62,914 bases of DNA from Candidatus Hydrogenedentota bacterium (GTDB lineage Bacteria; Hydrogenedentota; Hydrogenedentia; Hydrogenedentales; SLHB01), in assembly GCA_019695095.1 (NCBI GenBank), contig JAIBAQ010000013.1, forward strand, positions 1-62,914, given 5' to 3'. Positions 1 to 62,914 of this stretch are shown here, piece after piece. The position numbers and the translations under genes were made by a program. Numbering within the stretch: the stretch's first letter is position 1; each line of letters opens with the position of its first letter. The notes under the pieces were generated by a model. That model was given only the letters and a program-made list of their open reading frames with translations. It made no database searches and was not told the DNA's origin.

Positions 1-91
1 GGACGGGCACAGATCAGCACAGACGAGCACGGACTGACATAGAGTAAGAGGGTTTAGGCTGCGGAAGGGTGTGCATGCGTTTCCGCGTGTA
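1..91. repeat. GGAC-rich degenerate short repeat tract
   Basis: The left edge holds no gene. It carries a degenerate tract built on repeated agcac/ggac words. The stretch GAGCACGGACTGACA at about 26-40 recurs in slightly altered form (TAGCACGGACTGACA) at 6651-6665. Tracts of this style recur in other intergenic gaps of the window. Function is unknown. Confidence 0.4.
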
Positions 92-1021
92 TTACTTGGG
101 TTCGTTGGGAAAGTCGCGCTTGAAGTGTGCGCGGAGATCGTCGAGCGATCCTTTGAACCAGTAGATCTTGCCGCCCAGGGCGCGTTTCGAGTGTGGTGGG
201 ATGCCACCGATGTTGACGATGCTGTGGAGGCAGTCGGCGGGGTGGTGATCGGTGACGTGGGTCGTTCGTTGCCAGTAGATGCCGCAGACCCAGGTCTTGT
301 CGAGGTTGGTGCGCACGATAAGGCCGGAGTCCGTGGGTTCGAGCATGCGCGCGTTGTAGGGGCCGACTTCGGGCATGGTGTCGACATGGCCGTTGGTGAT
401 CAGGGAGTCCATGGCGATGCCGAGCGGGGTGCGCGCACCGACGGTGTCGCGAATGGCGGGCAGTGGCTGCCATGAATCGTGGCGAACGACGTGGGTTAAG
501 CCCGTCTTCGAGGTGATGTCGCGTTGTGTTTCGTCCCAGAGGTCATATTCGCTGAAGGCGGGGGTCTCGGCGATTTCGCGTCGCCATGCGACGTTGGTCG
601 TGCCGCCCATCCGGAAGCACTGTTGGACAGCGTAGTACTCGTTGAGTCCTTTGTCTGCGGTTTCGACAATCCACAGCATGTCGATGCCGTCTTCAGCAGG
701 CGCGAGGTAGAAGGTCCATGTTTGGGGAAGCCAATCGGCGTCGCCGAGTACGATCTTCTTCGTGCGAAGACCGGGGCGGTTCGTGAACGAGGATTGGAGG
801 GCGTCAGCGGCCTTGCGCAATTCTTCGGACGATGAATCGTTTGCGGGTATGTCGCCTGCAATCATCGGTGTATGTTCATGGAATCGATAACCGATGCGGT
901 TACCGGGATGCAGTGCGTTTGTGATGGTGGCGTAGTTGCGGTCAGCCAACACGGTTACTGAGATAGACGGTTCACTGGCCGATGCTGCTTGGACAATGAA
1001 GAGCGCAATCAGAGATATCAT
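92..1021 (-). CDS. Secreted protein of unknown function
   Basis: This 309-residue protein begins with a short hydrophobic leader (ISLIALFIVQAASA) ending in a plausible signal peptidase I site, so it is probably exported. A GAGG ribosome binding site lies about 8 nt before the ATG. I do not recognise a catalytic family. The C-terminal third (about residues 205-300) is compact, with HPADCLHSIVNIGGIPP and KIYWFKGSLDDL; I have an impression of this pattern from exported planctomycete proteins but cannot name a domain. The central part has several WxxF and Cys-containing strands. It lies 46 bp downstream of the GH36-like gene on the same strand, so the two may be co-transcribed. The gene is complete. 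Confidence 0.75.
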   Translation of the reverse strand: MISLIALFIVQAASASEPSISVTVLADRNYATITNALHPGNRIGYRFHEHTPMIAGDIPANDSSSEELRKAADALQSSFTNRPGLRTKKIVLGDADWLPQTWTFYLAPAEDGIDMLWIVETADKGLNEYYAVQQCFRMGGTTNVAWRREIAETPAFSEYDLWDETQRDITSKTGLTHVVRHDSWQPLPAIRDTVGARTPLGIAMDSLITNGHVDTMPEVGPYNARMLEPTDSGLIVRTNLDKTWVCGIYWQRTTHVTDHHPADCLHSIVNIGGIPPHSKRALGGKIYWFKGSLDDLRAHFKRDFPNEPK

Positions 1022-1067
1022 TGACTGTACCTCGCATCTACCCGGCGCTATCGGTGCGGCGGTTCGG

Positions 1068-3431
1068 TCAACCCCGTCTGGAAATGAAGTCGATGGACCA
1101 CTTCACCGAACCTGATTTCTTACTTGTGAGCGTGGCTCGCAAACAGTCTTTGTCGCCGTGAAAAACGGCGTCGACCGAATGAGGACTCGTACCGATAGTC
1201 TGACGAGCCCATACGTCGCCTGGCAAGACTATCCGCAGTTCGTAGGGTTCCCCGGCGACGACCGTGCTCACGCCGCTCAATACGCTCTCCCACTTTTCGT
1301 CGAATAGATCCATGGCGCCTTGCGTGACGTGACGGCTGGTACTTATCACGAAGGGGTGGGTTTCCATGGCGCGAATAGCGAGTACGCGGCAGGACTTGGC
1401 GGGGACATTAAGCGTGAGTTCATTCTTGAACGAAGGCAAGAGCTCGTTAGCCCAGTAGTCGAAGCAGGCGAATTCGGTGTCTTTGGGAAGGCCAAGGCTT
1501 TCACAGGTGACGGTGATGTCAGCGGCTTCGGAGTCGTGCCAGTTAAAGAGACCAACAACGTCGCGGCGGTAGTCTTCTCTTGCGTCGACGACTTGCCAGA
1601 TACGGGGCATATCCTGTTCGAAGTAGTCAACGGGACGCGCGGGGAGGTGGTGGGTTGGCATGACGCGGCGCAGGATATCGAGGCGATCTTCGGGAAGGCC
1701 GGGAAGCCAATCGCTATTGACGGTGAGTTCGCCGCTGAGAGCCGCCCACGAGCAGATCAGGCGGGCTTGTTCGATAGGGACGGATGCGCGGACATAAACG
1801 GGATCGGGGTCGTTGTACCAAACGCGACCGTTGAAGAAGTAGCGGTTGGTGCCGTGCCAGGGGCCGGTCTTGATCCCCCCCCAGTCTTGTCCGTTGTCGG
1901 GACCTATGCGCATGGCGTCGAGCAGGCCGAAGCTCGCGCCGAGGGTGCGCATGTTCTGGGCGACGTTGCAGCCGAGGAGGAAGGTCTTCTCCCCCGCTGC
2001 TTCACGCACGACTTTGAGGCCGTTGCGATAGGCTTCGACGGGAGTCATGTGTTCGTCGTGGAGGACGGAGGTTCCGTAGTCGTCTTTCGCGTAACCATTG
2101 TTGACGTAGAGGATGCTTGTGCCGGTGCCGGTCCAGAGGCCGTCGAGTTTGAGGTACCCGAATCCCCAATTGCGGCAGATGCGGCGAATGTTATCCGCGA
2201 GGAATGCGCGGGCATCGGGGTGCGACATGTCAAGGCACCATCCGGCCCAGAATGCGTAGTAGAGCGAGCCGTTGGGTTGTTTCACAAACCAATCCTGATG
2301 GTCTTTCAGAGCGTCGCAAGTGGGGTTCCACGCGAAAGGCATAAGCCAAATGCCGGGGGTCATACCAGCAGCGCGCACGTTGGCGGCGGCGACCTGCATA
2401 CCGCCGTCGCCGTAGGGGCCGTCTGGCGCGTGGCGCGTGAAGTCGGAGTGCGGGCCGTTCCACCATTTATCTTTGGCATCTATAGGTTTGCCCAGATACT
2501 CCTCCGTGAAGGTGCTGGTGTTCAGGGGACGGGATTCGCGAGAAGGACCTTGCCACATGTCATCGATTTGGACGAAGCTGAAGCCGTAGGGGGCGAGTTT
2601 CCCGGCGGCGAAACCGGCGAGGATTTTGAGGTCCTTCTGGTTGGATGCGCCGCCGCTGCGATCGGAGTACCAGGTGCAGTATCCAGCGGGTTGCGGCGGG
2701 AGTTTTATCTGGTAATACGCCGCGACGAGATCGGCGTATTGTTCGAGTCCAAGTCGCGCATCGTCAAAGTAACCGACGACGAACCATTCGGAGGCAAGCG
2801 TTGCGCTGGGTTCGAGAAGCGCGCCGCCGTATTCGCAGCGGGGCTCGAGGATCACGGCGTTGTTTTCGACGCGTGTGAAGACGAGACCGCTGCCTCGATC
2901 CTGGGAGAGCCACGCGGCAACTACGCCTGCGCGGGTTTTCGGGTTTGCGACGGCGAGAAAGGTATAGCTTCCGGGGTTAGCATCGGGAGCGGTGAGTCCG
3001 GCTGTGCCGAGCACTTTCAATTCCGTTGCAGGTACGGATAGGGCAAGCGGCGAGCGGAACGGGGTCATGTCGGCGATGGGTTCGGGTTGCGCGCTCGTGT
3101 TGGTGTGACGGGACTGGATGAAGGCGAAGGGCAATTCGGAGTTGACAGCGACGACGGTGGTGTCGCCGTTTTCGGCCACAAGTTCGAGGGCATTGCATTC
3201 GCCGAAGGGGGCGATGGTGACGACAGTTTGAGTCACGCGTGCCGGTTTGAACAGTGGTGCGGCGTTGGCGAGGAAATCCGAGGCGTCCGAGGTTGTGCGC
3301 AGGGAGAAGGTGGTGTCGGCGGGATTGGCCATTGCGACGATCTTGCCTTCGAGCGAGATGGTTGTGTCTTGCGCGGAAGCCGCAAGCGCGCCAATTGCCA
3401 GCAGTGTCAGGAATCCATTCAATGCTCTCAC
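1068..3431 (-). CDS. Secreted GH36/GH27-like alpha-galactosidase
   Basis: The product is a predicted exported glycoside hydrolase of the melibiase clan, which cleaves terminal alpha-galactosides. I chose the GTG at 3431 over upstream ATGs because it follows an AGGGGGGA ribosome binding site and directly opens a signal peptide (VRALNGFLTLLAIGALAASAQ). This gives 787 residues. An N-terminal beta-sandwich precedes a TIM barrel carrying WYSDRSGG, QIDDMWQ, GIWLMPFAW and YLKLDGLW. D430 in KLDG fits the family nucleophile. D512 in RIGPD fits the RxxxD acid/base motif. A C-terminal beta domain follows. Exact substrate is uncertain; related proteins act on raffinose-type oligosaccharides or galactomannan. 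Confidence 0.82.
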   Translation of the reverse strand: MRALNGFLTLLAIGALAASAQDTTISLEGKIVAMANPADTTFSLRTTSDASDFLANAAPLFKPARVTQTVVTIAPFGECNALELVAENGDTTVVAVNSELPFAFIQSRHTNTSAQPEPIADMTPFRSPLALSVPATELKVLGTAGLTAPDANPGSYTFLAVANPKTRAGVVAAWLSQDRGSGLVFTRVENNAVILEPRCEYGGALLEPSATLASEWFVVGYFDDARLGLEQYADLVAAYYQIKLPPQPAGYCTWYSDRSGGASNQKDLKILAGFAAGKLAPYGFSFVQIDDMWQGPSRESRPLNTSTFTEEYLGKPIDAKDKWWNGPHSDFTRHAPDGPYGDGGMQVAAANVRAAGMTPGIWLMPFAWNPTCDALKDHQDWFVKQPNGSLYYAFWAGWCLDMSHPDARAFLADNIRRICRNWGFGYLKLDGLWTGTGTSILYVNNGYAKDDYGTSVLHDEHMTPVEAYRNGLKVVREAAGEKTFLLGCNVAQNMRTLGASFGLLDAMRIGPDNGQDWGGIKTGPWHGTNRYFFNGRVWYNDPDPVYVRASVPIEQARLICSWAALSGELTVNSDWLPGLPEDRLDILRRVMPTHHLPARPVDYFEQDMPRIWQVVDAREDYRRDVVGLFNWHDSEAADITVTCESLGLPKDTEFACFDYWANELLPSFKNELTLNVPAKSCRVLAIRAMETHPFVISTSRHVTQGAMDLFDEKWESVLSGVSTVVAGEPYELRIVLPGDVWARQTIGTSPHSVDAVFHGDKDCLRATLTSKKSGSVKWSIDFISRRG

Positions 3432-3554
3432 GACCGATCCCCCCTGGTGCCGTTTGCGTGATATGAACGGGCGATACATATTGCCAGGGGCATTGTACGC
3501 GGCGAGGTAGAGGTGGATCACGCGGTCTCGATGAGGTGGTGGGAGGAACCACTT

Positions 3555-3660
3555 GCGTCCTTACAGGACGCTCGGTGGGAGGGGCTGGGTACCCGGGGTT
3601 TCGATTCGCGTTTGGGACGCGAATCTCACCCCGGGCTGGAGTATGCCGTGCCTACGGCAC
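3555..3660 (+). repeat. Triple-hairpin dispersed element, copy 1
   Basis: Three hairpins lie in tandem. The first is GCGTCCT-TAC-AGGACGC (3555-3571). The second is a long stem with outer arms CCCGGGGT/ACCCCGGG (3592-3599 with 3628-3635) and inner arms GATTCGCGT/ACGCGAATC (3603-3611 with 3617-3625). The third is TGCCGT-GCCT-ACGGCA (3644-3659). A second copy lies at 34264-34366. It sits in the gap between the GH36-like gene and the zinc-ribbon gene. Confidence 0.8.
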
Positions 3661-3740
3661 GAAGAGGGAATTGAAGAGCATTGCGCGCGGAGTCTGCGCG
3701 CGTGGATGGGTTGTGCAATGGAGGAGAAGGTTGTTTTTTT

Positions 3741-3782
3741 GCCAGAATCCTCGTCCGCCTGAGGCGGACTCGGAATGACAGG
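3741..3782 (+). repeat. 42-bp palindromic repeat, copy 1 (GAATGAC type)
   Basis: This 42-bp unit is identical to 4666-4707. Its core is the hairpin GTCCGCC-TGA-GGCGGAC (3753-3769), flanked by AATCCTC and TCGGAATGACAGG. The two copies are in direct orientation on either side of the zinc-ribbon gene. The rest of the 570-bp gap (3432-4001) holds the triple-hairpin element and no convincing gene. Confidence 0.85.
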
Positions 3783-4001
3783 AGGAAAGGTTGTCGTTGC
3801 CAGATGCCTCGCGTGGCATGGCAGGAAGGAGTGTGCGTGAGCGAGCGTCAAGGACATGAAAGCCAATGCGCTGGGCGACACAAGAGGCAAGAACATTAGG
3901 AATTAGGTGATGCCTCTCGTATCGTCATGACTGCATGAGTATGCTATGCGCATGGCCAATTGCGAGTGAGTCGAGTACATGCCGTCTTTAAGGGGGATTC
4001 C

Positions 4002-4631
4002 ATGACGGAAGCAATCTCGTCTTCGGAAAGACAACCCGTTCCGCCGCCAATCCCGCGCAGAGAACTTTATCTTGGAGCTCCGGGAAGTATCGCGTGTATG
4101 GGCTGTGGGATCGTGATACTTCTCACGGCATGTCTGTTCGTGGTGATTATGTTTGTGGTCAATAAGACAGCAGCAACAGTTGAACCGGAAGTAGACGCGT
4201 TTCTCTCACTTATCGATCAGGGCAAGTATGATGAAGCCTACGCAAGCGCATCACCCAAGTTGCGTCAAGTGGCAGATTCCAAGGACTTCAACGCGATGTG
4301 TCGGATCTTGGACCAGGCCTTGGGGAGTTTTGAGTCCAAATCACCGAGACATGTACACACGAACTGGAATTCGGATGGCCGGAAGACGAGAAGGGTCACC
4401 TATCAAGCGATGTACAGCAAAGGTACGGCGACACTGACCTTAGACCTGGAATTCGACGAAGGGGTCTGGAAGGTTACAGGTGTTCACTGGAATTCCGACC
4501 TTCTGGCGGCATCGATGAAATGCCCGCACTGTGGAATGCAGCAAAGGCAGTTTGTGATGTACTGCGGGTCGTGCGGCAAACCACTGTTCAAGGAGGACAA
4601 TCACGCGCAGGGTGCTGCAACAACACCGTGA
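4002..4631 (+). CDS. Membrane-anchored protein with C-terminal zinc ribbon
   Basis: This 209-residue protein starts at the ATG after AGGGGGATTC. A proline-rich N-terminus (QPVPPPIPRR) precedes one transmembrane helix at about residues 29-54. A domain at about 60-168 resembles small NTF2/DUF4019-like folds (VDAFLSLIDQGKYDEAYA, then alternating strands ending FDEGVWKVTGVHW). A four-cysteine ribbon closes the protein: CPHC at 174-177 and CGSC at 188-191. Zinc ribbons of this kind are more often N-terminal, before the membrane helix, so the order is unusual. The gene is bracketed by two identical 42-bp direct repeats. Function is unknown. Confidence 0.75.
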   Translation: MTEAISSSERQPVPPPIPRRELYLGAPGSIACMGCGIVILLTACLFVVIMFVVNKTAATVEPEVDAFLSLIDQGKYDEAYASASPKLRQVADSKDFNAMCRILDQALGSFESKSPRHVHTNWNSDGRKTRRVTYQAMYSKGTATLTLDLEFDEGVWKVTGVHWNSDLLAASMKCPHCGMQQRQFVMYCGSCGKPLFKEDNHAQGAATTP

Positions 4632-4665
4632 AGTCTGCGGTATCGAGGGTAAGAAGTTTGGCTTT

Positions 4666-4707
4666 GCCAGAATCCTCGTCCGCCTGAGGCGGACTCGGAA
4701 TGACAGG
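4666..4707 (+). repeat. 42-bp palindromic repeat, copy 2 (GAATGAC type)
   Basis: Identical over 42 bp to 3741-3782 and in the same orientation, 925 bp away. It lies in the 100-bp gap between the zinc-ribbon gene and the end of the convergent beta-helix gene. The hairpin could also act as a bidirectional terminator, but neither side has a T-run. Confidence 0.85.
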
Positions 4708-4731
4708 GGTAGGCTGTGCTCGAGCGAGCAT

Positions 4732-6618
4732 CTAGGGTGTAAAAGCGAATGCGCCGATATTCATCTTTCCTTCGCGGGGCTTGCCGTCGAAGTCGGTTTT
4801 GACGTCCGTGTCTTTGCCTGCTGCGATGCAGGGTGAGCCTTGGGTTAGGCGGAAGTCGTGAGCGGCGAGGTCGCGGAAAAGCGGGTTGGCGGTGATGGAT
4901 TGGGCGTCTTTGCCAGTGGCGGTTTGGTAGCCGGCGAATTGGGCCATGGTGTAGTTGGTGTCTTCCATGAGGATAAGGGGGCCGGTTTCCTGGTACCAGC
5001 AGTTGTTTTCAAGGGTGAGGCCCGCGCGGCCAGCGTCGGTCCAGCCGCGGAGGTATAGGCCGACAGTGGTTGATTCGTAGAAGATGTTGTTGCGAACAAT
5101 CAGGTTTCGGGTTTGCGCGGGGTTGGAGTAAAAGCAGAGGTGTCTGCCGTTGGGGTCGGGGCGTTGAGCGTGGCCCCAGCCGTGGCCGGCGTTGACGCAG
5201 GTGTTGTTTTCAAAGACAACGTCGTAGGTCTCGGAGTCTTCGGGACGGTTCCAGTATTCGAAGGAGTATTCGCAGTTCCAGATGACGTTGTTGCGGTAGA
5301 CGATGTTGTAATGCTTCGTGCGTGGGCCGCTGCTTTGATTGGTGAGGGCGGCGTCGTAGATTTCCCAGAGCCGGCAGCGTTCGACGAGGCAGTCGTGGCC
5401 GTTGGCCCAGAATTCGACGCCGTTGCCAAAGCGGACGGTTTTGTCCCCTCCCATCTGGTCGCCGCCGCCGATGTAGCCGAAATCGCAGTCGCGAACGGTG
5501 ATGTGGTGTGTGTTTGCGCCGCCGACGCCGTGGGCAGCACCGTATTTGAGGGTCAGGTTTTCGTAGATGAGGTGAGACCGGTTGGTCTGGTCGATGAGGT
5601 GGCGGCGTAGAGCGCATTCGATGTTGGCGTGCACAACGGCGGGGTTGGCTGTGGAGTATACGCATACGACGCGGGCGTCTTCGTCGTACCAGTATTCGTC
5701 TTGTTTGTCGAGATCGGCTTTTTCCCACACTTTCAAGCCGCAGGACTTTTCATTGTCGAAGATGATGTTGCCGACGTCGCGGTCGAGAAAACCGTCGCCG
5801 AGGCATTCGACGAGGCTCATGTCGAACACTTCGAATGCCGCGCCGGGGGGCATAGCCTGGCCGAGCATGAAACCGATGCGGGCGTCGGGCGCGGCGATGG
5901 TGGAGCGGTAGTACAACTCAAATCGCCGTTCCCCTTCGTTGTGGAGGGGCGCAACGTTGCGTTGTTCTTCGTAGGATGACCACGGGGGGCCGTCTTTGAA
6001 CAGCCTTGGTGGAGGCATGTCGAAGGGTAGCGTGGTCTTCGTTGCGAAAACGAGTTTGTAGAGCGCACCGGCGTTCACGGGGAAGCGTTGTGTGAAGGCT
6101 TGGATTTCGGAGGGTGCTTCGCCGGAGGACGAGCATGTCACGGTGAAGCCGCGCGGGTTGGCAGTAAGTTGTGCACGGGCCTGGCCTTCGGTATGAAACC
6201 GCATCGCGGGCGTGAGGACTTCTGAGCCGGTCGCGGCGGGGTTGGTCGTGGACCAGATGTTGCCGCCAAGGTCGACCCAGTCTTCGGGACGGTTCTTCTG
6301 CACGGAGCCGAGTATGAGCGGTTTTTCGCCTTCGCCATATGCTCCGTAGAGGATCGGGGCACCTTCGGCGCCGGAGGCGGCGGGGATGATTTGGCCGCGC
6401 CAGGTGTCGCCACGCCGGAGAAGGATTCGGTCGCCGGGGAGGAAGACCGTGGTGTTGGCGCGGGATAGTGTCTTCCAGGGCGCATCGGGTGATGTGCCGG
6501 GGTTTTCGTCGGAGCCGCTGGCGGCAAGGTAATAGACCGTAGCGTGAGATTGGGCGGTGAACAGGCTGGCCAGCGCGATGGTGATTGAGAGCAGGGCCGT
6601 GGACCTTTGGAGGGGCAT
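4732..6618 (-). CDS. Secreted right-handed beta-helix protein (pectate lyase-like)
   Basis: This 628-residue protein starts at the ATG following an AGGG ribosome binding site and opens with a signal peptide ending near SHA-TVYYLAASG. The segment ASGSDENPGTSPDAPWKTL is the usual entry to secreted parallel beta-helix carbohydrate lyases and hydrolases. From about residue 360 to 600 the sequence has coil-like repeats: HLIYENLTLKYG, HHITVRDCDFGYIG, DCLVERCRLWEIYDAAL, YNIVYRNNVIWNCEYS, YDVVFENNTC, NLIVRNNIFYES. An inserted beta-sandwich-like region lies at about 120-300. It probably binds or cleaves an acidic polysaccharide; substrate and catalytic residues cannot be assigned from sequence alone. 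Confidence 0.78.
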   Translation of the reverse strand: MPLQRSTALLSITIALASLFTAQSHATVYYLAASGSDENPGTSPDAPWKTLSRANTTVFLPGDRILLRRGDTWRGQIIPAASGAEGAPILYGAYGEGEKPLILGSVQKNRPEDWVDLGGNIWSTTNPAATGSEVLTPAMRFHTEGQARAQLTANPRGFTVTCSSSGEAPSEIQAFTQRFPVNAGALYKLVFATKTTLPFDMPPPRLFKDGPPWSSYEEQRNVAPLHNEGERRFELYYRSTIAAPDARIGFMLGQAMPPGAAFEVFDMSLVECLGDGFLDRDVGNIIFDNEKSCGLKVWEKADLDKQDEYWYDEDARVVCVYSTANPAVVHANIECALRRHLIDQTNRSHLIYENLTLKYGAAHGVGGANTHHITVRDCDFGYIGGGDQMGGDKTVRFGNGVEFWANGHDCLVERCRLWEIYDAALTNQSSGPRTKHYNIVYRNNVIWNCEYSFEYWNRPEDSETYDVVFENNTCVNAGHGWGHAQRPDPNGRHLCFYSNPAQTRNLIVRNNIFYESTTVGLYLRGWTDAGRAGLTLENNCWYQETGPLILMEDTNYTMAQFAGYQTATGKDAQSITANPLFRDLAAHDFRLTQGSPCIAAGKDTDVKTDFDGKPREGKMNIGAFAFTP

Positions 6619-6989
6619 GGTGCTTTTTCCCTGGGGTTGAGGTGGGATTGTAGCACGGACTGACACGGACGAGGTGGACGAAGTGGACTGTGAGGACGGC
6701 GGGGATTGCAAGGATAGTAAAGACGGCGAGGGCGGCAAAACTTGGAGGAAGTGGGCGGAAGTCAGGCGTGCGGACGCGGAACTTGACCCGCCAGTATTTA
6801 GGAAGTATCGTATGAACCGTTTCGTGCAACTTTCCCACGGCGGCGTACATTCATTACATGGTTTGAGCGCGACGCCGTACTGTCTCTGTGTGGAGTGGAA
6901 TCGCGATGAGCGGCTCCTTCGGTAGGTCAGATCGCTTGTGCGGGGGACACGGTAGCATTAGCGCGGTGACGCGCGGAAAGGGGACTTCA
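6619..6989. other. Intergenic gap with GGAC-type tract and possible promoter
   Basis: This 371-bp gap has no convincing gene. It holds a degenerate period-9 tract at 6652-6700 (words such as GAGGTGGAC and GAAGTGGAC) that shares a 15-nt stretch with the left edge of the window. Short open frames here are compositional products of the tract. Confidence 0.5.
6783..6811 (+). promoter_or_regulatory. Possible sigma70-like promoter
   Basis: TTGACC (6783-6788) and TATCGT (6806-6811) are separated by 17 bp. This would give a leader of about 170 nt before the lipoprotein gene at 6990. It matches the consensus by pattern only. Confidence 0.3.
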
Positions 6990-7526
6990 ATGATGCGTCG
7001 AAACTATGCGGTATGCATGGCGACGGGTCGGCTGATTTGCCTGGCCCTTGCTGCAGGTTTCCTGTTCAGTTCTTGTCAGTCGGTGAACAATCCGTTTGTG
7101 CGCCAGAGCGGTCCGCCCGCGCAGTTGGAGGGCGCGCCTCCGGCAGAACCGGCGCCACCGCAAGGAGTGGAGCCCGCCCCACCGCAGCAGGGTCTTGCGC
7201 TTTCGGCACAGCAGCGGTTTCCGGATGTTCCGCTGCCGACGGGCGTGAAGGCGGACATGGAACGTACGTTCGTATATGAGGACAAGTCGTTTCAGGTGGG
7301 GCGCATGGTGTATATGACGAAGTCGAAGCCGAACGAGCTGGCGAACTTCTACATTCGGGAGTGCCCGGCGGCAGATTGGCAGTTGACGAATACGATTGAG
7401 GCAAGCGTCATTGAGCTCAGTTTCCGGAAGCCCGGAAAGAAACTGAAGGTGGAGATTCGCGACCTTGGCATGGCGGCCGGCGGGCGTCAACTCATATTGA
7501 CAATGACACCGGACGGCACGCAATGA
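6990..7526 (+). CDS. Small lipoprotein of unknown function
   Basis: The start is the ATG after GAAAGGGGACTTCA; a second ATG follows immediately. The 178-residue product has a hydrophobic leader ending LFSSC, a plausible lipobox, so it is probably lipidated. A proline/alanine/glutamine-rich linker (about residues 35-70) precedes a small alpha/beta domain (about 80-178) with MVYMTKSKPNELANFYIREC and VIELSFRKPGKKLKVEI. I do not recognise the domain. Its stop codon overlaps the next start (ATGA), so the two genes are probably translationally coupled. Confidence 0.7.
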   Translation: MMRRNYAVCMATGRLICLALAAGFLFSSCQSVNNPFVRQSGPPAQLEGAPPAEPAPPQGVEPAPPQQGLALSAQQRFPDVPLPTGVKADMERTFVYEDKSFQVGRMVYMTKSKPNELANFYIRECPAADWQLTNTIEASVIELSFRKPGKKLKVEIRDLGMAAGGRQLILTMTPDGTQ

Positions 7527-8005
7527 AGCGCGCGGTCCTCGTCAGCGCACTGATTCTTCTGGCGGCTGCATTTGTACGATGCAATTCGCCGATAACCGAG
7601 GAAATGCCGAGCATTCCGGGGATTACGAGTCAGAAGGTCAGCGACGAGGATCAGATAGCCGCGGTACTGACGGACATTCATCAGGGTATCCAATCGCGGC
7701 GGATATTCAAGGTGTTGGCGCATATTTCGCGGAGTTACAGCGATCCTGAAGGGATGGATTACACGGCCCTGCAGAATTATCTAAATGAGTTTTTCAAGAA
7801 CTACAAAGAGGTCCGCGTGACGCGAGTGCCGCCGCGGGTGTTTGTGCAGGGAACGAGGGCGCGCGTTGTGGAGACGTTTGGAACGCGGGCTGAGCCGTTT
7901 AACGCAGAGAAGAATCCGCCGTTGAACATCCAGGGGCAGGTGAACATCTACCTGGAGAAAGTCAACGGCGAATGGCAGATAACCGAGTGGTCACGCGTTC
8001 AGTAA
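7523..8005 (+). CDS. Exported NTF2/SnoaL-like small protein
   Basis: This 160-residue protein has a signal-like leader (RAVLVSALILLAAAFVRC). Arg at the position before Cys makes lipidation doubtful. The body (about residues 40-160) reads as an NTF2-like cone fold: a helix (DEDQIAAVLTDIHQGIQSRRIFKVLAHIS), a loop and strands ending in GEWQITEWSRVQ, a common way for the family to close. It overlaps the preceding gene by 4 nt and is followed 30 nt later by the TPR gene. The three probably form an envelope operon of unknown role. Confidence 0.7.
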   Translation: MKRAVLVSALILLAAAFVRCNSPITEEMPSIPGITSQKVSDEDQIAAVLTDIHQGIQSRRIFKVLAHISRSYSDPEGMDYTALQNYLNEFFKNYKEVRVTRVPPRVFVQGTRARVVETFGTRAEPFNAEKNPPLNIQGQVNIYLEKVNGEWQITEWSRVQ

Positions 8006-8035
8006 CCGGAATGAGCTAAGGAGCAAGTCACGGCA

Positions 8036-8962
8036 ATGGCCCAGGATCCCAAGAAGAAAAAGGTTGTGAAGTCGCTTTTCGACGATCACAAGGTAGAGAA
8101 GAGCGATTGGGCGGCGTTTGTGGAGCAAGTGAAAGAGAATCCTGCTCTGTATGCCGGGGCGGCCGTGTTCATCGTGGTGTGCTTCCTGCTGGGAGTGCTT
8201 TACCGGGGCCATTCATTGTCGGCCAAGCGCGAGTTGTTGACGCAGTACGCGGAGGCGCAGAAGGAGTATGAGCCCGCCAAGCTGGTTGCGGCGCTGGAGC
8301 CGTTGGCAGATGGGCGCGGCGAGATTCACGCCGAAATCACGTATATGCTGGGAGAGGCGGCGTTGCGAGCCAGTGAGTACGACAAGGCGAAGCAGGCATT
8401 TGAGAAGGTGCGCAGCCAGTTCCCCGATTCCGAGAACGTCGCGGATGCGGTGGAAGGGTTGGGATTTGTCGCTGAACAGCAGAACGATCCGGACGCGGCG
8501 ATCGCCTACTATCGAGAGGTATCGACAAAGTGGCCGAAGAGTTTTGCGGCACGTAAGCAGTCGTTAAACATCGGGCGCGTGGAAGAAGCGCGCGGCCGGT
8601 TCAAGGAAGCGATGGACGCCTATAAGGAAGTCTCGCTTAGCTTTGCGGGGTCGCACGCGGCATCGGATGCGCAAGCGGCGATTGATCGGCTTGCCAAGGA
8701 GCATCCGGAATTGGCTCCGCCTCCGGCTCCCGCAGAAGCTGCTCCTGCCGAAGGTGCTCCAGCAGCCGGGGAAACGCCTACGGACGTGCCGAAACTGAAC
8801 CTGACGGTTCCCGTGAGCCCGACTCCGGAAGCGCCGGCTGCGAGCACGGAAGCAGAGATGCCGGCTGAACCGGCACCAGCAGCTCCGGCCGCAGAAACGC
8901 CGCCGGCTGCGGATTCCGCGGCAGCACCCGCAGCCGAGCAGACTCCTCCGCCCGCTCAGTAA
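8036..8962 (+). CDS. Membrane-anchored TPR protein (YfgM-like layout)
   Basis: This 308-residue protein has a basic cytoplasmic N-terminus (KKKKVVKSLFDD), one transmembrane helix at about residues 40-58 (LYAGAAVFIVVCFLLGVLY) and an exported TPR region (about 85-225). The repeats include YMLGEAALRASEYDKAKQAFEKV, AVEGLGFVAEQQNDPDAAIAYY and VEEARGRFKEAMDAYKEV. The last 80 residues are a low-complexity proline/alanine/glutamate tail. The layout matches YfgM/BamD-like scaffold proteins that assist envelope protein folding, but the tail is not typical. AAGGAGCAA precedes the start. Confidence 0.78.
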   Translation: MAQDPKKKKVVKSLFDDHKVEKSDWAAFVEQVKENPALYAGAAVFIVVCFLLGVLYRGHSLSAKRELLTQYAEAQKEYEPAKLVAALEPLADGRGEIHAEITYMLGEAALRASEYDKAKQAFEKVRSQFPDSENVADAVEGLGFVAEQQNDPDAAIAYYREVSTKWPKSFAARKQSLNIGRVEEARGRFKEAMDAYKEVSLSFAGSHAASDAQAAIDRLAKEHPELAPPPAPAEAAPAEGAPAAGETPTDVPKLNLTVPVSPTPEAPAASTEAEMPAEPAPAAPAAETPPAADSAAAPAAEQTPPPAQ

Positions 8963-8996
8963 CATCGGGAAGAGCGCGGCGCGTCGGACGAGATGG

Positions 8997-9017
8997 TCCG
9001 TGATCGTCGGTCACGGA
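8997..9017 (+). terminator. Hairpin downstream of TPR gene
   Basis: TCCGTGA (8997-9003) pairs perfectly with TCACGGA (9011-9017) across a 7-nt loop, 35 nt after the stop codon. There is no T-run, so this could be a weak terminator or an RNA-stabilising hairpin. Confidence 0.3.
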
Positions 9018-9116
9018 TGGTATACGCCGTATTGCCGGTTTGCAGCCGGTTAATCCATTGGTATCAACCCTTCCAGAAACGAGGCTTTGGCCTACAACAG
9101 GAAAGGACTCGTTGTC

Positions 9117-11249
9117 ATGTCGACAATCGGATCTTGTTTCTTCGCCGGAATCGTCACACTCCTTGCGGCCGGTGAACCCGTCGACGTATTGCAGGGCGTC
9201 AAGCCGCCGTTGGCGAACGTTGTTCCGCCCGTTATCTCACCGGAGCACATGTACCGTGGAATGGACGCTAAGGCGTGGCAGTTGCCAATTGCGGTTGCCC
9301 CGTTTGAGGAACACGTGAGGGCGATCACTGTGCCGCAACCCGGTGGCCAAGTGGAAGGCCTCGTTTTCGACGAGGGTGGCAATCTTGTGGCGCTGGGACC
9401 GGATGGCACGTACCGTCTGACGGCGTCGGGCCAGTGGGAGCAAGGTTCGACCGTGGGCATGTTGGGCCCGATTCGTTTGAGGGAAGCTTTGCGTTGCGCG
9501 AAATCGGCGGCGGAGTTTTCGGCGGTGCTTCAGAACCGGGATTTGAAGGGCACGGTGACCGGAGTGGCCGAGTTGGGGGCGACGTGGTGGTTGGGGACGG
9601 AGAAGGGGTTGTATTCGTTTTCGCATGACGACGGCCTCAAGTATCACGAAAGCTATGGGGTGGACGGACCCCTGGCGACAACGATTACGGCGCTTGCGAA
9701 GGACTCGAAGGGGACGCTGTGGGTGGGAACGCCGGTGGGCCTCAGCCGCATGCAGTCAGACGGGACCTGGAGCGCATTCACGGGCAGGAATGGAATGCCG
9801 ATCGAGGCAGTCACGGATCTGGTGGCCGATTCGAACGATCGGCTGTGGATAGGCACGGCTCATGGGCTAATCCAGTACCGGCCTTACGAGAAGGGTCGCC
9901 AGTGGTTCTATCGCGCGGGCAAGCGGTATTTGCCGAACGATCTCGTGCAAGCGATTGCGGTGAGCGCGGATGCGAAGACGGTCTACACATTGACGGCGGA
10001 AGGCATCGGCCGCATCGACGTTAAGACGACAACGTTGCTTGAAAAGGCGCAGACCATCGAGAAACTGGTGAATGAGCGCCACCGGCGGTTTGGGCTTGTC
10101 GCAGAGTGTGTGCTGGACAACGCGGAGAATCCTACTTCCCATCGGATCGATGACAACGACAACGACGGCCTCTGGACGGCGTATCACGTGGGGGCGATGT
10201 CGCTCTGCTACGGGGCGACCAAGGATGAGGCGGCAAAACAGTCGGCGCACGAAAGCATGCACGCGTTGTACATGCTGCAGAACGCGTCGGGTACGCCGGG
10301 GCTTGTGGCGCGCAGTGTTGTGCCGATTTCTGAGCGGGCCAGCAAGAACGAGCAGTGGCGCGAGACACCTGACGGAAAGCTGCTCTGGAAGAGCGACACG
10401 TCGAGCGACGAGATTGACGGGCATTACTTTGCTTTCTACACGTACTACGAGCACATCGCGCAGCACGACCCCGAAGAGAAGGCGCTAATAGAGAAACAGG
10501 TGCGCGCGCTGACGGATTATCTTCTCGCGAACGATTATCAACTGATAGACTGGGACGGCGAGCGCACGCGATGGGGATTCTGGGACCCGAAGGCCATCAA
10601 CGATACGTCGTCGAACTTTCTGGAAAACGGCCTGAATTCGCTGCAAATGCTGTCGTTTCTGCGGGTAACACATTACATTACGGGTGACGAGAAGTATCTC
10701 GAGCATTACCGCAAGCTGATTGTCGAACATCGTTACTTGAGCAACGTGCTTCTTACAAAGAAGGTGTTCCCGGATGACAACAACCATTCGGACGACCAGC
10801 TTGGGTTTGTGGCGTGGTATCCGATCGTCCAGATTGAGCACGACCCCGTAATTCGGGCGGCGCTGCTCGGTGGGCTGAGGCGGCATTACATGGTCGTTGC
10901 TTCGGAGCAGCCGAGTTTCTACACGTTCGTATATGCGACGATCGATCCCATTCAGGCCGACCTGGAAGGCGCTATCGAGAACCTCCGGCAGATTCCGACG
11001 GATCGGCGACAGTGGCCGATGATCAACAGCATACGCGCGGATGTTCAGTTTGCGGATCGGGGCAACCGGTTCGACAAGCCTGTGCTCACGCATGTTTTGC
11101 CCGCAGATGAACGTAGTTTCTCCAAATGGAACGGCGACCCGTATGAACCCGATCGCGGCGATGGTGAACAGGTTGAGGACGATGGCGCAGCGTATTTGTT
11201 GCCGTATTGGATGGGGAGGTTCCACGGGTTCATTGTGGAGGGGAACTGA
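9117..11249 (+). CDS. Exported beta-propeller / alpha-toroid fusion protein
   Basis: I chose the ATG at 9117, which follows AGGAAAGGA; an upstream TTG is less convincing. The 710-residue product begins with a weak signal-like segment (IGSCFFAGIVTLLAAG). Residues about 80-300 contain blades like those of two-component regulator propellers: GTLWVGTPVGLSRMQSDGTWS and NDRLWIGTAHGLIQY. From about residue 316 the protein becomes helical: DNDGLWTAYHVGAMSLCYGAT, AHESMHALYMLQ, YYEHIAQHDPEEKALIEKQVRALTDYLL, NSLQMLSFLRVTHYITGDEKYLEHY. This suggests an (alpha/alpha) toroid like those of polysaccharide lyases and glycosidases. No histidine kinase part is present. Substrate is unknown. Confidence 0.7.
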   Translation: MSTIGSCFFAGIVTLLAAGEPVDVLQGVKPPLANVVPPVISPEHMYRGMDAKAWQLPIAVAPFEEHVRAITVPQPGGQVEGLVFDEGGNLVALGPDGTYRLTASGQWEQGSTVGMLGPIRLREALRCAKSAAEFSAVLQNRDLKGTVTGVAELGATWWLGTEKGLYSFSHDDGLKYHESYGVDGPLATTITALAKDSKGTLWVGTPVGLSRMQSDGTWSAFTGRNGMPIEAVTDLVADSNDRLWIGTAHGLIQYRPYEKGRQWFYRAGKRYLPNDLVQAIAVSADAKTVYTLTAEGIGRIDVKTTTLLEKAQTIEKLVNERHRRFGLVAECVLDNAENPTSHRIDDNDNDGLWTAYHVGAMSLCYGATKDEAAKQSAHESMHALYMLQNASGTPGLVARSVVPISERASKNEQWRETPDGKLLWKSDTSSDEIDGHYFAFYTYYEHIAQHDPEEKALIEKQVRALTDYLLANDYQLIDWDGERTRWGFWDPKAINDTSSNFLENGLNSLQMLSFLRVTHYITGDEKYLEHYRKLIVEHRYLSNVLLTKKVFPDDNNHSDDQLGFVAWYPIVQIEHDPVIRAALLGGLRRHYMVVASEQPSFYTFVYATIDPIQADLEGAIENLRQIPTDRRQWPMINSIRADVQFADRGNRFDKPVLTHVLPADERSFSKWNGDPYEPDRGDGEQVEDDGAAYLLPYWMGRFHGFIVEGN

Positions 11250-11309
11250 GAGACTGAATGGGGCCCATGGGACCGATGGGGCCAGCGGTTGCATAAGGTA
11301 GTGGAGAGT

Positions 11310-11329
11310 CGCAGCCGAGGGCGGCTGCG
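11310..11329. repeat. GCAGCCG hairpin between convergent genes
   Basis: CGCAGCCG (11310-11317) pairs perfectly with CGGCTGCG (11322-11329) around AGGG. A related piece (GCGGCTGCGC) follows at 11342-11351. The rest of the 152-bp gap between the propeller gene and cstA contains a short GGGCCCATGGGACC-type tract (about 11258-11284). It could serve as a bidirectional terminator. Confidence 0.5.
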
Positions 11330-11401
11330 CCACATCCAAGAGCGGCTGCGCAGCATAGAGTAGGCGCGCGCGGAGAGTTCCTCCAGGCTGCTCGGAATGT
11401 C

Positions 11402-13162
11402 TTATGCGTTGCCGGATTCTCGGGCAAGGTTGCCGCGGACGGCGGGCAGCACCACTTTTGAAATCGCCAGGGCAATCACGCCCGCGGATAGCGCCAGCAT
11501 CAGCAAGGCGAATACGGCAAGCACGTACTGTCCCTTGTGGAGATAGTTGTTGAGCAGCAGGCTGACCGATGCCAAGGTGGTGATAATCATGAAGACCGCG
11601 GGAATGAGCGCAAACAAGAACGTGCGGCCTTTCATGAGCAGCCATGCGGTGACGACGATAAGGGTCAGGGCCGCGAGCAGTTGGTTGGCCGCGCCGAACG
11701 CAGGCCACAAAGCGGTAAACGCGTTGGTGTAGCTCAACACGAGCATGCACAAAACGGCCAAGCACGAGTTGACCCAGTGATTGCGAAGCATTGCCGGGGT
11801 CTCTTTGAATAGCATGGCCCACAGTTCTTCGAAGAGATACCGGTTGAGGCGAACGGCGGCATCAAGCGTCGTTATCACGAACCCTTCCACGAGCAGCACT
11901 CCAAACACGGTTCCCAGGGCAATAGGAATGCCGAGGGCATTGTGGTAGAGATGGCCGGAGGCAAGGCTAAACGCGAGAATCGGGTTGGATTTTTGGCCTT
12001 CGGCAACCGTCCAGACAATGGACTTGTAATCGTCGAAGGTGAGGCCAACGCCGACGGCGACGAGGACACAAACGGCGAGCAAGGATTCCAGGAGCATGGC
12101 GTTGAACCCGATGGCGCGCGTGTCGGTTTCGCTGGAGATTTGTTTGACGGTGGTGCCGCTGCTCACGAGCGAGTGGAAGCCGGAAATGGCGCCGCACGCG
12201 ATCGTAATAAACATCATGGGCCAAAGCAGGCCGAGATTCTTCACGCCTTCTTCAATGTTGAACGAGGGCATGGATAGTGTCGTGCCTTGGCCTCCCGCGA
12301 CCATGATGGAGCAGACGAGGAGCCCAATGCCCGCGTAAAGGATCTGAACGTTGATGAAGTCGCGGGGCTGAAGAATGACCCATACGGGCGTGCTCGATGC
12401 GAACAAGACGTAGATGGAGATGAGAATCAGCCAGTGAGTCGAACTCAGGATGATCGGAAACTTGATGCCCATGAGAATCGAGCCGATGCACACGGCGGAT
12501 GCAAGCAGATAAGCGGGCAGTTTGGAGATGCCACGCTTGTACATGAGCCAGCCGAGGATGGGCGAAAACAGCGTGATGATCAGTACGGAAGTCGACGCAA
12601 TGCCTCCGATCCGGCCAAACGCGACGCCATTTACGTCAACGGTTTTGAGAAAGGTCTGATCCGGGGCTAACGCCAGTTTGTCCACGGGCCAAATAGACGT
12701 GAGCGAGGTAGTGACCGCGCTGAGGAACGAGGCGTTGACGAGCATGATCATCGTTGTCGTGAAAAGGATGAACAGGAATGCGCCTTGTCTGCCCAGGGTC
12801 TGGCGCGCCACCTCGGCGATGGACTTTCCTTGCTCTCGGGCGGATACAAAGAGTGCGGTGAAATCGTGCACGGCGCCAATGAAGATGCCGCCAATAACGA
12901 CCCAGAGCCAGGCAGGTACGAAACCGTAGAGGATGGCCATTGTGGGTCCGAGGATAGGACCTGCCCCGGCGATTGCGGAAAAGTGGTGCGCGAATACGAC
13001 ATGCCGCTTTGAGGGTACAAAGTCGCGTCCATCGTTCTTGACGCATGCGGGAGTCGGATGGGCCGCATCCACGCCGAGGCGTCGCGCCACGTACGCGCCG
13101 TAGACGCGTTGGGCGAGCATGAAAGCTGCGATAGCAAGCACGAGAAAGACAAGTATATTCAT
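11402..13162 (-). CDS. cstA: CstA-type carbon starvation transporter
   Basis: This 586-residue polytopic inner-membrane protein matches the short CstA class. These are induced by carbon limitation and implicated in uptake of peptides or pyruvate. Family signs are the N-terminal MNILVFLVLAIAAFMLAQRVYG, the block RHVVFAHHFSAIAGAGPILGP at about residue 55, ILYGFVPAWLWVVIGGIFIGAVHDF, and the SGTTVKQISSETD segment. Many hydrophobic helices follow to a short basic tail. The start at 13162 puts Met directly before the first helix; upstream ATGs would add a non-family extension. A LysR gene lies 98 bp upstream on the same strand. Confidence 0.9.
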   Translation of the reverse strand: MNILVFLVLAIAAFMLAQRVYGAYVARRLGVDAAHPTPACVKNDGRDFVPSKRHVVFAHHFSAIAGAGPILGPTMAILYGFVPAWLWVVIGGIFIGAVHDFTALFVSAREQGKSIAEVARQTLGRQGAFLFILFTTTMIMLVNASFLSAVTTSLTSIWPVDKLALAPDQTFLKTVDVNGVAFGRIGGIASTSVLIITLFSPILGWLMYKRGISKLPAYLLASAVCIGSILMGIKFPIILSSTHWLILISIYVLFASSTPVWVILQPRDFINVQILYAGIGLLVCSIMVAGGQGTTLSMPSFNIEEGVKNLGLLWPMMFITIACGAISGFHSLVSSGTTVKQISSETDTRAIGFNAMLLESLLAVCVLVAVGVGLTFDDYKSIVWTVAEGQKSNPILAFSLASGHLYHNALGIPIALGTVFGVLLVEGFVITTLDAAVRLNRYLFEELWAMLFKETPAMLRNHWVNSCLAVLCMLVLSYTNAFTALWPAFGAANQLLAALTLIVVTAWLLMKGRTFLFALIPAVFMIITTLASVSLLLNNYLHKGQYVLAVFALLMLALSAGVIALAISKVVLPAVRGNLARESGNA

Positions 13163-13260
13163 GGAAGGCCCCAACATTGCATAGGACGAACGGACTGATC
13201 GTAAAGGTACCATTGCGGGGGAATACGTTCAAACCGGGTGAGAGCCAGGAAACCCTGCGG

Positions 13261-14118
13261 TCAGCGAAGGAGATCGCAGAAGGCCTTCTCCGCAAAAGTT
13301 CTGTATGCGCCACGGCGGCGAATGACGCCGATGGTCACCTGGGGAAGGCCGGAGACGTTGACCAGGGCCAATTGCCGGTCCGAGCCTGAGATTACGTTTC
13401 GAGGCAGGAAGGAAATGCCGATCCCCTCGGCAACGTAACGTTTGATCACCTCGAAGCTGCCACTGTCCAGCACAATTTGCGGATCGAACCCTTGTTCGCG
13501 AAAGTGCTCGCGAAGCAACATGCCGGTGCGGGTGTGTTCGTCCAGGAGCAGGAAGGATTCATCCTTAAGGTCGGCGAGAATAACACTGCGACGTTTTGCG
13601 ATGGGGCTTTGTTTGGGCACAACCAGCGCAAGATTCTGCTTGAAGAGTTCCTGTTCTTCCAGTTCGGCGCGGCGGACCGGCAGGGTCACAATGCCGAGGT
13701 CGAGGTCGCCGCGAGCAACCTGATCGGCAACGGCTTCGGTGGGCCGGTTGACGATGACGAGGCGAGTCTGCGGCAAGGCGCGCGCGAATTGGCGGACGAT
13801 GGGCGGCAGCACGTAGAGCGCGGTGGTGTCGCTGGTGCCCAGGCGCAGTTCGCGGACCCGGGACTCGTCGAAGTCGCGCAGCTCGCGCGAGAGGGCGTCG
13901 GCGTCGGCAAGCAGGCGGCTTGCGCGCGTGTAGAGGGCCGCACCGGATGGAGTCAGTTTGCACGTGGCGCGTTCCAGGAGGACGTGGCCGGTTTCGCGTT
14001 CGAGGGCTTTGATTTGCTGGCTTACGGCGGGTTGGGAACGGTGGACGCGTTCGGCAGCGGCACGAAAGCTGCCGGAATCCACGACGGCACAGAAGCAGCG
14101 CAGGCTATCGAGTGTCAC
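13261..14118 (-). CDS. LysR-family transcriptional regulator
   Basis: The GTG at 14118 follows GGGAGGT and begins VTLDSLRCF, the normal LysR opening, so the upstream ATG extension is not needed. The 285-residue product has the winged helix at about 1-60 (GSFRAAAERVHRSQPAVSQQIKAL). A CysB/CbbR-type effector domain covers about 85-285 (LRLGTSDTTALYVLPPIVRQF, GDLDLGIVTLPV, GIGISFLPRNVI). The family usually activates a neighbouring or divergent gene when a small metabolite binds. Here the candidates are cstA downstream and purM divergent; cstA is the more natural target. The effector is unknown. Confidence 0.88.
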   Translation of the reverse strand: MTLDSLRCFCAVVDSGSFRAAAERVHRSQPAVSQQIKALERETGHVLLERATCKLTPSGAALYTRASRLLADADALSRELRDFDESRVRELRLGTSDTTALYVLPPIVRQFARALPQTRLVIVNRPTEAVADQVARGDLDLGIVTLPVRRAELEEQELFKQNLALVVPKQSPIAKRRSVILADLKDESFLLLDEHTRTGMLLREHFREQGFDPQIVLDSGSFEVIKRYVAEGIGISFLPRNVISGSDRQLALVNVSGLPQVTIGVIRRRGAYRTFAEKAFCDLLR

Positions 14119-14233
14119 GGGGACCTCCCATAAGGAAATCTTATCGACCATATTAAATGATTTCATTTGCATTATAAAGTGGGGGCTCGTATCGTGTTGT
14201 ACGGGCTGTGGGAAGAACCGTTTGGAGTAAGCA
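14119..14233. promoter_or_regulatory. Divergent lysR/purM control region with palindrome
   Basis: This AT-rich gap contains a perfect palindrome, AAATGATTTCATTT (14155-14168), next to TATAAA (14173-14178), which could be a -10 for purM. A 14-bp dyad in a divergent LysR region is a natural operator candidate. Promoter hexamers are weak, so the assignment rests on position and symmetry. Confidence 0.45.
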
Positions 14234-15298
14234 ATGAGCCAAGAAAAGAGCCGGCTAAGTTATAAGGACGCGGGCGTGAACATCGATGCCGCGGACGAAG
14301 CCATTCGACAGATCAAAGACATGGTGAACAAGACCTTCGATGACCGGGTGCTTTGCGACATAGGCACCTTCGGGGCGATGTACAGCCTCGACACGAAGGG
14401 GATGGAAGAGCCGATTCTGGTGTCGAGCGTGGACGGAGTGGGCACGAAGCTCAAGCTGGCGTTCATGATGGACAAGCACGACACGATCGGGATCGACCTG
14501 GTTGCGCACTGCGTGAACGATATTCTGGTTCAAGGGGCGCGGCCGTTGTTCTTCCTGGACTATCTGGCATTTGGGAAGCTCGATCCGCGGGTCGTGGTAG
14601 AGGTGATACGCGGACTGACGATTGGCTGCCGTTACGCGGGATGCGCGCTTATTGGCGGCGAGACGGCCGAAATGCCGGGGATGTATTTCGAGAACGAGTA
14701 CGACATATCGGGAACGATTGTCGGGGTCGTGGATCGAAAGCGTATCGTGGACGGGTCGACGGTTGAGCCGGGCGACGTGATTATCGGTCTGCCGTCGAGC
14801 GGGCTGCACACGAACGGGTACAGCCTGGCGCGCAAGATTTGTTTCGACGTGGCCAAGATGTCATGGAAAGATGAAGTGCCTCGGCTGGGCAAGAGCTTGG
14901 GCGAGGCGTTGTTGGAGCCGCATCGCAGCTATGCCACGCTGGTGCGTCTGTTGATGAAGATAGTGAACATCAAGGGCATGGCGCACATCACCGGCGGCGG
15001 TATTACGGATAACTTACCACGGGCGCTGCCGAAGAACGCCGGGGCGTTGATCGATCTCACGAAATGGGAAGTGCCGCGCATCTTCGGATTCCTTCAGGAG
15101 CTGGGCGGCGTGGAAGAGCGCGAAATGCTGCGCACGTTCAACCTCGGCATGGGCTTCCTGGTTATCGTAAGCGAGGCAGAAGCGGATCGCGCGTTGCGCA
15201 CGTTGAGCCAGGCAGGCGGAGAAGGGACCATCATCGGTCGCGTCGTCGAGGGGGAACACAAGGTGAATTACACGGGGAGCCTTCGGTATGCCGGTTAG
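14234..15298 (+). CDS. purM: Phosphoribosylformylglycinamidine cyclo-ligase
   Basis: PurM (AIR synthetase) closes FGAM to aminoimidazole ribonucleotide with ATP, the fifth step of purine synthesis. The 354-residue length is normal. Family blocks are SYKDAGVNIDAADEAI at the N-terminus, GVGTKLKLAFMMDKHDTIGIDLVAHCVND, GGETAEMPGMY, GLPSSGLHTNGYSLARKI, HITGGGITDNLPRALP and FNLGMGFLVIV. The start follows TTTGGAGTAAGCA. It overlaps the start of purL by 11 nt, so the two are co-transcribed and probably coupled. Confidence 0.97.
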   Translation: MSQEKSRLSYKDAGVNIDAADEAIRQIKDMVNKTFDDRVLCDIGTFGAMYSLDTKGMEEPILVSSVDGVGTKLKLAFMMDKHDTIGIDLVAHCVNDILVQGARPLFFLDYLAFGKLDPRVVVEVIRGLTIGCRYAGCALIGGETAEMPGMYFENEYDISGTIVGVVDRKRIVDGSTVEPGDVIIGLPSSGLHTNGYSLARKICFDVAKMSWKDEVPRLGKSLGEALLEPHRSYATLVRLLMKIVNIKGMAHITGGGITDNLPRALPKNAGALIDLTKWEVPRIFGFLQELGGVEEREMLRTFNLGMGFLVIVSEAEADRALRTLSQAGGEGTIIGRVVEGEHKVNYTGSLRYAG

Positions 15299-18281
15299 CG
15301 AACAGGTGGCGCCAGCGGCGGTTTCTCACCGAATTGAAGTGGGAATGAAGCGGGATCTGCCCGATCCGGCGGGAATGGGAACGCGTTCGCGTATCGCCGA
15401 GGATTTGGGCATCGAAGTAACGGACGTGCGCGTGATTGATGTGTACACGGTCGTGGGATCGTTTACATCGGAAGAGCTGGATCGCGTGCGAACCGAGCTG
15501 TTCATGGACCCGATCATTCAGGAGTCCGCGCTGAATGCCTCATTGGCACATGACTACGATTTTGCAATTGAAGTCGGTTTCCGCCCGGGTGTGACGGACA
15601 ACGTGGGCAAGAGTTCGGCTGAAGGCATCTCGGATACGATTGGCCGCGCGTTGAAAGACGGCGAGACGGTTTATAAGTCGACGTTGTACGCCATCAAAGG
15701 CGGGGTATCCGCGAAGCTATGCGAGCGTATTGCGCGCGATCTGCTTGCCAACGAGTTAATACAGCGTTGGGTGGTGAAGTCGGCGAGCGAGATGAAGGCT
15801 TTGGATGGTCAGAGCCTGCTCGGATTGCCAGTCGTGACGGATCGCAGCGACGTTTCAGTGCACACGGTAGACCTCGAATTGTCCGACAAGGCGCTGGTGT
15901 CGTTGAGCCGGGACAAGATGCTTGCGCTGGAACTCGACGAGATGAAAGCGATTCGCGACTACTACCGCGATCCAAAAACGAAGGCGATGCGCGCGGAGGC
16001 AGGTCTTCCGGAATCGCCGACGGACATCGAGTTGGAAATCCTGGCGCAGACGTGGTCGGAGCACTGCAAGCACAAGATCTTCAACGCGAAGATTGAGTAC
16101 GAGGACGAAACCGGAAAGACTCGGGAGATCGATTCCCTCTTCAAGAGTTACGTCAAGGCGACCACGGATGAGGTTCGCAAGCAAGTCGATTGGCTGGTCA
16201 GCGTGTTTCACGACAACGCGGGCATCATCAAGTTCGACGACAAGTGGAATTTCTCGCTGAAGGTCGAGACGCACAATAGTCCTTCCGCGCTGGACCCATA
16301 CGGCGGAGCGATTACGGGAATCGTGGGCGTGAACCGCGACATTCTAGGCGCGGGCTTGGGGTGCAAGTGTATCTTGAACACGGACGTGTTCTGCTTCGCG
16401 TCGCCCTTTTACGAAGGCGAGATTCCGCCACGGCTGATGCATCCACGGCGCGTGTTGCGCGGCGTGCATCAGGGCGTAAAGGACGGCGGCAATCAAAGCG
16501 GCATCCCCGACGTGAACGGCGCGATTGTGTTTCACGAGCGATTCCTGGGCAAGCCCTTGGTCTTTTGCGGCACGGGCGGCCTAATCCCCGCGACGGTAGC
16601 GGGCAAGCCGAGTCACGAGAAGGGCGCGGAGCCCGGCGATCTAATCGTTATGTGCGGCGGGCGCATCGGTAAAGACGGCATTCACGGGGCGACGTTCTCT
16701 TCCGAGGAATTGCACGAGGGATCGCCCGCAACGGCGGTGCAGATTGGCGACGCCATCACGCAAAAGAAGATGGCGGACTTTCTGTTGGAAGCCCGCGATC
16801 TGGGCTTGTTCTCATGCATTACCGACGACGGCGCGGGTGGTTTGTCTTCGAGTATCGGCGAGATGGCGCGCGCGTCGGGAGGCGCCGAAGTCCATCTGGA
16901 TCGCGCTCCGCTGAAGTATCCGGGGCTTGCGCCGTGGGAGATTTTCCTGTCCGAGGCACAGGAGCGCATGACGTTGTCGGTGCCGCCGGAACACGAGGCG
17001 GCGTTTATGGATTTGGCGAAGCGACGCGCGGTGGAGGCCACCGTGCTGGGCACATTCACCAATTCGGGGCGGCTCGAGTGCTATTTCGAGAACAAGCGCA
17101 TCGCCGCGCTGGATATGAATTTCCTTCATGACGGTGTGCCGCGGATGCACCTGAAGGCAAAGTGGAAGGCGCCGGAACTCAAGCCGGAGTTGGTCGTCGA
17201 GAGCAGGGATCTGGTCGACGACTTGAAAGCCGTGTTGGGTTCGTTGAACGTGTGCAGCAAGGAAACCTTCGTGCGCATGTACGACCACGAAGTGCTAGCG
17301 CAGAGCGTGCTGAAGCAATTTCAGGGAATCGATCACGACGGTCCCGGCGACGCGGGCGTGATACGGCCGGTGCCGGGTTCCAAACGAGGCATCGCGATTT
17401 CGTGCGGCATCGTGCCGAAGTACAGCGACATCGACACGTACGCGATGATGGCGAATGCCATCGACGAAAGCGTGCGAAATCTGATTGCAGTGGGCGCGGA
17501 GTTGGGACTGATTGCAGGACTCGACAATTTCTGCTGGCCGGACCCGGTGCAGAGCGAGAAGACGCCGGACGGCGCGTATAAGCTGGCGCAGTTGGTGCGG
17601 TGCTGCGAGGCGTTGTATGACGTGTGCACGGCGTACAGCATTCCGCTGATCAGCGGCAAAGACAGCATGAAAAACGACTACAAGATCGGCGACACGAAGA
17701 TTTCGATTCCGCCGACGGTGTTGTTTACGGCGGCGGCCATCCTTCGCGACGTGACCAAGACGGTATCAATGGACGTCAAGCGACCGGGAGACGTGGTGTA
17801 CGTCGTGGGCGAGACGAAGAACGAGATGGGGGGCAGCGAATACCTGGCGTTGCGTGGTCAACTGGGCGTGAACGCGCCGAAAGTGGACCCGGCCAAGGCA
17901 CGCGCAATCTACGAGAAGCTGTCCGCCGCCATCGGCAAAGGGTTGGTGGCGTCGTGTCACGATTGTTCCGACGGCGGGCTTGGCGTGGCGCTTGCGGAAT
18001 CGGCTTTTGCAGGCGGATTCGGAATGGAAGTGGACATCGCACGCGTGGGCGCGGAAAGCAATGTGGTGGCGATGTTCAGCGAATCGGCGAGCCGGTTTGT
18101 GACGACCGTGCATCCGGAGCGGGTGGGCGAGTTCGAGGCGGCGCTCGCGGGTTGCCCGGTTACGAAAGTAGGAGCGGTTATCGCTGAAGAGGTGTTTCAT
18201 CTGAGCGGACTCAACGGGTTCCAGGACAAGGTCGCATTGTCCGAATTGAAGACGGCGTGGCAACGTCCGCTGCGCTGGTAA
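15288..18281 (+). CDS. purL: FGAM synthase, PurS-PurL fusion
   Basis: This 997-residue protein makes FGAM from FGAR, ATP and ammonia supplied by PurQ. Residues about 15-170 form an N-terminal region with PurS-like pieces (RIEVGMKRDLPDPAGMGTRS, YDFAIEVGFRPGVTDNVGKS). The rest is a full PurL: LEILAQTWSEHCKHKIF, VETHNSPSALDPYGGAITGIVG (the usual His in ETHNHP is Ser), DDGAGGLSSSIGEMARASG, SEAQERM, ISGKDSMKN and HDCSDGGLGVALAES. No C-terminal glutaminase is attached; purQ is separate at 20255. The length lies between small PurL (about 730) and the large three-domain enzyme (about 1300). It overlaps purM by 11 nt. Confidence 0.95.
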   Translation: MPVSEQVAPAAVSHRIEVGMKRDLPDPAGMGTRSRIAEDLGIEVTDVRVIDVYTVVGSFTSEELDRVRTELFMDPIIQESALNASLAHDYDFAIEVGFRPGVTDNVGKSSAEGISDTIGRALKDGETVYKSTLYAIKGGVSAKLCERIARDLLANELIQRWVVKSASEMKALDGQSLLGLPVVTDRSDVSVHTVDLELSDKALVSLSRDKMLALELDEMKAIRDYYRDPKTKAMRAEAGLPESPTDIELEILAQTWSEHCKHKIFNAKIEYEDETGKTREIDSLFKSYVKATTDEVRKQVDWLVSVFHDNAGIIKFDDKWNFSLKVETHNSPSALDPYGGAITGIVGVNRDILGAGLGCKCILNTDVFCFASPFYEGEIPPRLMHPRRVLRGVHQGVKDGGNQSGIPDVNGAIVFHERFLGKPLVFCGTGGLIPATVAGKPSHEKGAEPGDLIVMCGGRIGKDGIHGATFSSEELHEGSPATAVQIGDAITQKKMADFLLEARDLGLFSCITDDGAGGLSSSIGEMARASGGAEVHLDRAPLKYPGLAPWEIFLSEAQERMTLSVPPEHEAAFMDLAKRRAVEATVLGTFTNSGRLECYFENKRIAALDMNFLHDGVPRMHLKAKWKAPELKPELVVESRDLVDDLKAVLGSLNVCSKETFVRMYDHEVLAQSVLKQFQGIDHDGPGDAGVIRPVPGSKRGIAISCGIVPKYSDIDTYAMMANAIDESVRNLIAVGAELGLIAGLDNFCWPDPVQSEKTPDGAYKLAQLVRCCEALYDVCTAYSIPLISGKDSMKNDYKIGDTKISIPPTVLFTAAAILRDVTKTVSMDVKRPGDVVYVVGETKNEMGGSEYLALRGQLGVNAPKVDPAKARAIYEKLSAAIGKGLVASCHDCSDGGLGVALAESAFAGGFGMEVDIARVGAESNVVAMFSESASRFVTTVHPERVGEFEAALAGCPVTKVGAVIAEEVFHLSGLNGFQDKVALSELKTAWQRPLRW

Positions 18282-18322
18282 TGAACCAGGGGGGTACAGG
18301 GGTGTATTCGAGGAAGCATCGC

Positions 18323-20236
18323 ATGCACGTACTCAACCTTGCCCTTACAAAGCGGCGGGGACGCCGCTGGCTGGCAGCGTTGTCCGTGGCGTTCGCCGTC
18401 ACGGTTGCGGCGTTTGCGCAGCGCCCCATCGAGTTGTCCGTGGATGTGTCGAGTGCGCCGCAACGCATCTATCGGGTACATATGGTCGCGCCGGTTAAGC
18501 CTGGCGCGCTACGCCTTGCGTATCCCAAGTGGATTCAGGGAGAGCACAGCCCCAGCGGTCCCGTCATGGACGTGACGGGGCTGCATCTTTCGGCGAACGG
18601 CAAGCCGATCGAGTGGCGCCGCGACCTGCGCGACATGTTTGTGATTGAGTGTCGCGTGCCGCGCGGTGTGTCCGAGTTGACGGTCGATTTCGACTATCTT
18701 CCGGTGCAGACGGATGCGCCGTTCACCGGCGGAGTCGAAACGACATCAACCATGGGCGTGCTGTACTGGAGCCAGGTTGTTTTCTATCCGGAGCGTGCGC
18801 GTGCGCAAGATGTTCTCGTGAGGCCGACGTTGCGGTTGCCTGACAATTGGGTTGCTGGCGGGGCATTGCTGCGCGACGAGTCGGGAGCTTCTGACGGGGC
18901 GATTCGTTACCGGACCGTGACATTGGACGAACTGGTAGACACACCGGTTTTGTTTGGGAAGCATCTGCGCAGCATCGCGCTGGAGCCACGAACGCCGGAC
19001 AACGTGCCGCGGGTGATGGACATTGCCGCGGAGAGCGAATGGGCGCTGGCGCTTCCGGAAGAGCGCATTAAGCAGTACGGCAACATGATCGACGAGATGT
19101 ATTCGTTTCTCGGCGCGGGGCACTACGACCGCTACCATTTTCTCGTGACGCTGAGCGATCAGCTGCAGTACTTCGGCATGGAGCATCACCGCACGAGCGA
19201 TTGCCGTCTGGTCGAAAAGGCGATGGTGGAAGACGCATTTCACAAGTGGCACGCCGAGTTGATTCCGCACGAGTACTTCCATTCGTGGAATGGAAAGGCG
19301 ATTCGGCCCAAGGGGTTGGCTACGGACAACCTGCAAGAGACGCTTGAGACCGACATGCTGTGGATCTATGAGGGGATGACCTCGTATTACGGCAAGGTGT
19401 TGGCTGCGCGCAGCGGGATGTGGTCGCAGGAAGAGGCGCGTGACATTGTCGCGAAAACCGCAGGACGGCAAGAGGCGACGCTTGGGCGGACGTGGCGTCC
19501 GTTCCGGGACGTGTGCGACGCGGCGCAGATCATTTATCCCGCGCCAAAGGCGGGTTCGAAATGGCGGCGCGGTGCGGATTTCTATCCTGAAGGCACGCTG
19601 ATTTGGCTTGACGCGGACGTGCTCATTCGCAAGTTGTCGGGAGGGGCGAAGACCTTGGACGATTTCTGCTCGTTGTACCTTCGGGCGGGCGAAAATGGAA
19701 AGGTCTTTGAAACGCCGGTGACTCCCGATGACGTGTACAAGACGCTCTCGGAGGTACAGCCCTACGATTGGAAGAGGTTCTTCGAAGAACGATTGCGGTC
19801 AACAAGTCCGAAGGCTCCGTTGGACGGGATTACGGAAGGCGGTTGGCGGTTGGTGTATACAAGCACGCCGAACACCTCGTTCGAGTCGCCGGACGGCGGA
19901 CCGTTGGATTGCAGTTCGACGCTGGGAATGACGGTGGCCGGGGACGGGGCGATTCTCGACGTTACTCCGGGAATGGCCGCGTTTGAAGCTGGACTTGGGC
20001 CGGGCATGCGGATCGTCGCGCTGAACAATCGGCGGTTTACGACGGGGTTGTTGACGCGGGCCATCAAGGAATCGCGGACGGCGACGGAACCGATGCAGGT
20101 TTTGATAGAGAACGGGGACTATTTTTCGACGCACGCTGTCACGTACAAGGACGGCGAACGGCAGCCGCATTTGGAGCGGGACGAGAGCAAGCCCGACTTG
20201 CTTTCGGCGATATTCGCGCCGCGTGTGGCGAAGTAA
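18323..20236 (+). CDS. Exported M61-family aminopeptidase with PDZ domain
   Basis: I chose the ATG at 18323, which has GAGGAAG upstream; an ATG at 18281 touching the purL stop lacks a ribosome binding site. The 637-residue protein has a twin-arginine-containing basic leader and hydrophobic stretch ending AAFAQ. It matches M61 (glycyl aminopeptidase-like) zinc peptidases: an N-terminal beta domain with IQGEHSPSGP, the HEYFH zinc motif at H316-H320 (LIPHEYFHSWNGKAIRP), LWIYEGMTSYYG with the third ligand, and a C-terminal PDZ-like segment at about 530-620. It sits between purL and purQ, 41 nt after purL and 18 nt before purQ. It has no known role in purine synthesis, so co-transcription may be incidental. 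Confidence 0.88.
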   Translation: MHVLNLALTKRRGRRWLAALSVAFAVTVAAFAQRPIELSVDVSSAPQRIYRVHMVAPVKPGALRLAYPKWIQGEHSPSGPVMDVTGLHLSANGKPIEWRRDLRDMFVIECRVPRGVSELTVDFDYLPVQTDAPFTGGVETTSTMGVLYWSQVVFYPERARAQDVLVRPTLRLPDNWVAGGALLRDESGASDGAIRYRTVTLDELVDTPVLFGKHLRSIALEPRTPDNVPRVMDIAAESEWALALPEERIKQYGNMIDEMYSFLGAGHYDRYHFLVTLSDQLQYFGMEHHRTSDCRLVEKAMVEDAFHKWHAELIPHEYFHSWNGKAIRPKGLATDNLQETLETDMLWIYEGMTSYYGKVLAARSGMWSQEEARDIVAKTAGRQEATLGRTWRPFRDVCDAAQIIYPAPKAGSKWRRGADFYPEGTLIWLDADVLIRKLSGGAKTLDDFCSLYLRAGENGKVFETPVTPDDVYKTLSEVQPYDWKRFFEERLRSTSPKAPLDGITEGGWRLVYTSTPNTSFESPDGGPLDCSSTLGMTVAGDGAILDVTPGMAAFEAGLGPGMRIVALNNRRFTTGLLTRAIKESRTATEPMQVLIENGDYFSTHAVTYKDGERQPHLERDESKPDLLSAIFAPRVAK

Positions 20237-20254
20237 TCTAGACGACGGGGTACC

Positions 20255-21052
20255 ATGAAGAAAACAGTTCGAGCGCTCATACTGACGGGATTCGGCATCA
20301 ACTGCGACGGCGAGACGACGGAAGCGTTCAAGCGCGCCGGAGCGGATGCGTTGCGCGTACACCTGAACGATGTTATTCCGAATCCGGAGGTGTTGGAACG
20401 GTTCCAAATCCTGGCGGTGCCGGGTGGGTTCAGTTTCGGTGACGACGTGGCGTCGGGGAAGATCTTTGCGAACCGGTTGCGCTATCGCCTGGGTGCGGCG
20501 CTGCAGAAGTTTGTCGCAGACGGCAAGCTCGTCATCGGGATCTGCAACGGGTTTCAGGTGCTGGTGAAGATGGGCATGCTGCCCATGCGAAGCGGCGCGT
20601 TCGAGCAGGAAGTGACATTGACTCACAACGACAGCGGGCGGTTCGAGAATCGCTGGATATGTCTGTCCAAAGCGCCGAATACAAAGTGTGTCTGGTTGAA
20701 GGGAATCGAGCGTCTCGAATTACCGGTGCGACACGGAGAGGGCAAGTTCATCCCGCGCGACAATGACGTGCTGAAGGCGCTTGCTGAGAATGGCCAGGTC
20801 GCGTTGCGGTATTGCCGGCTGGACGGGGCCTCGGCGCGCGGCGAGTTCCCGGTCAATCCCAACGGGTCCATCGACGATATCGCGGCGATTTGCGATCCGA
20901 CGGGGCGCGTCTTTGGGCTTATGCCGCATCCCGAAGCATACGTGGACCGAACGAATCATCCGCGCTGGACCCGCGAGAATCTGCCAGAGGAAGGCGCGGG
21001 ATTGCAGGTGTTTCGGAATGCGGTGGAGTACGTCAAAGAAGCCGGTGTGTAA
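20255..21052 (+). CDS. purQ: FGAM synthase glutaminase subunit
   Basis: PurQ is the class I glutamine amidotransferase that feeds ammonia to PurL. The 265-residue protein has the start LILTGFGINCDGETTEAFKRAGAD, the glycine-rich turn GGFSFGDDVASGKIFANRL, the nucleophile C97 in GICNGFQVL, and the His/Glu pair in LMPHPEAYVD near the C-terminus. It is longer than the roughly 225-residue Bacillus form and resembles the version found with larger PurL proteins. It ends the purM-purL-M61-purQ run. An 8-bp hairpin follows at 21088-21121. Confidence 0.94.
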   Translation: MKKTVRALILTGFGINCDGETTEAFKRAGADALRVHLNDVIPNPEVLERFQILAVPGGFSFGDDVASGKIFANRLRYRLGAALQKFVADGKLVIGICNGFQVLVKMGMLPMRSGAFEQEVTLTHNDSGRFENRWICLSKAPNTKCVWLKGIERLELPVRHGEGKFIPRDNDVLKALAENGQVALRYCRLDGASARGEFPVNPNGSIDDIAAICDPTGRVFGLMPHPEAYVDRTNHPRWTRENLPEEGAGLQVFRNAVEYVKEAGV

Positions 21053-21087
21053 GGGCAAAGGCAGCGCACCTGGGGAAGTGGACCCAT

Positions 21088-21121
21088 GAGACCCATGGGA
21101 CCCGTGAAGCTTGTGGGTCTC
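21088..21121. repeat. GGGACC-type tract with 8-bp hairpin after purQ
   Basis: GAGACCCA (21088-21095) pairs perfectly with TGGGTCTC (21114-21121). The arms belong to a GACCCATGAGACCCATGGGACCC tract that resembles tracts at about 11258-11284 and 35118-35152. It may serve as a terminator without a T-run. Nothing else is evident in the 207-bp gap. Confidence 0.45.
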
Positions 21122-21259
21122 AAGAAGCACAACCATCGCCCTGACAACGGTCAACACTTGGCGGTCCGGCTGCGTTACGTTCTTTGACTGAACCGCGACA
21201 GCTCCCTAGAATGGGGAAACGTATTCCACGCAGTGTTTTACTGTCGAAAGGACCCATCC

Positions 21260-23893
21260 ATGACAAGGCTCCGCCTCTGGCATGTTGCGTTTGTCTGTAT
21301 ACCTGTTGTCGCATCCGCCGTTTGGGCCCAGACCAACCCCTCCCCCACGCCGCAGCGCATGTGGTTTACGCAGACCGGTAACGTCAATGACCGGCATGTA
21401 ACGCTTTCCGTGCGGGTGGAATCCGAATATACCCTTCCAACACCGATACGGCTGGAGTGCGATTTCGAGAGTCCGGAACCTGTGGACGACGTTCGCGTGG
21501 CGCTTAAGGCTACGGACTCGGAGGGCGTCGCGGCGTATGAGTCGGAGATTGTCACGGACTTGGAGCAAGGCACGTCGCCGTGCGTCTTCACGTGGGACAC
21601 GGCGGGACTGAAGGACGGGGTCTACAACCTGGAGATTGTGGCCGAACGAACGTCCATGACCCGACTGGCGACGCTGACGATGACGGCTGAGGTTCTTTCG
21701 GAGGGAGTCGTGCAAGCGAGCCTTGCGAAAGCGGAGGCGGCGACGTTGGCAATGACGCGGACCCTTGAGCGGCTTGTGGCCGAGGGAAAGCCGTCCTTGT
21801 ACGGGACAGTGCGAACGGCCATAGCGAGCGATGCACTTCCCAAGGCGCGGGCTGCATTTGCGGAGGGCGACTGGCGCAGGGCGTATACGTCGGCCGTGGC
21901 CGTTTACGGCATGACGCAAAATCTGGCATTGGAACTCGCTTTTCGTGGTTGCATGGGAGCGCCGGCCGCCGGCTACGCACCCGCGGACCTATCCAAGCTG
22001 GAGATTCGTAATGGAGACTTCTACGCCGGTGACCGGGTTGTCTACCTGTTGGGAACGTATGGCAGCGATGACCTTGCCGAGACTATGCCGGTGCTGCACC
22101 GGTACGGGCTGAACCTGGGTGTGGATGTAGTGGGCCCGGACGAGACGCTGACCGGCACGGAGGTCTCCACATCATTCCAAGCTCCGCTCGATCGCGTGTT
22201 TGAAGCGGCAAAGGCGAACAACATTAGCGTGGCGGTGGAGCTTGCACCGAATCTGGCGCCGGCGTGGGTGCTCGAAAAGTGGCCGGAGTTGACGGAGCGA
22301 GGTGGAGGAAGTTTCCCGTACGACGTGACGTTGCCGCAGGCGCGGAATCTCATCGAAGCGCACACGCGGGCTGTTGCCGGATACGTTGCGAACAAGCCCA
22401 TGCTCAACAGCCTAATCCTCACGGCAAATCCCGAATTTCGGATGGAAGGAAACGAAGTCCGAGAGAAATTCATAGCGTCGGTGCGCGAGATGTACGGCGA
22501 TCACAACAAGATGAACCGCCTATGGCGGACGCGATACCTGAATTTCGACGAGATTACGTTGGATTGGGCATTGCAGCGTCCCCCCTATCAATACGACCTC
22601 CAGATGTTCCACCGTAGACTGGGCACAGAGTTGCTGCAATGGATGGCGGGCCTGGCAAAGACGGCGGCTCCCGGTGCGCCGGTGCAGGTAGCGTGTTCCG
22701 ACCACGTTTTCCAATTAGGAGAGGCAGTAGCCGGGATTGACCGTGAGGCGCTGTCGCACAGCATGGATATCCAGGGATGCACGACCCTATCGCCGCCGAT
22801 TGCAGGCCAGGTGGCGGAGTCCATCGGCGAGCACGGGATGTACTACGCGTTGCTTCATTCCATGAATCCGGGCGCGCCGGTGTTTGATTCCGCGTGCGGG
22901 CTGCACATGAAGTCGATATCCGACCCTTCCGGCTATCTGCGCGCGCTGGTGTGGGATGCGGTGATATCGGGCGCAGATGCCGTGGCGTTGCCGTTACAGC
23001 AATCGGGGGACTCGCAGCGGGCAATATTGGACGATCCCCGGGCCATGAATGGTCTCGCGACGGCAAGTCTGGACGTGAACCGTCTGTCATCCGCGGTGGC
23101 GGCGTTTCAATCCGCGCCTGCCGAAGTGGCAATACTCTGGAGCACGTCGAGCCAGATCTATAAGCAAGGCGAACCATTCACGGAATCGGCGCGGATCGCG
23201 TATTTGGGGTGCAGCACATTTGGCTACGCGGTGCGCTTCATCACGGAAGATCAGTGCGCAAGGGGTGAGCTCGAAGGCATTCGAGTACTCGTGATTCCAA
23301 ACGTATTGGCGTTGACGGACGAAGCGTTCAAGGCCGTGGACAAGTATATAGAGAGCGGGGGCGTAACGATCCGTACGGGTGAACCGATTCCGTACAATCC
23401 GCATGGGCACACGCGGACGGATACGTTGACGACGTCGCCGCGGACCGTTTATGTGCGCGGCAGCATAACCCCGAAGAGTTACATGCATGCCATGGACTCG
23501 GCCAACGACATGCTTGGAGAAACTCAGTTCCCGCGGGCAATCAATTCAAATGGGTATCCGCTGGAAGGGGTCAAAACCCGGCTGTGTATGATTGAGGGAG
23601 CACTTCACCTGTATCTCGTCAATCTTCGGGAAATACCGGTGGATGTCACGCTTCAGGGCGGGTATTCAACAGGGCGTGACTTGGTATCCGGCGGGCCGGT
23701 GGCATTTCCGGGTACAGTCGCACCCCTCTCCCCCATGCTGATTCGACTTGACGAACCGAAGGCGCACGTAGCCGAAGAAGCGTCAACCCCAACGGAGAGG
23801 ACGGTGCCGAGCGCGGCGATTGAGCCGGTCGTTCAGGAGCCGGAGAAGAAAAGCCCGCGCACACGCGCCAAGGCCGCGGCAGAGGACAAGTAG
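21260..23893 (+). CDS. Exported GH42-like protein, probably degenerate
   Basis: The start at 21260 follows AAAGGA and opens a signal peptide ending SAVWAQ. The 877-residue protein has an N-terminal beta domain and helical segment (to about 240). A TIM-barrel region (about 260-560) follows with LNSLILTANPEFRM, MYGDHNKMNRLWRTRYLNFDEIT and FDSACGLHMKSIS. A Rossmann-like trimerisation domain comes next (VLVIPNVLALTDEAFKAVDKYIESGGV). The GAT-like third domain and the MYG-x-LNRLWRT block resemble GH42 beta-galactosidases. E392 in ANPEF could be the acid/base, but I cannot find a convincing nucleophile Glu. A charged, low-complexity tail (KKSPRTRAKAAAEDK) ends the protein. It may bind rather than cleave glycans. 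Confidence 0.68.
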   Translation: MTRLRLWHVAFVCIPVVASAVWAQTNPSPTPQRMWFTQTGNVNDRHVTLSVRVESEYTLPTPIRLECDFESPEPVDDVRVALKATDSEGVAAYESEIVTDLEQGTSPCVFTWDTAGLKDGVYNLEIVAERTSMTRLATLTMTAEVLSEGVVQASLAKAEAATLAMTRTLERLVAEGKPSLYGTVRTAIASDALPKARAAFAEGDWRRAYTSAVAVYGMTQNLALELAFRGCMGAPAAGYAPADLSKLEIRNGDFYAGDRVVYLLGTYGSDDLAETMPVLHRYGLNLGVDVVGPDETLTGTEVSTSFQAPLDRVFEAAKANNISVAVELAPNLAPAWVLEKWPELTERGGGSFPYDVTLPQARNLIEAHTRAVAGYVANKPMLNSLILTANPEFRMEGNEVREKFIASVREMYGDHNKMNRLWRTRYLNFDEITLDWALQRPPYQYDLQMFHRRLGTELLQWMAGLAKTAAPGAPVQVACSDHVFQLGEAVAGIDREALSHSMDIQGCTTLSPPIAGQVAESIGEHGMYYALLHSMNPGAPVFDSACGLHMKSISDPSGYLRALVWDAVISGADAVALPLQQSGDSQRAILDDPRAMNGLATASLDVNRLSSAVAAFQSAPAEVAILWSTSSQIYKQGEPFTESARIAYLGCSTFGYAVRFITEDQCARGELEGIRVLVIPNVLALTDEAFKAVDKYIESGGVTIRTGEPIPYNPHGHTRTDTLTTSPRTVYVRGSITPKSYMHAMDSANDMLGETQFPRAINSNGYPLEGVKTRLCMIEGALHLYLVNLREIPVDVTLQGGYSTGRDLVSGGPVAFPGTVAPLSPMLIRLDEPKAHVAEEASTPTERTVPSAAIEPVVQEPEKKSPRTRAKAAAEDK

Positions 23894-23900
23894 TCCGCAA

Positions 23901-24076
23901 TTTGCACCGGCGCGATTGAGCGCTGACGCAAATTGCTCACGTGCAGGACGTTGAGGTTATGTCATGAGGATTTCTCGCGAACACACTCTGTCTTCGGAGA
24001 GCCGCTTTGATTTTCGCCGCAAGTCTCGCAAACACACCGGTTACGAGAGAGGTTCAAGTGTGTTCGCGAGAAATCC
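23901..24076 (+). repeat. Structured dispersed repeat R170, copy 1
   Basis: This is the best-preserved of three copies. A proximal hairpin (23901-23932, TTTGC...GCAAA) is followed by a conserved linker (GAGGTTATGTCATGAGG). A distal domain is bounded by a perfect 19-bp inverted repeat: GGATTTCTCGCGAACACAC (23968-23986) and its complement (24058-24076). The right end abuts the GTG start at 24080 of the esterase gene. No open frame or transposase lies inside. Confidence 0.85.
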
Positions 24077-24079
24077 GGG

Positions 24080-25195
24080 GTGGCGTCTGTGATTTCGTTA
24101 CGTTCATTGACGTCCGTTGCAGTTGTCGCCGGAGCGTGCATTTCGCCTGCGTTGGTCTTGGCGGACCCTTTGCCGCCAGAGCAGTTGCCCGTGATTAAAG
24201 GATTGCCGGACGCATTGCGCATGAACGATGGCTCCGCTATTACGTCGCCAGCCCAATGGGAAGCGCGGCGCGTGGAAATGAAGAAGCTGATAGTCGAGTA
24301 CGAGTACGGGCACGCGCCTGAAGGCCCATTTAAGGTCGAAGCGACTTCGGTGGACGACGTTGGACTTGAAAACGACGGAGTCACCCGGCACCGCGTGGCG
24401 CATCTTATCGTGGACCCGGTCAAGCGCGTGCCGATAGACCTTCACCTGTTCACACCCGCCGAGGGAAAGACGCCGATGCCCGTTATCGTGGGCATTGGAA
24501 AGGGGTGCCCAAATATCGGCGAGATCAACCAGCGCGGGTATGCGTTCGCATGCTTTGCCCACCGAAACCTCGATCCGGATACGGAAGGTAAGGACGATGT
24601 AGGTCCTGCGCAGGCGGCGTATCCGGAATGCGATTGGGGAAGTGTCGCGATTTGGGCGTGGGGCGCGTCGCGTGTGCTGGATTATCTGCTCACGCAGCCG
24701 GAATTCGATAAGAACCGCGTGGTGGTTACGGGACATTCGCGGACGGGCAAGGCCGCGTTGTTGGCGGGTGCATTGGACGAGCGGTTTGCGGTGGTCGTGC
24801 CGAATGGGTCGGGATGCGGCGGGGCCAGCGCGTATCGCGTGTATTCGAAGAACAGCGAGACGCTGGCGCTCATCACCAATAAGCTGCGCTTCTACAGTTG
24901 GTTCCAAAAAGACTTCGGTCGGTTCGCCGGAAACGAAACACGGCTGCCGTTCGATCAGCATTTTCTGAGGGCATTGGTCGCCCCGAGGGCGGTGTTGTGT
25001 ACAGAGGCGCGCGGCGATACCTGGGCCAATCCCGACGGGAACAAGGCCGCGTTTGAGGCAGCACAACCCGTGTTCGACTTCCTAGGAGTCCCGAAGCACA
25101 ACGCGATGCATATTCGCGAGGGCGAGCACGACCAGCTTGCGGAGGATTTCCGCGCGTTGCTGGATTTCGCTGATACGTGCTTCGGAAGACCGTAG
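24080..25195 (+). CDS. CE15-like glucuronoyl esterase
   Basis: This 371-residue alpha/beta hydrolase has an N-terminal export signal (VISLRSLTSVAVVAGACISPALVLA). It resembles CE15 glucuronoyl methylesterases, which split lignin-glucuronoxylan or pectin-type esters. Motifs include WEARRVEMKKLIVEYEYG, the nucleophile elbow GHSRTGK with S220, PNGSGCGGASAYRV, LPFDQHFLRALVAPR and the late histidine H350 in EGEHDQ. The start is GTG at 24080 or GTG at 24089; both lie at the end of the structured repeat and neither has a strong ribosome binding site. The catalytic acid is not assigned with certainty. Confidence 0.82.
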   Translation: MASVISLRSLTSVAVVAGACISPALVLADPLPPEQLPVIKGLPDALRMNDGSAITSPAQWEARRVEMKKLIVEYEYGHAPEGPFKVEATSVDDVGLENDGVTRHRVAHLIVDPVKRVPIDLHLFTPAEGKTPMPVIVGIGKGCPNIGEINQRGYAFACFAHRNLDPDTEGKDDVGPAQAAYPECDWGSVAIWAWGASRVLDYLLTQPEFDKNRVVVTGHSRTGKAALLAGALDERFAVVVPNGSGCGGASAYRVYSKNSETLALITNKLRFYSWFQKDFGRFAGNETRLPFDQHFLRALVAPRAVLCTEARGDTWANPDGNKAAFEAAQPVFDFLGVPKHNAMHIREGEHDQLAEDFRALLDFADTCFGRP

Positions 25196-25507
25196 AGACC
25201 GCCACGGGCGGTTCGTATCAATCCAGCAGAGACCTGCCGCTGATTGTTAGTTCAATGACAACAATTTTCGTTCGGGCGGAAACCAGGGACACGCACGTCT
25301 CCGCTTCGCTGCGCTTGTGTCAGTCCCTGCTTTCCGCTGCTTCTGACTCTTCTTTGGGTTTACCAATAATGTTGCCTCAATTACGATTGACTACACTAGG
25401 GCCAGTACAGCCATGCCAGGGTCGCCAGATTTTTCGAGGGCTTAACGCCGGCATTCTGTACCCTAAGTCTCGTGCAAAGTCCAGCGCTGTTGCAGTAGAG
25501 TTAGCGC
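25196..25507. other. Intergenic gap with long imperfect hairpin
   Basis: This 312-bp gap holds no convincing gene. A 62-nt hairpin lies at 25276-25337: GCGGAAACCAGGGAC pairs with GTCCCTGCTTTCCGC with one mismatch. It is 80 nt after the esterase stop, so it may end that transcript. The rest is AT-richer than the surroundings and could hold the kinase promoter, but I cannot assign hexamers. Confidence 0.5.
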
Positions 25508-27763
25508 ATGGTTGACATCTTCGAATTGATTCCGAGTCCGATTCTTGAGGTGGATGTTGAAGGCCGCGTGGTTCAAGCGAACGAGGCGGCGCGGCAGGCT
25601 TTCGCGGCGCTGGCTTCCGCCGATGCGCGATTGACCGATATTCTGCCGGATTCCCGGTTTTTCGACCTCAAGGGGTGCATTGCGGGGGGCCCGCCGATTC
25701 TCGTGTGCGGCGCGACGGGTGACGCACACCACCATTTCCAGATTCGCGGCATTCCGGGATGTGACATAGCGTTGGTGTTCGCGACGAATACATCGGACAT
25801 GCGCCGGACGGGGTCGGAACTTGCGCGCGTACTGTTGATCGCATTGAGCCTGGGGCAAGCGAATTTCTTCAAGACGGTCGTGGGCGCGTTGGCGGTGTTT
25901 CCGGGCGTGCGATACGCGGTGCTGGCGGAGATCGAAAGCGCGGCGCAGCGCAAGGCTCGGGTCCTGGAATGCTGGCAGCAGTCTTCCGTTCCTCAGCTTT
26001 CGGAAATAGACATGCGAGGGACGCCGTTCGACGCGCTCGTCTTGCCGGAGGCAACCACGGTGATCTTGAACGATGAAGAACTGGTTGCCGAATATCCGGA
26101 CTTTGAGTTGCCAAAGCTAACCGAATCGAGAGGATTTGCCGGGGTCCCGGTAAGAAGTCCACATGGCGATGCGATTGGCTTTTTGGCGCTGTTGTCGGTG
26201 CATCCCGTCCAAGACTATCGCGCGTTTCACTTAATGCTGGAGGTATTTGCGGCGTGCTGTGCGGCGGAGATGCAGCGTAGAAACGCGGAGACGCGTTTCG
26301 AGGACATTCTGGTTTCGTACGAGCAGCAGTTGAAAGAGCTCTCGTGCATTTACAGCATGGCGGAATCGTTGCGCACGGGCGAAAGCGTCCCCGACATATG
26401 CAAGGAAATTGTACGCATCATTCCCACTGCGTGGCGGTTTCCGGAGCATGCGTTTGCCCGCATCATGTTCGACGGCATCAATTACGACAGCGCACAGATC
26501 GTCAGTACGCCGTTTGTCCAGTCGTCGGCCATCGTGGTGAATCGAAAGCCGAGGGGCATGGTGCAGGTCTTCTATGCCGATACGGTTCAGTCGCGCAAGG
26601 ACGTGGGACCGTTCGTGGCCTCGGAGCGGAAGCTGCTGGACACGATAGCGCGAATGTTGGGCGAGGCCATCGAGCGCCATGAGGCGGAGGCCGACAACCG
26701 CCGCAATGCGTTGCTGCTGGCGCAGGAACTGAACAGGCTCGAGACGATTGTGCGAACGATCGGCGAAGGTGTGGTGGTCACAGACACGCATGACCGCGTA
26801 TTGCTGATGAACACGGTGGCGCAGGACCTGCTGGGGTACTCCCGGAGGGAGCCGGTGGGCGAGAATTTGCTCTTGGTGTTGCATGACACACGCTTCAGGG
26901 AGATGTGGCGGGAAACCGCTTCAAGCGGCATCGATTTCACAAAAGAAGAGTTGCGGATCGAATCTGTACCGCCGCGAATCTTGTGGGCGACGCGCTCGCG
27001 CATTCCGGAGTTGCTCCAGGGAGAAGACTGCTTCGTGACCATATTTCAGGATGTCACGAAGCAGCGTGAAATCGATCAGATGAAGACGGATTTTGTGTCG
27101 GCGGTGTCGCATGAGTTGCGCACGCCGATGACGTCGATCAAGGGATTCGTGAGCACGTTGCTGCACAAGCCGGATATTGAACCGGAACGCCGGGAACGAT
27201 TCCTGAGTATCATCGCGGAAGAATCCGAGCGTCTGATGAAGCTCATCGAAGATCTGCTTGAGATGGCATCGATCGAATCCGGCAGGGCTTCGGTCCGCCT
27301 GGCTCCGGTCGAGGTATCGCGGGTGGTCGAGACGGTTGCGTCGGCGCTTCTGCCGGTCATAGAGGGTAAGCATCTGACGTTTGTGCGTGACATACCGAGA
27401 GACCTCTCCCCCATTGTGGCCGACGCGAGCAAGCTTCACACCATCATCTTCAATCTTGTGGAGAACGCAACGAAGTTCACGCCACCGGGGGGAACGATAT
27501 CCATATCGGCCCGTGCGGATGATGTCAATCTTGAGCTCACGGTGAAGGACTCGGGGATAGGCATCGCGCGAGAAAACCTGGATCGGTTGTTTGAGCGGTT
27601 CTACCAAGTGCAGCACGGTTCGGACAAATCCCCCGGGACAGGACTTGGATTGTACCTGGTTAAGGAAATGGTTACACTTCACAAGGGAAGTGTAAGTGTC
27701 GACAGCGAGCTTGGCGGCGGAGCCGTGTTCCGTGTGGTTCTGCCATTGACGCAAGAATCCTAG
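25508..27763 (+). CDS. PAS/GAF sensor histidine kinase
   Basis: This 751-residue kinase has no clear transmembrane helix and is probably cytoplasmic. An N-terminal PAS-like segment (about 1-85, FELIPSPILEVDVEGRVVQANEAA) precedes two GAF-like regions (about 110-245 and 275-395). A second PAS follows at about 405-520 (LNRLETIVRTIGEGVVVTDTH). HisKA begins at about 524 with the phosphoacceptor H535 in VSHELRTP. HATPase_c has FNLVENATKF (N box), VKDSGIGIARENLDRLFERFYQV (G1/F) and GTGLGLYLVKEMV (G2). The REC-GGDEF gene 362 nt downstream is its likely partner. Confidence 0.93.
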   Translation: MVDIFELIPSPILEVDVEGRVVQANEAARQAFAALASADARLTDILPDSRFFDLKGCIAGGPPILVCGATGDAHHHFQIRGIPGCDIALVFATNTSDMRRTGSELARVLLIALSLGQANFFKTVVGALAVFPGVRYAVLAEIESAAQRKARVLECWQQSSVPQLSEIDMRGTPFDALVLPEATTVILNDEELVAEYPDFELPKLTESRGFAGVPVRSPHGDAIGFLALLSVHPVQDYRAFHLMLEVFAACCAAEMQRRNAETRFEDILVSYEQQLKELSCIYSMAESLRTGESVPDICKEIVRIIPTAWRFPEHAFARIMFDGINYDSAQIVSTPFVQSSAIVVNRKPRGMVQVFYADTVQSRKDVGPFVASERKLLDTIARMLGEAIERHEAEADNRRNALLLAQELNRLETIVRTIGEGVVVTDTHDRVLLMNTVAQDLLGYSRREPVGENLLLVLHDTRFREMWRETASSGIDFTKEELRIESVPPRILWATRSRIPELLQGEDCFVTIFQDVTKQREIDQMKTDFVSAVSHELRTPMTSIKGFVSTLLHKPDIEPERRERFLSIIAEESERLMKLIEDLLEMASIESGRASVRLAPVEVSRVVETVASALLPVIEGKHLTFVRDIPRDLSPIVADASKLHTIIFNLVENATKFTPPGGTISISARADDVNLELTVKDSGIGIARENLDRLFERFYQVQHGSDKSPGTGLGLYLVKEMVTLHKGSVSVDSELGGGAVFRVVLPLTQES

Positions 27764-27847
27764 ATCTCACCGTGGGGACGGATTGGGTGCCGCAACCGGT
27801 TCCATTCGCGAGGTCGTGACGCTGAATGCTTCTCGATTCTGGACCGC

Positions 27848-28025
27848 AATTTGCCTCGGCGCTCTATCGCGCCGGTGCAAATTGGTCACGTGCAAGACTT
27901 TGAGGTTATGCCATGAGGATTTCTCGCGAACACTCTCTGTTTTAGGAGAGCCGCTTTGTTTTTCGCCGTAAGACTCGCAGACACACTGGTTACAAGAGAG
28001 GTTCACATGTGTTCGTGAGAAATCC
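27848..28025 (+). repeat. Structured dispersed repeat R170, copy 2
   Basis: This copy lies between the kinase and REC-GGDEF genes. The proximal hairpin is AATTTGC...GCAAATT (27848-27883). The linker reads GAGGTTATGCCATGAGG. The terminal inverted repeat is GGATTTCTCGCGAACAC (27917-27933) with GTGTTCGTGAGAAATCC (28009-28025), which keeps pairing except for one G-U. Orientation is the same as copy 1. Confidence 0.85.
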
Positions 28026-28125
28026 GGCCTGGACCGCGGACGAAGAGTCGCGGAAATGTTCATGATGGCTGCAGAGAAGCGCTTCCGGCGTTAATCCGGG
28101 GCGTCGCAATTGCGGAGGACGCGCG

Positions 28126-29040
28126 GTGGAAGAACCGCAGACGTACACGGTTCTTGTCGTTGAAGACGATAAGCACACGGCCGAGTTGCTTTCATACAAT
28201 CTTACCGAGGCTGGGTTTCACGTATTCCAGGCGCACGACGGCGTGGACGCGCTGAAGAAGCTCGACATCGTGACGGTGGATCTGATCATTTGCGACATCA
28301 TGATGCCGCAGATGGATGGCTTTACGTTACGGCAGAGACTGCTCAAAAATCCCGCACAGCAACACACGCCATTCATCTTTTTGACTGCCAAGTCTCAACC
28401 GGAGGATCAGATCCGCGGACTTGAATCGGGAGTGGACGAGTACATCACGAAGCCATTCGATCCCCATGTGTTTGTGGCGCGGGTGCATGCAGTGTTACGG
28501 CGACACGAGAACATGGCGCAGTTGGTGCGCCGGGATCCGTTGACCCAATTGTTGAATCGCAATACGCTGGAACGCGAGATCGAACGAGAATTGGCGCGTA
28601 TCAAGCGGTATTCGGGAATAGGCAGCCTGGTCTTCTTGGATCTGGACGACTTCAAGGAGATTAACGATCGACTTGGCCACGCCACGGGCGACCGGGCGCT
28701 GGTGCGGCTGGCTTCGGTACTGACGAGCGAGATTCGAAGCGTGGATATCGTGGGACGGTACGGCGGCGAAGAGTTTGTGCTGTATTTCCCGGAGTCGACG
28801 ATAGAGACGAGCCGCGGGATCGTGGAACGTATGCACGCGGCATTTGTCGAGCTATCACAGGAAGAGGACAACGAGCTATTGACGTTCAGCGCGGGAATCG
28901 CGGAAGCGCCCAGGCACGGCAGCGATTTTAAGACATTGTGTTCGCGCGCGGACGAAGCTATGTACTCCGCAAAACATCAGGGTAAAGCGCGGATTATCGC
29001 GTGGACGGACACAAAAAGCGAAAGCTCAAAGCCTGCGTAG
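28126..29040 (+). CDS. Response regulator with GGDEF output
   Basis: This 304-residue protein starts at GTG, 7 nt after GGAGG. The receiver domain (about 1-125) has acidic residues in VVEDDK, phosphoacceptor D57 in ICDIMMP, Thr in FLTAKS and Lys in ITKPFDP. The GGDEF domain (about 140-295) has DLDDFKEINDRLGHATGD and an intact GGEEF signature at residues 213-217, so it should make cyclic di-GMP. No RxxD inhibitory site is obvious before the signature. It is the probable partner of the upstream kinase, with a structured repeat between the two genes. Confidence 0.93.
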   Translation: MEEPQTYTVLVVEDDKHTAELLSYNLTEAGFHVFQAHDGVDALKKLDIVTVDLIICDIMMPQMDGFTLRQRLLKNPAQQHTPFIFLTAKSQPEDQIRGLESGVDEYITKPFDPHVFVARVHAVLRRHENMAQLVRRDPLTQLLNRNTLEREIERELARIKRYSGIGSLVFLDLDDFKEINDRLGHATGDRALVRLASVLTSEIRSVDIVGRYGGEEFVLYFPESTIETSRGIVERMHAAFVELSQEEDNELLTFSAGIAEAPRHGSDFKTLCSRADEAMYSAKHQGKARIIAWTDTKSESSKPA

Positions 29041-29088
29041 TTTCTGGGTTTTAGTTTGGGGACACCAAACGACAGGGGGGATTGGGTG

Positions 29089-30126
29089 ATGCTGAAACAG
29101 TGGGTTCTATCTGCAGTCGTATTTGTGGCCCCTTGTCTGATGGCCATTGCTGCCGAGCAACCACAGCACGTCGTCGTCGCGCCTGCTCAGGGGCAGACGC
29201 CTCGCAACAGTGAGGCTGCAATCATTGCACTGAAAGACGGCTCGCTGCTGCTTGGCTGGACAGAATTCTATGATGGGCGCGGCGAAGACCACGGTCCCGC
29301 GCGGATATCCGGACTGATCTCCAAAGACGGGGGCGTGACTTGGGGTGACAAATACACGCTCATCGAGAATGACGGCGGGTGCAACGTGATGGAAGTCAAC
29401 TTCCTGCGTTTGTCTGACAGCGAGATCGCGCTGTTCTATTGTCAGAAAAACACTGAGAGCAGCGATTGCAGGATCATGCTTCGCACGACGCTCGATGAGG
29501 GCAAAACTTGGGGAGAGGCAAAGCAACTTAGTCCTGCGGGAAAGTACACGGGGTTGACGAATGGCCGTTCGTTGCGGCTGAAGTCGGGCCGCATTTTGAT
29601 TGAGGCGTGGGAAGGCGGGACAAGCTACTGCTGCCTGTCGGATGACAACGGCAAGACGTGGCGCGATGGAGCGCGCGTGAAGCCGGAGAAGGGCGAGTGC
29701 TGGGAGCCGGTGTGCATCGAATTGAAAGACGGCCGCGTGATGATGCTCCTTCGGACGCAATTGGGCGGACAGTACAAGACGATTTCATCGGATGGCGGCG
29801 AGACGTGGAGCGTGCCTGTGGCAACGCCGCTTGAAGGGACTGCGGCGCCGGCGATGCTCTCTAGGGTGCCGACTACGGGAGACATTCTCGTCATCTGGAA
29901 TCACAACCCTGGCGCGGGGAGCCGGAATCCGTTGACAGCGGCGGTCTCAAAGGATGAAGGCGAGACATGGGTTCAGTTCAAGAATGTCGAAGATGCTGCA
30001 GATGATGCGTGGGCGTATCCGGCGATAACGTGGGTTGGAGACACGGCGCTGGTGACGTATTTCAATTACAAGGGGGGATTGTCGTTGCTGCTGAAGCGCA
30101 TTCCTGCGGTATGGTTTTACGAGTAG
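29089..30126 (+). CDS. Exported BNR/sialidase-like protein
   Basis: The ATG at 29089 follows GGGGGGATTGGG. The 345-residue protein has a signal peptide (VLSAVVFVAPCLMAIAA). It has five Asp-box turns spaced along a beta-propeller: SKDGGVTW, TLDEGKTW, SDDNGKTW, SSDGGETW and SKDEGETW. The fold matches exo-alpha-sialidases and related propeller proteins. The arginine triad of a true sialidase cannot be assigned with confidence, and many members from environmental bacteria act on other sugars or none. It lies 48 nt after the REC-GGDEF gene and may be co-transcribed with it. Confidence 0.8.
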   Translation: MLKQWVLSAVVFVAPCLMAIAAEQPQHVVVAPAQGQTPRNSEAAIIALKDGSLLLGWTEFYDGRGEDHGPARISGLISKDGGVTWGDKYTLIENDGGCNVMEVNFLRLSDSEIALFYCQKNTESSDCRIMLRTTLDEGKTWGEAKQLSPAGKYTGLTNGRSLRLKSGRILIEAWEGGTSYCCLSDDNGKTWRDGARVKPEKGECWEPVCIELKDGRVMMLLRTQLGGQYKTISSDGGETWSVPVATPLEGTAAPAMLSRVPTTGDILVIWNHNPGAGSRNPLTAAVSKDEGETWVQFKNVEDAADDAWAYPAITWVGDTALVTYFNYKGGLSLLLKRIPAVWFYE

Positions 30127-30190
30127 GGGCTGAGGGAACGGCGAAGAGAAGTAGATTCTCACGAAGGGACGCAGGGGGAACTGGGGCAGA

Positions 30191-30219
30191 TTTGAAATCT
30201 CAAATTTTGAGATTTCAAA
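30191..30219. repeat. 29-nt perfect AT-rich palindrome
   Basis: TTTGAAATCTCAAA (30191-30204) and TTTGAGATTTCAAA (30206-30219) are perfect complements around a single T. It lies 65 nt after the sialidase-like gene in an otherwise GC-rich region. It could be a protein-binding dyad or a cruciform; it lacks the GC stem of an intrinsic terminator. Confidence 0.75.
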
Positions 30220-30372
30220 TTGGGATATTGGAGGCGCGTCTTCTGGCGTATTGGAGCGCGACAATCGTTTTGTGGTAGCATATATATTGCAAGGTCTGGG
30301 GTTCCTGTTTCGTACATTTCCTACGATTTCAAGGCCCAGGTGCATCTAGGGCGTGACATAGGAGGTCCACAC

Positions 30373-30999
30373 ATGTCTGCTGGAACTGCGTCTATTAATA
30401 TCGGCGAAGTCGTCCCACGCGCGTGGCGCGCTTTGATGAGCAATGCGGTCGTGATGATCGTCGGGTTCCTGATTATTGCCATATTGCTCGCGGTCACAGG
30501 AGTGATTCTCAGCATGTTCAAGCTTGGCCCGGTGGCGCAGCTTGTACTGGGCGGACCGCTCCTTCTGGGTTACTACGGGGCGGCATTGCGCGCGGCGCGA
30601 AGCGAGTCGCCGCAGTTTGGTCACGTGTTTGGAGGATTCCAGCGCTTTGTGCCTGCGCTCATCGCCAACCTGGTGATATCGGCGTTTAACATCGTGGCGC
30701 TTGTGGTTGGCTTCATTTCGCCGACGTTGGCATCGCTGTGCGCACTTCCTGGCCTGGTCCTCGCGTTCATCTTCTGCACGACGTATTTCTTTATGGATGA
30801 CCAGAAACTTGAACCTTTGCCCGCTCTGCAAGCCAGTATGAAGCGCGTGATGGACAACTTGGTGCAGTGGATCGTCCTTTTCCTGGCCATCATCGGCTTC
30901 AACATCGTTGGTGTTCTCGCCTGCGGAGTTGGCGTGTTGATCTCGGCGCCTCTGTCGATAATCATGCTGGCAGTCGCCTACGACGACACGCGCGGCTAA
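30373..30999 (+). CDS. Small polytopic membrane protein (DUF975/DUF4013-like)
   Basis: The ATG at 30373 has a strong AGGAGGT site 9 nt upstream. The 208-residue protein has four to six hydrophobic helices (about 22-46, 53-72, 92-117, 118-142, 155-180, 182-203). The block GPLLLGYYGAALRAARSESPQFGHVFGGFQRFVPALIAN resembles DUF975/DUF4013-type membrane proteins of unknown function. It faces the repeat-domain protein gene tail to tail with a 13-bp gap. No function can be assigned. Confidence 0.72.
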   Translation: MSAGTASINIGEVVPRAWRALMSNAVVMIVGFLIIAILLAVTGVILSMFKLGPVAQLVLGGPLLLGYYGAALRAARSESPQFGHVFGGFQRFVPALIANLVISAFNIVALVVGFISPTLASLCALPGLVLAFIFCTTYFFMDDQKLEPLPALQASMKRVMDNLVQWIVLFLAIIGFNIVGVLACGVGVLISAPLSIIMLAVAYDDTRG

Positions 31000-31012
31000 G
31001 GGCAGCGACTCG

Positions 31013-34000
31013 CTACTTGCTCGGTGGAGCATCCGGTACAGCGAATTCCAGTTGAAGGGGTTCCGTGCCCACGGTGATGTGTTGCGTCACCAGAGGCTTG
31101 GGTTCTTCAATCGGCAGGTTTTCGAGCGACAGGGCTTCGATGCTGTCATTCTCCATGAGTTCTGACATTGCGGAGAGGTCTTCAGAAAAGATTTCAATGT
31201 CGTATTCGCCGGGTTCGAGGCCCGCGAAGGCGAAGGTACCCTCTTTGGTGACTTCCGCCGTAACTTGCCCGCTGCCCATGCCCGCGATATGGGCCAGATA
31301 GTCGAGTGGGTCCTCCGCCGAGGGCGAGGCCGCCGAGCCTGAATCGGGTTTGGAGATGACCACATAGGTGCCGGGGTGCGGAAACGAGCCATTGAGTTTG
31401 CCGCTCACGCGAGTGCCCGCGCCATCACCAAGGCTTACGGAAGTGATTTGTTCATCTGTTACGGTGAAGACCCGGGGTGCGATAGACACGCCTCCGGGTT
31501 CTTCACCGTACATGTTTAGAACTGCGTAACGCCCGACGGCTAGCCCCGAGACTTCGAACTGCCCTTGTGCGTCTGTCTTAATGGAAGTGACCCCGTTGGG
31601 GCCGGCGAGTTGTAGTTCTGCATCCGCAATGGGCTTGCCCCCGATTGAGTAGGTCCCTTTTGCGCCACCGCCGCGAGAGAATCTGGCTACATAGTCGACG
31701 ACGCCTGTCCCTTTGGGAACATCGACGCGGAATTGGCGGAAGGGGGCGTATGCAGGATGTTGGCCTTCCACTGTGTAGGCGCCGGCAATGACGTTGGGAA
31801 TGCTGAATCGGCCTTGGTTGTCGCTTGTCGCAGAGCCTGAACCCTTACCGCCGAAGATATCGGAGAAACCGGGATCTCCAAAGACGGCCATGAACTCGGA
31901 GGCGCCCGCCGGTTTTAGGTGTATAGTCGCACCGGGGATAGGCGTTCCCTTCACGTCAACCGCGGACCCGGAGAACGTGACGCCCGGCTCCAAACGGATC
32001 GTCATGTGCGGCAGGGTTGCGTTCTCCACAACGGTGAATGAAGTGGATTCGCCTGCCCCCTTCAGGGCACTCCGCGCTTCGACAATGTACTCGCCGGGTT
32101 CAACGTTCTTGAACGTAAAGGAACCGGACTCATCGGTTGCGGTTGACCCCGTGCCGCCATCAGAGAACATGTCTGGAAAGCTGGAAAACAACTGAGAGAT
32201 CGGGTCTTCGGCTTCGTCAGCTTCCTTCTTGGAGACTGCAAGTCGCACGTTACAGTTCTGAACCGCATTGCCAGCGGCATCGACCACGATTCCAGTCAGC
32301 GAGGGCATCGGGCGCAATTGCAGGGTAATGGACGTGCCGGTCTTTACATCGGTGGCGATAGCTACTCCCGCGGCGGAGGAACCTTTTACCTTGTAGGTGC
32401 CTTCGGGGATCTCGTCAATTGTGAATGAGCCGTCGGCATCTGAATAGGCAAAACCCATGCCATGAGGTTCTCTATCCGCATCGATCTCGACACCTTCCGC
32501 CGGTTTGCCATCCGGGTCAAACACGACTCCACGAATTACGCCGGAACGTTCGCGCATGGCGGCGGCGCTGATGCGCAGTTCCAGGTTAGCAACATCTGTC
32601 TTTCCATCGACGGTTAGAATAAGGGCATTCTTGTCTTCTTCCTCGGAAGCTTCGAAACCGACGTCCGGTCCGAGGCGATACGTGCCCGCCGGAACATGCT
32701 TGAACGCGAAGTGGCCCTGATCGTCTGCCTGTGTAATATCCGAGGAATCGAATGAGATGGATTCTTCGCCTGCCGGGACCAAATGGAGAACGTAATTTGC
32801 GGCAAGGGAATTGTCTTCGAGCTTTGCGACGCCACTGACAGAACATCCGGATACGAGAGTGATTTCGAGTTGGTGCGCGGAATTGCCTTTTGTCACACGG
32901 AATTCGGCGCTCTTCGCAGTGACGCGATCCTCGTGTTGGACGGACACGTAGTAGGGTTTGTCGAAGGCAAGACCAGCAATCAGGAAGCGGCCATCCGAAT
33001 CGGTAAGCGAGGAACCACCGCCAGTCCATTGAAGCATCGCTTCGGGCCCATAGCTTACGGTGAAGTCCGAGTCAGCTAGCGCCAGGACGGCAAAGGCCTC
33101 CGAAATGGGCTTGCCTTCCTCGTCGCGAACGACACCTTCGACGGTCCCGCCGTGTTGCAGCGCGAAATCGACGGCGTCGTGCTGAGAGCCTGCCGCAACG
33201 TTAACTACTTTGGCGGTAGCGGGATCGTCAACGTATCCCAGTTCACCGGCAAGTGCCAGGACTTTGTAGTTTCCTTCAGGGACACCTTCGAGGCGGTATG
33301 TTCCATCGCCAGCGGTAAGGCCATTGACGTTCTTTTCGAGAAACTCATCCTGCGAGGTGAAATACATGCCAAAAGCCGGCTCAAAACCGGAATCGCGCGC
33401 TTCCGACAGGGCAATTGTGACCCCTTCGATGGCCGCCCCGGTTTCGACGTCGGTGACTTTGCCGGAGATCGTGGCGCCTTTTGCCAAAGCGAAATCGACC
33501 CTTACCGAATCGGAAGCGGGTTCTCCGGTCTCTTTGATTTGCATGACGTAACCGCTGGCTAGGCAGGTGATGTTAGAGCCAGCCAACATATCGCTGAGAG
33601 TGAATGTGTATGAACCCTTTTCGTCGGCCTGAGTCGTAGGCAATTTCCCTCCAAGACCACCTTGCGCCATCGAAGATTGCGAACCCATCGCGGCCTGCAG
33701 TTGGGCCTTCAGAGAGTCCTCCAAGTCGGCCATGGAGGATGCCATAGAGTCCTCGGTCAGCTTCTGTACTTGTGGATTCGCAAATGCCGAAATGCCGCCG
33801 TGCGTGAAGTCTTCCACGGAGATGGTTGCACCGGGGACTGGTTGCCCAGTTACCTGGTCTATGACCGTTCCGTAGACGCGCAGGCCCGTGGTTTCCGCTG
33901 GGGCATTGACGGTTTCATCCTGCACGCCGGGAGCATTGGGTGTTGCTGGAGAGGGCAATTGGGTGAGTTGGGACACGTCAACCGGCAAAGAGACTTGTGC

Positions 34001-34114
34001 ATTTTGCATGGCCGATTCTGAAGGACTTTGCCGGACATACAACAGGAACAGCGTTACAGCACCAGCCATTGCGAGTCCCACGACCGTCACGAGAGCAATC
34101 CGGACGACGCGCAT
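31013..34114 (-). CDS. Membrane-anchored protein of carboxypeptidase-regulatory-like repeats
   Basis: The ATG at 34114 follows AGAGGGGATG. The 1033-residue protein has one N-terminal transmembrane anchor (IALVTVVGLAMAGAVTLFLLYV) and then about nine tandem beta-sandwich domains of the carboxypeptidase regulatory-like (CarboxypepD_reg/SdrD B-like) type. The repeat signature recurs throughout: G-V-V-x-D-x-x-G-x-P-V/I-x-G-A, then G-x-F-x-F/I-x-x-V-P/E-x-G-x-Y. Examples are GTVIDQVTGQPVPGATISV, GKVTDVETGAAIEGVTIAL, GIVVDAAGNAVQNCNVRL and GSAVDVKGTPIPGATIHL. No catalytic domain is visible. It is probably a surface stalk or adhesion scaffold. Confidence 0.85.
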   Translation of the reverse strand: MRVVRIALVTVVGLAMAGAVTLFLLYVRQSPSESAMQNAQVSLPVDVSQLTQLPSPATPNAPGVQDETVNAPAETTGLRVYGTVIDQVTGQPVPGATISVEDFTHGGISAFANPQVQKLTEDSMASSMADLEDSLKAQLQAAMGSQSSMAQGGLGGKLPTTQADEKGSYTFTLSDMLAGSNITCLASGYVMQIKETGEPASDSVRVDFALAKGATISGKVTDVETGAAIEGVTIALSEARDSGFEPAFGMYFTSQDEFLEKNVNGLTAGDGTYRLEGVPEGNYKVLALAGELGYVDDPATAKVVNVAAGSQHDAVDFALQHGGTVEGVVRDEEGKPISEAFAVLALADSDFTVSYGPEAMLQWTGGGSSLTDSDGRFLIAGLAFDKPYYVSVQHEDRVTAKSAEFRVTKGNSAHQLEITLVSGCSVSGVAKLEDNSLAANYVLHLVPAGEESISFDSSDITQADDQGHFAFKHVPAGTYRLGPDVGFEASEEEDKNALILTVDGKTDVANLELRISAAAMRERSGVIRGVVFDPDGKPAEGVEIDADREPHGMGFAYSDADGSFTIDEIPEGTYKVKGSSAAGVAIATDVKTGTSITLQLRPMPSLTGIVVDAAGNAVQNCNVRLAVSKKEADEAEDPISQLFSSFPDMFSDGGTGSTATDESGSFTFKNVEPGEYIVEARSALKGAGESTSFTVVENATLPHMTIRLEPGVTFSGSAVDVKGTPIPGATIHLKPAGASEFMAVFGDPGFSDIFGGKGSGSATSDNQGRFSIPNVIAGAYTVEGQHPAYAPFRQFRVDVPKGTGVVDYVARFSRGGGAKGTYSIGGKPIADAELQLAGPNGVTSIKTDAQGQFEVSGLAVGRYAVLNMYGEEPGGVSIAPRVFTVTDEQITSVSLGDGAGTRVSGKLNGSFPHPGTYVVISKPDSGSAASPSAEDPLDYLAHIAGMGSGQVTAEVTKEGTFAFAGLEPGEYDIEIFSEDLSAMSELMENDSIEALSLENLPIEEPKPLVTQHITVGTEPLQLEFAVPDAPPSK

Positions 34115-34498
34115 GATGACATCCCCTCTTGGTCTAGCCCGAAACATAACTCTACAAGAGTGGATCGGTTCAGTTCACGCGCGTTGCGCGATCTCGCGAA
34201 CGGAGACGTCGATGGATAACGAAGACGAGAACTCCTAAGAAACGGACGGTATACGTTGCTTTCGTCCTTACAGGACTCACGTTGGTTGGGGGCTGGAACC
34301 TGGGGTTTCGATTCGCGTCGTTGCCGCGAATCTCACCCCAGGCTGGAGTCTGCCGTGCCTACGGCACTCCAGAGAAGAGGCTGTCTGAGTAATTGCGAAC
34401 GAAGCACAGGGCATATTGCCCGATGCCTTGTGAAGGCTGCCCACTTGATCGTTGTTTCTAACATCAAAACCCGCGCTGGCGCGGTCCCCTGCTCGGAA
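34115..34498. other. Intergenic gap containing the triple-hairpin element
   Basis: This 384-bp gap lies between the repeat-domain gene start and the dCMP deaminase stop. Apart from the triple-hairpin copy I see no gene or clear promoter. Confidence 0.5.
34264..34366 (+). repeat. Triple-hairpin dispersed element, copy 2
   Basis: The same three hairpins appear as at 3555-3660. The first is GTCCT-TAC-AGGAC (34264-34276). The second has outer arms CCTGGGGT/ACCCCAGG (34299-34306 with 34335-34342) and inner arms GATTCGCG/CGCGAATC (34310-34317 with 34325-34332). The third is TGCCGT-GCCT-ACGGCA (34351-34366). The third outer pair is T-A here and C-G in copy 1, a compensatory change. Confidence 0.8.
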
Positions 34499-35017
34499 CT
34501 AGATCTTGGTGACGGTACTGGCTTCCTGGGCAAAATCGATGGTGATGCGGGCGTGTTGTGCCTTGAACTGCGTGTATTTGATTCCGGCCATATCGAGCAT
34601 GCGGCGGGCGGCACGCACACTGTCAGTGTCGTGGTACTTGTCGCTGAGGTAGATGATGTCGGTGATGCCGCCCTGGATGACGAGTTTCGTGCATTCGCAG
34701 CAGGGAAAGAGGGTGACATAGAGGCGGCATCCGACGAGGTCGGCGCTGTTTTTGTTCATGATGGCGTTCAGTTCGGCGTGGCACACGTAGGGGTATTTGG
34801 TGTCAAAAGGACTCGCCGCTTCGCGCTCCCAGGGAAGTTCGTCGTCGCTGCAGCCGCGGGGAAAACCGTTGTAGCCAATACCGACGATTTTGTTGTCGGG
34901 ATTCACGATGCATGCGCCTACCTGGGAACTGGGGTCTTTGCTGCGTTGTGCCGAGAGGATGGCGATGCCCATGAAGTAGTCCGACCAGGAGATGTAATCG
35001 CTTCGCTTGCTCGTCAT
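34499..35017 (-). CDS. Deoxycytidylate (dCMP) deaminase
   Basis: This 172-residue zinc enzyme converts dCMP to dUMP for thymidylate synthesis. The ATG at 35017 follows GAGGG and starts [19 protein letters not shown], the typical opening. Zinc ligands are clear: H80 and catalytic E82 in CHAELNAIM, and C106 and C109 in [24 protein letters not shown] and the substrate-loop cysteine in [10 protein letters not shown] are also family-typical. The length fits the bacterial/eukaryotic dCMP type rather than a tRNA deaminase. It is divergent from the GH13 gene. Confidence 0.93.
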
Positions 35018-35343
35018 AGGACCCTCAATTGCCGTGGTTGTGAGGACACAAGAAGATGACTGAGCACGATTATAGCGGCAGAGGTAGCTGGCGCCCAAGG
35101 GTGTTGGTGGCAAGAGATATGACGCAAGGGACCAATGGGATCCAAGAGACAGAACAAGCCGAGGAATTGAGCGATGGCGGTGCAATTGGTGTCCACTTTA
35201 TGTATTGGTGTACACTGCATCGTGCAGGCTAAGCCTTTGGCGCGTCAATCATAGCGCGACCACGTGTAACAGAGGACGTTCTGCCTCTGTCCCATCACAC
35301 CGAAGGCCCCGACTACACGAAGTAAGGAATAACGGGAGCGCCT
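35018..35343. other. Divergent region between dCMP deaminase and GH13 genes
   Basis: This 326-bp region must carry both promoters. It holds a GGGACCAATGGGATCC-type tract (about 35118-35152) and a tandem 13-bp pair at 35185-35216. No small gene is convincing. Confidence 0.5.
35185..35216 (+). promoter_or_regulatory. Tandem 13-bp operator-like direct repeat
   Basis: ATTGGTGTCCACT (35185-35197) and ATTGGTGTACACT (35204-35216) differ at one base and are spaced 19 bp start to start, close to two helical turns. The second half contains TACACT, a possible -10 for the GH13 gene. A regulator binding the same face twice is a reasonable reading. Confidence 0.45.
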
Positions 35344-38300
35344 ATGCCGGATACGCTATCCAATCTTATTGGGGAAAACTACTTCCCGTTTGGCTTTCAT
35401 TTGACGCGAAAGGTGTGGCACCGGTGCGGTGTTGCGGACTTGCTTCGCGGCAAGACCATCGGCGAAACGCGGGCGACGGTGCACGCGACGCGTCAGTTCG
35501 TCCAGCGGGTGAACTCGGAGCGCGCCGCCAAATCGCCGGCAGAAGAACCGATACGCCCCGGACACGCCCTCACGCTGGGCTTGCTGACGGACATTCTGCG
35601 GTACGTGGTCCATTACTACTGCTGGCAGCAGAAACCGGGCGTATTGGATGAAGGATTGAACTGGACGCGGGCCTGTTCCAGCGACGATACGGTGGAGTCG
35701 CCGCCCCCCACCTTCGTGAACCTCTTTCCTCCGGCGGTGGTAGAACTCAAGGGCACGCCGGAAACTGAGTTTCTCACGAAGAAGGAGGGACTGCGGTCCA
35801 ACAAGCACGTGTCCGTGATCGAGATGGTGCTGTTGCGCCTGGCGATATCGAATCCGGCGCTGAAGTCGTTTATCCCGCTTTTTTCGGACGATGAGCTAAA
35901 ACAGAAGGCTCCATACAAGGAACTTGTGGAACTTCTGGAGTCGTTCTTTGCGAATCAGCCTCCGGTCGACGCGTTGGGCATGACGCTATTTGAGTCGTTG
36001 CGGGCTCCGATGAAGGCGGCGCCGAATTCGCTGGACGATCAACTGGAGTATATCCGGGCGAAGTGGGCGCACTTCTTGCCTGCAGACCTGATTGAGCGGT
36101 TGCTGGTGATTCGCGGCATCTTGCGCGAAGAGACGTTTATGCGCGGGTTAGGCGCGGGCTCTACAGAAGTGTTGCGATTCGGACGCCACCAGGGCGCGGA
36201 TGCCGACATCTATCCCGAAGCGGAGCGTTTCTCTCCGGATGCGGACTGGATGTCGAACGTCGTGATGATCGCGAAGACGATCTACGTCTGGCTCGATCAG
36301 TTGTCGAAAAAGTACGAGCGCCCGATTTACCGGCTCGATCATGTGCCCGATGAAGAACTGGATCGTTTGGCGCGTTGGGGATTCAATTGCCTCTGGCTGA
36401 TTGGGGTATGGGAACGCTCGACCGCTTCCGAGGATATCAAGCGCATCATGGGCAATCCCGAGGCGGTGGCGTCGGCGTATTCGCTTTTCGATTACGACAT
36501 TGCGGCGGATTTGGGCGGAGATGAAGCGTACCAGAATCTGCGCGACCGGGCGTGGCAGCGGGGCATACGGCTTGCGAGTGATATGGTGCCAAATCACATG
36601 GGCATCTATTCGCGGTGGGTCATCGAGCACCCGCAGTGGTTCCTGCAACTGGATTATCCGCCGTATCCGGCGTATCAATTCACGGGAACGAATCTCTCGA
36701 GAGATCCACGCGTAGGTCTGTATATTGAAGACGGTTATTGGACACACCGCGACGCTGCAGTTGTGTTCAAACGCGTGGACAACTGGACCGGAGACGCGAA
36801 ATACATCTACCACGGAAACGACGGCACAAGCATGCCGTGGAACGATACGGCCCAGTTGAATTACCTGCTGCCGGAAGTGCGCGAAGCGGTCATCCAGACC
36901 ATTCTCCATGTGGCGCGGCAATTTCCGGTGATTCGGTTTGACGCCGCCATGACGCTCGCCAAGAAGCACTATCAGCGGTTGTGGTTTCCGAAGCCGGGCG
37001 ATGCCGGGGCGATACCGTCGCGCGCGGAACACGGGATGAGCCGAGCCGATTTCGATACGCAGATGCCGGAGGAATTCTGGCGCGAAGTCGTGGATCGGGT
37101 CGCGCAGGAGGCGCCGGATACCTTGTTGCTGGCGGAGGCCTTTTGGCTGATGGAGGGCTACTTCGTTCGCACGCTTGGCATGCATCGCGTGTACAACAGC
37201 GCGTTCATGAACATGCTGAAGATGGAGCAGAACTCCAATTATCGCGAGACAATGCGCAATGTCCTCGAGTTCAGTCCGGAAGTGCTGAAGCGATTCGTCA
37301 ATTTCATGAACAACCCCGACGAACGTACCGCGGTAGAGCAGTTCGGCAAAGGAGACAAGTACATTGGCGTGGCGTTGTTGATGGTTACGCTGCCGGGCCT
37401 GCCCATGTTCGGCCATGGTCAGATCGAAGGATTCACCGAGAAGTACGGCATGGAGTATCGGCGCGCGTACTGGGAAGAGCAGGTCGACGAGGAGTTGGTG
37501 GCGCGACACGAGCGCGAGATTTTCCCGTTGAGCCGCAGGCGCTATCAGTTTAGCGGCGTGCAGCATTTCGCGTTCTACGATTTTCATGCGGACAACGGGC
37601 ACGTGGACGAGAACGTGTTCGCGTACTCGAACCGCGCGGGCGATCATCGGTCCATCGTGTTCTACAACAACTCATTTGGCGCGACACAGGGCTGGATCAA
37701 GACGTCGACGGGCATCAACACGGGCCGAGGCGACGAGGGAACGATAGTCACGAAATCGTTGGCCGATTCGTTGGGATTGCGCGGCGATGACAACGTCTAT
37801 TACATCTTCCGCGATCACCGAGACAATCTGGAGTACATCCGGTCGGGACGGCAGTTGTGCGACGAGGGATTGTTCGTTCATTTGTACGGCTATCAGTATC
37901 ACGTGTTTCTGGATTTCCGCGAGGTATACGATTCCGACGGATCGTGGGGCGAGATCGCGTGGCACTTGGGTGGTGGCGGTGTACCGAGTGTGGAACTCGC
38001 CAAGCGTTCGTTGGTGCTTGCCCCGTTGCGCGAGGCTTTCAGGGAAGCTGTAAACGCGGAAACATTGAGCGCTCTGATGGCAAAGCCGCTCAACAAGGGC
38101 GTTTCGAAAAAGACGTGGGAGCCTATCGCTGCGTCGCTGGAGAAGTTTCTGACGATTTTGAGCGAGCGATCGGGAGTGTCTGCCGAGCCAAAGCCGGTGA
38201 TAGACAAGGCCGCCGCATGGATTACCGGTCTGCGATCGTTCGAGAAGAAGGCTTCGGCTCTGAAATTGCCGAAGAATGTGATCGACTATTTGGTTGCGCC

Positions 38301-38898
38301 GATACCCGAGCCTGGCGGCCCGGATTGGGCGTTGTTCTGGCGCATACCTCTGTGCACAGCGATTCTTTTGCCAATCGATGAGGCGCTTCACGGCGAACCG
38401 TCGCATGTTCGCGCGGAGGACTGGCTGGAACATTGGATGCTGGCACATGAAACCAGGGCCGCTTTCGTGGCAATGGGACGCGGAGAATGGGAAGCCGAAA
38501 TTGATGTTGAGCTGCTATCGTTTCTGCTCGATCTTTATGTTTCCACGCCCACGGACTCGGCAATGGTAAAGATGGTGTTCGAGCCGGAGATTGCCAAACC
38601 CATCCTGGGCATGAATCAGTTTGAAGGGGTGGAGTACGTTAACCGCGAACGACTTGAATCGGCACTTTACTGGCTCACACTGACGCATGCCGCCTTCGCA
38701 GTGGCTGCGCCGGACGCATCGGGTAAAGATGCGGCCGCCGTGATTCAGCGCTGGTATACGTGGTCACGCGACGTACTCAATGCCGCGCAGGAAGCCGGAT
38801 ACCGTGTCGCGGAGATCGAGAAGGTCTTGCTTGACGAGGCTGCGCTGGAAGAAGCCGAAAAGATCAGCCACGCTCGGGCTTCGCGTCGCGACCCATAA
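35344..38898 (+). CDS. Giant GH13 alpha-amylase-family protein
   Basis: This 1184-residue, apparently cytoplasmic protein has a GH13 barrel in its middle (about 335-780), with long N- and C-terminal regions of unrecognised fold. Barrel motifs are DMVPNHMGIYSRWV, VIRFDAAMTL with nucleophile D533, LLLAEAFWLMEG with acid/base E598, and MNNPDER with D659, which replaces the common NHD. TLPGLPMFGHGQIEGFTEKYGMEYRRAYW follows, as in some trehalose-synthase-like and maltosyltransferase-like members. The substrate is probably an alpha-glucan, but the product cannot be named. The 3' end overlaps gpsA tail to tail by 35 bp. Confidence 0.82.
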   Translation: MPDTLSNLIGENYFPFGFHLTRKVWHRCGVADLLRGKTIGETRATVHATRQFVQRVNSERAAKSPAEEPIRPGHALTLGLLTDILRYVVHYYCWQQKPGVLDEGLNWTRACSSDDTVESPPPTFVNLFPPAVVELKGTPETEFLTKKEGLRSNKHVSVIEMVLLRLAISNPALKSFIPLFSDDELKQKAPYKELVELLESFFANQPPVDALGMTLFESLRAPMKAAPNSLDDQLEYIRAKWAHFLPADLIERLLVIRGILREETFMRGLGAGSTEVLRFGRHQGADADIYPEAERFSPDADWMSNVVMIAKTIYVWLDQLSKKYERPIYRLDHVPDEELDRLARWGFNCLWLIGVWERSTASEDIKRIMGNPEAVASAYSLFDYDIAADLGGDEAYQNLRDRAWQRGIRLASDMVPNHMGIYSRWVIEHPQWFLQLDYPPYPAYQFTGTNLSRDPRVGLYIEDGYWTHRDAAVVFKRVDNWTGDAKYIYHGNDGTSMPWNDTAQLNYLLPEVREAVIQTILHVARQFPVIRFDAAMTLAKKHYQRLWFPKPGDAGAIPSRAEHGMSRADFDTQMPEEFWREVVDRVAQEAPDTLLLAEAFWLMEGYFVRTLGMHRVYNSAFMNMLKMEQNSNYRETMRNVLEFSPEVLKRFVNFMNNPDERTAVEQFGKGDKYIGVALLMVTLPGLPMFGHGQIEGFTEKYGMEYRRAYWEEQVDEELVARHEREIFPLSRRRYQFSGVQHFAFYDFHADNGHVDENVFAYSNRAGDHRSIVFYNNSFGATQGWIKTSTGINTGRGDEGTIVTKSLADSLGLRGDDNVYYIFRDHRDNLEYIRSGRQLCDEGLFVHLYGYQYHVFLDFREVYDSDGSWGEIAWHLGGGGVPSVELAKRSLVLAPLREAFREAVNAETLSALMAKPLNKGVSKKTWEPIAASLEKFLTILSERSGVSAEPKPVIDKAAAWITGLRSFEKKASALKLPKNVIDYLVAPIPEPGGPDWALFWRIPLCTAILLPIDEALHGEPSHVRAEDWLEHWMLAHETRAAFVAMGRGEWEAEIDVELLSFLLDLYVSTPTDSAMVKMVFEPEIAKPILGMNQFEGVEYVNRERLESALYWLTLTHAAFAVAAPDASGKDAAAVIQRWYTWSRDVLNAAQEAGYRVAEIEKVLLDEAALEEAEKISHARASRRDP

Positions 38899-39841
38899 GC
38901 GCATCGATCGCGTTGCGCGCGTCTGCCCCTTCGAACAGGACGCGGTAGACCTGTTCCGTGATGGGCAGTTCGACGCCGGTGCGGCGGGCAAGCGCGTGAG
39001 CCGACTGGGCCGTTCGCACGCCTTCGGCGACCATCGGCGATGAACCCAAAATGGCTTCGAGGCTAAGTCCGCTGGCGATCTTTTCCCCCACGGCGCGGTT
39101 GCGCGAATGTTTGCTCTCGCACGTCGTGATGAGGTCGCCCATGCCGCTGAGACCGGCAAACGTGAGCGGATCCGCGCCCATGGCCACGCCAAGCCGAGCC
39201 ATTTCGGCGAGGCCGCGCGTCATCAATGCGGCTTTGGCATTGTCGCCCAATCCAAAACCGTCACATACGCCGGCGGCAATCGCGATGACATTCTTGAGCG
39301 AACCGCCGAGTTCGACACCCACAATGTCCGGGCTTGTGTAGACGCGAAAGGACCGGCTGACAAAAGCAGACTGCACGCGTTCGCAGGCTTCCAAGTTCGA
39401 GCCGGCGACGACGACTGACGCGGGCAGGTCGTGCGCGACTTCTTCGGCGTGGCTGGGTCCGGAGAGCGCAGCAACGGTACAGGGACCAGAGACATCCGCA
39501 ATCACTTCGCTCATGCGCAAGAGCGTCTCATTTTCGACACCTTTTGCCACGCTGACGCGAATGGTCTGCGGGGAAAATTGGAGCTTGCCCGCGACGGAAC
39601 GCATCGCGTGAGACGGAGTGGCGAGCACGGCAATGTCGGCGCCGGGATCGATGTCTCGCGAGACGTCGATTGCCTCGGGCAACAGGATGCCCGGCAAGAA
39701 GAATCGGCTTTGGCGTGTGTCGCGCAACGTATCCGGATCGTCTTCTTCGCGACACCAAAGCCGCACGTTGTGCCCGTTCATCGCCAACAGTCGCGCGAGG
39801 GCCAAGCCCCAGCTTCCAGCACCTATCATTTGAATGTTCAT
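38864..39841 (-). CDS. gpsA: Glycerol-3-phosphate dehydrogenase (NAD(P)+)
   Basis: GpsA reduces dihydroxyacetone phosphate to sn-glycerol-3-phosphate, the backbone of phospholipids. The 325-residue length is normal. The Rossmann start IQMIGAGSWGLALARLL, LATPSHAMRSV, VAKGVE, SGPSHAEEV, the catalytic lysine in LGGSLKNVIAIAAG, and GLSGMGDLITTCESKHSRNR are all family blocks. An AAGGTG site precedes the ATG. The last 35 bp overlap the 3' end of the convergent GH13 gene. Confidence 0.96.
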   Translation of the reverse strand: MNIQMIGAGSWGLALARLLAMNGHNVRLWCREEDDPDTLRDTRQSRFFLPGILLPEAIDVSRDIDPGADIAVLATPSHAMRSVAGKLQFSPQTIRVSVAKGVENETLLRMSEVIADVSGPCTVAALSGPSHAEEVAHDLPASVVVAGSNLEACERVQSAFVSRSFRVYTSPDIVGVELGGSLKNVIAIAAGVCDGFGLGDNAKAALMTRGLAEMARLGVAMGADPLTFAGLSGMGDLITTCESKHSRNRAVGEKIASGLSLEAILGSSPMVAEGVRTAQSAHALARRTGVELPITEQVYRVLFEGADARNAIDALMGRDAKPERG

Positions 39842-39971
39842 GGGCGCACCTTATACGGGACTCGACGGCGGAATTCAAAACGGATTGACGTTGCGCGCAC
39901 GGGAGCGCCATACTTCCGCGTTTGAATAGAGGGTATTTCCGCACGGTCGACCGTAGCATTAGGGGGAAATC

Positions 39972-41084
39972 ATGAGTTCGGAGACAGCAAATCCACAGGA
40001 TCGCGTGCTCAGCGTCGACGTGCTGCGCGGGTTCGACATGTTCTGGCTCGCGGGAGGCACAGGGCTGGCGCTGGGCATTGTGGGATTGTGCGGCGAACGT
40101 GCGAAGGCGCTTCTTCTCCCCCAGCTCGATCATGCCAAGTGGATTGGGTTCACGTTCTACGATTTCATCTTTCCGCTGTTTGTATTCGTGGTCGGCATGT
40201 CGGTGGTGTTTTCGCTGGGCAAATTGCTGGAGCGAAAAGGGAGGACCGCCGCGTACAAGCGAATCGCGCGGCGCGCAGTGCTGATGTACATGCTGGGTCT
40301 CGTTTACTACGGAGGCATGGGCGGCGGGTGGTCGGATATCCGCTTGATGGGCGTGTTGCAGCGGCTCGCAATCTGTTACTTAATTACGGGATTGTTGTTT
40401 TGCCACTTCGGGACGCGGAGTCTTGTTGCGATTTGCGTGACTATTCTCGCGGGATACTGGTTCCTGTTGAGCTTTGTGCCTGCACCCGGGCACGAGACGG
40501 TGTCGTGGGAACCGGATGGGACGTGGACCGCATTCGTGGACGCGCATTGGCTGCCGGGGCGCAAGCACGAAGGCACGTGGGATGCCAACGGGATACTGGG
40601 GACCATTTCTGCGGTCAGCACGTGTTTGATGGGCGTGTTCTCGGCGCAATTGCTGATAGCGGGAACGCTGTCGGCTCAAAAGAAGGCGGGCTATTTGATT
40701 GGTGGCGGACTCGTCGTGACTGTGCTGGGGCTGTTGTTGGGGCTGCAAACGCCAATTATCAAGATGCTCTGGACGCCGTCGTATGTTCTGGTGTCGGGCG
40801 GCCTCAGCGTATTTCTCCTGGGCGTGTTTCATCTCATTGTGGACGTGTGGAAGATCCGGTGGTGGACGCCGCCGTTTCTATGGATCGGCGCAAACGCCTT
40901 GACGATCTACCTGGCGCGAAACTTCATGGATTTCAACGCGCTGGCGGATCGGTTTGTGGGGGGTGGTGTTGCGGCGATGGTGGGCCCGGACGTGGGTTAC
41001 CTTCTTCGCGTAGTCCTTTCACTGGCCTTCTCGTTGGCCTTCGTGCGCTATCTCTACCGCAAGGGGATCTTCCTGCGCGTCTGA
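39972..41084 (+). CDS. HGSNAT/DUF5009-like membrane acyltransferase
   Basis: This 370-residue polytopic protein begins with RVLSVDVLRGFDMFWLAGGTG, the hallmark of bacterial relatives of heparan-alpha-glucosaminide N-acetyltransferase (DUF5009/DUF1624). About ten helices follow, with FTFYDFIFPLFVFVVGMSVVFSL, RLMGVLQRLAICYLITGLL and WIGANALTIYLARN. The family is thought to move acetyl groups across the membrane to amino sugars or glycan chains; the real bacterial substrate is seldom known. Its start follows AGGGGGAAATC. A divergent relative lies on the opposite strand at 41802-42878. Confidence 0.85.
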   Translation: MSSETANPQDRVLSVDVLRGFDMFWLAGGTGLALGIVGLCGERAKALLLPQLDHAKWIGFTFYDFIFPLFVFVVGMSVVFSLGKLLERKGRTAAYKRIARRAVLMYMLGLVYYGGMGGGWSDIRLMGVLQRLAICYLITGLLFCHFGTRSLVAICVTILAGYWFLLSFVPAPGHETVSWEPDGTWTAFVDAHWLPGRKHEGTWDANGILGTISAVSTCLMGVFSAQLLIAGTLSAQKKAGYLIGGGLVVTVLGLLLGLQTPIIKMLWTPSYVLVSGGLSVFLLGVFHLIVDVWKIRWWTPPFLWIGANALTIYLARNFMDFNALADRFVGGGVAAMVGPDVGYLLRVVLSLAFSLAFVRYLYRKGIFLRV

Positions 41085-41091
41085 CGTGGTT

Positions 41092-41805
41092 CTATTGCAC
41101 TGCGGCGATGAAAGATTTCGTTAGCGGAAAGGGTCCGGGATAGGGCAAATACGCAACGTGATTGTCCGCGAATATGACCCAAGCATGCCCGTCGCGCGGA
41201 CGTTGAATGAACATGGGAAAGTTGGCAAACACCGCGCTCGATGCGTGGGGAATGACATGATCGGCCGCCATCTTTTTGTGCAGGTCGCGCCGGAAGCGGT
41301 AGAACGTGTTGCTTCCAAGCGTACCCTTGCCCGTCTCTACCGAAATGTCTTTGCTTGGGTCTGCGCCGTGTCGAACGGCCTCGACCAAAGTCATAGCCTC
41401 CTCCTCGGACGCAACGGCGTACGGCAGGTAGATGTAGTCCGCCGGGTCTACACCCGGTTCAAGCGTGACCGCGCTATGGCGTCCGATAGGTCCAACAAGC
41501 ACGGCCTTGGTGTCCGATTCCAAGGGGTACTCGACCGCTTTGCCCATATGGAAACTCGGTGGAAGGAGACCCGGCGCGACGGTAAACCGCTTGTGGACTG
41601 CATCGATAGGTGGCCATTCACCTTCATGCGAACAGGCATAGGCGTTGGCTTGACGCGCAATACCCAGCATGGCCAACCCCTGTTTGCCGAACTCTTCAAC
41701 AGCGCGGCTCTTCATCGTTCCGATGTGAAAGGCCACGCAGTAAGGAATCGCCGCAATTGCAGCGGCTGCCACGAGCCACTTTGGGAAACGTTCCGGCGCG
41801 CTCAT
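41092..41805 (-). CDS. Anchored protein with pseudopilin-like H-X9-DG tail
   Basis: This 237-residue protein has one N-terminal transmembrane helix (WLVAAAAIAAIPYCVAFHI) and an exported domain. Its end, VIFADNHVAYLPYPGPFP, resembles the H-X9-DG tails of planctomycete-type pseudopilin-like proteins, with Asn replacing the Gly after Asp. The N-terminal prepilin signature is missing. The segment AMLGIARQANAYACSHEGEWPP is also seen in that group. It overlaps the upstream membrane acyltransferase-like gene by 4 nt (ATGA), so the two are coupled. Function is unknown. Confidence 0.68.
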   Translation of the reverse strand: MSAPERFPKWLVAAAAIAAIPYCVAFHIGTMKSRAVEEFGKQGLAMLGIARQANAYACSHEGEWPPIDAVHKRFTVAPGLLPPSFHMGKAVEYPLESDTKAVLVGPIGRHSAVTLEPGVDPADYIYLPYAVASEEEAMTLVEAVRHGADPSKDISVETGKGTLGSNTFYRFRRDLHKKMAADHVIPHASSAVFANFPMFIQRPRDGHAWVIFADNHVAYLPYPGPFPLTKSFIAAVQ

Positions 41806-42878
41806 GCCCGCACCACGATGCCGCGTCGATCCAATGCGACTGCGACGTAGGAGACAAATGCAATGGGAAGGATACCGGCCAACACCAGGGATAGGAAGGG
41901 AGACTGGAGCAGCAGTGTTTTGGGGACCATTGCGAAGTAGATCTGGATTGTGAGGCCGCCTGCGGCGAATATCAGCAACAGGTTCTTACCCAGGCTACTC
42001 AGGAGCGAAAACCGGAAGCCCACTTGGCTGAAGGCGTAGAAAGCCATCAGCATGAAACCGCACACGTACAAAGCTTGCAACTGCATGGCCGCATTCACGT
42101 CATGGTGTTGGGCCGGCTGCATCCAGTCCAACGAATAAGCGGCGATGAAAGCAAATGTCGAAATCGGGACGATGCGTTTCTTGAAGCCCACGGAAGGATT
42201 TTCGGGGTCCATTCGGAACCATTGTCCGAAGCAGCTGCCCGTAATGGCCAGAGCGGTCATGCCTAACAAGGCAAACGGGAATGTGGGCAAGTTCAGCGCA
42301 TTGTCGAAGGGGGTACGGCGATCAAAGATAGGAAAGGCATACAACATCAAATGGATGAGGACCAATACGATGGGTATCAGGATTCTCTTGTCGGCATTGG
42401 GCACCAACACGGCCGATAGGAAGGACGTCATCGAACCAAAGGCCAGAACGGTGAACGCGCCCATGTAGAGGAAGTGCCCCCATTCGATGTGCCCCTTAAA
42501 GAAGTACGGGAGCAGGATGTGCGCAATGGCGGAGAGGAAGTAGAGGACCGCCACGCGCCGGAAGCCGTACCAGAACGCAACGCTTCCGCCCTTCTTTTTG
42601 AGACGGCTTGTGAATGCCAGATAGCCGACGAATCCCAGGATGATCATGAACAGAGCGTGTCCGCTGTCGATGAAGGTCATGGCGGCGGGAAATCCGTCGA
42701 AGTAGGCGTAGCCGTGGTTCATGAGCGTAGGCCCGAGCGGCGGATCGCCGAGGACGACGTCGCCCCGGTATTTGTCAGTCGCCATCGAAACGACGAGCAG
42801 CAATACGACAAGTCCGCGCGCCTGGTCTAGCCAGTCATAGCGCTCGTGCAGTGGACCGGGAGCTAGTGAATCGTTCAT
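41802..42878 (-). CDS. Polytopic membrane protein, distant HGSNAT/DUF5009 relative
   Basis: This 358-residue protein has about ten hydrophobic helices. Its opening, YDWLDQARGLVVLLLVVSMATD, keeps the D-x-x-R-G pattern of the acyltransferase-3/DUF5009 superfamily. A helix pair with TFIDSGHALFMIILGFVGYLAF matches the second conserved region. It differs enough from the 39972 gene that it may not be a recent duplicate. A GGAG site precedes the ATG. It is transcribed first in a two-gene unit with the pseudopilin-like gene. A role in acetylating or moving a surface glycan is an inference. Confidence 0.7.
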   Translation of the reverse strand: MNDSLAPGPLHERYDWLDQARGLVVLLLVVSMATDKYRGDVVLGDPPLGPTLMNHGYAYFDGFPAAMTFIDSGHALFMIILGFVGYLAFTSRLKKKGGSVAFWYGFRRVAVLYFLSAIAHILLPYFFKGHIEWGHFLYMGAFTVLAFGSMTSFLSAVLVPNADKRILIPIVLVLIHLMLYAFPIFDRRTPFDNALNLPTFPFALLGMTALAITGSCFGQWFRMDPENPSVGFKKRIVPISTFAFIAAYSLDWMQPAQHHDVNAAMQLQALYVCGFMLMAFYAFSQVGFRFSLLSSLGKNLLLIFAAGGLTIQIYFAMVPKTLLLQSPFLSLVLAGILPIAFVSYVAVALDRRGIVVRA

Positions 42879-43015
42879 AGCGGAGGTCTCCCCAAACGCC
42901 CCAGAATTTGCGAGAGTGTAGCATATCCGCGTGCTGGGCGGGAGTGTGTGCCGAGATTGCCGTGCGCTTTCAGCGCGAGCTCAACCTGGGGCTTGTTACC
43001 TAGGGCGGCTTTGGC

Positions 43016-43075
43016 GAGGTGGACGCGGTGGACGAGGTGGACACGGCAGCGTATCGCGGTAGAATATCGCGGTAG
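43016..43075 (+). repeat. Period-9 GGTGGAC array and 13-bp tandem repeat
   Basis: GAGGTGGAC GCGGTGGAC GAGGTGGAC runs from 43016 to 43042. It is followed by two TATCGCGGTAG copies at 43052-43062 and 43065-43075. Both lie in the 297-bp gap before the PspC gene; I see no gene in that gap. Confidence 0.6.
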
Positions 43076-43109
43076 CGTAGCGCTCTACCCATAGGCACCG
43101 GGACTGGGG

Positions 43110-43115
43110 TATACT
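43110..43115 (+). promoter_or_regulatory. Possible -10 element for the PspC gene
   Basis: TATACT lies 60 nt before the ATG. No good -35 is present at the expected distance. Confidence 0.25.
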
Positions 43116-43175
43116 CGCGCATGGTCTGGGGTTTGTGCTGGCGGGGCTTCCTCGCCACAATCCGATGGGATACTG

Positions 43176-43805
43176 ATGAGTCGTAACGACAATACCGCGC
43201 TTCTCAACTGGGATAACCGCATTTGGCTAGGCGTTTGCGCAGGTTTGGCGCACCGGTTCGGCGTTGAGCCCGTGCTGGTTCGTTTTGCCGCCGTGATGTT
43301 GGGAATTGTGCCGTTCTTATTGCCATTCCTGCTGGTCGGGTATCTGGCCGTGTATTTCTATGTCTACTTCACCGCGGAAGGGAATCGGTCGCTGGACGAA
43401 ATCAATTGGATTTCGGTAGCGAAGTCTGCCGCCGTGGTTTTTGCGATTGCTCTTCTGTTGCATGTGGTTTCGGGGCTGCTCGCGACGCTCCTCGCGCACG
43501 GCGTGATGCTCCTCACACAAGGGCCGCCGACCATCGCACCGAAGTGGGGTTGGCTGGTCACGTCAGGCGGATCGCTGTTTCGTTGGACTTTGTTTATTGC
43601 CATACCGTTGGCCATGCTGGCGGGGTTGCCGCTGGCATCGGGCTGGCAGGGCACCATGAAGAAGGTGGTCCATGCGGGTTTGGCTGTCTACGGCGTCATA
43701 TTGTGTTTTGGCTTGGCCTCACTGATTGTGGGCACGCTGCTCGGCTTTATCGATGACACAAGCGGAAAGCCCGGCACGGACGCATTGCTTTCGTTGATGC
43801 GTTAA
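43176..43805 (+). CDS. PspC-domain membrane protein
   Basis: This 209-residue protein has an N-terminal PspC domain (about 10-65: WDNRIWLGVCAGLAHRFGVEPVLVRFAAVML, then a transmembrane helix and YLAVYFYVYF). Three or four further hydrophobic helices follow. PspC proteins take part in membrane-stress sensing. No PspA or PspB neighbour is present, so this may be one of the many stand-alone PspC proteins. It converges on glgX with an 18-bp gap. Confidence 0.85.
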   Translation: MSRNDNTALLNWDNRIWLGVCAGLAHRFGVEPVLVRFAAVMLGIVPFLLPFLLVGYLAVYFYVYFTAEGNRSLDEINWISVAKSAAVVFAIALLLHVVSGLLATLLAHGVMLLTQGPPTIAPKWGWLVTSGGSLFRWTLFIAIPLAMLAGLPLASGWQGTMKKVVHAGLAVYGVILCFGLASLIVGTLLGFIDDTSGKPGTDALLSLMR

Positions 43806-43823
43806 CGCAGTCCGGCGTTTGTC

Positions 43824-45899
43824 TTACGACGAAGTCGAGTGCTCGGACAAGAGCGTCATGGAGTGCGCGGAGCAAACGACGTGCCGCCCCGCTTGAATGC
43901 GTAGAGCAGAATCGACGTCTAGGATGTCCTGCGGCGAGTTGAGCGCAGTATTTATGCGAACACGCCATTGCCCTTCCGGCACGATGAAGGGCACCACCTC
44001 CGGTGTCGGGTTGAACATGAGATAAAGCGCCACACCGCCGTTCTCGGTACCGTTTATCCAGCAGGCCAGCGATGAATCTTCGGGTGACCAATTCTGGGGC
44101 ATGCCCTTGGCGCTGAACCATAGAACATCGGGCGTTGCCCCCGGCTTGCGCGGCGTGCCGGTGAAATACCTGCGCCGGGTGAAGGCGGGGTTGTCTTTTC
44201 GGAACCGGATAAGTTCACGGCAGAAGCGCAGCAAGTCCGCATTCTTTTCGACCAGGCTCCAGTCGAACCACGAGATGTCGTTGTCTTGACAGTACGCGTT
44301 GTTGTTTCCGAGTTGCGTCCGGCCGAACTCATCGCCTCCCAGCATCATGGGGACGCCCAATGAAAGGAACAGCGACGCGAGCATGTTCTTCTGCATTTGC
44401 AGGCGCAAGGCGAGGACCATGGGGTCGTCGCTTTCGCCTTCTTCACCGCAGCTAAACGAGTAGTTCTCGGACGAGCCATCGCGGTTTTCTTCGCCGTTTA
44501 GATAGTTCTGCTTGGATGAATACGAGAACAGGTCGCGCAGGGTGAATCCGTCATGCGCGGTGATGAAATTGATGCTGTGCAGCGGCGTGCGGCCGTCGTC
44601 TTCGTACAGATCGGAACTGCCGGTGAGCCTCAGGGCGAAGTGGCCCTTCATACCCATGTCTCCTCGCCAGAACCGCCGGACATCGTCTCGGTATTGGCCG
44701 TTCCATTCGGCCCATTCCTCGCCGCCAAACGATCCGACGAGGTAGCCCCCTGCCACGTCCCAGGGTTCGGCGATGAGCTTCACTTCGCGAAGGATGGGGT
44801 CTTCGGAAAGGTGCTCAATCAGGGGTCCGAAGTACATCAGATGGCCGGCCCGATCGCGGCGGAGTATTGAAGCGAGATCGAATCGGAACCCATCGACTTG
44901 CATGGTTGTTACCCAGTAGCGCAGTGAATCGAGAATCAGGTCACGTACGACGGGGTGATTGCAGTTGATGGTGTTGCCGCAACCGGTAAGGTCTTTGTAG
45001 CCTCCCTTGTCGTCGATCATGTAGTAGATGCTGTTGTCGATGCCCTGAAAACACAGAGGAGGCTCTGACCCGCTTTGCTCGCTGGTATGGTTGTAGACCA
45101 CATCAAGAATGACTTCGAGTCCCGCTTCATGGAGGGCATCGACCATTGCGCGGAACTCGCGGACCTGTCCGCCGAGCGTCACGTCGCATGCATAGCGCCG
45201 GTTAGGGGCGAAAAATCCGATGGGGCTGTAGGCCCAGTAATTGATGAGCGGCTCGCCCGTCAACGGGTTGATGCGGGGCAAATAGTATTCGCCCGTCTCG
45301 TGAACCGGCAACAGTTCAACCGTGGTGATGCCAAGTTCTTTGAAGTATGGGATCTTTTCGACGATGCCGCTGTAACTTCCGGGGTGATTAACGCCCGATG
45401 ACGGATGTTGCGTAAATCCGCGGACGTGCATCTCGTAGATAATAGTCTGACTCATGGGTACGCGGGGCCGCTTGTCGGCAAGGGCAGGCGGCACATCGGA
45501 TACAACGACGCACTTCGCGAGCGGCTGCTTGAAATCGCCGGCGAACGCGCGAGCGTAGGGATCCATCACATAGGCATTCGGATCGAAGCGATGGCCTTTG
45601 AGGCGTGTGGCCGGTCCGGCAACGCGGTAGAGGTAGAGTGCTCCTTCCGCCAGGCCCTCGATCTGCATGGTCCACACGTTTCCGATCTTGTTCTTGTAGG
45701 GGTCGAATCGGAATTCCGCGTACGGTTCTTGTGCGTCGGGGGTCTCAAACAGGCCCAGCCAAACTTGTGTTGCGTTCCGGCTGAACAGGGAGAACTGCAC
45801 GCCGCCATCGCGAATGACTGCTCCAAAGGGCTGCCCGTATCCGGGCAGGCACCTTAGTTTCGTTCTGCCGAGTCCGTCGTTCATCATGCTATCGAACAC
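43824..45899 (-). CDS. glgX: Glycogen debranching enzyme GlgX (GH13_11)
   Basis: This 691-residue enzyme hydrolyses alpha-1,6 branches of glycogen. An N-terminal CBM48-like domain (PGYGQPFGAVIRDGGVQFSLFSRNA) leads to the barrel: YEMHVRGFT, EVILDVVYNHT, GFRFDLASIL with the nucleophile Asp, KLIAEPWDV with the acid/base Glu, and FITAHDGFTLRDL. SYSSKQNYLNGEENRDG is typical of GlgX/isoamylase proteins. The GTG at 45899 starts 4 nt after the oxidoreductase stop; ATGs at 45887 and 45884 are alternatives. It ends the addB-addA-peptidase-oxidoreductase-glgX run. The distant GH13 protein at 35344 may act on the same glucan. Confidence 0.94.
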   Translation of the reverse strand: MFDSMMNDGLGRTKLRCLPGYGQPFGAVIRDGGVQFSLFSRNATQVWLGLFETPDAQEPYAEFRFDPYKNKIGNVWTMQIEGLAEGALYLYRVAGPATRLKGHRFDPNAYVMDPYARAFAGDFKQPLAKCVVVSDVPPALADKRPRVPMSQTIIYEMHVRGFTQHPSSGVNHPGSYSGIVEKIPYFKELGITTVELLPVHETGEYYLPRINPLTGEPLINYWAYSPIGFFAPNRRYACDVTLGGQVREFRAMVDALHEAGLEVILDVVYNHTSEQSGSEPPLCFQGIDNSIYYMIDDKGGYKDLTGCGNTINCNHPVVRDLILDSLRYWVTTMQVDGFRFDLASILRRDRAGHLMYFGPLIEHLSEDPILREVKLIAEPWDVAGGYLVGSFGGEEWAEWNGQYRDDVRRFWRGDMGMKGHFALRLTGSSDLYEDDGRTPLHSINFITAHDGFTLRDLFSYSSKQNYLNGEENRDGSSENYSFSCGEEGESDDPMVLALRLQMQKNMLASLFLSLGVPMMLGGDEFGRTQLGNNNAYCQDNDISWFDWSLVEKNADLLRFCRELIRFRKDNPAFTRRRYFTGTPRKPGATPDVLWFSAKGMPQNWSPEDSSLACWINGTENGGVALYLMFNPTPEVVPFIVPEGQWRVRINTALNSPQDILDVDSALRIQAGRHVVCSAHSMTLLSEHSTSS

Positions 45900-45903
45900 G
45901 ACT

Positions 45904-46857
45904 TCATGTGGAAACTTCCAGAATACGGAGCATTATGGCGAGATTAGCAAGCATAGCACGGGAGTCTACCACCGGCTTGCTGTGAAGAAAATCACAAATC
46001 AGGGCGTGCATCATGTCCATTTCGACGATGTGCCCGTTGGGGGTTGCGATTCGAGTGCGGTAGATGCCCGAAGCATCCGTGACTCCGTCTATATCGAACG
46101 TGAAGTCGTTCAGCGCAAAATGGCGCACGTGCTTCGGCGGTTTTGTCGTGTTGCGGACAGTCAATTCGCACGTGATGGGGACTGCCCCCTGAATTGGGTA
46201 CTGGAATTGGGCAGTAGCCTCGTTTCGATCGAATCTCGCGCTCACGGTCGTCCAATCCACGTGCCCGGAGGGTGCCAGGGCCAGAAGCGCGCTGATTGGG
46301 TGCGGCGCCAGATCGACCCAAATGCGGCGAGGGTCGAGCGTGCGGTCGCGGGCAGGCGTTTCAAGGCGCGCGCGAAAGTGCTCCAGTTGCTGTCGATTTC
46401 GCAACCAGAGTTGACGGAAGATCTTTGCGCCTTGGGCGTATTGACAGCAAACGCTCAGGCGTCTGCCTTTCCTGCGCGCGTGGTCAACGAGACTCTGGGC
46501 TTGCCCCATAAGAGTGTCGGCGGACAAGCTTGGGTCGAATACGAAGGGCTTCTCGCAGAGTACATCGCACCCGGCATTGAGCGCGGCGTCCACGTGGGCG
46601 TAGTGCAGGGATGGCGGCGAGCAGACGTCGACAATGTCAGGCGTTTCGTGCCGCAATAAGGTATCGACGCCTGCGTAGGTACGTCCCTGAAAATCGAAGA
46701 GCGCCTGGAGTCCGGTCTTTGCGCGCGCGACAGACGCGCGGGTAGACCCCGCAATAGCGCAGACTTCCGCGCCGCACAGAGACCACCATTTTGCGTGGTG
46801 CTTGCCAATCCCGCCTGCGCCAATTACAGCGACGCGCGGGACAGGATTTCCGCTCAC
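45904..46857 (-). CDS. Gfo/Idh/MocA-family oxidoreductase
   Basis: The open frame reaches far upstream, but the GTG at 46857 is preferred. It overlaps the peptidase stop by 4 nt (GTGA) and opens directly into VPRVAVIGAGGIGKHHAKWW, the Rossmann turn. The 317-residue protein has DIVDVCSPPSLHYAHVDAALNAGCDVLCEKPFV, which contains the family Glu-Lys-Pro signature. The C-terminal domain is shorter and less typical (DLAPHPISALLALA). Members oxidise or isomerise sugar derivatives with NAD(P). The substrate is unknown; its place before glgX suggests sugar metabolism. Confidence 0.87.
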   Translation of the reverse strand: MSGNPVPRVAVIGAGGIGKHHAKWWSLCGAEVCAIAGSTRASVARAKTGLQALFDFQGRTYAGVDTLLRHETPDIVDVCSPPSLHYAHVDAALNAGCDVLCEKPFVFDPSLSADTLMGQAQSLVDHARRKGRRLSVCCQYAQGAKIFRQLWLRNRQQLEHFRARLETPARDRTLDPRRIWVDLAPHPISALLALAPSGHVDWTTVSARFDRNEATAQFQYPIQGAVPITCELTVRNTTKPPKHVRHFALNDFTFDIDGVTDASGIYRTRIATPNGHIVEMDMMHALICDFLHSKPVVDSRAMLANLAIMLRILEVST

Positions 46858-47840
46858 CGGAGTCTGGGGTCGTCGTAATCTGGGCAAGACGGGTCGTCCT
46901 CGTCCATCCATTCGGATTCGTCCGGCGCGTCGTCCGAAGTCACATCGCCGTACATCTCCGCCTCTTCGGTTTCCCACTCCCGCAAAAGGCGCTGCCCCCT
47001 CCTTCGTTTGCGGATATATGCCGCGAACGTCAGCAGCGCCATTAGCTGAAACACGGAGAATCCTGACACAAGGGAAAATACAAGGGCAAACTTCCACAGA
47101 GAACGCACCCACGCGTCATAGAACTCGATTTCATTCATATTGAGGCGCGTTCTGAGCGCAGTAGACAAGGGCTCGGTCTTCAAGGAATGGACCATGCGCC
47201 AGAATTCTTCCTCTCCCAGCTTGCGCAGGAGGAATCGCGTCATGGAGAGCGACTGGGCATAGGCATCGCCGAATTCCAGTTCCCGGCCGGGGGCGAGGAA
47301 GACGTATTCCAGGTTGCGGTAGTCGATGGTCTTCCCGGATAGGTACATTTGGGCGACGCGCGCGGTGCTTTCATATCGAAACTCGCCCGACAACACCATC
47401 GCGATGCCTTCGTTGAGCCAGCGCGGCACGTTGTCCATATTGACGTTTCGAGCGAGCAGCACGTGGACCAGTTCGTGGCGCACCGTTCCCCGGTAGTCTG
47501 CGGGCTCACGGACCAATTCGGGAGATTTGAGCAGAATAAGACCACGCTCGGGGAATGCGAGACCCAGAACATTGGGCATCGTGTAACCTCTTGCGAGCTG
47601 GGCAAATTCTTGAATGGTGCCGCAGACGACTACCGTTATGGGTTCGGGACCAGCGGGCAGGCTCGACTCGAACTCTTTGGATGCAGTAACGAGGACATCG
47701 AGCGTCCGCTTGGCGAGCGCCTCTTCCGGTTCATTGTAGTGCACAACGAAGTTTTGATCCGTCAAGGTAAGCGCGTGGGCCGCAAGGAAACAAGGCGAGA
47801 GCAGCAGCGCGCACAGGAGAATGGCAAGACGCCGAATCAT
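46854..47840 (-). CDS. Membrane-attached gluzincin metallopeptidase (MA clan)
   Basis: This 328-residue protein has a signal peptide (AILLCALLLSPCFLAAHA), a zinc peptidase domain and a C-terminal transmembrane helix (about 275-295) before an acidic tail (DDAPDESEWMDEDDPSCPDYDD). The zinc site is H122-E123-L-V-H126 with E144 in WLNEGIA as third ligand. The layout is that of small peptidase MA-like proteins with FxxxHELxH. It overlaps addA (ATGA) and the oxidoreductase (GTGA) by 4 nt each. The active domain should lie outside the cytoplasm, so physical partnership with AddAB is unlikely. Confidence 0.82.
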   Translation of the reverse strand: MIRRLAILLCALLLSPCFLAAHALTLTDQNFVVHYNEPEEALAKRTLDVLVTASKEFESSLPAGPEPITVVVCGTIQEFAQLARGYTMPNVLGLAFPERGLILLKSPELVREPADYRGTVRHELVHVLLARNVNMDNVPRWLNEGIAMVLSGEFRYESTARVAQMYLSGKTIDYRNLEYVFLAPGRELEFGDAYAQSLSMTRFLLRKLGEEEFWRMVHSLKTEPLSTALRTRLNMNEIEFYDAWVRSLWKFALVFSLVSGFSVFQLMALLTFAAYIRKRRRGQRLLREWETEEAEMYGDVTSDDAPDESEWMDEDDPSCPDYDDPRLR

Positions 47841-50800
47841 CCGGGCGAACCACCGTTTCGTGCATCAAGCGCGCGCTCCACTTGGGCAAGTGTCTCATCA
47901 ACTCGTGGAGGCGACACATCGACGGGGACGATCCAGTTTTCGTCGCGGCTGTCAATGTAGCAGAGGAAGGCCGCGGGCGGCTGCTGATTGCGAAGCGCAC
48001 GGAGAGCGGCCGCATAGAGCCGGACTTGATTCTCGTAGTGCGCGAGAGAGACCGGGTGCGGCTGGCCGGTCTTGTAATCGACAATCGTGCCGTCTGCAAG
48101 CAAGACGTCGATTACTCCATGGACGATGTACGCGCCGAGGCGCAGGGCGAATGATACCTCACGGCCGACTGTATCTGCCGCGAGCCGACTGGCAATCGGG
48201 GATTCGCCGAATCGTTTCAGGAGAAACGCAAGGTCTTCGCGAAGCCATTGGCGATGCACACGCTCTACGGGCGCGGAGTCTACGAGTTGAGGGATAAGCG
48301 ACTCGCAATCGGATTGGACATTCCACAGTTCGAGCAGTTTGTGCGCCAGGGTGCCGCGCACCATGGCATAGTCGCGATCGGCGCCGGAAGACCGCGTCTC
48401 TTCCACCGTGTCCGTTTGGGTGGCGATGAGATACGAGGCTTGCGTCACGCTGATGCTGTTTGATAGGAGCAGAGGATTGTCAACGGGCGCGACACGACGC
48501 AGACAATATTCACGATCAAGCTCGCGAGGGGCCGTGCGAATCTCGGGGATCCGGATACCTGATGGTCGGCGCCGTATGACGGCCTTCCATGCTTTCCCCG
48601 TTATGGTTTCGCCGTCTGAGCGACCCGACAACGCGTACTGTTCGCGAAACGCGGCAAACCAACTGTTGTTCCGGTCATGCCCCTGCTCAGGCGCGCCGCA
48701 CAATAGCAAATGGTCGCGGGCTCGTGTCATGGCCACGTACAGGATGCGCGAACGTTCGGCGCGTTCTTCGCGTTCGCGGACGCCCTGCGCGATGCGGTAT
48801 ATCGGGCATTCCTGGTATTCGCCGTCGTCGCCCATTGTCTTTGCGGAGATGCCATGATGCCGATGCCAGGTCACGGGCAACGATTGGCGGATATTGGGAC
48901 CGCGCGCCATGTCTGCAATGGCCACAATCGGGAACTCGAGTCCCTTGGACTTGTGAATGGTCATCACGGTTACCACGTTTGCATCTTCGTTCTGGACGGC
49001 AGCCTCGCCTTCTCGTATCTCAGCGGCAGCAACTTCGTCCAAATAGCGCACAAACGCGCTCAGGCTCGGCGCGGAGGTACGGGAGTAGGATGTGGCCAGT
49101 TCCAGAATCTTGCGTACGTTGGACGCGCGCTGTACGCCCAAGAACTGGGCCAGGTAGATGGCTTCCAACCCGGTGCGATCAAGCGCGTACCGCAACAATT
49201 CAAGCAAGGGTTCGTGTCGGCGGCTGTTGAGGTCGGAGAGCAGTATACGGGCATTCATCAAACGCCCGTTCTGCTCTGTGTCAGAGAGAGACAAACTACG
49301 ATGAAATGCCGAAGCGAGACCCGAATCGCGCGTAAGCTCAAGTAGCGAATCATCGCTGAGACCCACCATGGGACCGCGCAAAAAGCCGAGCAAGGCTAAC
49401 TCGTTCCAGGGATTATCCAGCACAGTGAGGAGATTCCGGAAATCAGCGACCTCTTGCCGTTCGTAGAACCCGGCGCCCGCAACGACCGCGTAGGGTACGC
49501 CTGCCAAACGAAAAGCCCGCTCAAACTGATAGACGTCGCTGAAGGAACGCAGAAGTACGACGACATCGCCGAACCGCGCGGGCCTCAGATTCCCGCTATG
49601 CGGGTCGCTAACGGAGATGGCGTGCGGACCGTGGCACATTTCCGCGATACGTCCCGCAAGGAGTTGCGCTTCGGCGTCGCGATAGTCGGCGGCCTTGGCC
49701 TCGTCCATCGATTCCGGCATCAGTATTTCGATTCGCGTGCCGCCGTCGGAGGCCCTGGAGGTTTTCATGGGTACATAGGGATTCTCGACGTCCGCCAACA
49801 GGTCGGATTTGGTGAAGAAGTCATTCACGAACTCGAGGACATCGGGCAAGGATCGAAAATTGACCGAGAGTGAAATGGTCTCGTCGGCCTCGTTGCGCGC
49901 TTCGCGAAACACGTCCACTTCCGCGCCCCGGAACTGATAGATGGACTGTTTCGCATCGCCCACGACAAAAAGCTCCGGCCCTCCAGGCGATTGCGCGAGA
50001 AGACGCGCAATCTCCAATTGCGCGCCGTCGGTATCCTGAAACTCGTCAATCAGCAAATGGCGAATGGTGCGGGCCGTACGCGCGCGGACCGAGTCTTCGC
50101 CGCGCGACACGTCCTGCAACACCTTCAGCGTTTCCATGATGAGGTCGTCGAAATCGAACGCTGTCCGCAGGCGCTTTGCGCTGCGCAACCCCTCCAAGAC
50201 GCGGCCAAAGACACCAATCAGATCGAAGGTGATCTGTGCGGACTCGCTTTCAATTTCGGCCTCACACGACGGTATCCGGTGTTTGTCCACGAGGGATTTT
50301 AACGCGTCGCGCGCTTCTTTGACGCCTTCGTAGGCGTCTTCAGAACTCCAGTTCTTCTTGCTGCCGCGCCGCGCATCGCACGCGGCCAATTCGGAGGCCG
50401 CATCGCACAACACACCGCAATCGGTGCGGTCGCGAATCGTGGACACGATTTCCAGCAGCTTCACTCTCATCTGCTCGCGCCCGTCTTCGGGCTTGGCACA
50501 AGCGCCCGCGTACGATTCCAGTTGCAGGCGCAACCCGGCGAGATCGCGCGACTCCTGCAGATCGCGAAGCAGACGCAGCCGCTCCGCTCGCACGCGTTCG
50601 CGCCAACGTGCCAACATTTCCTCCGCGGAGCGGATATTCTCCAATGCCAGAAGCCGCTCCAGCGCAGAGCGGTCCTTCAGCATCGATTCCAGAACGGTCT
50701 TGAGCAGCGGAATTCCGTACACCGTGGCCAAACGCATCGCAGCTTCATCGTCAGCCTGCAACATTTCGCGCAGCACTTCGTTCACGGTGTCCGTCCGGAT

Positions 50801-51196
50801 CAGGTGCGATTCGGCATCGGAAAGCATGGCGAAATCGGGATCCATGCCGAGACTGAGCGCGTTCTCTTTCAGCAGGCCCATGCAAAACGCATGAATGGTG
50901 GAAATACGCGCCGAATCGGTCCTGCGTTCGAGCGTGCGCCAGAACGTCATCTTAGCGGGATCGTCGGCGGGCGCGCGGCGGTGGCATTCGCGCCGCAATC
51001 TTTCTTTCATTTCCGCAGCGGCTTTGTCGGTGAATGTAATGGCTACGATGGCATCAAGAGGAACGTTGTCGTGCTCAATCAGGTGAATGATCCGGTCAAC
51101 GAGCACGCTCGTCTTGCCCGACCCCGCTCCGGCATCCACGCACAAATTGAGTCCCGTGGTTTCAATGGCGCGCCGCTGTGACGGTGTCCTGCTCAC
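47837..51196 (-). CDS. addA: AddA-type helicase-nuclease
   Basis: This 1119-residue protein is the UvrD-like helicase and nuclease subunit of AddAB, which processes double-strand breaks for RecA. Motifs are the Walker A VDAGAGSGKT, ITFTDKAAAEM, LLIDEFQDTD, VGDAKQSIYQFRGAEVDVF, VMTIHKSKGLEFPIV and YVAMTRARDHLLLCG. The C-terminal RecB-type nuclease has GTLAHKLLELWN and HGVIDVLLADGTIVDYKTGQ with the Asp-Lys pair. The start is GTG, overlapping the addB stop by 4 nt (GTGA). The stop overlaps the peptidase start by 4 nt. Confidence 0.93.
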   Translation of the reverse strand: MSRTPSQRRAIETTGLNLCVDAGAGSGKTSVLVDRIIHLIEHDNVPLDAIVAITFTDKAAAEMKERLRRECHRRAPADDPAKMTFWRTLERRTDSARISTIHAFCMGLLKENALSLGMDPDFAMLSDAESHLIRTDTVNEVLREMLQADDEAAMRLATVYGIPLLKTVLESMLKDRSALERLLALENIRSAEEMLARWRERVRAERLRLLRDLQESRDLAGLRLQLESYAGACAKPEDGREQMRVKLLEIVSTIRDRTDCGVLCDAASELAACDARRGSKKNWSSEDAYEGVKEARDALKSLVDKHRIPSCEAEIESESAQITFDLIGVFGRVLEGLRSAKRLRTAFDFDDLIMETLKVLQDVSRGEDSVRARTARTIRHLLIDEFQDTDGAQLEIARLLAQSPGGPELFVVGDAKQSIYQFRGAEVDVFREARNEADETISLSVNFRSLPDVLEFVNDFFTKSDLLADVENPYVPMKTSRASDGGTRIEILMPESMDEAKAADYRDAEAQLLAGRIAEMCHGPHAISVSDPHSGNLRPARFGDVVVLLRSFSDVYQFERAFRLAGVPYAVVAGAGFYERQEVADFRNLLTVLDNPWNELALLGFLRGPMVGLSDDSLLELTRDSGLASAFHRSLSLSDTEQNGRLMNARILLSDLNSRRHEPLLELLRYALDRTGLEAIYLAQFLGVQRASNVRKILELATSYSRTSAPSLSAFVRYLDEVAAAEIREGEAAVQNEDANVVTVMTIHKSKGLEFPIVAIADMARGPNIRQSLPVTWHRHHGISAKTMGDDGEYQECPIYRIAQGVREREERAERSRILYVAMTRARDHLLLCGAPEQGHDRNNSWFAAFREQYALSGRSDGETITGKAWKAVIRRRPSGIRIPEIRTAPRELDREYCLRRVAPVDNPLLLSNSISVTQASYLIATQTDTVEETRSSGADRDYAMVRGTLAHKLLELWNVQSDCESLIPQLVDSAPVERVHRQWLREDLAFLLKRFGESPIASRLAADTVGREVSFALRLGAYIVHGVIDVLLADGTIVDYKTGQPHPVSLAHYENQVRLYAAALRALRNQQPPAAFLCYIDSRDENWIVPVDVSPPRVDETLAQVERALDARNGGSPG

Positions 51197-54100
51197 GGCT
51201 CGGACTCCAGCTTGCGCTCGATTCGAGCAGCCTCATGGCGGCAGACGCGGCACGCACTGCACACGTTGCAGACGCGCTCGTAGGGAACCGGGGCGAACAC
51301 GCCCGCGCGAATTCCTTGGACGGACGAGCCAACGCGGTCAATTGCCTTCGTGGCGCGCGACTCCCATTCGCCTTTTGCACGGGCCAGAGCTTCGCGTCTC
51401 TCTTTTCGGCCAACCGCTACAAGGATGGCCTGCTCGCACGTCGCGCTGGGAAGAATATGCTCTTCCAACGCGAGGGCATACACCGACATTTGCAGGGCGA
51501 CACCGTCGCGTATATGTTTTGATTGTACGTGGACGGACGTTTTGTAGTCGATGATCCGGGCAGTCTCTCCCGAGAAGTCGATACGGTCGATGCGGCCAGA
51601 GAACTTCACGGGACCCGCGGGAGTATTCAGAATGAACGCATTCGATTTGTTGGGAGACTCATCCGATGCTCCTCGAAGAGGTCCGAAGGAGACTTCAAAG
51701 TAAGTGGGCTTCCACTCCGACTCCTCATCGTTTCGCGCAAGCGCGAGATATCGGTTTAGCTTGCATGCGAGCGCGCGCCGCTCCGCTTCGATGGTCCCGC
51801 GCGGCGCACCACTCTTCCAGACAAGTCCACTGCGAAAGACTTCAGAAACGAAACCTTGCATGGATTCGCAGGCCTCCTGCGGAGGAATGTCGGCGACGGC
51901 ACGGCCCCGATAGCGCACATGAAACGCCTCCAATACCCGATGCATGAGCAAGCCGCGAATGGCCGGGTCCAACTCTGCCGCTGGTTCCGGCTCGGCGTCC
52001 ACGCGCAAGACATGAGTAAGGAAGAATTGGAAGGGGCATTCCGCGTAGGATTCGATTTGCCGAACGCTGAACACATGCGCATCGCCGAACCGATCTTTCA
52101 GGATGGCATTCGCTTCCTCGCTGGACAAGACACCGTCGTACTCGTCAAAGCGCGCGTAGTTTTGACGACGCCGTTCGATATCGCGGCCCACAATCGCCGC
52201 CGTGCAGGCGGAGGCAAATGGCTTGACCGTTTCGTCGCCGTTCAAGAAGGCGGCGTTCCGCAGATCGCGCCACGAAGCGACTTCGTCAAGCGCGGGAACA
52301 AATCCGCTGCCTGCGTCGCTCGAATGACAGAGAGCGATGCCGGGAAAAACTTCGCAGATATCGGCGATAAACGGGCTGGGCGACAGGGGGCGTCCGTTGG
52401 AGGACAGTGTGCGCCAGGTGATGCACAGATGCTTCTGAGCGGAACACATGCCCTGCTGAAAAAGTAGCATTTCGCGTTCGGACCATTTCCGTTTGGAGTC
52501 CAATTCCACGCCCGCAGACTTCCAATCCTGCACATCTTCTTCCCCGTAGATGACGCGAATGGCAGGGGGTTGCGGACACTCTCCTTCATTGATCCCGGCC
52601 AGGAACACGTAGTCGTAATGCGACCTGCGCAACGATTCGAAATCGACGCAACGCACGGCGACAGTAGGCGTTACTTCGGGCACAGGCAGCGCCGCCATCT
52701 CTCGTCGCAGCATCTTGAGGAAGTCGTTTCGCGAAAGTGCATTTGATGGATCGGTCTTTTCGCAGCAGACTTCCATGCGATTCAGAAGTGTTCGCAATGC
52801 GTTGCGGGCTGCGGTTTCAAACGCGCGGATCGATTCCACGGTAATACAGGCCAAAGCGCGTTCGACGGTATCGCGCTCAAGGATGCCGCGGCACGCCTCA
52901 AGAAACGTCAACGGTTGTGCCTTGGGAGGCAGCGTGTCGGCAAGCTGCGTAAAGGCTTTTACGCGAGTCTTGAGTTCTGTCAAGGCGTCGTTCACATTGG
53001 GGACTTTTCGCTTAAGGGACTCTTCCCAATCGTTTTCCCGATCCGCCAAGCGCAACGACAACGCATCGATACGCTCCATCCAATCGGAACGCCCTTCGAT
53101 GATTCCGGCCGCACGCGCAAGGGTTGCCGCGCCGATGGGGACCTGGGCCTCATTGTCCTGCGGCGCGAACCAAGGGGAAGTCATCACATCGACAACGGCG
53201 TCGCGGTGCCACTTCTCGGCGGCTTCGAATAGGCTCAGCAGGTAGCGGGCAATGGAGCTTTCCGCCAAGGCCACGGATTCTGAATACGAAGCGGGAATTC
53301 CGAATTCCCGGAACAGAGCTCGCAGAATGGGAGCGGCCTCGCGCGCCGAGCGGTACGCCACGGCTATCGAATCGGGGGCGGCTCCATCGAGCAGAAGGGA
53401 CTTGATGCGGCGGCCGATGGTCTCAATTTCGTGCGTTAGGTCGCCGCACGAGAGAATCTCGACATTGGGAGTCAATTCGCCGGGGACGGGGAACGCATCG
53501 CGCGCGAAAAGTTGCGCGGCGGCAAGGTGCACGAAGGTCTTCGGGGCTTCTTCTGGAAACGTCTGCACCTCCGCGACATCGAATTCCTTTTGTATACGGC
53601 GCTCGGTTTCGAGTGGCAAGGCATACAGATCGTGTTGGGTCGGCACGTTGGACGACACCATGCCGAAAGTGATTTCGCCGAGATGCGGCGCGAGGTTTTG
53701 AATGAGACGGAACTCGGACGGCGTGAAATCGTCAAAACCGTCGAGAATGAGCGAGTCGAATTGTGCGAGGCCTTTAGGACGGGCGTTTGCGGCTATGAGT
53801 GAAGCCCGCCAATAGATCCCGACGCGGTCGTATTTGCCAGACTGCAGAAGCGCGTCCTGATAGGATTCGTACACGTCGGCCACAATGGAATCTAGCCAGG
53901 ATGGCCGCTTTCGTTCGGGAATGGCTGCGCGAAACTGATGCGGTTCGACAGCGGCTTGTTTGAGTTGCGATATGACAAAGAGGGCGTGATTGATAAAACC
54001 TGTGCTGTCGGATGCGTCGCCCAATGCATCGAGTCTTCCTTGCGCGCGCAGACGTGACACGACTTCTTCCAGGAGCAGGCGACGTTCCAGTTCGTCGATT

Positions 54101-54342
54101 TCGATAACGAGCGTTCCTTCGCCTTCCACGATGCGTTTTGCGAAGTCTTCCAGCGAAAGTACCGGATTGCCCCAAAGGCCGGGCAAATTGTTCGTTTGTA
54201 GGATTCGCTCGAGGCGTGTTTTTGCAAGCGTGCGCGTTGGCACAAGAAGCGCAGTCGTGATCGGCCGCGCAACCAATTGCGCGTCCAGGAATGCACTGCG
54301 CCCGGACCGCTCAGGCCCCCTTACGAGCCGAATGGCCGCCAT
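51193..54342 (-). CDS. addB: AddB-type nuclease subunit
   Basis: This 1049-residue protein is the AddB partner. A weak P-loop (RGPERSGRS) is near the N-terminus. The nuclease region near the C-terminus has FSVRQIESYAECPFQFFLTHVL, RGLLMHRVLEAFH, FSGRIDRIDF and ARIIDYKTSV. The cysteine in YAECPF and the cluster CNVCSACRVC make the four-cysteine iron-sulfur staple expected of AddB. It is first in the addB-addA order, as in Bacillus. Its stop overlaps the addA start by 4 nt. A structured repeat lies just upstream, before the XPB helicase gene. Confidence 0.9.
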   Translation of the reverse strand: MAAIRLVRGPERSGRSAFLDAQLVARPITTALLVPTRTLAKTRLERILQTNNLPGLWGNPVLSLEDFAKRIVEGEGTLVIEIDELERRLLLEEVVSRLRAQGRLDALGDASDSTGFINHALFVISQLKQAAVEPHQFRAAIPERKRPSWLDSIVADVYESYQDALLQSGKYDRVGIYWRASLIAANARPKGLAQFDSLILDGFDDFTPSEFRLIQNLAPHLGEITFGMVSSNVPTQHDLYALPLETERRIQKEFDVAEVQTFPEEAPKTFVHLAAAQLFARDAFPVPGELTPNVEILSCGDLTHEIETIGRRIKSLLLDGAAPDSIAVAYRSAREAAPILRALFREFGIPASYSESVALAESSIARYLLSLFEAAEKWHRDAVVDVMTSPWFAPQDNEAQVPIGAATLARAAGIIEGRSDWMERIDALSLRLADRENDWEESLKRKVPNVNDALTELKTRVKAFTQLADTLPPKAQPLTFLEACRGILERDTVERALACITVESIRAFETAARNALRTLLNRMEVCCEKTDPSNALSRNDFLKMLRREMAALPVPEVTPTVAVRCVDFESLRRSHYDYVFLAGINEGECPQPPAIRVIYGEEDVQDWKSAGVELDSKRKWSEREMLLFQQGMCSAQKHLCITWRTLSSNGRPLSPSPFIADICEVFPGIALCHSSDAGSGFVPALDEVASWRDLRNAAFLNGDETVKPFASACTAAIVGRDIERRRQNYARFDEYDGVLSSEEANAILKDRFGDAHVFSVRQIESYAECPFQFFLTHVLRVDAEPEPAAELDPAIRGLLMHRVLEAFHVRYRGRAVADIPPQEACESMQGFVSEVFRSGLVWKSGAPRGTIEAERRALACKLNRYLALARNDEESEWKPTYFEVSFGPLRGASDESPNKSNAFILNTPAGPVKFSGRIDRIDFSGETARIIDYKTSVHVQSKHIRDGVALQMSVYALALEEHILPSATCEQAILVAVGRKERREALARAKGEWESRATKAIDRVGSSVQGIRAGVFAPVPYERVCNVCSACRVCRHEAARIERKLESEP

Positions 54343-54384
54343 AGACCGGTTTCCACCAAACGAGGCGACTCCCCTCAGTCAGAA

Positions 54385-54555
54385 TTACGCACGAACACAC
54401 ACGGATTTATCTCGCAACCCGCGCCGCTACGAGACGTGCGTCGATGAACGAGGCAGCACTTCGCGCAGAGTCTGTGTTCGCAAGAAATCCTCATGGCATA
54501 ACCTCAAAATCCAGCATGTGAGCATTCTGCTTCGGCGCGCACGCCGGCGCAAAAT
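54385..54555 (-). repeat. Structured dispersed repeat R170, copy 3 (degenerate)
   Basis: This copy is on the minus strand between the XPB helicase and addB genes, so it is oriented like those genes. The proximal hairpin is at 54524-54555, the linker reads GAGGTTATGCCATGAGG on the minus strand, and the left inverted arm is GGATTTCTTGCGAACACA (54473-54490). The right arm keeps only about 8 bp of pairing (GAACACA at 54393-54399). Confidence 0.7.
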
Positions 54556-54560
54556 GCGGA

Positions 54561-56249
54561 CTAGACACCGAACTCATCGCTGTTCAGAATCTCGTACCGA
54601 TAGCCCTGCTCCGTGAGAAAGAGCTGTCGTTTCACGCTATAGTCTTGATCGCAGGTGTCCCTTGATACCAGTGAGTAGAACCGGGCAAGCGCGCCATCGC
54701 TCTTGGGGCGCAAGATGCGGCCGAGGCGCTGGGCCTCTTCTTGACGTGAACCGAAGGTGCCTGAAACCTGAATGGCGACATTGGCGTCGGGCAGATCGAT
54801 AGCGAAATTGGCAACTTTCGAGACGATCATCAGTTTGACTTCGCCCTTGCGGAAGGCCGTGTAGAGCTCTTCGCGTTTCTTGTTCGCAGTCTGGCCGGTG
54901 ATGATGGGCGCGTTGAATTTCTTTGCCAGCACTTTCAATTGGTCCAGAAACTGACCAATGATGAGAATGTTCTCCGTCTTGTGCCGCTCAATGAGCGCTG
55001 CGCAGAGACTCATCTTTACGGGATTGGTCGACGCAACGCGGAACTTGCCGCGCTTGTCGGAAATGGCGTAGCGATAACGTTCCTCGGCGGGCAGTTGTAC
55101 GCGGACTTCGGTGCAGAGCGCTTGCGCAATCCAACCTTGCTTCTCCAGCACCTTCCAGGGGACGTCGTATTTCTTGGGGCCGATAAGGCTGAACACGTCG
55201 TCCTCGCGGGCATCTTCGCGCACGAGGGTGGCCGTGAGGCCCAGACGTCTGCGGGCCTGCAGGGCGGCCGTCGCGCGAAAGACAGGCGCGGGCAACAGAT
55301 GCACTTCGTCGTAAACGATGAGGCCCCAATTGCCTTCGTCGAACAGGCTGAAATGGAGGAACGGGCTGTCCTTGGTCTTGCGATACGTGAGCACTTGATA
55401 GGTGGCAAGCGTCACCGGGCGAATCTCCTTTGAGTCGCCGCTGTACTCGCCAATCTGATCTTCGGTGAGCGTCGTTTTGTCGAGGAGTTCGTTCTTCCAT
55501 TGGCGCAACGCGACGGTGTTCGTTGTAAGAACCAACGTCTGCGTTTGCAGGCAATGGATAGCCCCGATGCCCACGACGGTCTTGCCCGCGCCGCACGGGA
55601 GCACGACCACGCCGCTGCCTCCGTGGTTGGATCCGTGCATGTGAAACGATTCCACGGATTCGCGTTGGTACTTGCGTAATCCGAATGGTTTGCCGCTGAG
55701 AGCGGTTTCGCGGAACTGGAGGGCCAACGGCGCACCCTGAACATAGCCGGCCAAGTCTTCGACGGGGAATCCGAGTTTGATGAGGGCACTCTTGGCGTTG
55801 CCCCGGTCGCCCGGCTTCACGTAGATGTGGTGGCCGTCCGGTGAGCCGCTGATGTAAGGCTGCAGCGTCTTCTGATTCACCAATTGCAGAATCAGCATGC
55901 TGTCTTCGGAATAGAGGACCAGGTCTCCCCCATCCTCTTTCTTATACAGCTTGAGACGTCCGTAGCGGCTGACGTTGTCGTTTACGTCGACAATGACGTT
56001 GTCGGGGATCTCGTACTTGCTGAATTGCTTCAGATGAGTGATGATTTCTTCGGCGGTCATGCCCGACGCCGCTGCATTCCAGAGCGATAACGGCGTGATG
56101 CGGTAGGTGTGAATATGCTCGGGCGACTTGACCAACTCGGCGAATGCGGCGATGGCGTCGCGCGCATCCTCGAAATTGGGCCCGTCCGTTTCGAGCAGAA
56201 TGGATCGATCCGATTGAACTATCAGTGGCTTATCGTCGCTTTTACCCAT
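54561..56249 (-). CDS. XPB/Ssl2-type DNA repair helicase
   Basis: This 562-residue SF2 helicase resembles archaeal and bacterial XPB, used in nucleotide excision repair or transcription-coupled processes. The N-terminal part (about 1-215) matches the DNA-damage-recognition-like region. Motifs are LPCGAGKTVVGIGA (Walker A), LIVYDEVHLLPA (DEVH box), LTATLVREDAREDD (the RED motif), and FGSRQEEAQRLGRILRPK (motif VI). The ATG at 56249 was preferred to a GTG 18 nt upstream. No Bax1-like nuclease is adjacent. It lies 218 bp upstream of addB on the same strand, giving a small DNA-repair cluster. Confidence 0.92.
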   Translation of the reverse strand: MGKSDDKPLIVQSDRSILLETDGPNFEDARDAIAAFAELVKSPEHIHTYRITPLSLWNAAASGMTAEEIITHLKQFSKYEIPDNVIVDVNDNVSRYGRLKLYKKEDGGDLVLYSEDSMLILQLVNQKTLQPYISGSPDGHHIYVKPGDRGNAKSALIKLGFPVEDLAGYVQGAPLALQFRETALSGKPFGLRKYQRESVESFHMHGSNHGGSGVVVLPCGAGKTVVGIGAIHCLQTQTLVLTTNTVALRQWKNELLDKTTLTEDQIGEYSGDSKEIRPVTLATYQVLTYRKTKDSPFLHFSLFDEGNWGLIVYDEVHLLPAPVFRATAALQARRRLGLTATLVREDAREDDVFSLIGPKKYDVPWKVLEKQGWIAQALCTEVRVQLPAEERYRYAISDKRGKFRVASTNPVKMSLCAALIERHKTENILIIGQFLDQLKVLAKKFNAPIITGQTANKKREELYTAFRKGEVKLMIVSKVANFAIDLPDANVAIQVSGTFGSRQEEAQRLGRILRPKSDGALARFYSLVSRDTCDQDYSVKRQLFLTEQGYRYEILNSDEFGV

Positions 56250-56291
56250 AGAGGCCAAGTGTACCACAGTGGCAGCGGTTCGTGCGCGTCC

Positions 56292-57443
56292 TCATACCTC
56301 GGGCAACGAATCCCAGTCGGGTAATTCAACAACCAGGATATCGGCGGTCCCGAATTTGGCGGAGTTGAACACAATGCCTCTGCTGTCGGGCGTGAACGAA
56401 GCGTGGGGATGCACTGAGAGCGCGGCGTGTTTGTGCCCCTGGGTGAGGAGGCGGCGCTGGCGCGTTTTCGGCTCGATGAGCCAGAGATTCCGGTCGAAAT
56501 CGTCGGCCATTACCCAGCGCTTATCCGGACTGCCGTGGGTGTGCCACGCGGGCATCCGGTATAGCTCGATATGTTTTTCCGATTTCACGTTGTAGAGGAA
56601 GACGCCGTGGGGTTGTGCCTTGTGGGCATCGTCGTAGGGCCACACGGTGAACAAGACCTCGTTAGATCCCCACCAGACTTCGTGTGTGACCCATTCCTCG
56701 TAGGTTTCCTTGTAGCAGGGGCGCAAGCCGGTTCCGTCCGAATTCACAAGCCAGGTTCGCTGTGGAGAATCGCCGCCGGTCTCCCAGCAGAACATGATGA
56801 GGTCTGGATTGACGGGGTTTGCCTGGACATGACCAATCTGATGTTCAAGTTCGACGACAGTGCGCCATTTTGCCCTAGCGATGTCGAGCGCGAGGAGAGC
56901 CCACTTCTTGTCCGGTTCGATGGTTGCGCCCGCGTAGAGCGTCTTATGGTCCGCGCTAACGAACATACTCCCCGAGGGCAACTTCTCCTGGGGCCACGCA
57001 CACAGTTCGCGGCCTTGGTCTTTGCCAGCGAACGATGCAGGCACGTCCAGTTCAATGAGGCGTCCCTCGCTTAAAGCGTAGGCAAGAGGCTGCTTCCACG
57101 AAAGCACCAGATCGCTAATGGGGCGCTGCGTGAGCGGGCGATCCTCAGCCGTTCCAAGTTGCAAAACGTGCGGCCGGTTTGTCCCGGAGCGGTCCGAGTA
57201 GTAGAGAAAGAAGTCCATGCCGTTCGCCCATTGGGGATGCGTCTGGTAGACGATTGTGTTCTTGCCGCTTCGTGTCAGCCTGCGCACGAGCGCCCCGGTC
57301 TTTTCATCCTTGTAGGTCTCGAAGGACGCGTTCCACTTCGCGGACGGAGCAGTTGTCGCGCCATAGGTGGCACACCCAGCTGCGGCAAGCGACGCGCACA
57401 TAAGAGAACTTTCCAAGAAATGGCGGCGGGACACGGTATTCAT
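56292..57443 (-). CDS. Exported PL22-like oligogalacturonate lyase
   Basis: This 383-residue beta-propeller protein has an RRHFLESSL-type leader with a possible lipobox (LAAAGC), so it may use the Tat route and be lipidated. Blades carry LTRSGKNTIVYQTHPQWANGMDFFLYYSDRSG, LMFVSADHKTLYAGA-like turns, HVQANPVNPDLIMFCWETGG, THEVWWGSNEVLFTVWPY and AWHTHGSPDKRWVMADD. The histidine positions and segments resemble PL22, which degrades unsaturated pectin oligomers. It lies head to head with the PHP-domain gene across 165 bp. Confidence 0.83.
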   Translation of the reverse strand: MNTVSRRHFLESSLMCASLAAAGCATYGATTAPSAKWNASFETYKDEKTGALVRRLTRSGKNTIVYQTHPQWANGMDFFLYYSDRSGTNRPHVLQLGTAEDRPLTQRPISDLVLSWKQPLAYALSEGRLIELDVPASFAGKDQGRELCAWPQEKLPSGSMFVSADHKTLYAGATIEPDKKWALLALDIARAKWRTVVELEHQIGHVQANPVNPDLIMFCWETGGDSPQRTWLVNSDGTGLRPCYKETYEEWVTHEVWWGSNEVLFTVWPYDDAHKAQPHGVFLYNVKSEKHIELYRMPAWHTHGSPDKRWVMADDFDRNLWLIEPKTRQRRLLTQGHKHAALSVHPHASFTPDSRGIVFNSAKFGTADILVVELPDWDSLPEV

Positions 57444-57608
57444 GACTGGACCTCTCGTAGGCTGTCTCGGCTACTGACTCCGCGCGCCCGTCTGTAAATC
57501 GCGGCGCGCTTCCCGGTACTATACGTGTTCGCCCAGGCGCACGAAAAGTGCTCGATTGCGGCGGCCAACAGCACGGAACCGTTCACAAGCCGACGATTGG
57601 AGTATCTC

Positions 57609-58949
57609 ATGGCTTTTTCACGCGAAGCTTGCGAAGCACAACTGAATGATTTCGACCCGGCAGTCCGGCGCGCGGCGCTTGAGACTCTCTGGGCGCAGGC
57701 GAATGCAGGCGCTTTTCCGCTGCCCGAGCAGACGCGGGCCGTGAATATGCACTGCCACACATTCTTCTCGTTCAACGGTTATGGATGTTCCCCGTCGGCC
57801 GTTGCATGGAAGGCGCGCATGCTTGGCCTCGGTGCGGCGGGGTTGGTGGATTTCGATGTGCTGGATGGGGCCGACGAGTTCCTTGCCGCATGCCGCCTGT
57901 TAGGGCTGCGCGCGTGTGCCGGACTCGAGACGCGCATCTTCGTTCCCGCGTTTGCGGACCGCGAGATCAATTCTCCCGGCGAACCCGGGGTGGCGTATCA
58001 CATGGCCGTCGGCTTCACGAAAACCGATGTTGCCGTGCCTGGCGTGTTGCCGGAATTGAAGGCGACGGCGCAACGTAGAAACCGGGGTGTGACTGAACGG
58101 GTCAACGCGTTTCTGAATCCGCTGGTATTGGACTATGAGCGTGACGTGTTGCCGTTGACTCCGGGCGGCAATGCCACCGAACGCCACTTGTGTATTGCGT
58201 ACGATTTAAAAGCGGCAGAGATGTTTCCGGACGAAGCCAAGCGGGCTGCATTCTGGGCAGACAAATTGAGCGCGGACCCCGCGGCCATTGCCAAGATGTT
58301 CGCCGACGCGCCCACATTTCAAGGGTTCATTCGCTCCAAACTAATGAAGTCGGGAGGCCCCGGCTATGTGAAAGCGGAGGGTCCCGACTTTCCGAAGTTG
58401 GAATCGTTCAATGCGTTCGGGTTGGCAAACGGAGCGATTCCCACGCTGGCGTGGCTGGATGGAACCAGCCCCGGCGAGCGCGATATGGATGAGTTGATGG
58501 CCTTGATGATGCAGGCGGGCGTTGCCGCTCTGAACATCATTCCGGATCGCAACTGGAACATCAAAGATCCGCAAACACGCGCCACCAAAGTGGCTTTGCT
58601 GCACGACATCATTCGGCGGGCGATCGACAACGAATTGCCTATCGTCGTTGGAACAGAACTGAATGCGTTTGGCCAGCGTTACGTTGATGATTTCACCGCA
58701 ATGGAAATGGGTCCGCTGGTGGGACCTGCGTGGGACGGCGCGTTGATTCTGCATGCCCATACGGTGCTCGGTACGCACGGATTGGGATATACGAGCGCAT
58801 GGGCAACGGCGCGATTTTCAAGCACGAAGGCCAAGAATGCGTTTTATCGCAGAGCAGGCGAGTTGCTGACTCCGTCCGAGAGCGCGGCACCTATTGCCGT
58901 TCAAGAGACGATGACGCCGGAGCAGGTTCTCGCGGCGCTTGAAAATTAG
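57609..58949 (+). CDS. PHP-domain metal-dependent hydrolase
   Basis: The ATG at 57609 has TTGGAG upstream; an earlier start would add an unlikely leader. The 446-residue protein opens its catalytic domain with VNMHCHTFFSFNGYGCSPS (the HxH metal site), followed by LGAAGLVDFDVLDGADEFLAAC and LGLRACAGLETRIF. Later blocks include NIIPDRNWNI and IVVGTELNAFGQ. PHP enzymes hydrolyse phosphoesters, often histidinol phosphate or nucleotide-linked substrates. No polymerase domain is attached and the substrate is unknown. Confidence 0.85.
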   Translation: MAFSREACEAQLNDFDPAVRRAALETLWAQANAGAFPLPEQTRAVNMHCHTFFSFNGYGCSPSAVAWKARMLGLGAAGLVDFDVLDGADEFLAACRLLGLRACAGLETRIFVPAFADREINSPGEPGVAYHMAVGFTKTDVAVPGVLPELKATAQRRNRGVTERVNAFLNPLVLDYERDVLPLTPGGNATERHLCIAYDLKAAEMFPDEAKRAAFWADKLSADPAAIAKMFADAPTFQGFIRSKLMKSGGPGYVKAEGPDFPKLESFNAFGLANGAIPTLAWLDGTSPGERDMDELMALMMQAGVAALNIIPDRNWNIKDPQTRATKVALLHDIIRRAIDNELPIVVGTELNAFGQRYVDDFTAMEMGPLVGPAWDGALILHAHTVLGTHGLGYTSAWATARFSSTKAKNAFYRRAGELLTPSESAAPIAVQETMTPEQVLAALEN

Positions 58950-58972
58950 AGGTACTTCATTCGGAGCATTTC

Positions 58973-59002
58973 TTGACGTTGTGCCCCCGGCAGGAGTAAA
59001 AC
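58973..59002 (+). promoter_or_regulatory. Possible promoter for the TIM-barrel isomerase gene
   Basis: TTGACG (58973-58978) and TAAAAC (58997-59002) are 18 bp apart, 133 nt before the ATG at 59135. No gene lies in this 185-bp gap. Confidence 0.33.
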
Positions 59003-59134
59003 CGTATCCCGTCACGAACGTGGCACGAAACCCGCACGGTCGTTTGCCCGATGGGCCGGGCACGCGACGCTACCGGATAGGTTCGGCAATCAAAACCGGT
59101 GTGGCACGGTCACAAGCATAAGGACACGGATTCA

Positions 59135-59995
59135 ATGAAACTCACACGTAGAGAGGCGCTAGGAGTAATGGGAGCCGCCGCGGTAACGGCGCCGTTCGCG
59201 GGGAAGGCTCTTGCGGCGGAAGCGAAACCGACGAAAGGCATTGCCTTGCAGTTGTACACCATGCGCGATCCGGCAAAGGAAGACCTTGCGGGTACGCTCA
59301 AGAAGTGCCGTGAAATTGGCTTCGAGTATGTGCAGTGGAGCGGCATGCCGGATCTTCCCGCCGACAAGATTCGCGCGGAATTGGATGCGGCCGGTTTGAA
59401 GGCCATTGCATGTCACACCAGTGTTGAGCAATTCGAGAAAGACTTCGAAGGTTCCGTCGCATTCTGGAAGACGGTGGGCGTCCAATTCGCTGGACCCGGC
59501 GGAATGATGGGCGATTGCCAGAAGGACTTGGCGTCGTGGCTGAAGGGTTGCAAGCGTTTTGACGCGGTTGGCGCGAAGATGCGCGAAGCCGGGTTGCATC
59601 TCACGTACCACAATCATGCGGGTGAGTTTGAGAAGTTCGAAGGCGATGACCGCTGTAAGCTGGATATTCTCTACGCCGAAACCAAACCCGAGAATGTGCT
59701 CGCCGAGCTTGATCTGGCGTGGGTGCGCGTCGGCGGAGCCGATCCGGCTGCGTATATCCGCAAATACAAGAATCGCTGCTTGACCGTTCACGCCAAGGAT
59801 TTGACGGCGGATTCGACGAAGGGCAAAGTGCAGTTTACGCCCCTTGGAAAGGGTTCGCTGAATTGGGACGACATCTTTGCGGCGGGCAAGGAAGCGGGGA
59901 TCCAGTGGTACATCTACGAGCAGGATGACACGGGCGGCGACCCATTCGGCTGCGCGAAGACCAGCTTCGAGTTCCTCGCGAGCAAGCTTCTGTAA
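59135..59995 (+). CDS. Tat-exported sugar isomerase/epimerase (TIM barrel)
   Basis: The ATG follows AAGGACA. The 286-residue protein has a twin-arginine leader (KLTRREALGVMGAAAVTAPFAGKALAAEA) and a xylose isomerase-like barrel: GIALQLYTMRDPAKEDLAGTL, IGFEYVQWSGM, YHNHAGEFEKF, LAELDLAWVRVGGADPAAYI and TVHAKDLT. Metal-binding Glu, Asp and His positions are present. Exported members of this kind are common in Planctomycetota and Verrucomicrobiota and act on sugars outside the cytoplasm; the exact substrate is unknown. Confidence 0.88.
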   Translation: MKLTRREALGVMGAAAVTAPFAGKALAAEAKPTKGIALQLYTMRDPAKEDLAGTLKKCREIGFEYVQWSGMPDLPADKIRAELDAAGLKAIACHTSVEQFEKDFEGSVAFWKTVGVQFAGPGGMMGDCQKDLASWLKGCKRFDAVGAKMREAGLHLTYHNHAGEFEKFEGDDRCKLDILYAETKPENVLAELDLAWVRVGGADPAAYIRKYKNRCLTVHAKDLTADSTKGKVQFTPLGKGSLNWDDIFAAGKEAGIQWYIYEQDDTGGDPFGCAKTSFEFLASKLL

Positions 59996-60020
59996 ATACC
60001 GCAAGCGATCACGAGCCAAT

Positions 60021-60055
60021 ACGGTGGCGGGGCAACTCGCCACCGTTTCTATTTG
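60021..60055 (+). terminator. Intrinsic terminator after the isomerase gene
   Basis: ACGGTGGCG (60021-60029) pairs perfectly with CGCCACCGT (60038-60046) around GGGCAACT. The stem is followed by TTCTATTTG, giving a T-rich tail. It lies 26 nt after the isomerase stop and 15 nt before the end of the convergent transglutaminase-like gene. Confidence 0.75.
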
Positions 60056-60060
60056 CAGCG

Positions 60061-62370
60061 TCAATGCGTTTCGGGCGCGGGCTGGTAAGGTTCGCGATAG
60101 TGCCAGAACACTACGAGGGACGAGGGCTTTCCGCGCACGCCCATCTTGTTTCTTACGCGCATTTCCAGGCGATTGATAGCGTTGCGCCATAGCGTCCACG
60201 TGAAACTCGATGGACTCTCTTTCCATCCGCCGTCGTCGATATTAACCTCATAGCCCACGAAATTGGGTGTCTGGGTGGTCATGTCTATTTTCACGTCGCC
60301 CAAAGTCTCGCCATGTACCGCCGAAAACGCGACCCGGTTCAATGTGGGATAGAAGTCCGCGACACGGTCGCTATGCATCGCATACTGCAATTGGCGAGGC
60401 GTGGCTTTGTCGTACCAGCACACGTAACCGTTCCACGGCCAGAAGGTCGAGCCGTTGTTCAAGGGACGCGGCGTGGGGTGAGTTAGGAAATCGTTGCGAG
60501 GGATGACGCGGACGAAGCCCGCGAGGTTATGCTGCGGAGGTCGTTTGACCGGGTCGGGATCGTTTATCCACCCGGTGCTCGTTGAAATTTCAAGGGGCTG
60601 GGGCCATTCGAAGACGGATTGCGTTGGCCAGTTGCACCACGGCTCGGGACTCATCCAGGGGATGGGGCGCACGGAACTGAAACCGTAGCGCTTCAAGAAA
60701 TAGCGATGTTGTTCCACCGCATTGAGTGGTTCTCCGGAACGCGTATCGAACTCGTAGGAGTCGAAGACGCTCTCCGGATCAACAAGAACCCATTTGCCAA
60801 GCTCATCCACGTAGACCTCCACCGACTCGTGGTTGAAGAGGTTGACGTGGCGCGCCTGGTAGCCCAGGGATTGCATCGCTTGCATGAACACGACAACAAA
60901 TTGCATGCACATACCGCCCCAGCCGTATTTCTCGTTGCGATCAAGCACGGCATGCGCGTTCCACTCCGGATACTCGGGATACGGCAGCTTGTGAAACCAC
61001 AATTGCGAGACGTGATGGCGCACGCGGTTGATGCGCTCGAAATCGGTGGCGGCCCCTTCGATGACGTTGTCCAGGTCCAGGCGCTCGCGCAGGGCCTTCA
61101 ACTCGGGGAGATCTGCTCGTTCAAATGCATGCCAGTATGACGAGTAGCTTATTCGCGGGTTTTCGGCGTCGCGCACGTAGAACGTGTCTCGCGGGACAGC
61201 CGCACGCAGTATCCTTCGCTGAAGCTGAATGCCAGTAAACACCGGAGTAACCAGCGGAGATGCCGAGAGCAGGCGCGCTCGTACCTGCATGTACCTGCGG
61301 CTATCCGGTGCGAGTTCGTCGAGTTTCCATTGCTGGCCGGGCGCGAGTGTTCCAAGGACACGGAAGTCCGGCGAGGAAGCGTCCGCGGGTTCGGGCGAGT
61401 CTGCAAAGCGCGCGGCTACTTCGATGCGTGTATTTTCGGGCGTTGCCCCGCGCGCCATAAGTCGCAGCGCATCGATACGGCACGGAGGCAAGATGGCTTC
61501 GGGTTGGTCAAGCGAGTTCCAGAGGTCAATGGGCGGCATCAACAACGCACCTTCGGTGCGATATCGCTGAAGACTCAGGCGAATAGTGTATTCGCCGGAG
61601 ACGTCGCCACCGGGGCCTAGTAGTCCATCCGACCATGTGTGTCCGCCGTCCGTGGACTTGGCGGAGGTCCTTCCGACTTCAATTCGCTCGACGCCTTCCG
61701 GCAAGTGATCGGGGTCGATGACTAATTGCCGCGACGCGATGCGCGAGGTATTACCTCCACACACATACGGCCCGCCGCCGCGATCGTATTCGTCGGCGCG
61801 GGCAAACATCAGGTTGTATCCCTCTTCGGGTGACGCATCGCACACAATCACAATCGTGTTTTCGCCTTGAACCAAGTAATCGACAGGAACCGGCACCCAG
61901 TGCCATACACCTTCGTGCCACGGCACGGGGATTCCCTCGACGCGATGCCCATTCACAAGCAGATGGTAGGGAGCCGACTTTCCGGGCGTTCGTGGTTCCA
62001 TGTATAGGACGACGTGCGCGGCCAATGCGCGTGGATCATCGAGCAGGAATGTCTTGCGCGCCCACACCCCGGCGTGGATGGGCTCCAGATAGGAACCTTT
62101 TTCGCTCAGACCCGCACCCGGCGCATCGTTTTCGATCAGGGCAAGATCCGAGAGGACCACACCACGATCCTCCTCGCTACGCATCACGTCCAGACTCTGC
62201 GCATTGTCGTACTTGGACGCTGCGTGGATCTCGTCGGTGATGTACCTGCTGACTTCCTGCGCGGAAATGATGGCAGGCAGCCAACAAGCCGCGGCGACAC
62301 ACGCTACCTTCCCTATTCTGTCTACGTTGAGGGCATTCACTCGTCGCAGCCTCCTGATGGATCGGTGCAT
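60061..62370 (-). CDS. Exported transglutaminase-like protein
   Basis: The ATG at 62370 has GAGG upstream. The 769-residue protein starts with a basic segment and a hydrophobic stretch (VACVAAACWLPAIISAQE), probably a signal peptide. Beta-sandwich regions (about 60-400) resemble glycan-binding folds. A transglutaminase core follows with a Cys-His-Asp triad: C488 (GMCMQF), H514 (FNHESVEVYV) and D531 (VLVDPES). C-terminal beta domains end in WHYREPYQPAPETH. The family includes peptidases, amidases and cross-linkers; the substrate is unknown. It is divergent from the PL10-like gene across 48 bp. Confidence 0.82.
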   Translation of the reverse strand: MHRSIRRLRRVNALNVDRIGKVACVAAACWLPAIISAQEVSRYITDEIHAASKYDNAQSLDVMRSEEDRGVVLSDLALIENDAPGAGLSEKGSYLEPIHAGVWARKTFLLDDPRALAAHVVLYMEPRTPGKSAPYHLLVNGHRVEGIPVPWHEGVWHWVPVPVDYLVQGENTIVIVCDASPEEGYNLMFARADEYDRGGGPYVCGGNTSRIASRQLVIDPDHLPEGVERIEVGRTSAKSTDGGHTWSDGLLGPGGDVSGEYTIRLSLQRYRTEGALLMPPIDLWNSLDQPEAILPPCRIDALRLMARGATPENTRIEVAARFADSPEPADASSPDFRVLGTLAPGQQWKLDELAPDSRRYMQVRARLLSASPLVTPVFTGIQLQRRILRAAVPRDTFYVRDAENPRISYSSYWHAFERADLPELKALRERLDLDNVIEGAATDFERINRVRHHVSQLWFHKLPYPEYPEWNAHAVLDRNEKYGWGGMCMQFVVVFMQAMQSLGYQARHVNLFNHESVEVYVDELGKWVLVDPESVFDSYEFDTRSGEPLNAVEQHRYFLKRYGFSSVRPIPWMSPEPWCNWPTQSVFEWPQPLEISTSTGWINDPDPVKRPPQHNLAGFVRVIPRNDFLTHPTPRPLNNGSTFWPWNGYVCWYDKATPRQLQYAMHSDRVADFYPTLNRVAFSAVHGETLGDVKIDMTTQTPNFVGYEVNIDDGGWKESPSSFTWTLWRNAINRLEMRVRNKMGVRGKPSSLVVFWHYREPYQPAPETH

Positions 62371-62418
62371 TGTACACGCCTCATTGAGTCTAGGTGGCCG
62401 GGGTACTATTCTCAAGGC

Positions 62419-62914
62419 ATGAAGAATGCGCTACGGAAAACCAGATACCTTTTGACCATCGCTGCCTTCGGATGGGTTGCCACTCTTGCCACAGCCGGCG
62501 AAGCGCCATCGCGCGACGTGCTGCTCGCGACTATGCGCAGGGCCACGGACTTCGTCTTCAATACGCTGTCCAATCGCGGCGGAGTGGTTTGGCTGTACAC
62601 CATGGACCTCGAGCCTTACGGGGAACTCAAGGCGCGGAAAAGCATGATTTGGGTGGAGCCTCCGTCGACTCCGTCGATGGGCCTCATGCTGCTCGATGCC
62701 TACCGGATTACCGGCGACACCTACTATCTGGATCGCGCCCGCAAAGTGGGCGAAGCCTTGGCCTGGGGGCAACACCCCTCGGGTGGATGGCATTACTTCA
62801 TCGACTTCGATCCCGCCGGAGTTGACGCCTACTACGACTCTTTTTTCACCAAGTGCTGGGGATGGCAGGAGTATCTGAAGAAGCGCACGAACTGCACGTT
62901 CGACGACTACACCA
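62419..62914 (+). CDS. Exported PL10-like pectate lyase, truncated by window end
   Basis: Only the first 165 codons are present; the frame is open to the last base. A signal peptide (RYLLTIAAFGWVATLATA) is followed by VLLATMRRATDFVFNTLSNRGGVVWLYTMDLEPYGELKARKSMIWVEPPSTPSMGLMLL-type helical repeats and EALAWGQHPSGGWHYFIDF. This pattern fits the (alpha/alpha) toroid of PL10 pectate lyases. Catalytic residues lie beyond the window. Its ATG has a weak AAGG site. Confidence 0.72.
   Translation, partial: MKNALRKTRYLLTIAAFGWVATLATAGEAPSRDVLLATMRRATDFVFNTLSNRGGVVWLYTMDLEPYGELKARKSMIWVEPPSTPSMGLMLLDAYRITGDTYYLDRARKVGEALAWGQHPSGGWHYFIDFDPAGVDAYYDSFFTKCWGWQEYLKKRTNCTFDDYT

Follow-up and report, generated by a model that had tools for sequence, protein, structure and literature searches.

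Among the systems described to date, those closest to the elements presented here pair a tyrosine transposase with inverted repeats. They include the RAYT/REP system (Nunvar 2010, PMC2817692; Bertels and Rainey 2011, PMC3116915; PMC8266576) and the TIRYTs, the latter being the nearest named idea (Di Nocera 2013, PMC3733652). In the published classification of the TnpA-Y1 proteins, subclass 1.2 contains members of ~148 amino acid residues with the motifs DH[IV]H, WQ, and Y---Q--HH (Table 1 of Quentin et al. 2018, PMC6006769). No REP is listed for this subclass, terminal structures are given as generally absent, and its members are found mostly in the Cyanobacteria and Bacteroidetes (PMC6006769). 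In the non-subscription literature searched, no later report giving subclass 1.2 a DNA partner was found.

The window, by which is meant the complete stretch of 62,914 nucleotides under analysis, derives from a member of the Hydrogenedentota with an assembly of 6.77 Mb in 405 contigs. It contains two elements, each very probably a dispersed and non-autonomous copy of a terminal arm from a RAYT-like TnpA-Y1 (HuH/tyrosine) transposase unit, three-hairpin and REP-like in character.

The Three-Hairpin Elements of the Window

The features of the window are listed in Table 1. The initial annotation had recognized the same order of three hairpins at two places, and this arrangement is indeed present at both, within the refined limits provided in the table. 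Each element is ~105 nt in length and opens with H1 (a 5-bp stem and a 3-nt loop), followed after ~22 nt by H2 and after a further ~12 nt by H3 (again 5 bp with a 3-nt loop). H2 is built from an 8-bp outer stem, a small internal loop, and an inner stem of 7-8 bp. In both copies it reads CC(T/C)GGGGT...ACCCC(A/G)GG around the inner stem GATTCGCG...CGCGAATC, and the C-G versus T-A difference on both sides of the outer stem, as originally described, exists in the sequences. The stem is likewise kept while the inner loops are unlike, namely GTCGTTGC versus GTTTGGGA. When folded as DNA, the element at 34264..34368 displays z-scores of -5.3 on the + strand and -6.8 on the - strand relative to dinucleotide shuffles. 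The corresponding values for 3557..3661 are -6.1 and -7.6, and none of the 200 shuffles folded as well as the window elements.

The element at 34264..34368 carries CTGG after H2 where its relatives have CTA, and the tag beside H2 in the window family is CCAG or CTAG rather than GTAG. Its 5' extension is common to many longer copies of the family, as judged from the majority profile of the left flanks of 56 copies. In most copies the downstream module is ~57 nt closer to the core than it is here, and in the longer copies of the window family it is usually positioned closer to the element. A weak match to the covariance model R1, described below, scores 13.4 bits and overlaps H3 in the inverted orientation (positions 34354-34437, - strand) and may represent a degenerate partner arm or chance.

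Table 1. Coordinates of the features identified in the window.
Feature	Positions	Strand	Details
Three-hairpin element, copy named in the initial annotation	34264..34368	+	R1 43.7 bits, E 5.1e-11, model 1-82/82; sequence; DNA fold
H1, small hairpin	34264..34276	+	GTCCT-TAC-AGGAC
H2	34299..34342	+	Outer stem CCTGGGGT/ACCCCAGG (34299-34306 with 34335-34342), inner stem GATTCGCG/CGCGAATC
H3, small hairpin	34355..34367	+	GTGCC-TAC-GGCAC
5' extension	34231..34263	+	TCCTAAGAAACGGACGGTATACGTTGCTTTC
Downstream repeat module	34467..34498	+	AAAACCCGCGCTGGCGCGGTCCCCTGCTCGGA; module R2, 93% identity
Three-hairpin element, second window copy	3557..3661	+	R1 41.2 bits, E 2.5e-10; sequence; DNA fold
H2 outer stem of the second copy	3592-3599 with 3628-3635	+	CCCGGGGT/ACCCCGGG
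Second dispersed palindromic repeat	3741..3780		GCCAGAATCCTCGTCCGCC...GGCGGACTCGGAATGACA

The second palindromic repeat occurs again at window positions 4666-4705 and has 47 matches in the genome. Its consensus is GCCAGATyCyTCGTCCGCC...GGCGGACTCrGrATGACA, with the compensatory variants TTCT/AGAA, TCCT/AGGA, TGCT/AGCA, TCCC/GGGA, and TTCC/GGAA and a constant TC/TC internal mismatch. Elsewhere in the genome it is often mosaic with the window family, many copies of which share longer flanks. The same two joints with this repeat, the left being ...GGCGGACTC^CTAAGAAACGGA and the right ...GCTC^AGGATGACA, are observed in ten longer copies (L013, L014, L017, L018, L020, L025, L028, L033, L043, and L049), the row for L044 being a false match. 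A nested insertion into the second repeat was considered as proof of movement and rejected. The right-hand module belongs to another repeat form, and thus an insertion is indistinguishable from composite amplification.

A Dispersed Family in the Window Genome

Both copies named in the initial annotation exist, but they belong to a far larger family. Its dispersal was revealed by blastn and by a scan of the genome with the H2 core pattern, which yielded 70 matches at two or fewer mismatches versus 5 for a reversed-pattern control. In all, 56 near-complete copies could be gathered into an alignment, a number that represents a lower bound. On the basis of a rough codon-usage gene call, 54 of the 56 lie in no predicted gene, even though coding sequence makes up ~70% of their surroundings. 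When the window element was compared by blastn with 60 relatives, matches were observed in its own genome only; the sequence of the family is specific to its lineage, and the relatives are reached solely through a structural model. At locus L052 (C225), direct and inverted three-hairpin copies alternate between positions 271 and 1411 with no transposase gene detected, and at ~2100-2210 a protein end can be read from the sequence with a PEP-CTERM-like sorting signal, VPEPASILLMGLGLGGFAWRARKK.

The variable pair in the outer stem of H2 is T-A in 39 of 42 aligned copies, C-G in one (3540-3669), T-G in one, and unpaired in one. The T-A pair is the family norm and C-G a single-copy variant, which reverses the direction of change, from C-G to T-A, that had been proposed. 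Across these 42 copies, 98.3% of the pair cells are paired versus 96.2% in shuffles. Two-sided changes among them number 27 versus 6.1 expected. Breaks are not as common as kept pairs, given that the 56 copies contain 61 compensatory cells as against 30 that are one-sided or broken (14 A.C, 4 G.T, and 12 other mismatches). The evidence from within the genome is nevertheless modest, because the compensatory cells are confined to five pairs and few events. Pairing within the family supports folding but by itself does not say what folds, and two copies from one repeat family could not alone have demonstrated selection on folding. The numbers of G.T and A.C cells, which are not independent events, give a hint of folding on the complementary strand.

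Transposase Genes of the Window Genome

Three genes were revealed when the genome was searched with Pfam Y1_Tnp. Diverged copies of the window family border the gene on C22 (L010) on either side in inverted orientation, the two arms sharing 67% identity over 116 nt. The C22 gene contains one in-frame TGA, and its HuH motif is DYVH where its relatives have DHVH; as assembled, it is accordingly a pseudogene. The window family has apparently been left without an enzyme of its own and is thus probably no longer mobile, unless it is acted on by the C43 enzyme or by a transposase copy missing from the assembly. The C43 gene is intact and is accompanied by its own arms, which are different from the window family. 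A second set of dispersed copies is closer to the C43 arms than to the window family. The third transposase (L011, C193) has unrelated flanking repeats (GCGCCGCGCTCGGCGAGCG) and presumably belongs to another subclass.

Three-Hairpin Arms in Other Phyla

Loci were sampled from related genomes, together with 80 named loci from many phyla; those represented include the Planctomycetota, Verrucomicrobiota, Acidobacteriota, Sumerlaeota, Bacteroidota, Calditrichota, and Fibrobacterota, among others. Most genes of this transposase group are bordered on both sides by inverted arms with the order H1-H2-H3. The layout of an arm is a small hairpin, ~24 nt, a larger hairpin ending in GGCTA, ~12 nt, and a second small hairpin. 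The median distance from the arm to the coding region is 23 nt on the start-codon side and 15 nt beyond the last codon. Some of the loci, such as L143 (Labilibaculum sp. K2S) and L176 (Flavipsychrobacter stenotrophus), belong to named strains and not to metagenome bins, and thus the arrangement is not a binning artefact. Locus L170, from Candidatus Hydrogenedentes UBA2224, matches relative G002, a member of the family to which the window genome belongs, with 100% identity over 2414 nt.

Without recourse to any model, inverted arms were detected at 61 of 92 loci versus 2.4% for mismatched loci. In 30-31% of the arms a stem of 7 bp or longer precedes CTA, the corresponding frequencies being 2% for control segments and 5-7% for the opposite strand. 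Each arm contains ~3 tight hairpins, whereas controls contain 1, and the full hairpin order is observed in 42 of 195 arms versus 17 of 1054 control segments. On the complementary strand, TAG precedes H2 in many relatives (30% versus 2%, strand-specific). The full GTAG occurs in a minority of the rows of alignment A3. Because the presence of CTA was a condition for selecting these rows, its invariance among them is partly by construction, a circumstance from which the model-free enrichment is free.

Alignment A3 is composed of 27 transposase-flanking arms from many phyla, with the window family excluded, and served as the source of the covariance model R1. One arm from the window genome, L009U of the C43 family, is included. 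In these 27 arms, 13 of the 17 pairs are changed on both sides. The two-sided cells number 75 versus 18.2 when shuffled, the covariation score is 0.481 versus 0.145, and every slid control collapses. Selection on folding across species is well supported, and it is this covariation between species that bears out the selection on a folded structure originally put forward. When R1 was run on the 63-kb window, the two elements were its top matches (Table 1), and the next scored 13.4 bits. Nearly all of the fetched genomic copies were recovered as well. At 58 loci outside the model, outward arms are present on both sides at 34 and on at least one side at 44, whereas the wrong (inward) orientation gave 7 and 6.

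Among 68 genomes of the order, R1 elements are present in all 43 that carry the transposase versus 12 of the 25 that do not (Fisher 1.7e-7, computed ignoring shared ancestry). The median is 38 elements per transposase-bearing genome among the matches listed (at most 57 each). Seven related genomes contain at least 10 elements each with no transposase detected, for which incomplete MAGs, loss, or another mover are possible reasons. In the related genomes, inverted arm pairs are separated by 30-53 nt, and 10 of 10 are oriented as around the gene, as expected of miniature elements.

The Transposase Subclass

The transposases associated with these arms are ~150 amino acid residues in length. The DH[IV]H motif is present in 89 of 102, WQ in all 102, and Y...Q..HH in 98, and the class 2 motif Y..NP occurs in none of them. 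Where present, the gene is found in 1-6 copies per genome. The nearest solved structures by sequence are 2a6m, 2vhg, 2fyx, and 2xm3. The signature formed by these motifs is the one published for TnpA-Y1 subclass 1.2. The arms contradict the published description of that subclass, not the protein assignment. Given that subclass 1.2 is recorded as lacking a REP, and yet these arms flank its genes, they look like its missing REP-like partner. Whereas the published classification left the subclass without a DNA partner, the arms supply a predicted substrate for each protein. Such a substrate can be ordered as an oligonucleotide, and thus the target of these domesticated-looking transposases is directly testable. 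The arms also account for a class of intergenic hairpins, common in the Hydrogenedentota, that otherwise resembles unknown structured RNAs.

Alternative Explanations and a Proposed Mechanism

Strong folding, covariation, and an intergenic position would also be displayed by a structured RNA, such as a riboregulator, a 3' UTR stabilizer, or a terminator-like element, under selection in transcripts. Indeed, 18 of the 43 classifiable copies lie between convergent genes, the GTAG-side strand would be the transcribed one in 12 of the 15 copies between co-directional genes, and known REPs can serve as RNA elements once spread (PMC3733652). We nonetheless regard this explanation as unlikely. The orientations of the flanking genes are mixed, a scan of the window with Rfam gave no family above the gathering threshold, and the preponderance of A.C over G.T among the one-sided changes, as read on the + strand, is contrary to the wobble tolerance of a + strand RNA. 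It would, in addition, be left unexplained why the arms border transposase genes in inverted orientation in many phyla.

It is less probable still that the compensatory pairs arose mainly through templated arm correction (quasipalindrome repair) rather than functional selection. Such correction is suggested by L028, L038, and L049, in which H2 is perfectly palindromic at several adjacent bases at once, across positions unpaired in the other aligned copies (GTTTCGATTCGCG with CGCGAATCGAAAC). It leaves unexplained, however, the order, the spacing, the CTA tag, and the outward orientation of the arms at the transposase genes of distant phyla. That the copies are dispersed, divergent, and intergenic, with inverted doublets, would fit an ordinary MITE or a degraded DDE-transposase insertion sequence having hairpins as by-products, but the gene between the inverted arms encodes a Y1 HuH transposase, and the hairpin order, not merely the ends, is kept across phyla. 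This last possibility is accordingly considered very improbable.

The data favor folded single-stranded DNA, recognized by the transposase, over RNA. Counting against the transposase-arm reading are the CCAG or CTAG tag of the window family, the broken state of its matching transposase, the limited likeness of the two arms at C22, and the seven genomes that contain elements with no transposase detected. By analogy with TnpA_REP and IS608, the arm would fold as single-stranded DNA at replication, the folding strand probably being that on which a TAG/GTAG-type tag precedes H2. The transposase would then recognize the hairpin set together with the tag on the TAG side and cleave beside it. Joining of the cleaved arm elsewhere would allow single arms or inverted pairs to spread into intergenic DNA. 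On balance, we favor the view that subclass 1.2 TnpA-Y1 proteins and three-hairpin arms constitute a separate, very widespread REP system, in which the whole ordered hairpin set, and not a single GTAG hairpin, would be the recognized end and inverted pairs would move as miniature elements in many phyla.

Comparison with Known Systems

With subclass 1.2 as published (PMC6006769), the proteins share a length of ~150 residues, the motifs DH[IV]H, WQ, and Y---Q--HH, a low copy number, and a C-terminal extension. The published subclass is generally without terminal structures, whereas most members studied here have three-hairpin arms. Its range is also wider here, extending to the Planctomycetota, Verrucomicrobiota, Acidobacteriota, Hydrogenedentota, Sumerlaeota, and others.

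In the IS200/IS605 family (IS608 and ISDra2, with TnpA of subclass 1.1), the transposases likewise act on folded single-stranded DNA ends. The arms described here, however, are long inverted structures with three hairpins, the genes are divergent and present in few copies, and the motifs are WQ and Y...Q..HH in place of W[TS] and Y[IV]ENQ. An insertion sequence of the IS200/IS605 family is characterized by several near-identical copies in a genome, as against the 1-6 gene copies counted here.

The TIRtrons (Di Nocera 2013, PMC3733652) resemble the units described here in having a Y1 transposase between long inverted repeats, with some families moderately abundant. The - strand of the window family contains GGGGTGAG, which fits the TIRYT motif GGGGWSAS given there. 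The TIRYTs are mostly of subclass 2.1 with a C-terminal HTH domain and a median length of 238 residues (PMC6006769), in contrast to the subclass 1.2 motifs and ~150 residues observed here, and in the accessible part of PMC3733652 their TIRs are not described as a conserved three-hairpin unit.

As in the RAYT/TnpA_REP loci, a low-copy Y1 HuH transposase gene is located between inverted palindromic repeats (PMC2817692, PMC3116915, PMC8266576), and each transposase has its own repeat family, as exemplified by C22 and C43. As with REPtrons, BIMEs, and REPINs, many dispersed intergenic copies occur singly or as inverted pairs. A REP unit, however, is one hairpin of 20-50 nt, whereas the unit here consists of three hairpins in fixed order over ~80-105 nt with the tag beside the middle one. 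The foot of a REP hairpin bears GT[AG]G; in the arms, TAG precedes H2 on the complementary strand in many relatives, with the full GTAG in a minority of the A3 rows and CCAG or CTAG in the window family. RAYT proteins carry the class 2 motif Y---NP rather than Y...Q..HH. The system thus resembles REP/RAYT in its arrangement and differs from it in both the repeat unit and the protein subclass.
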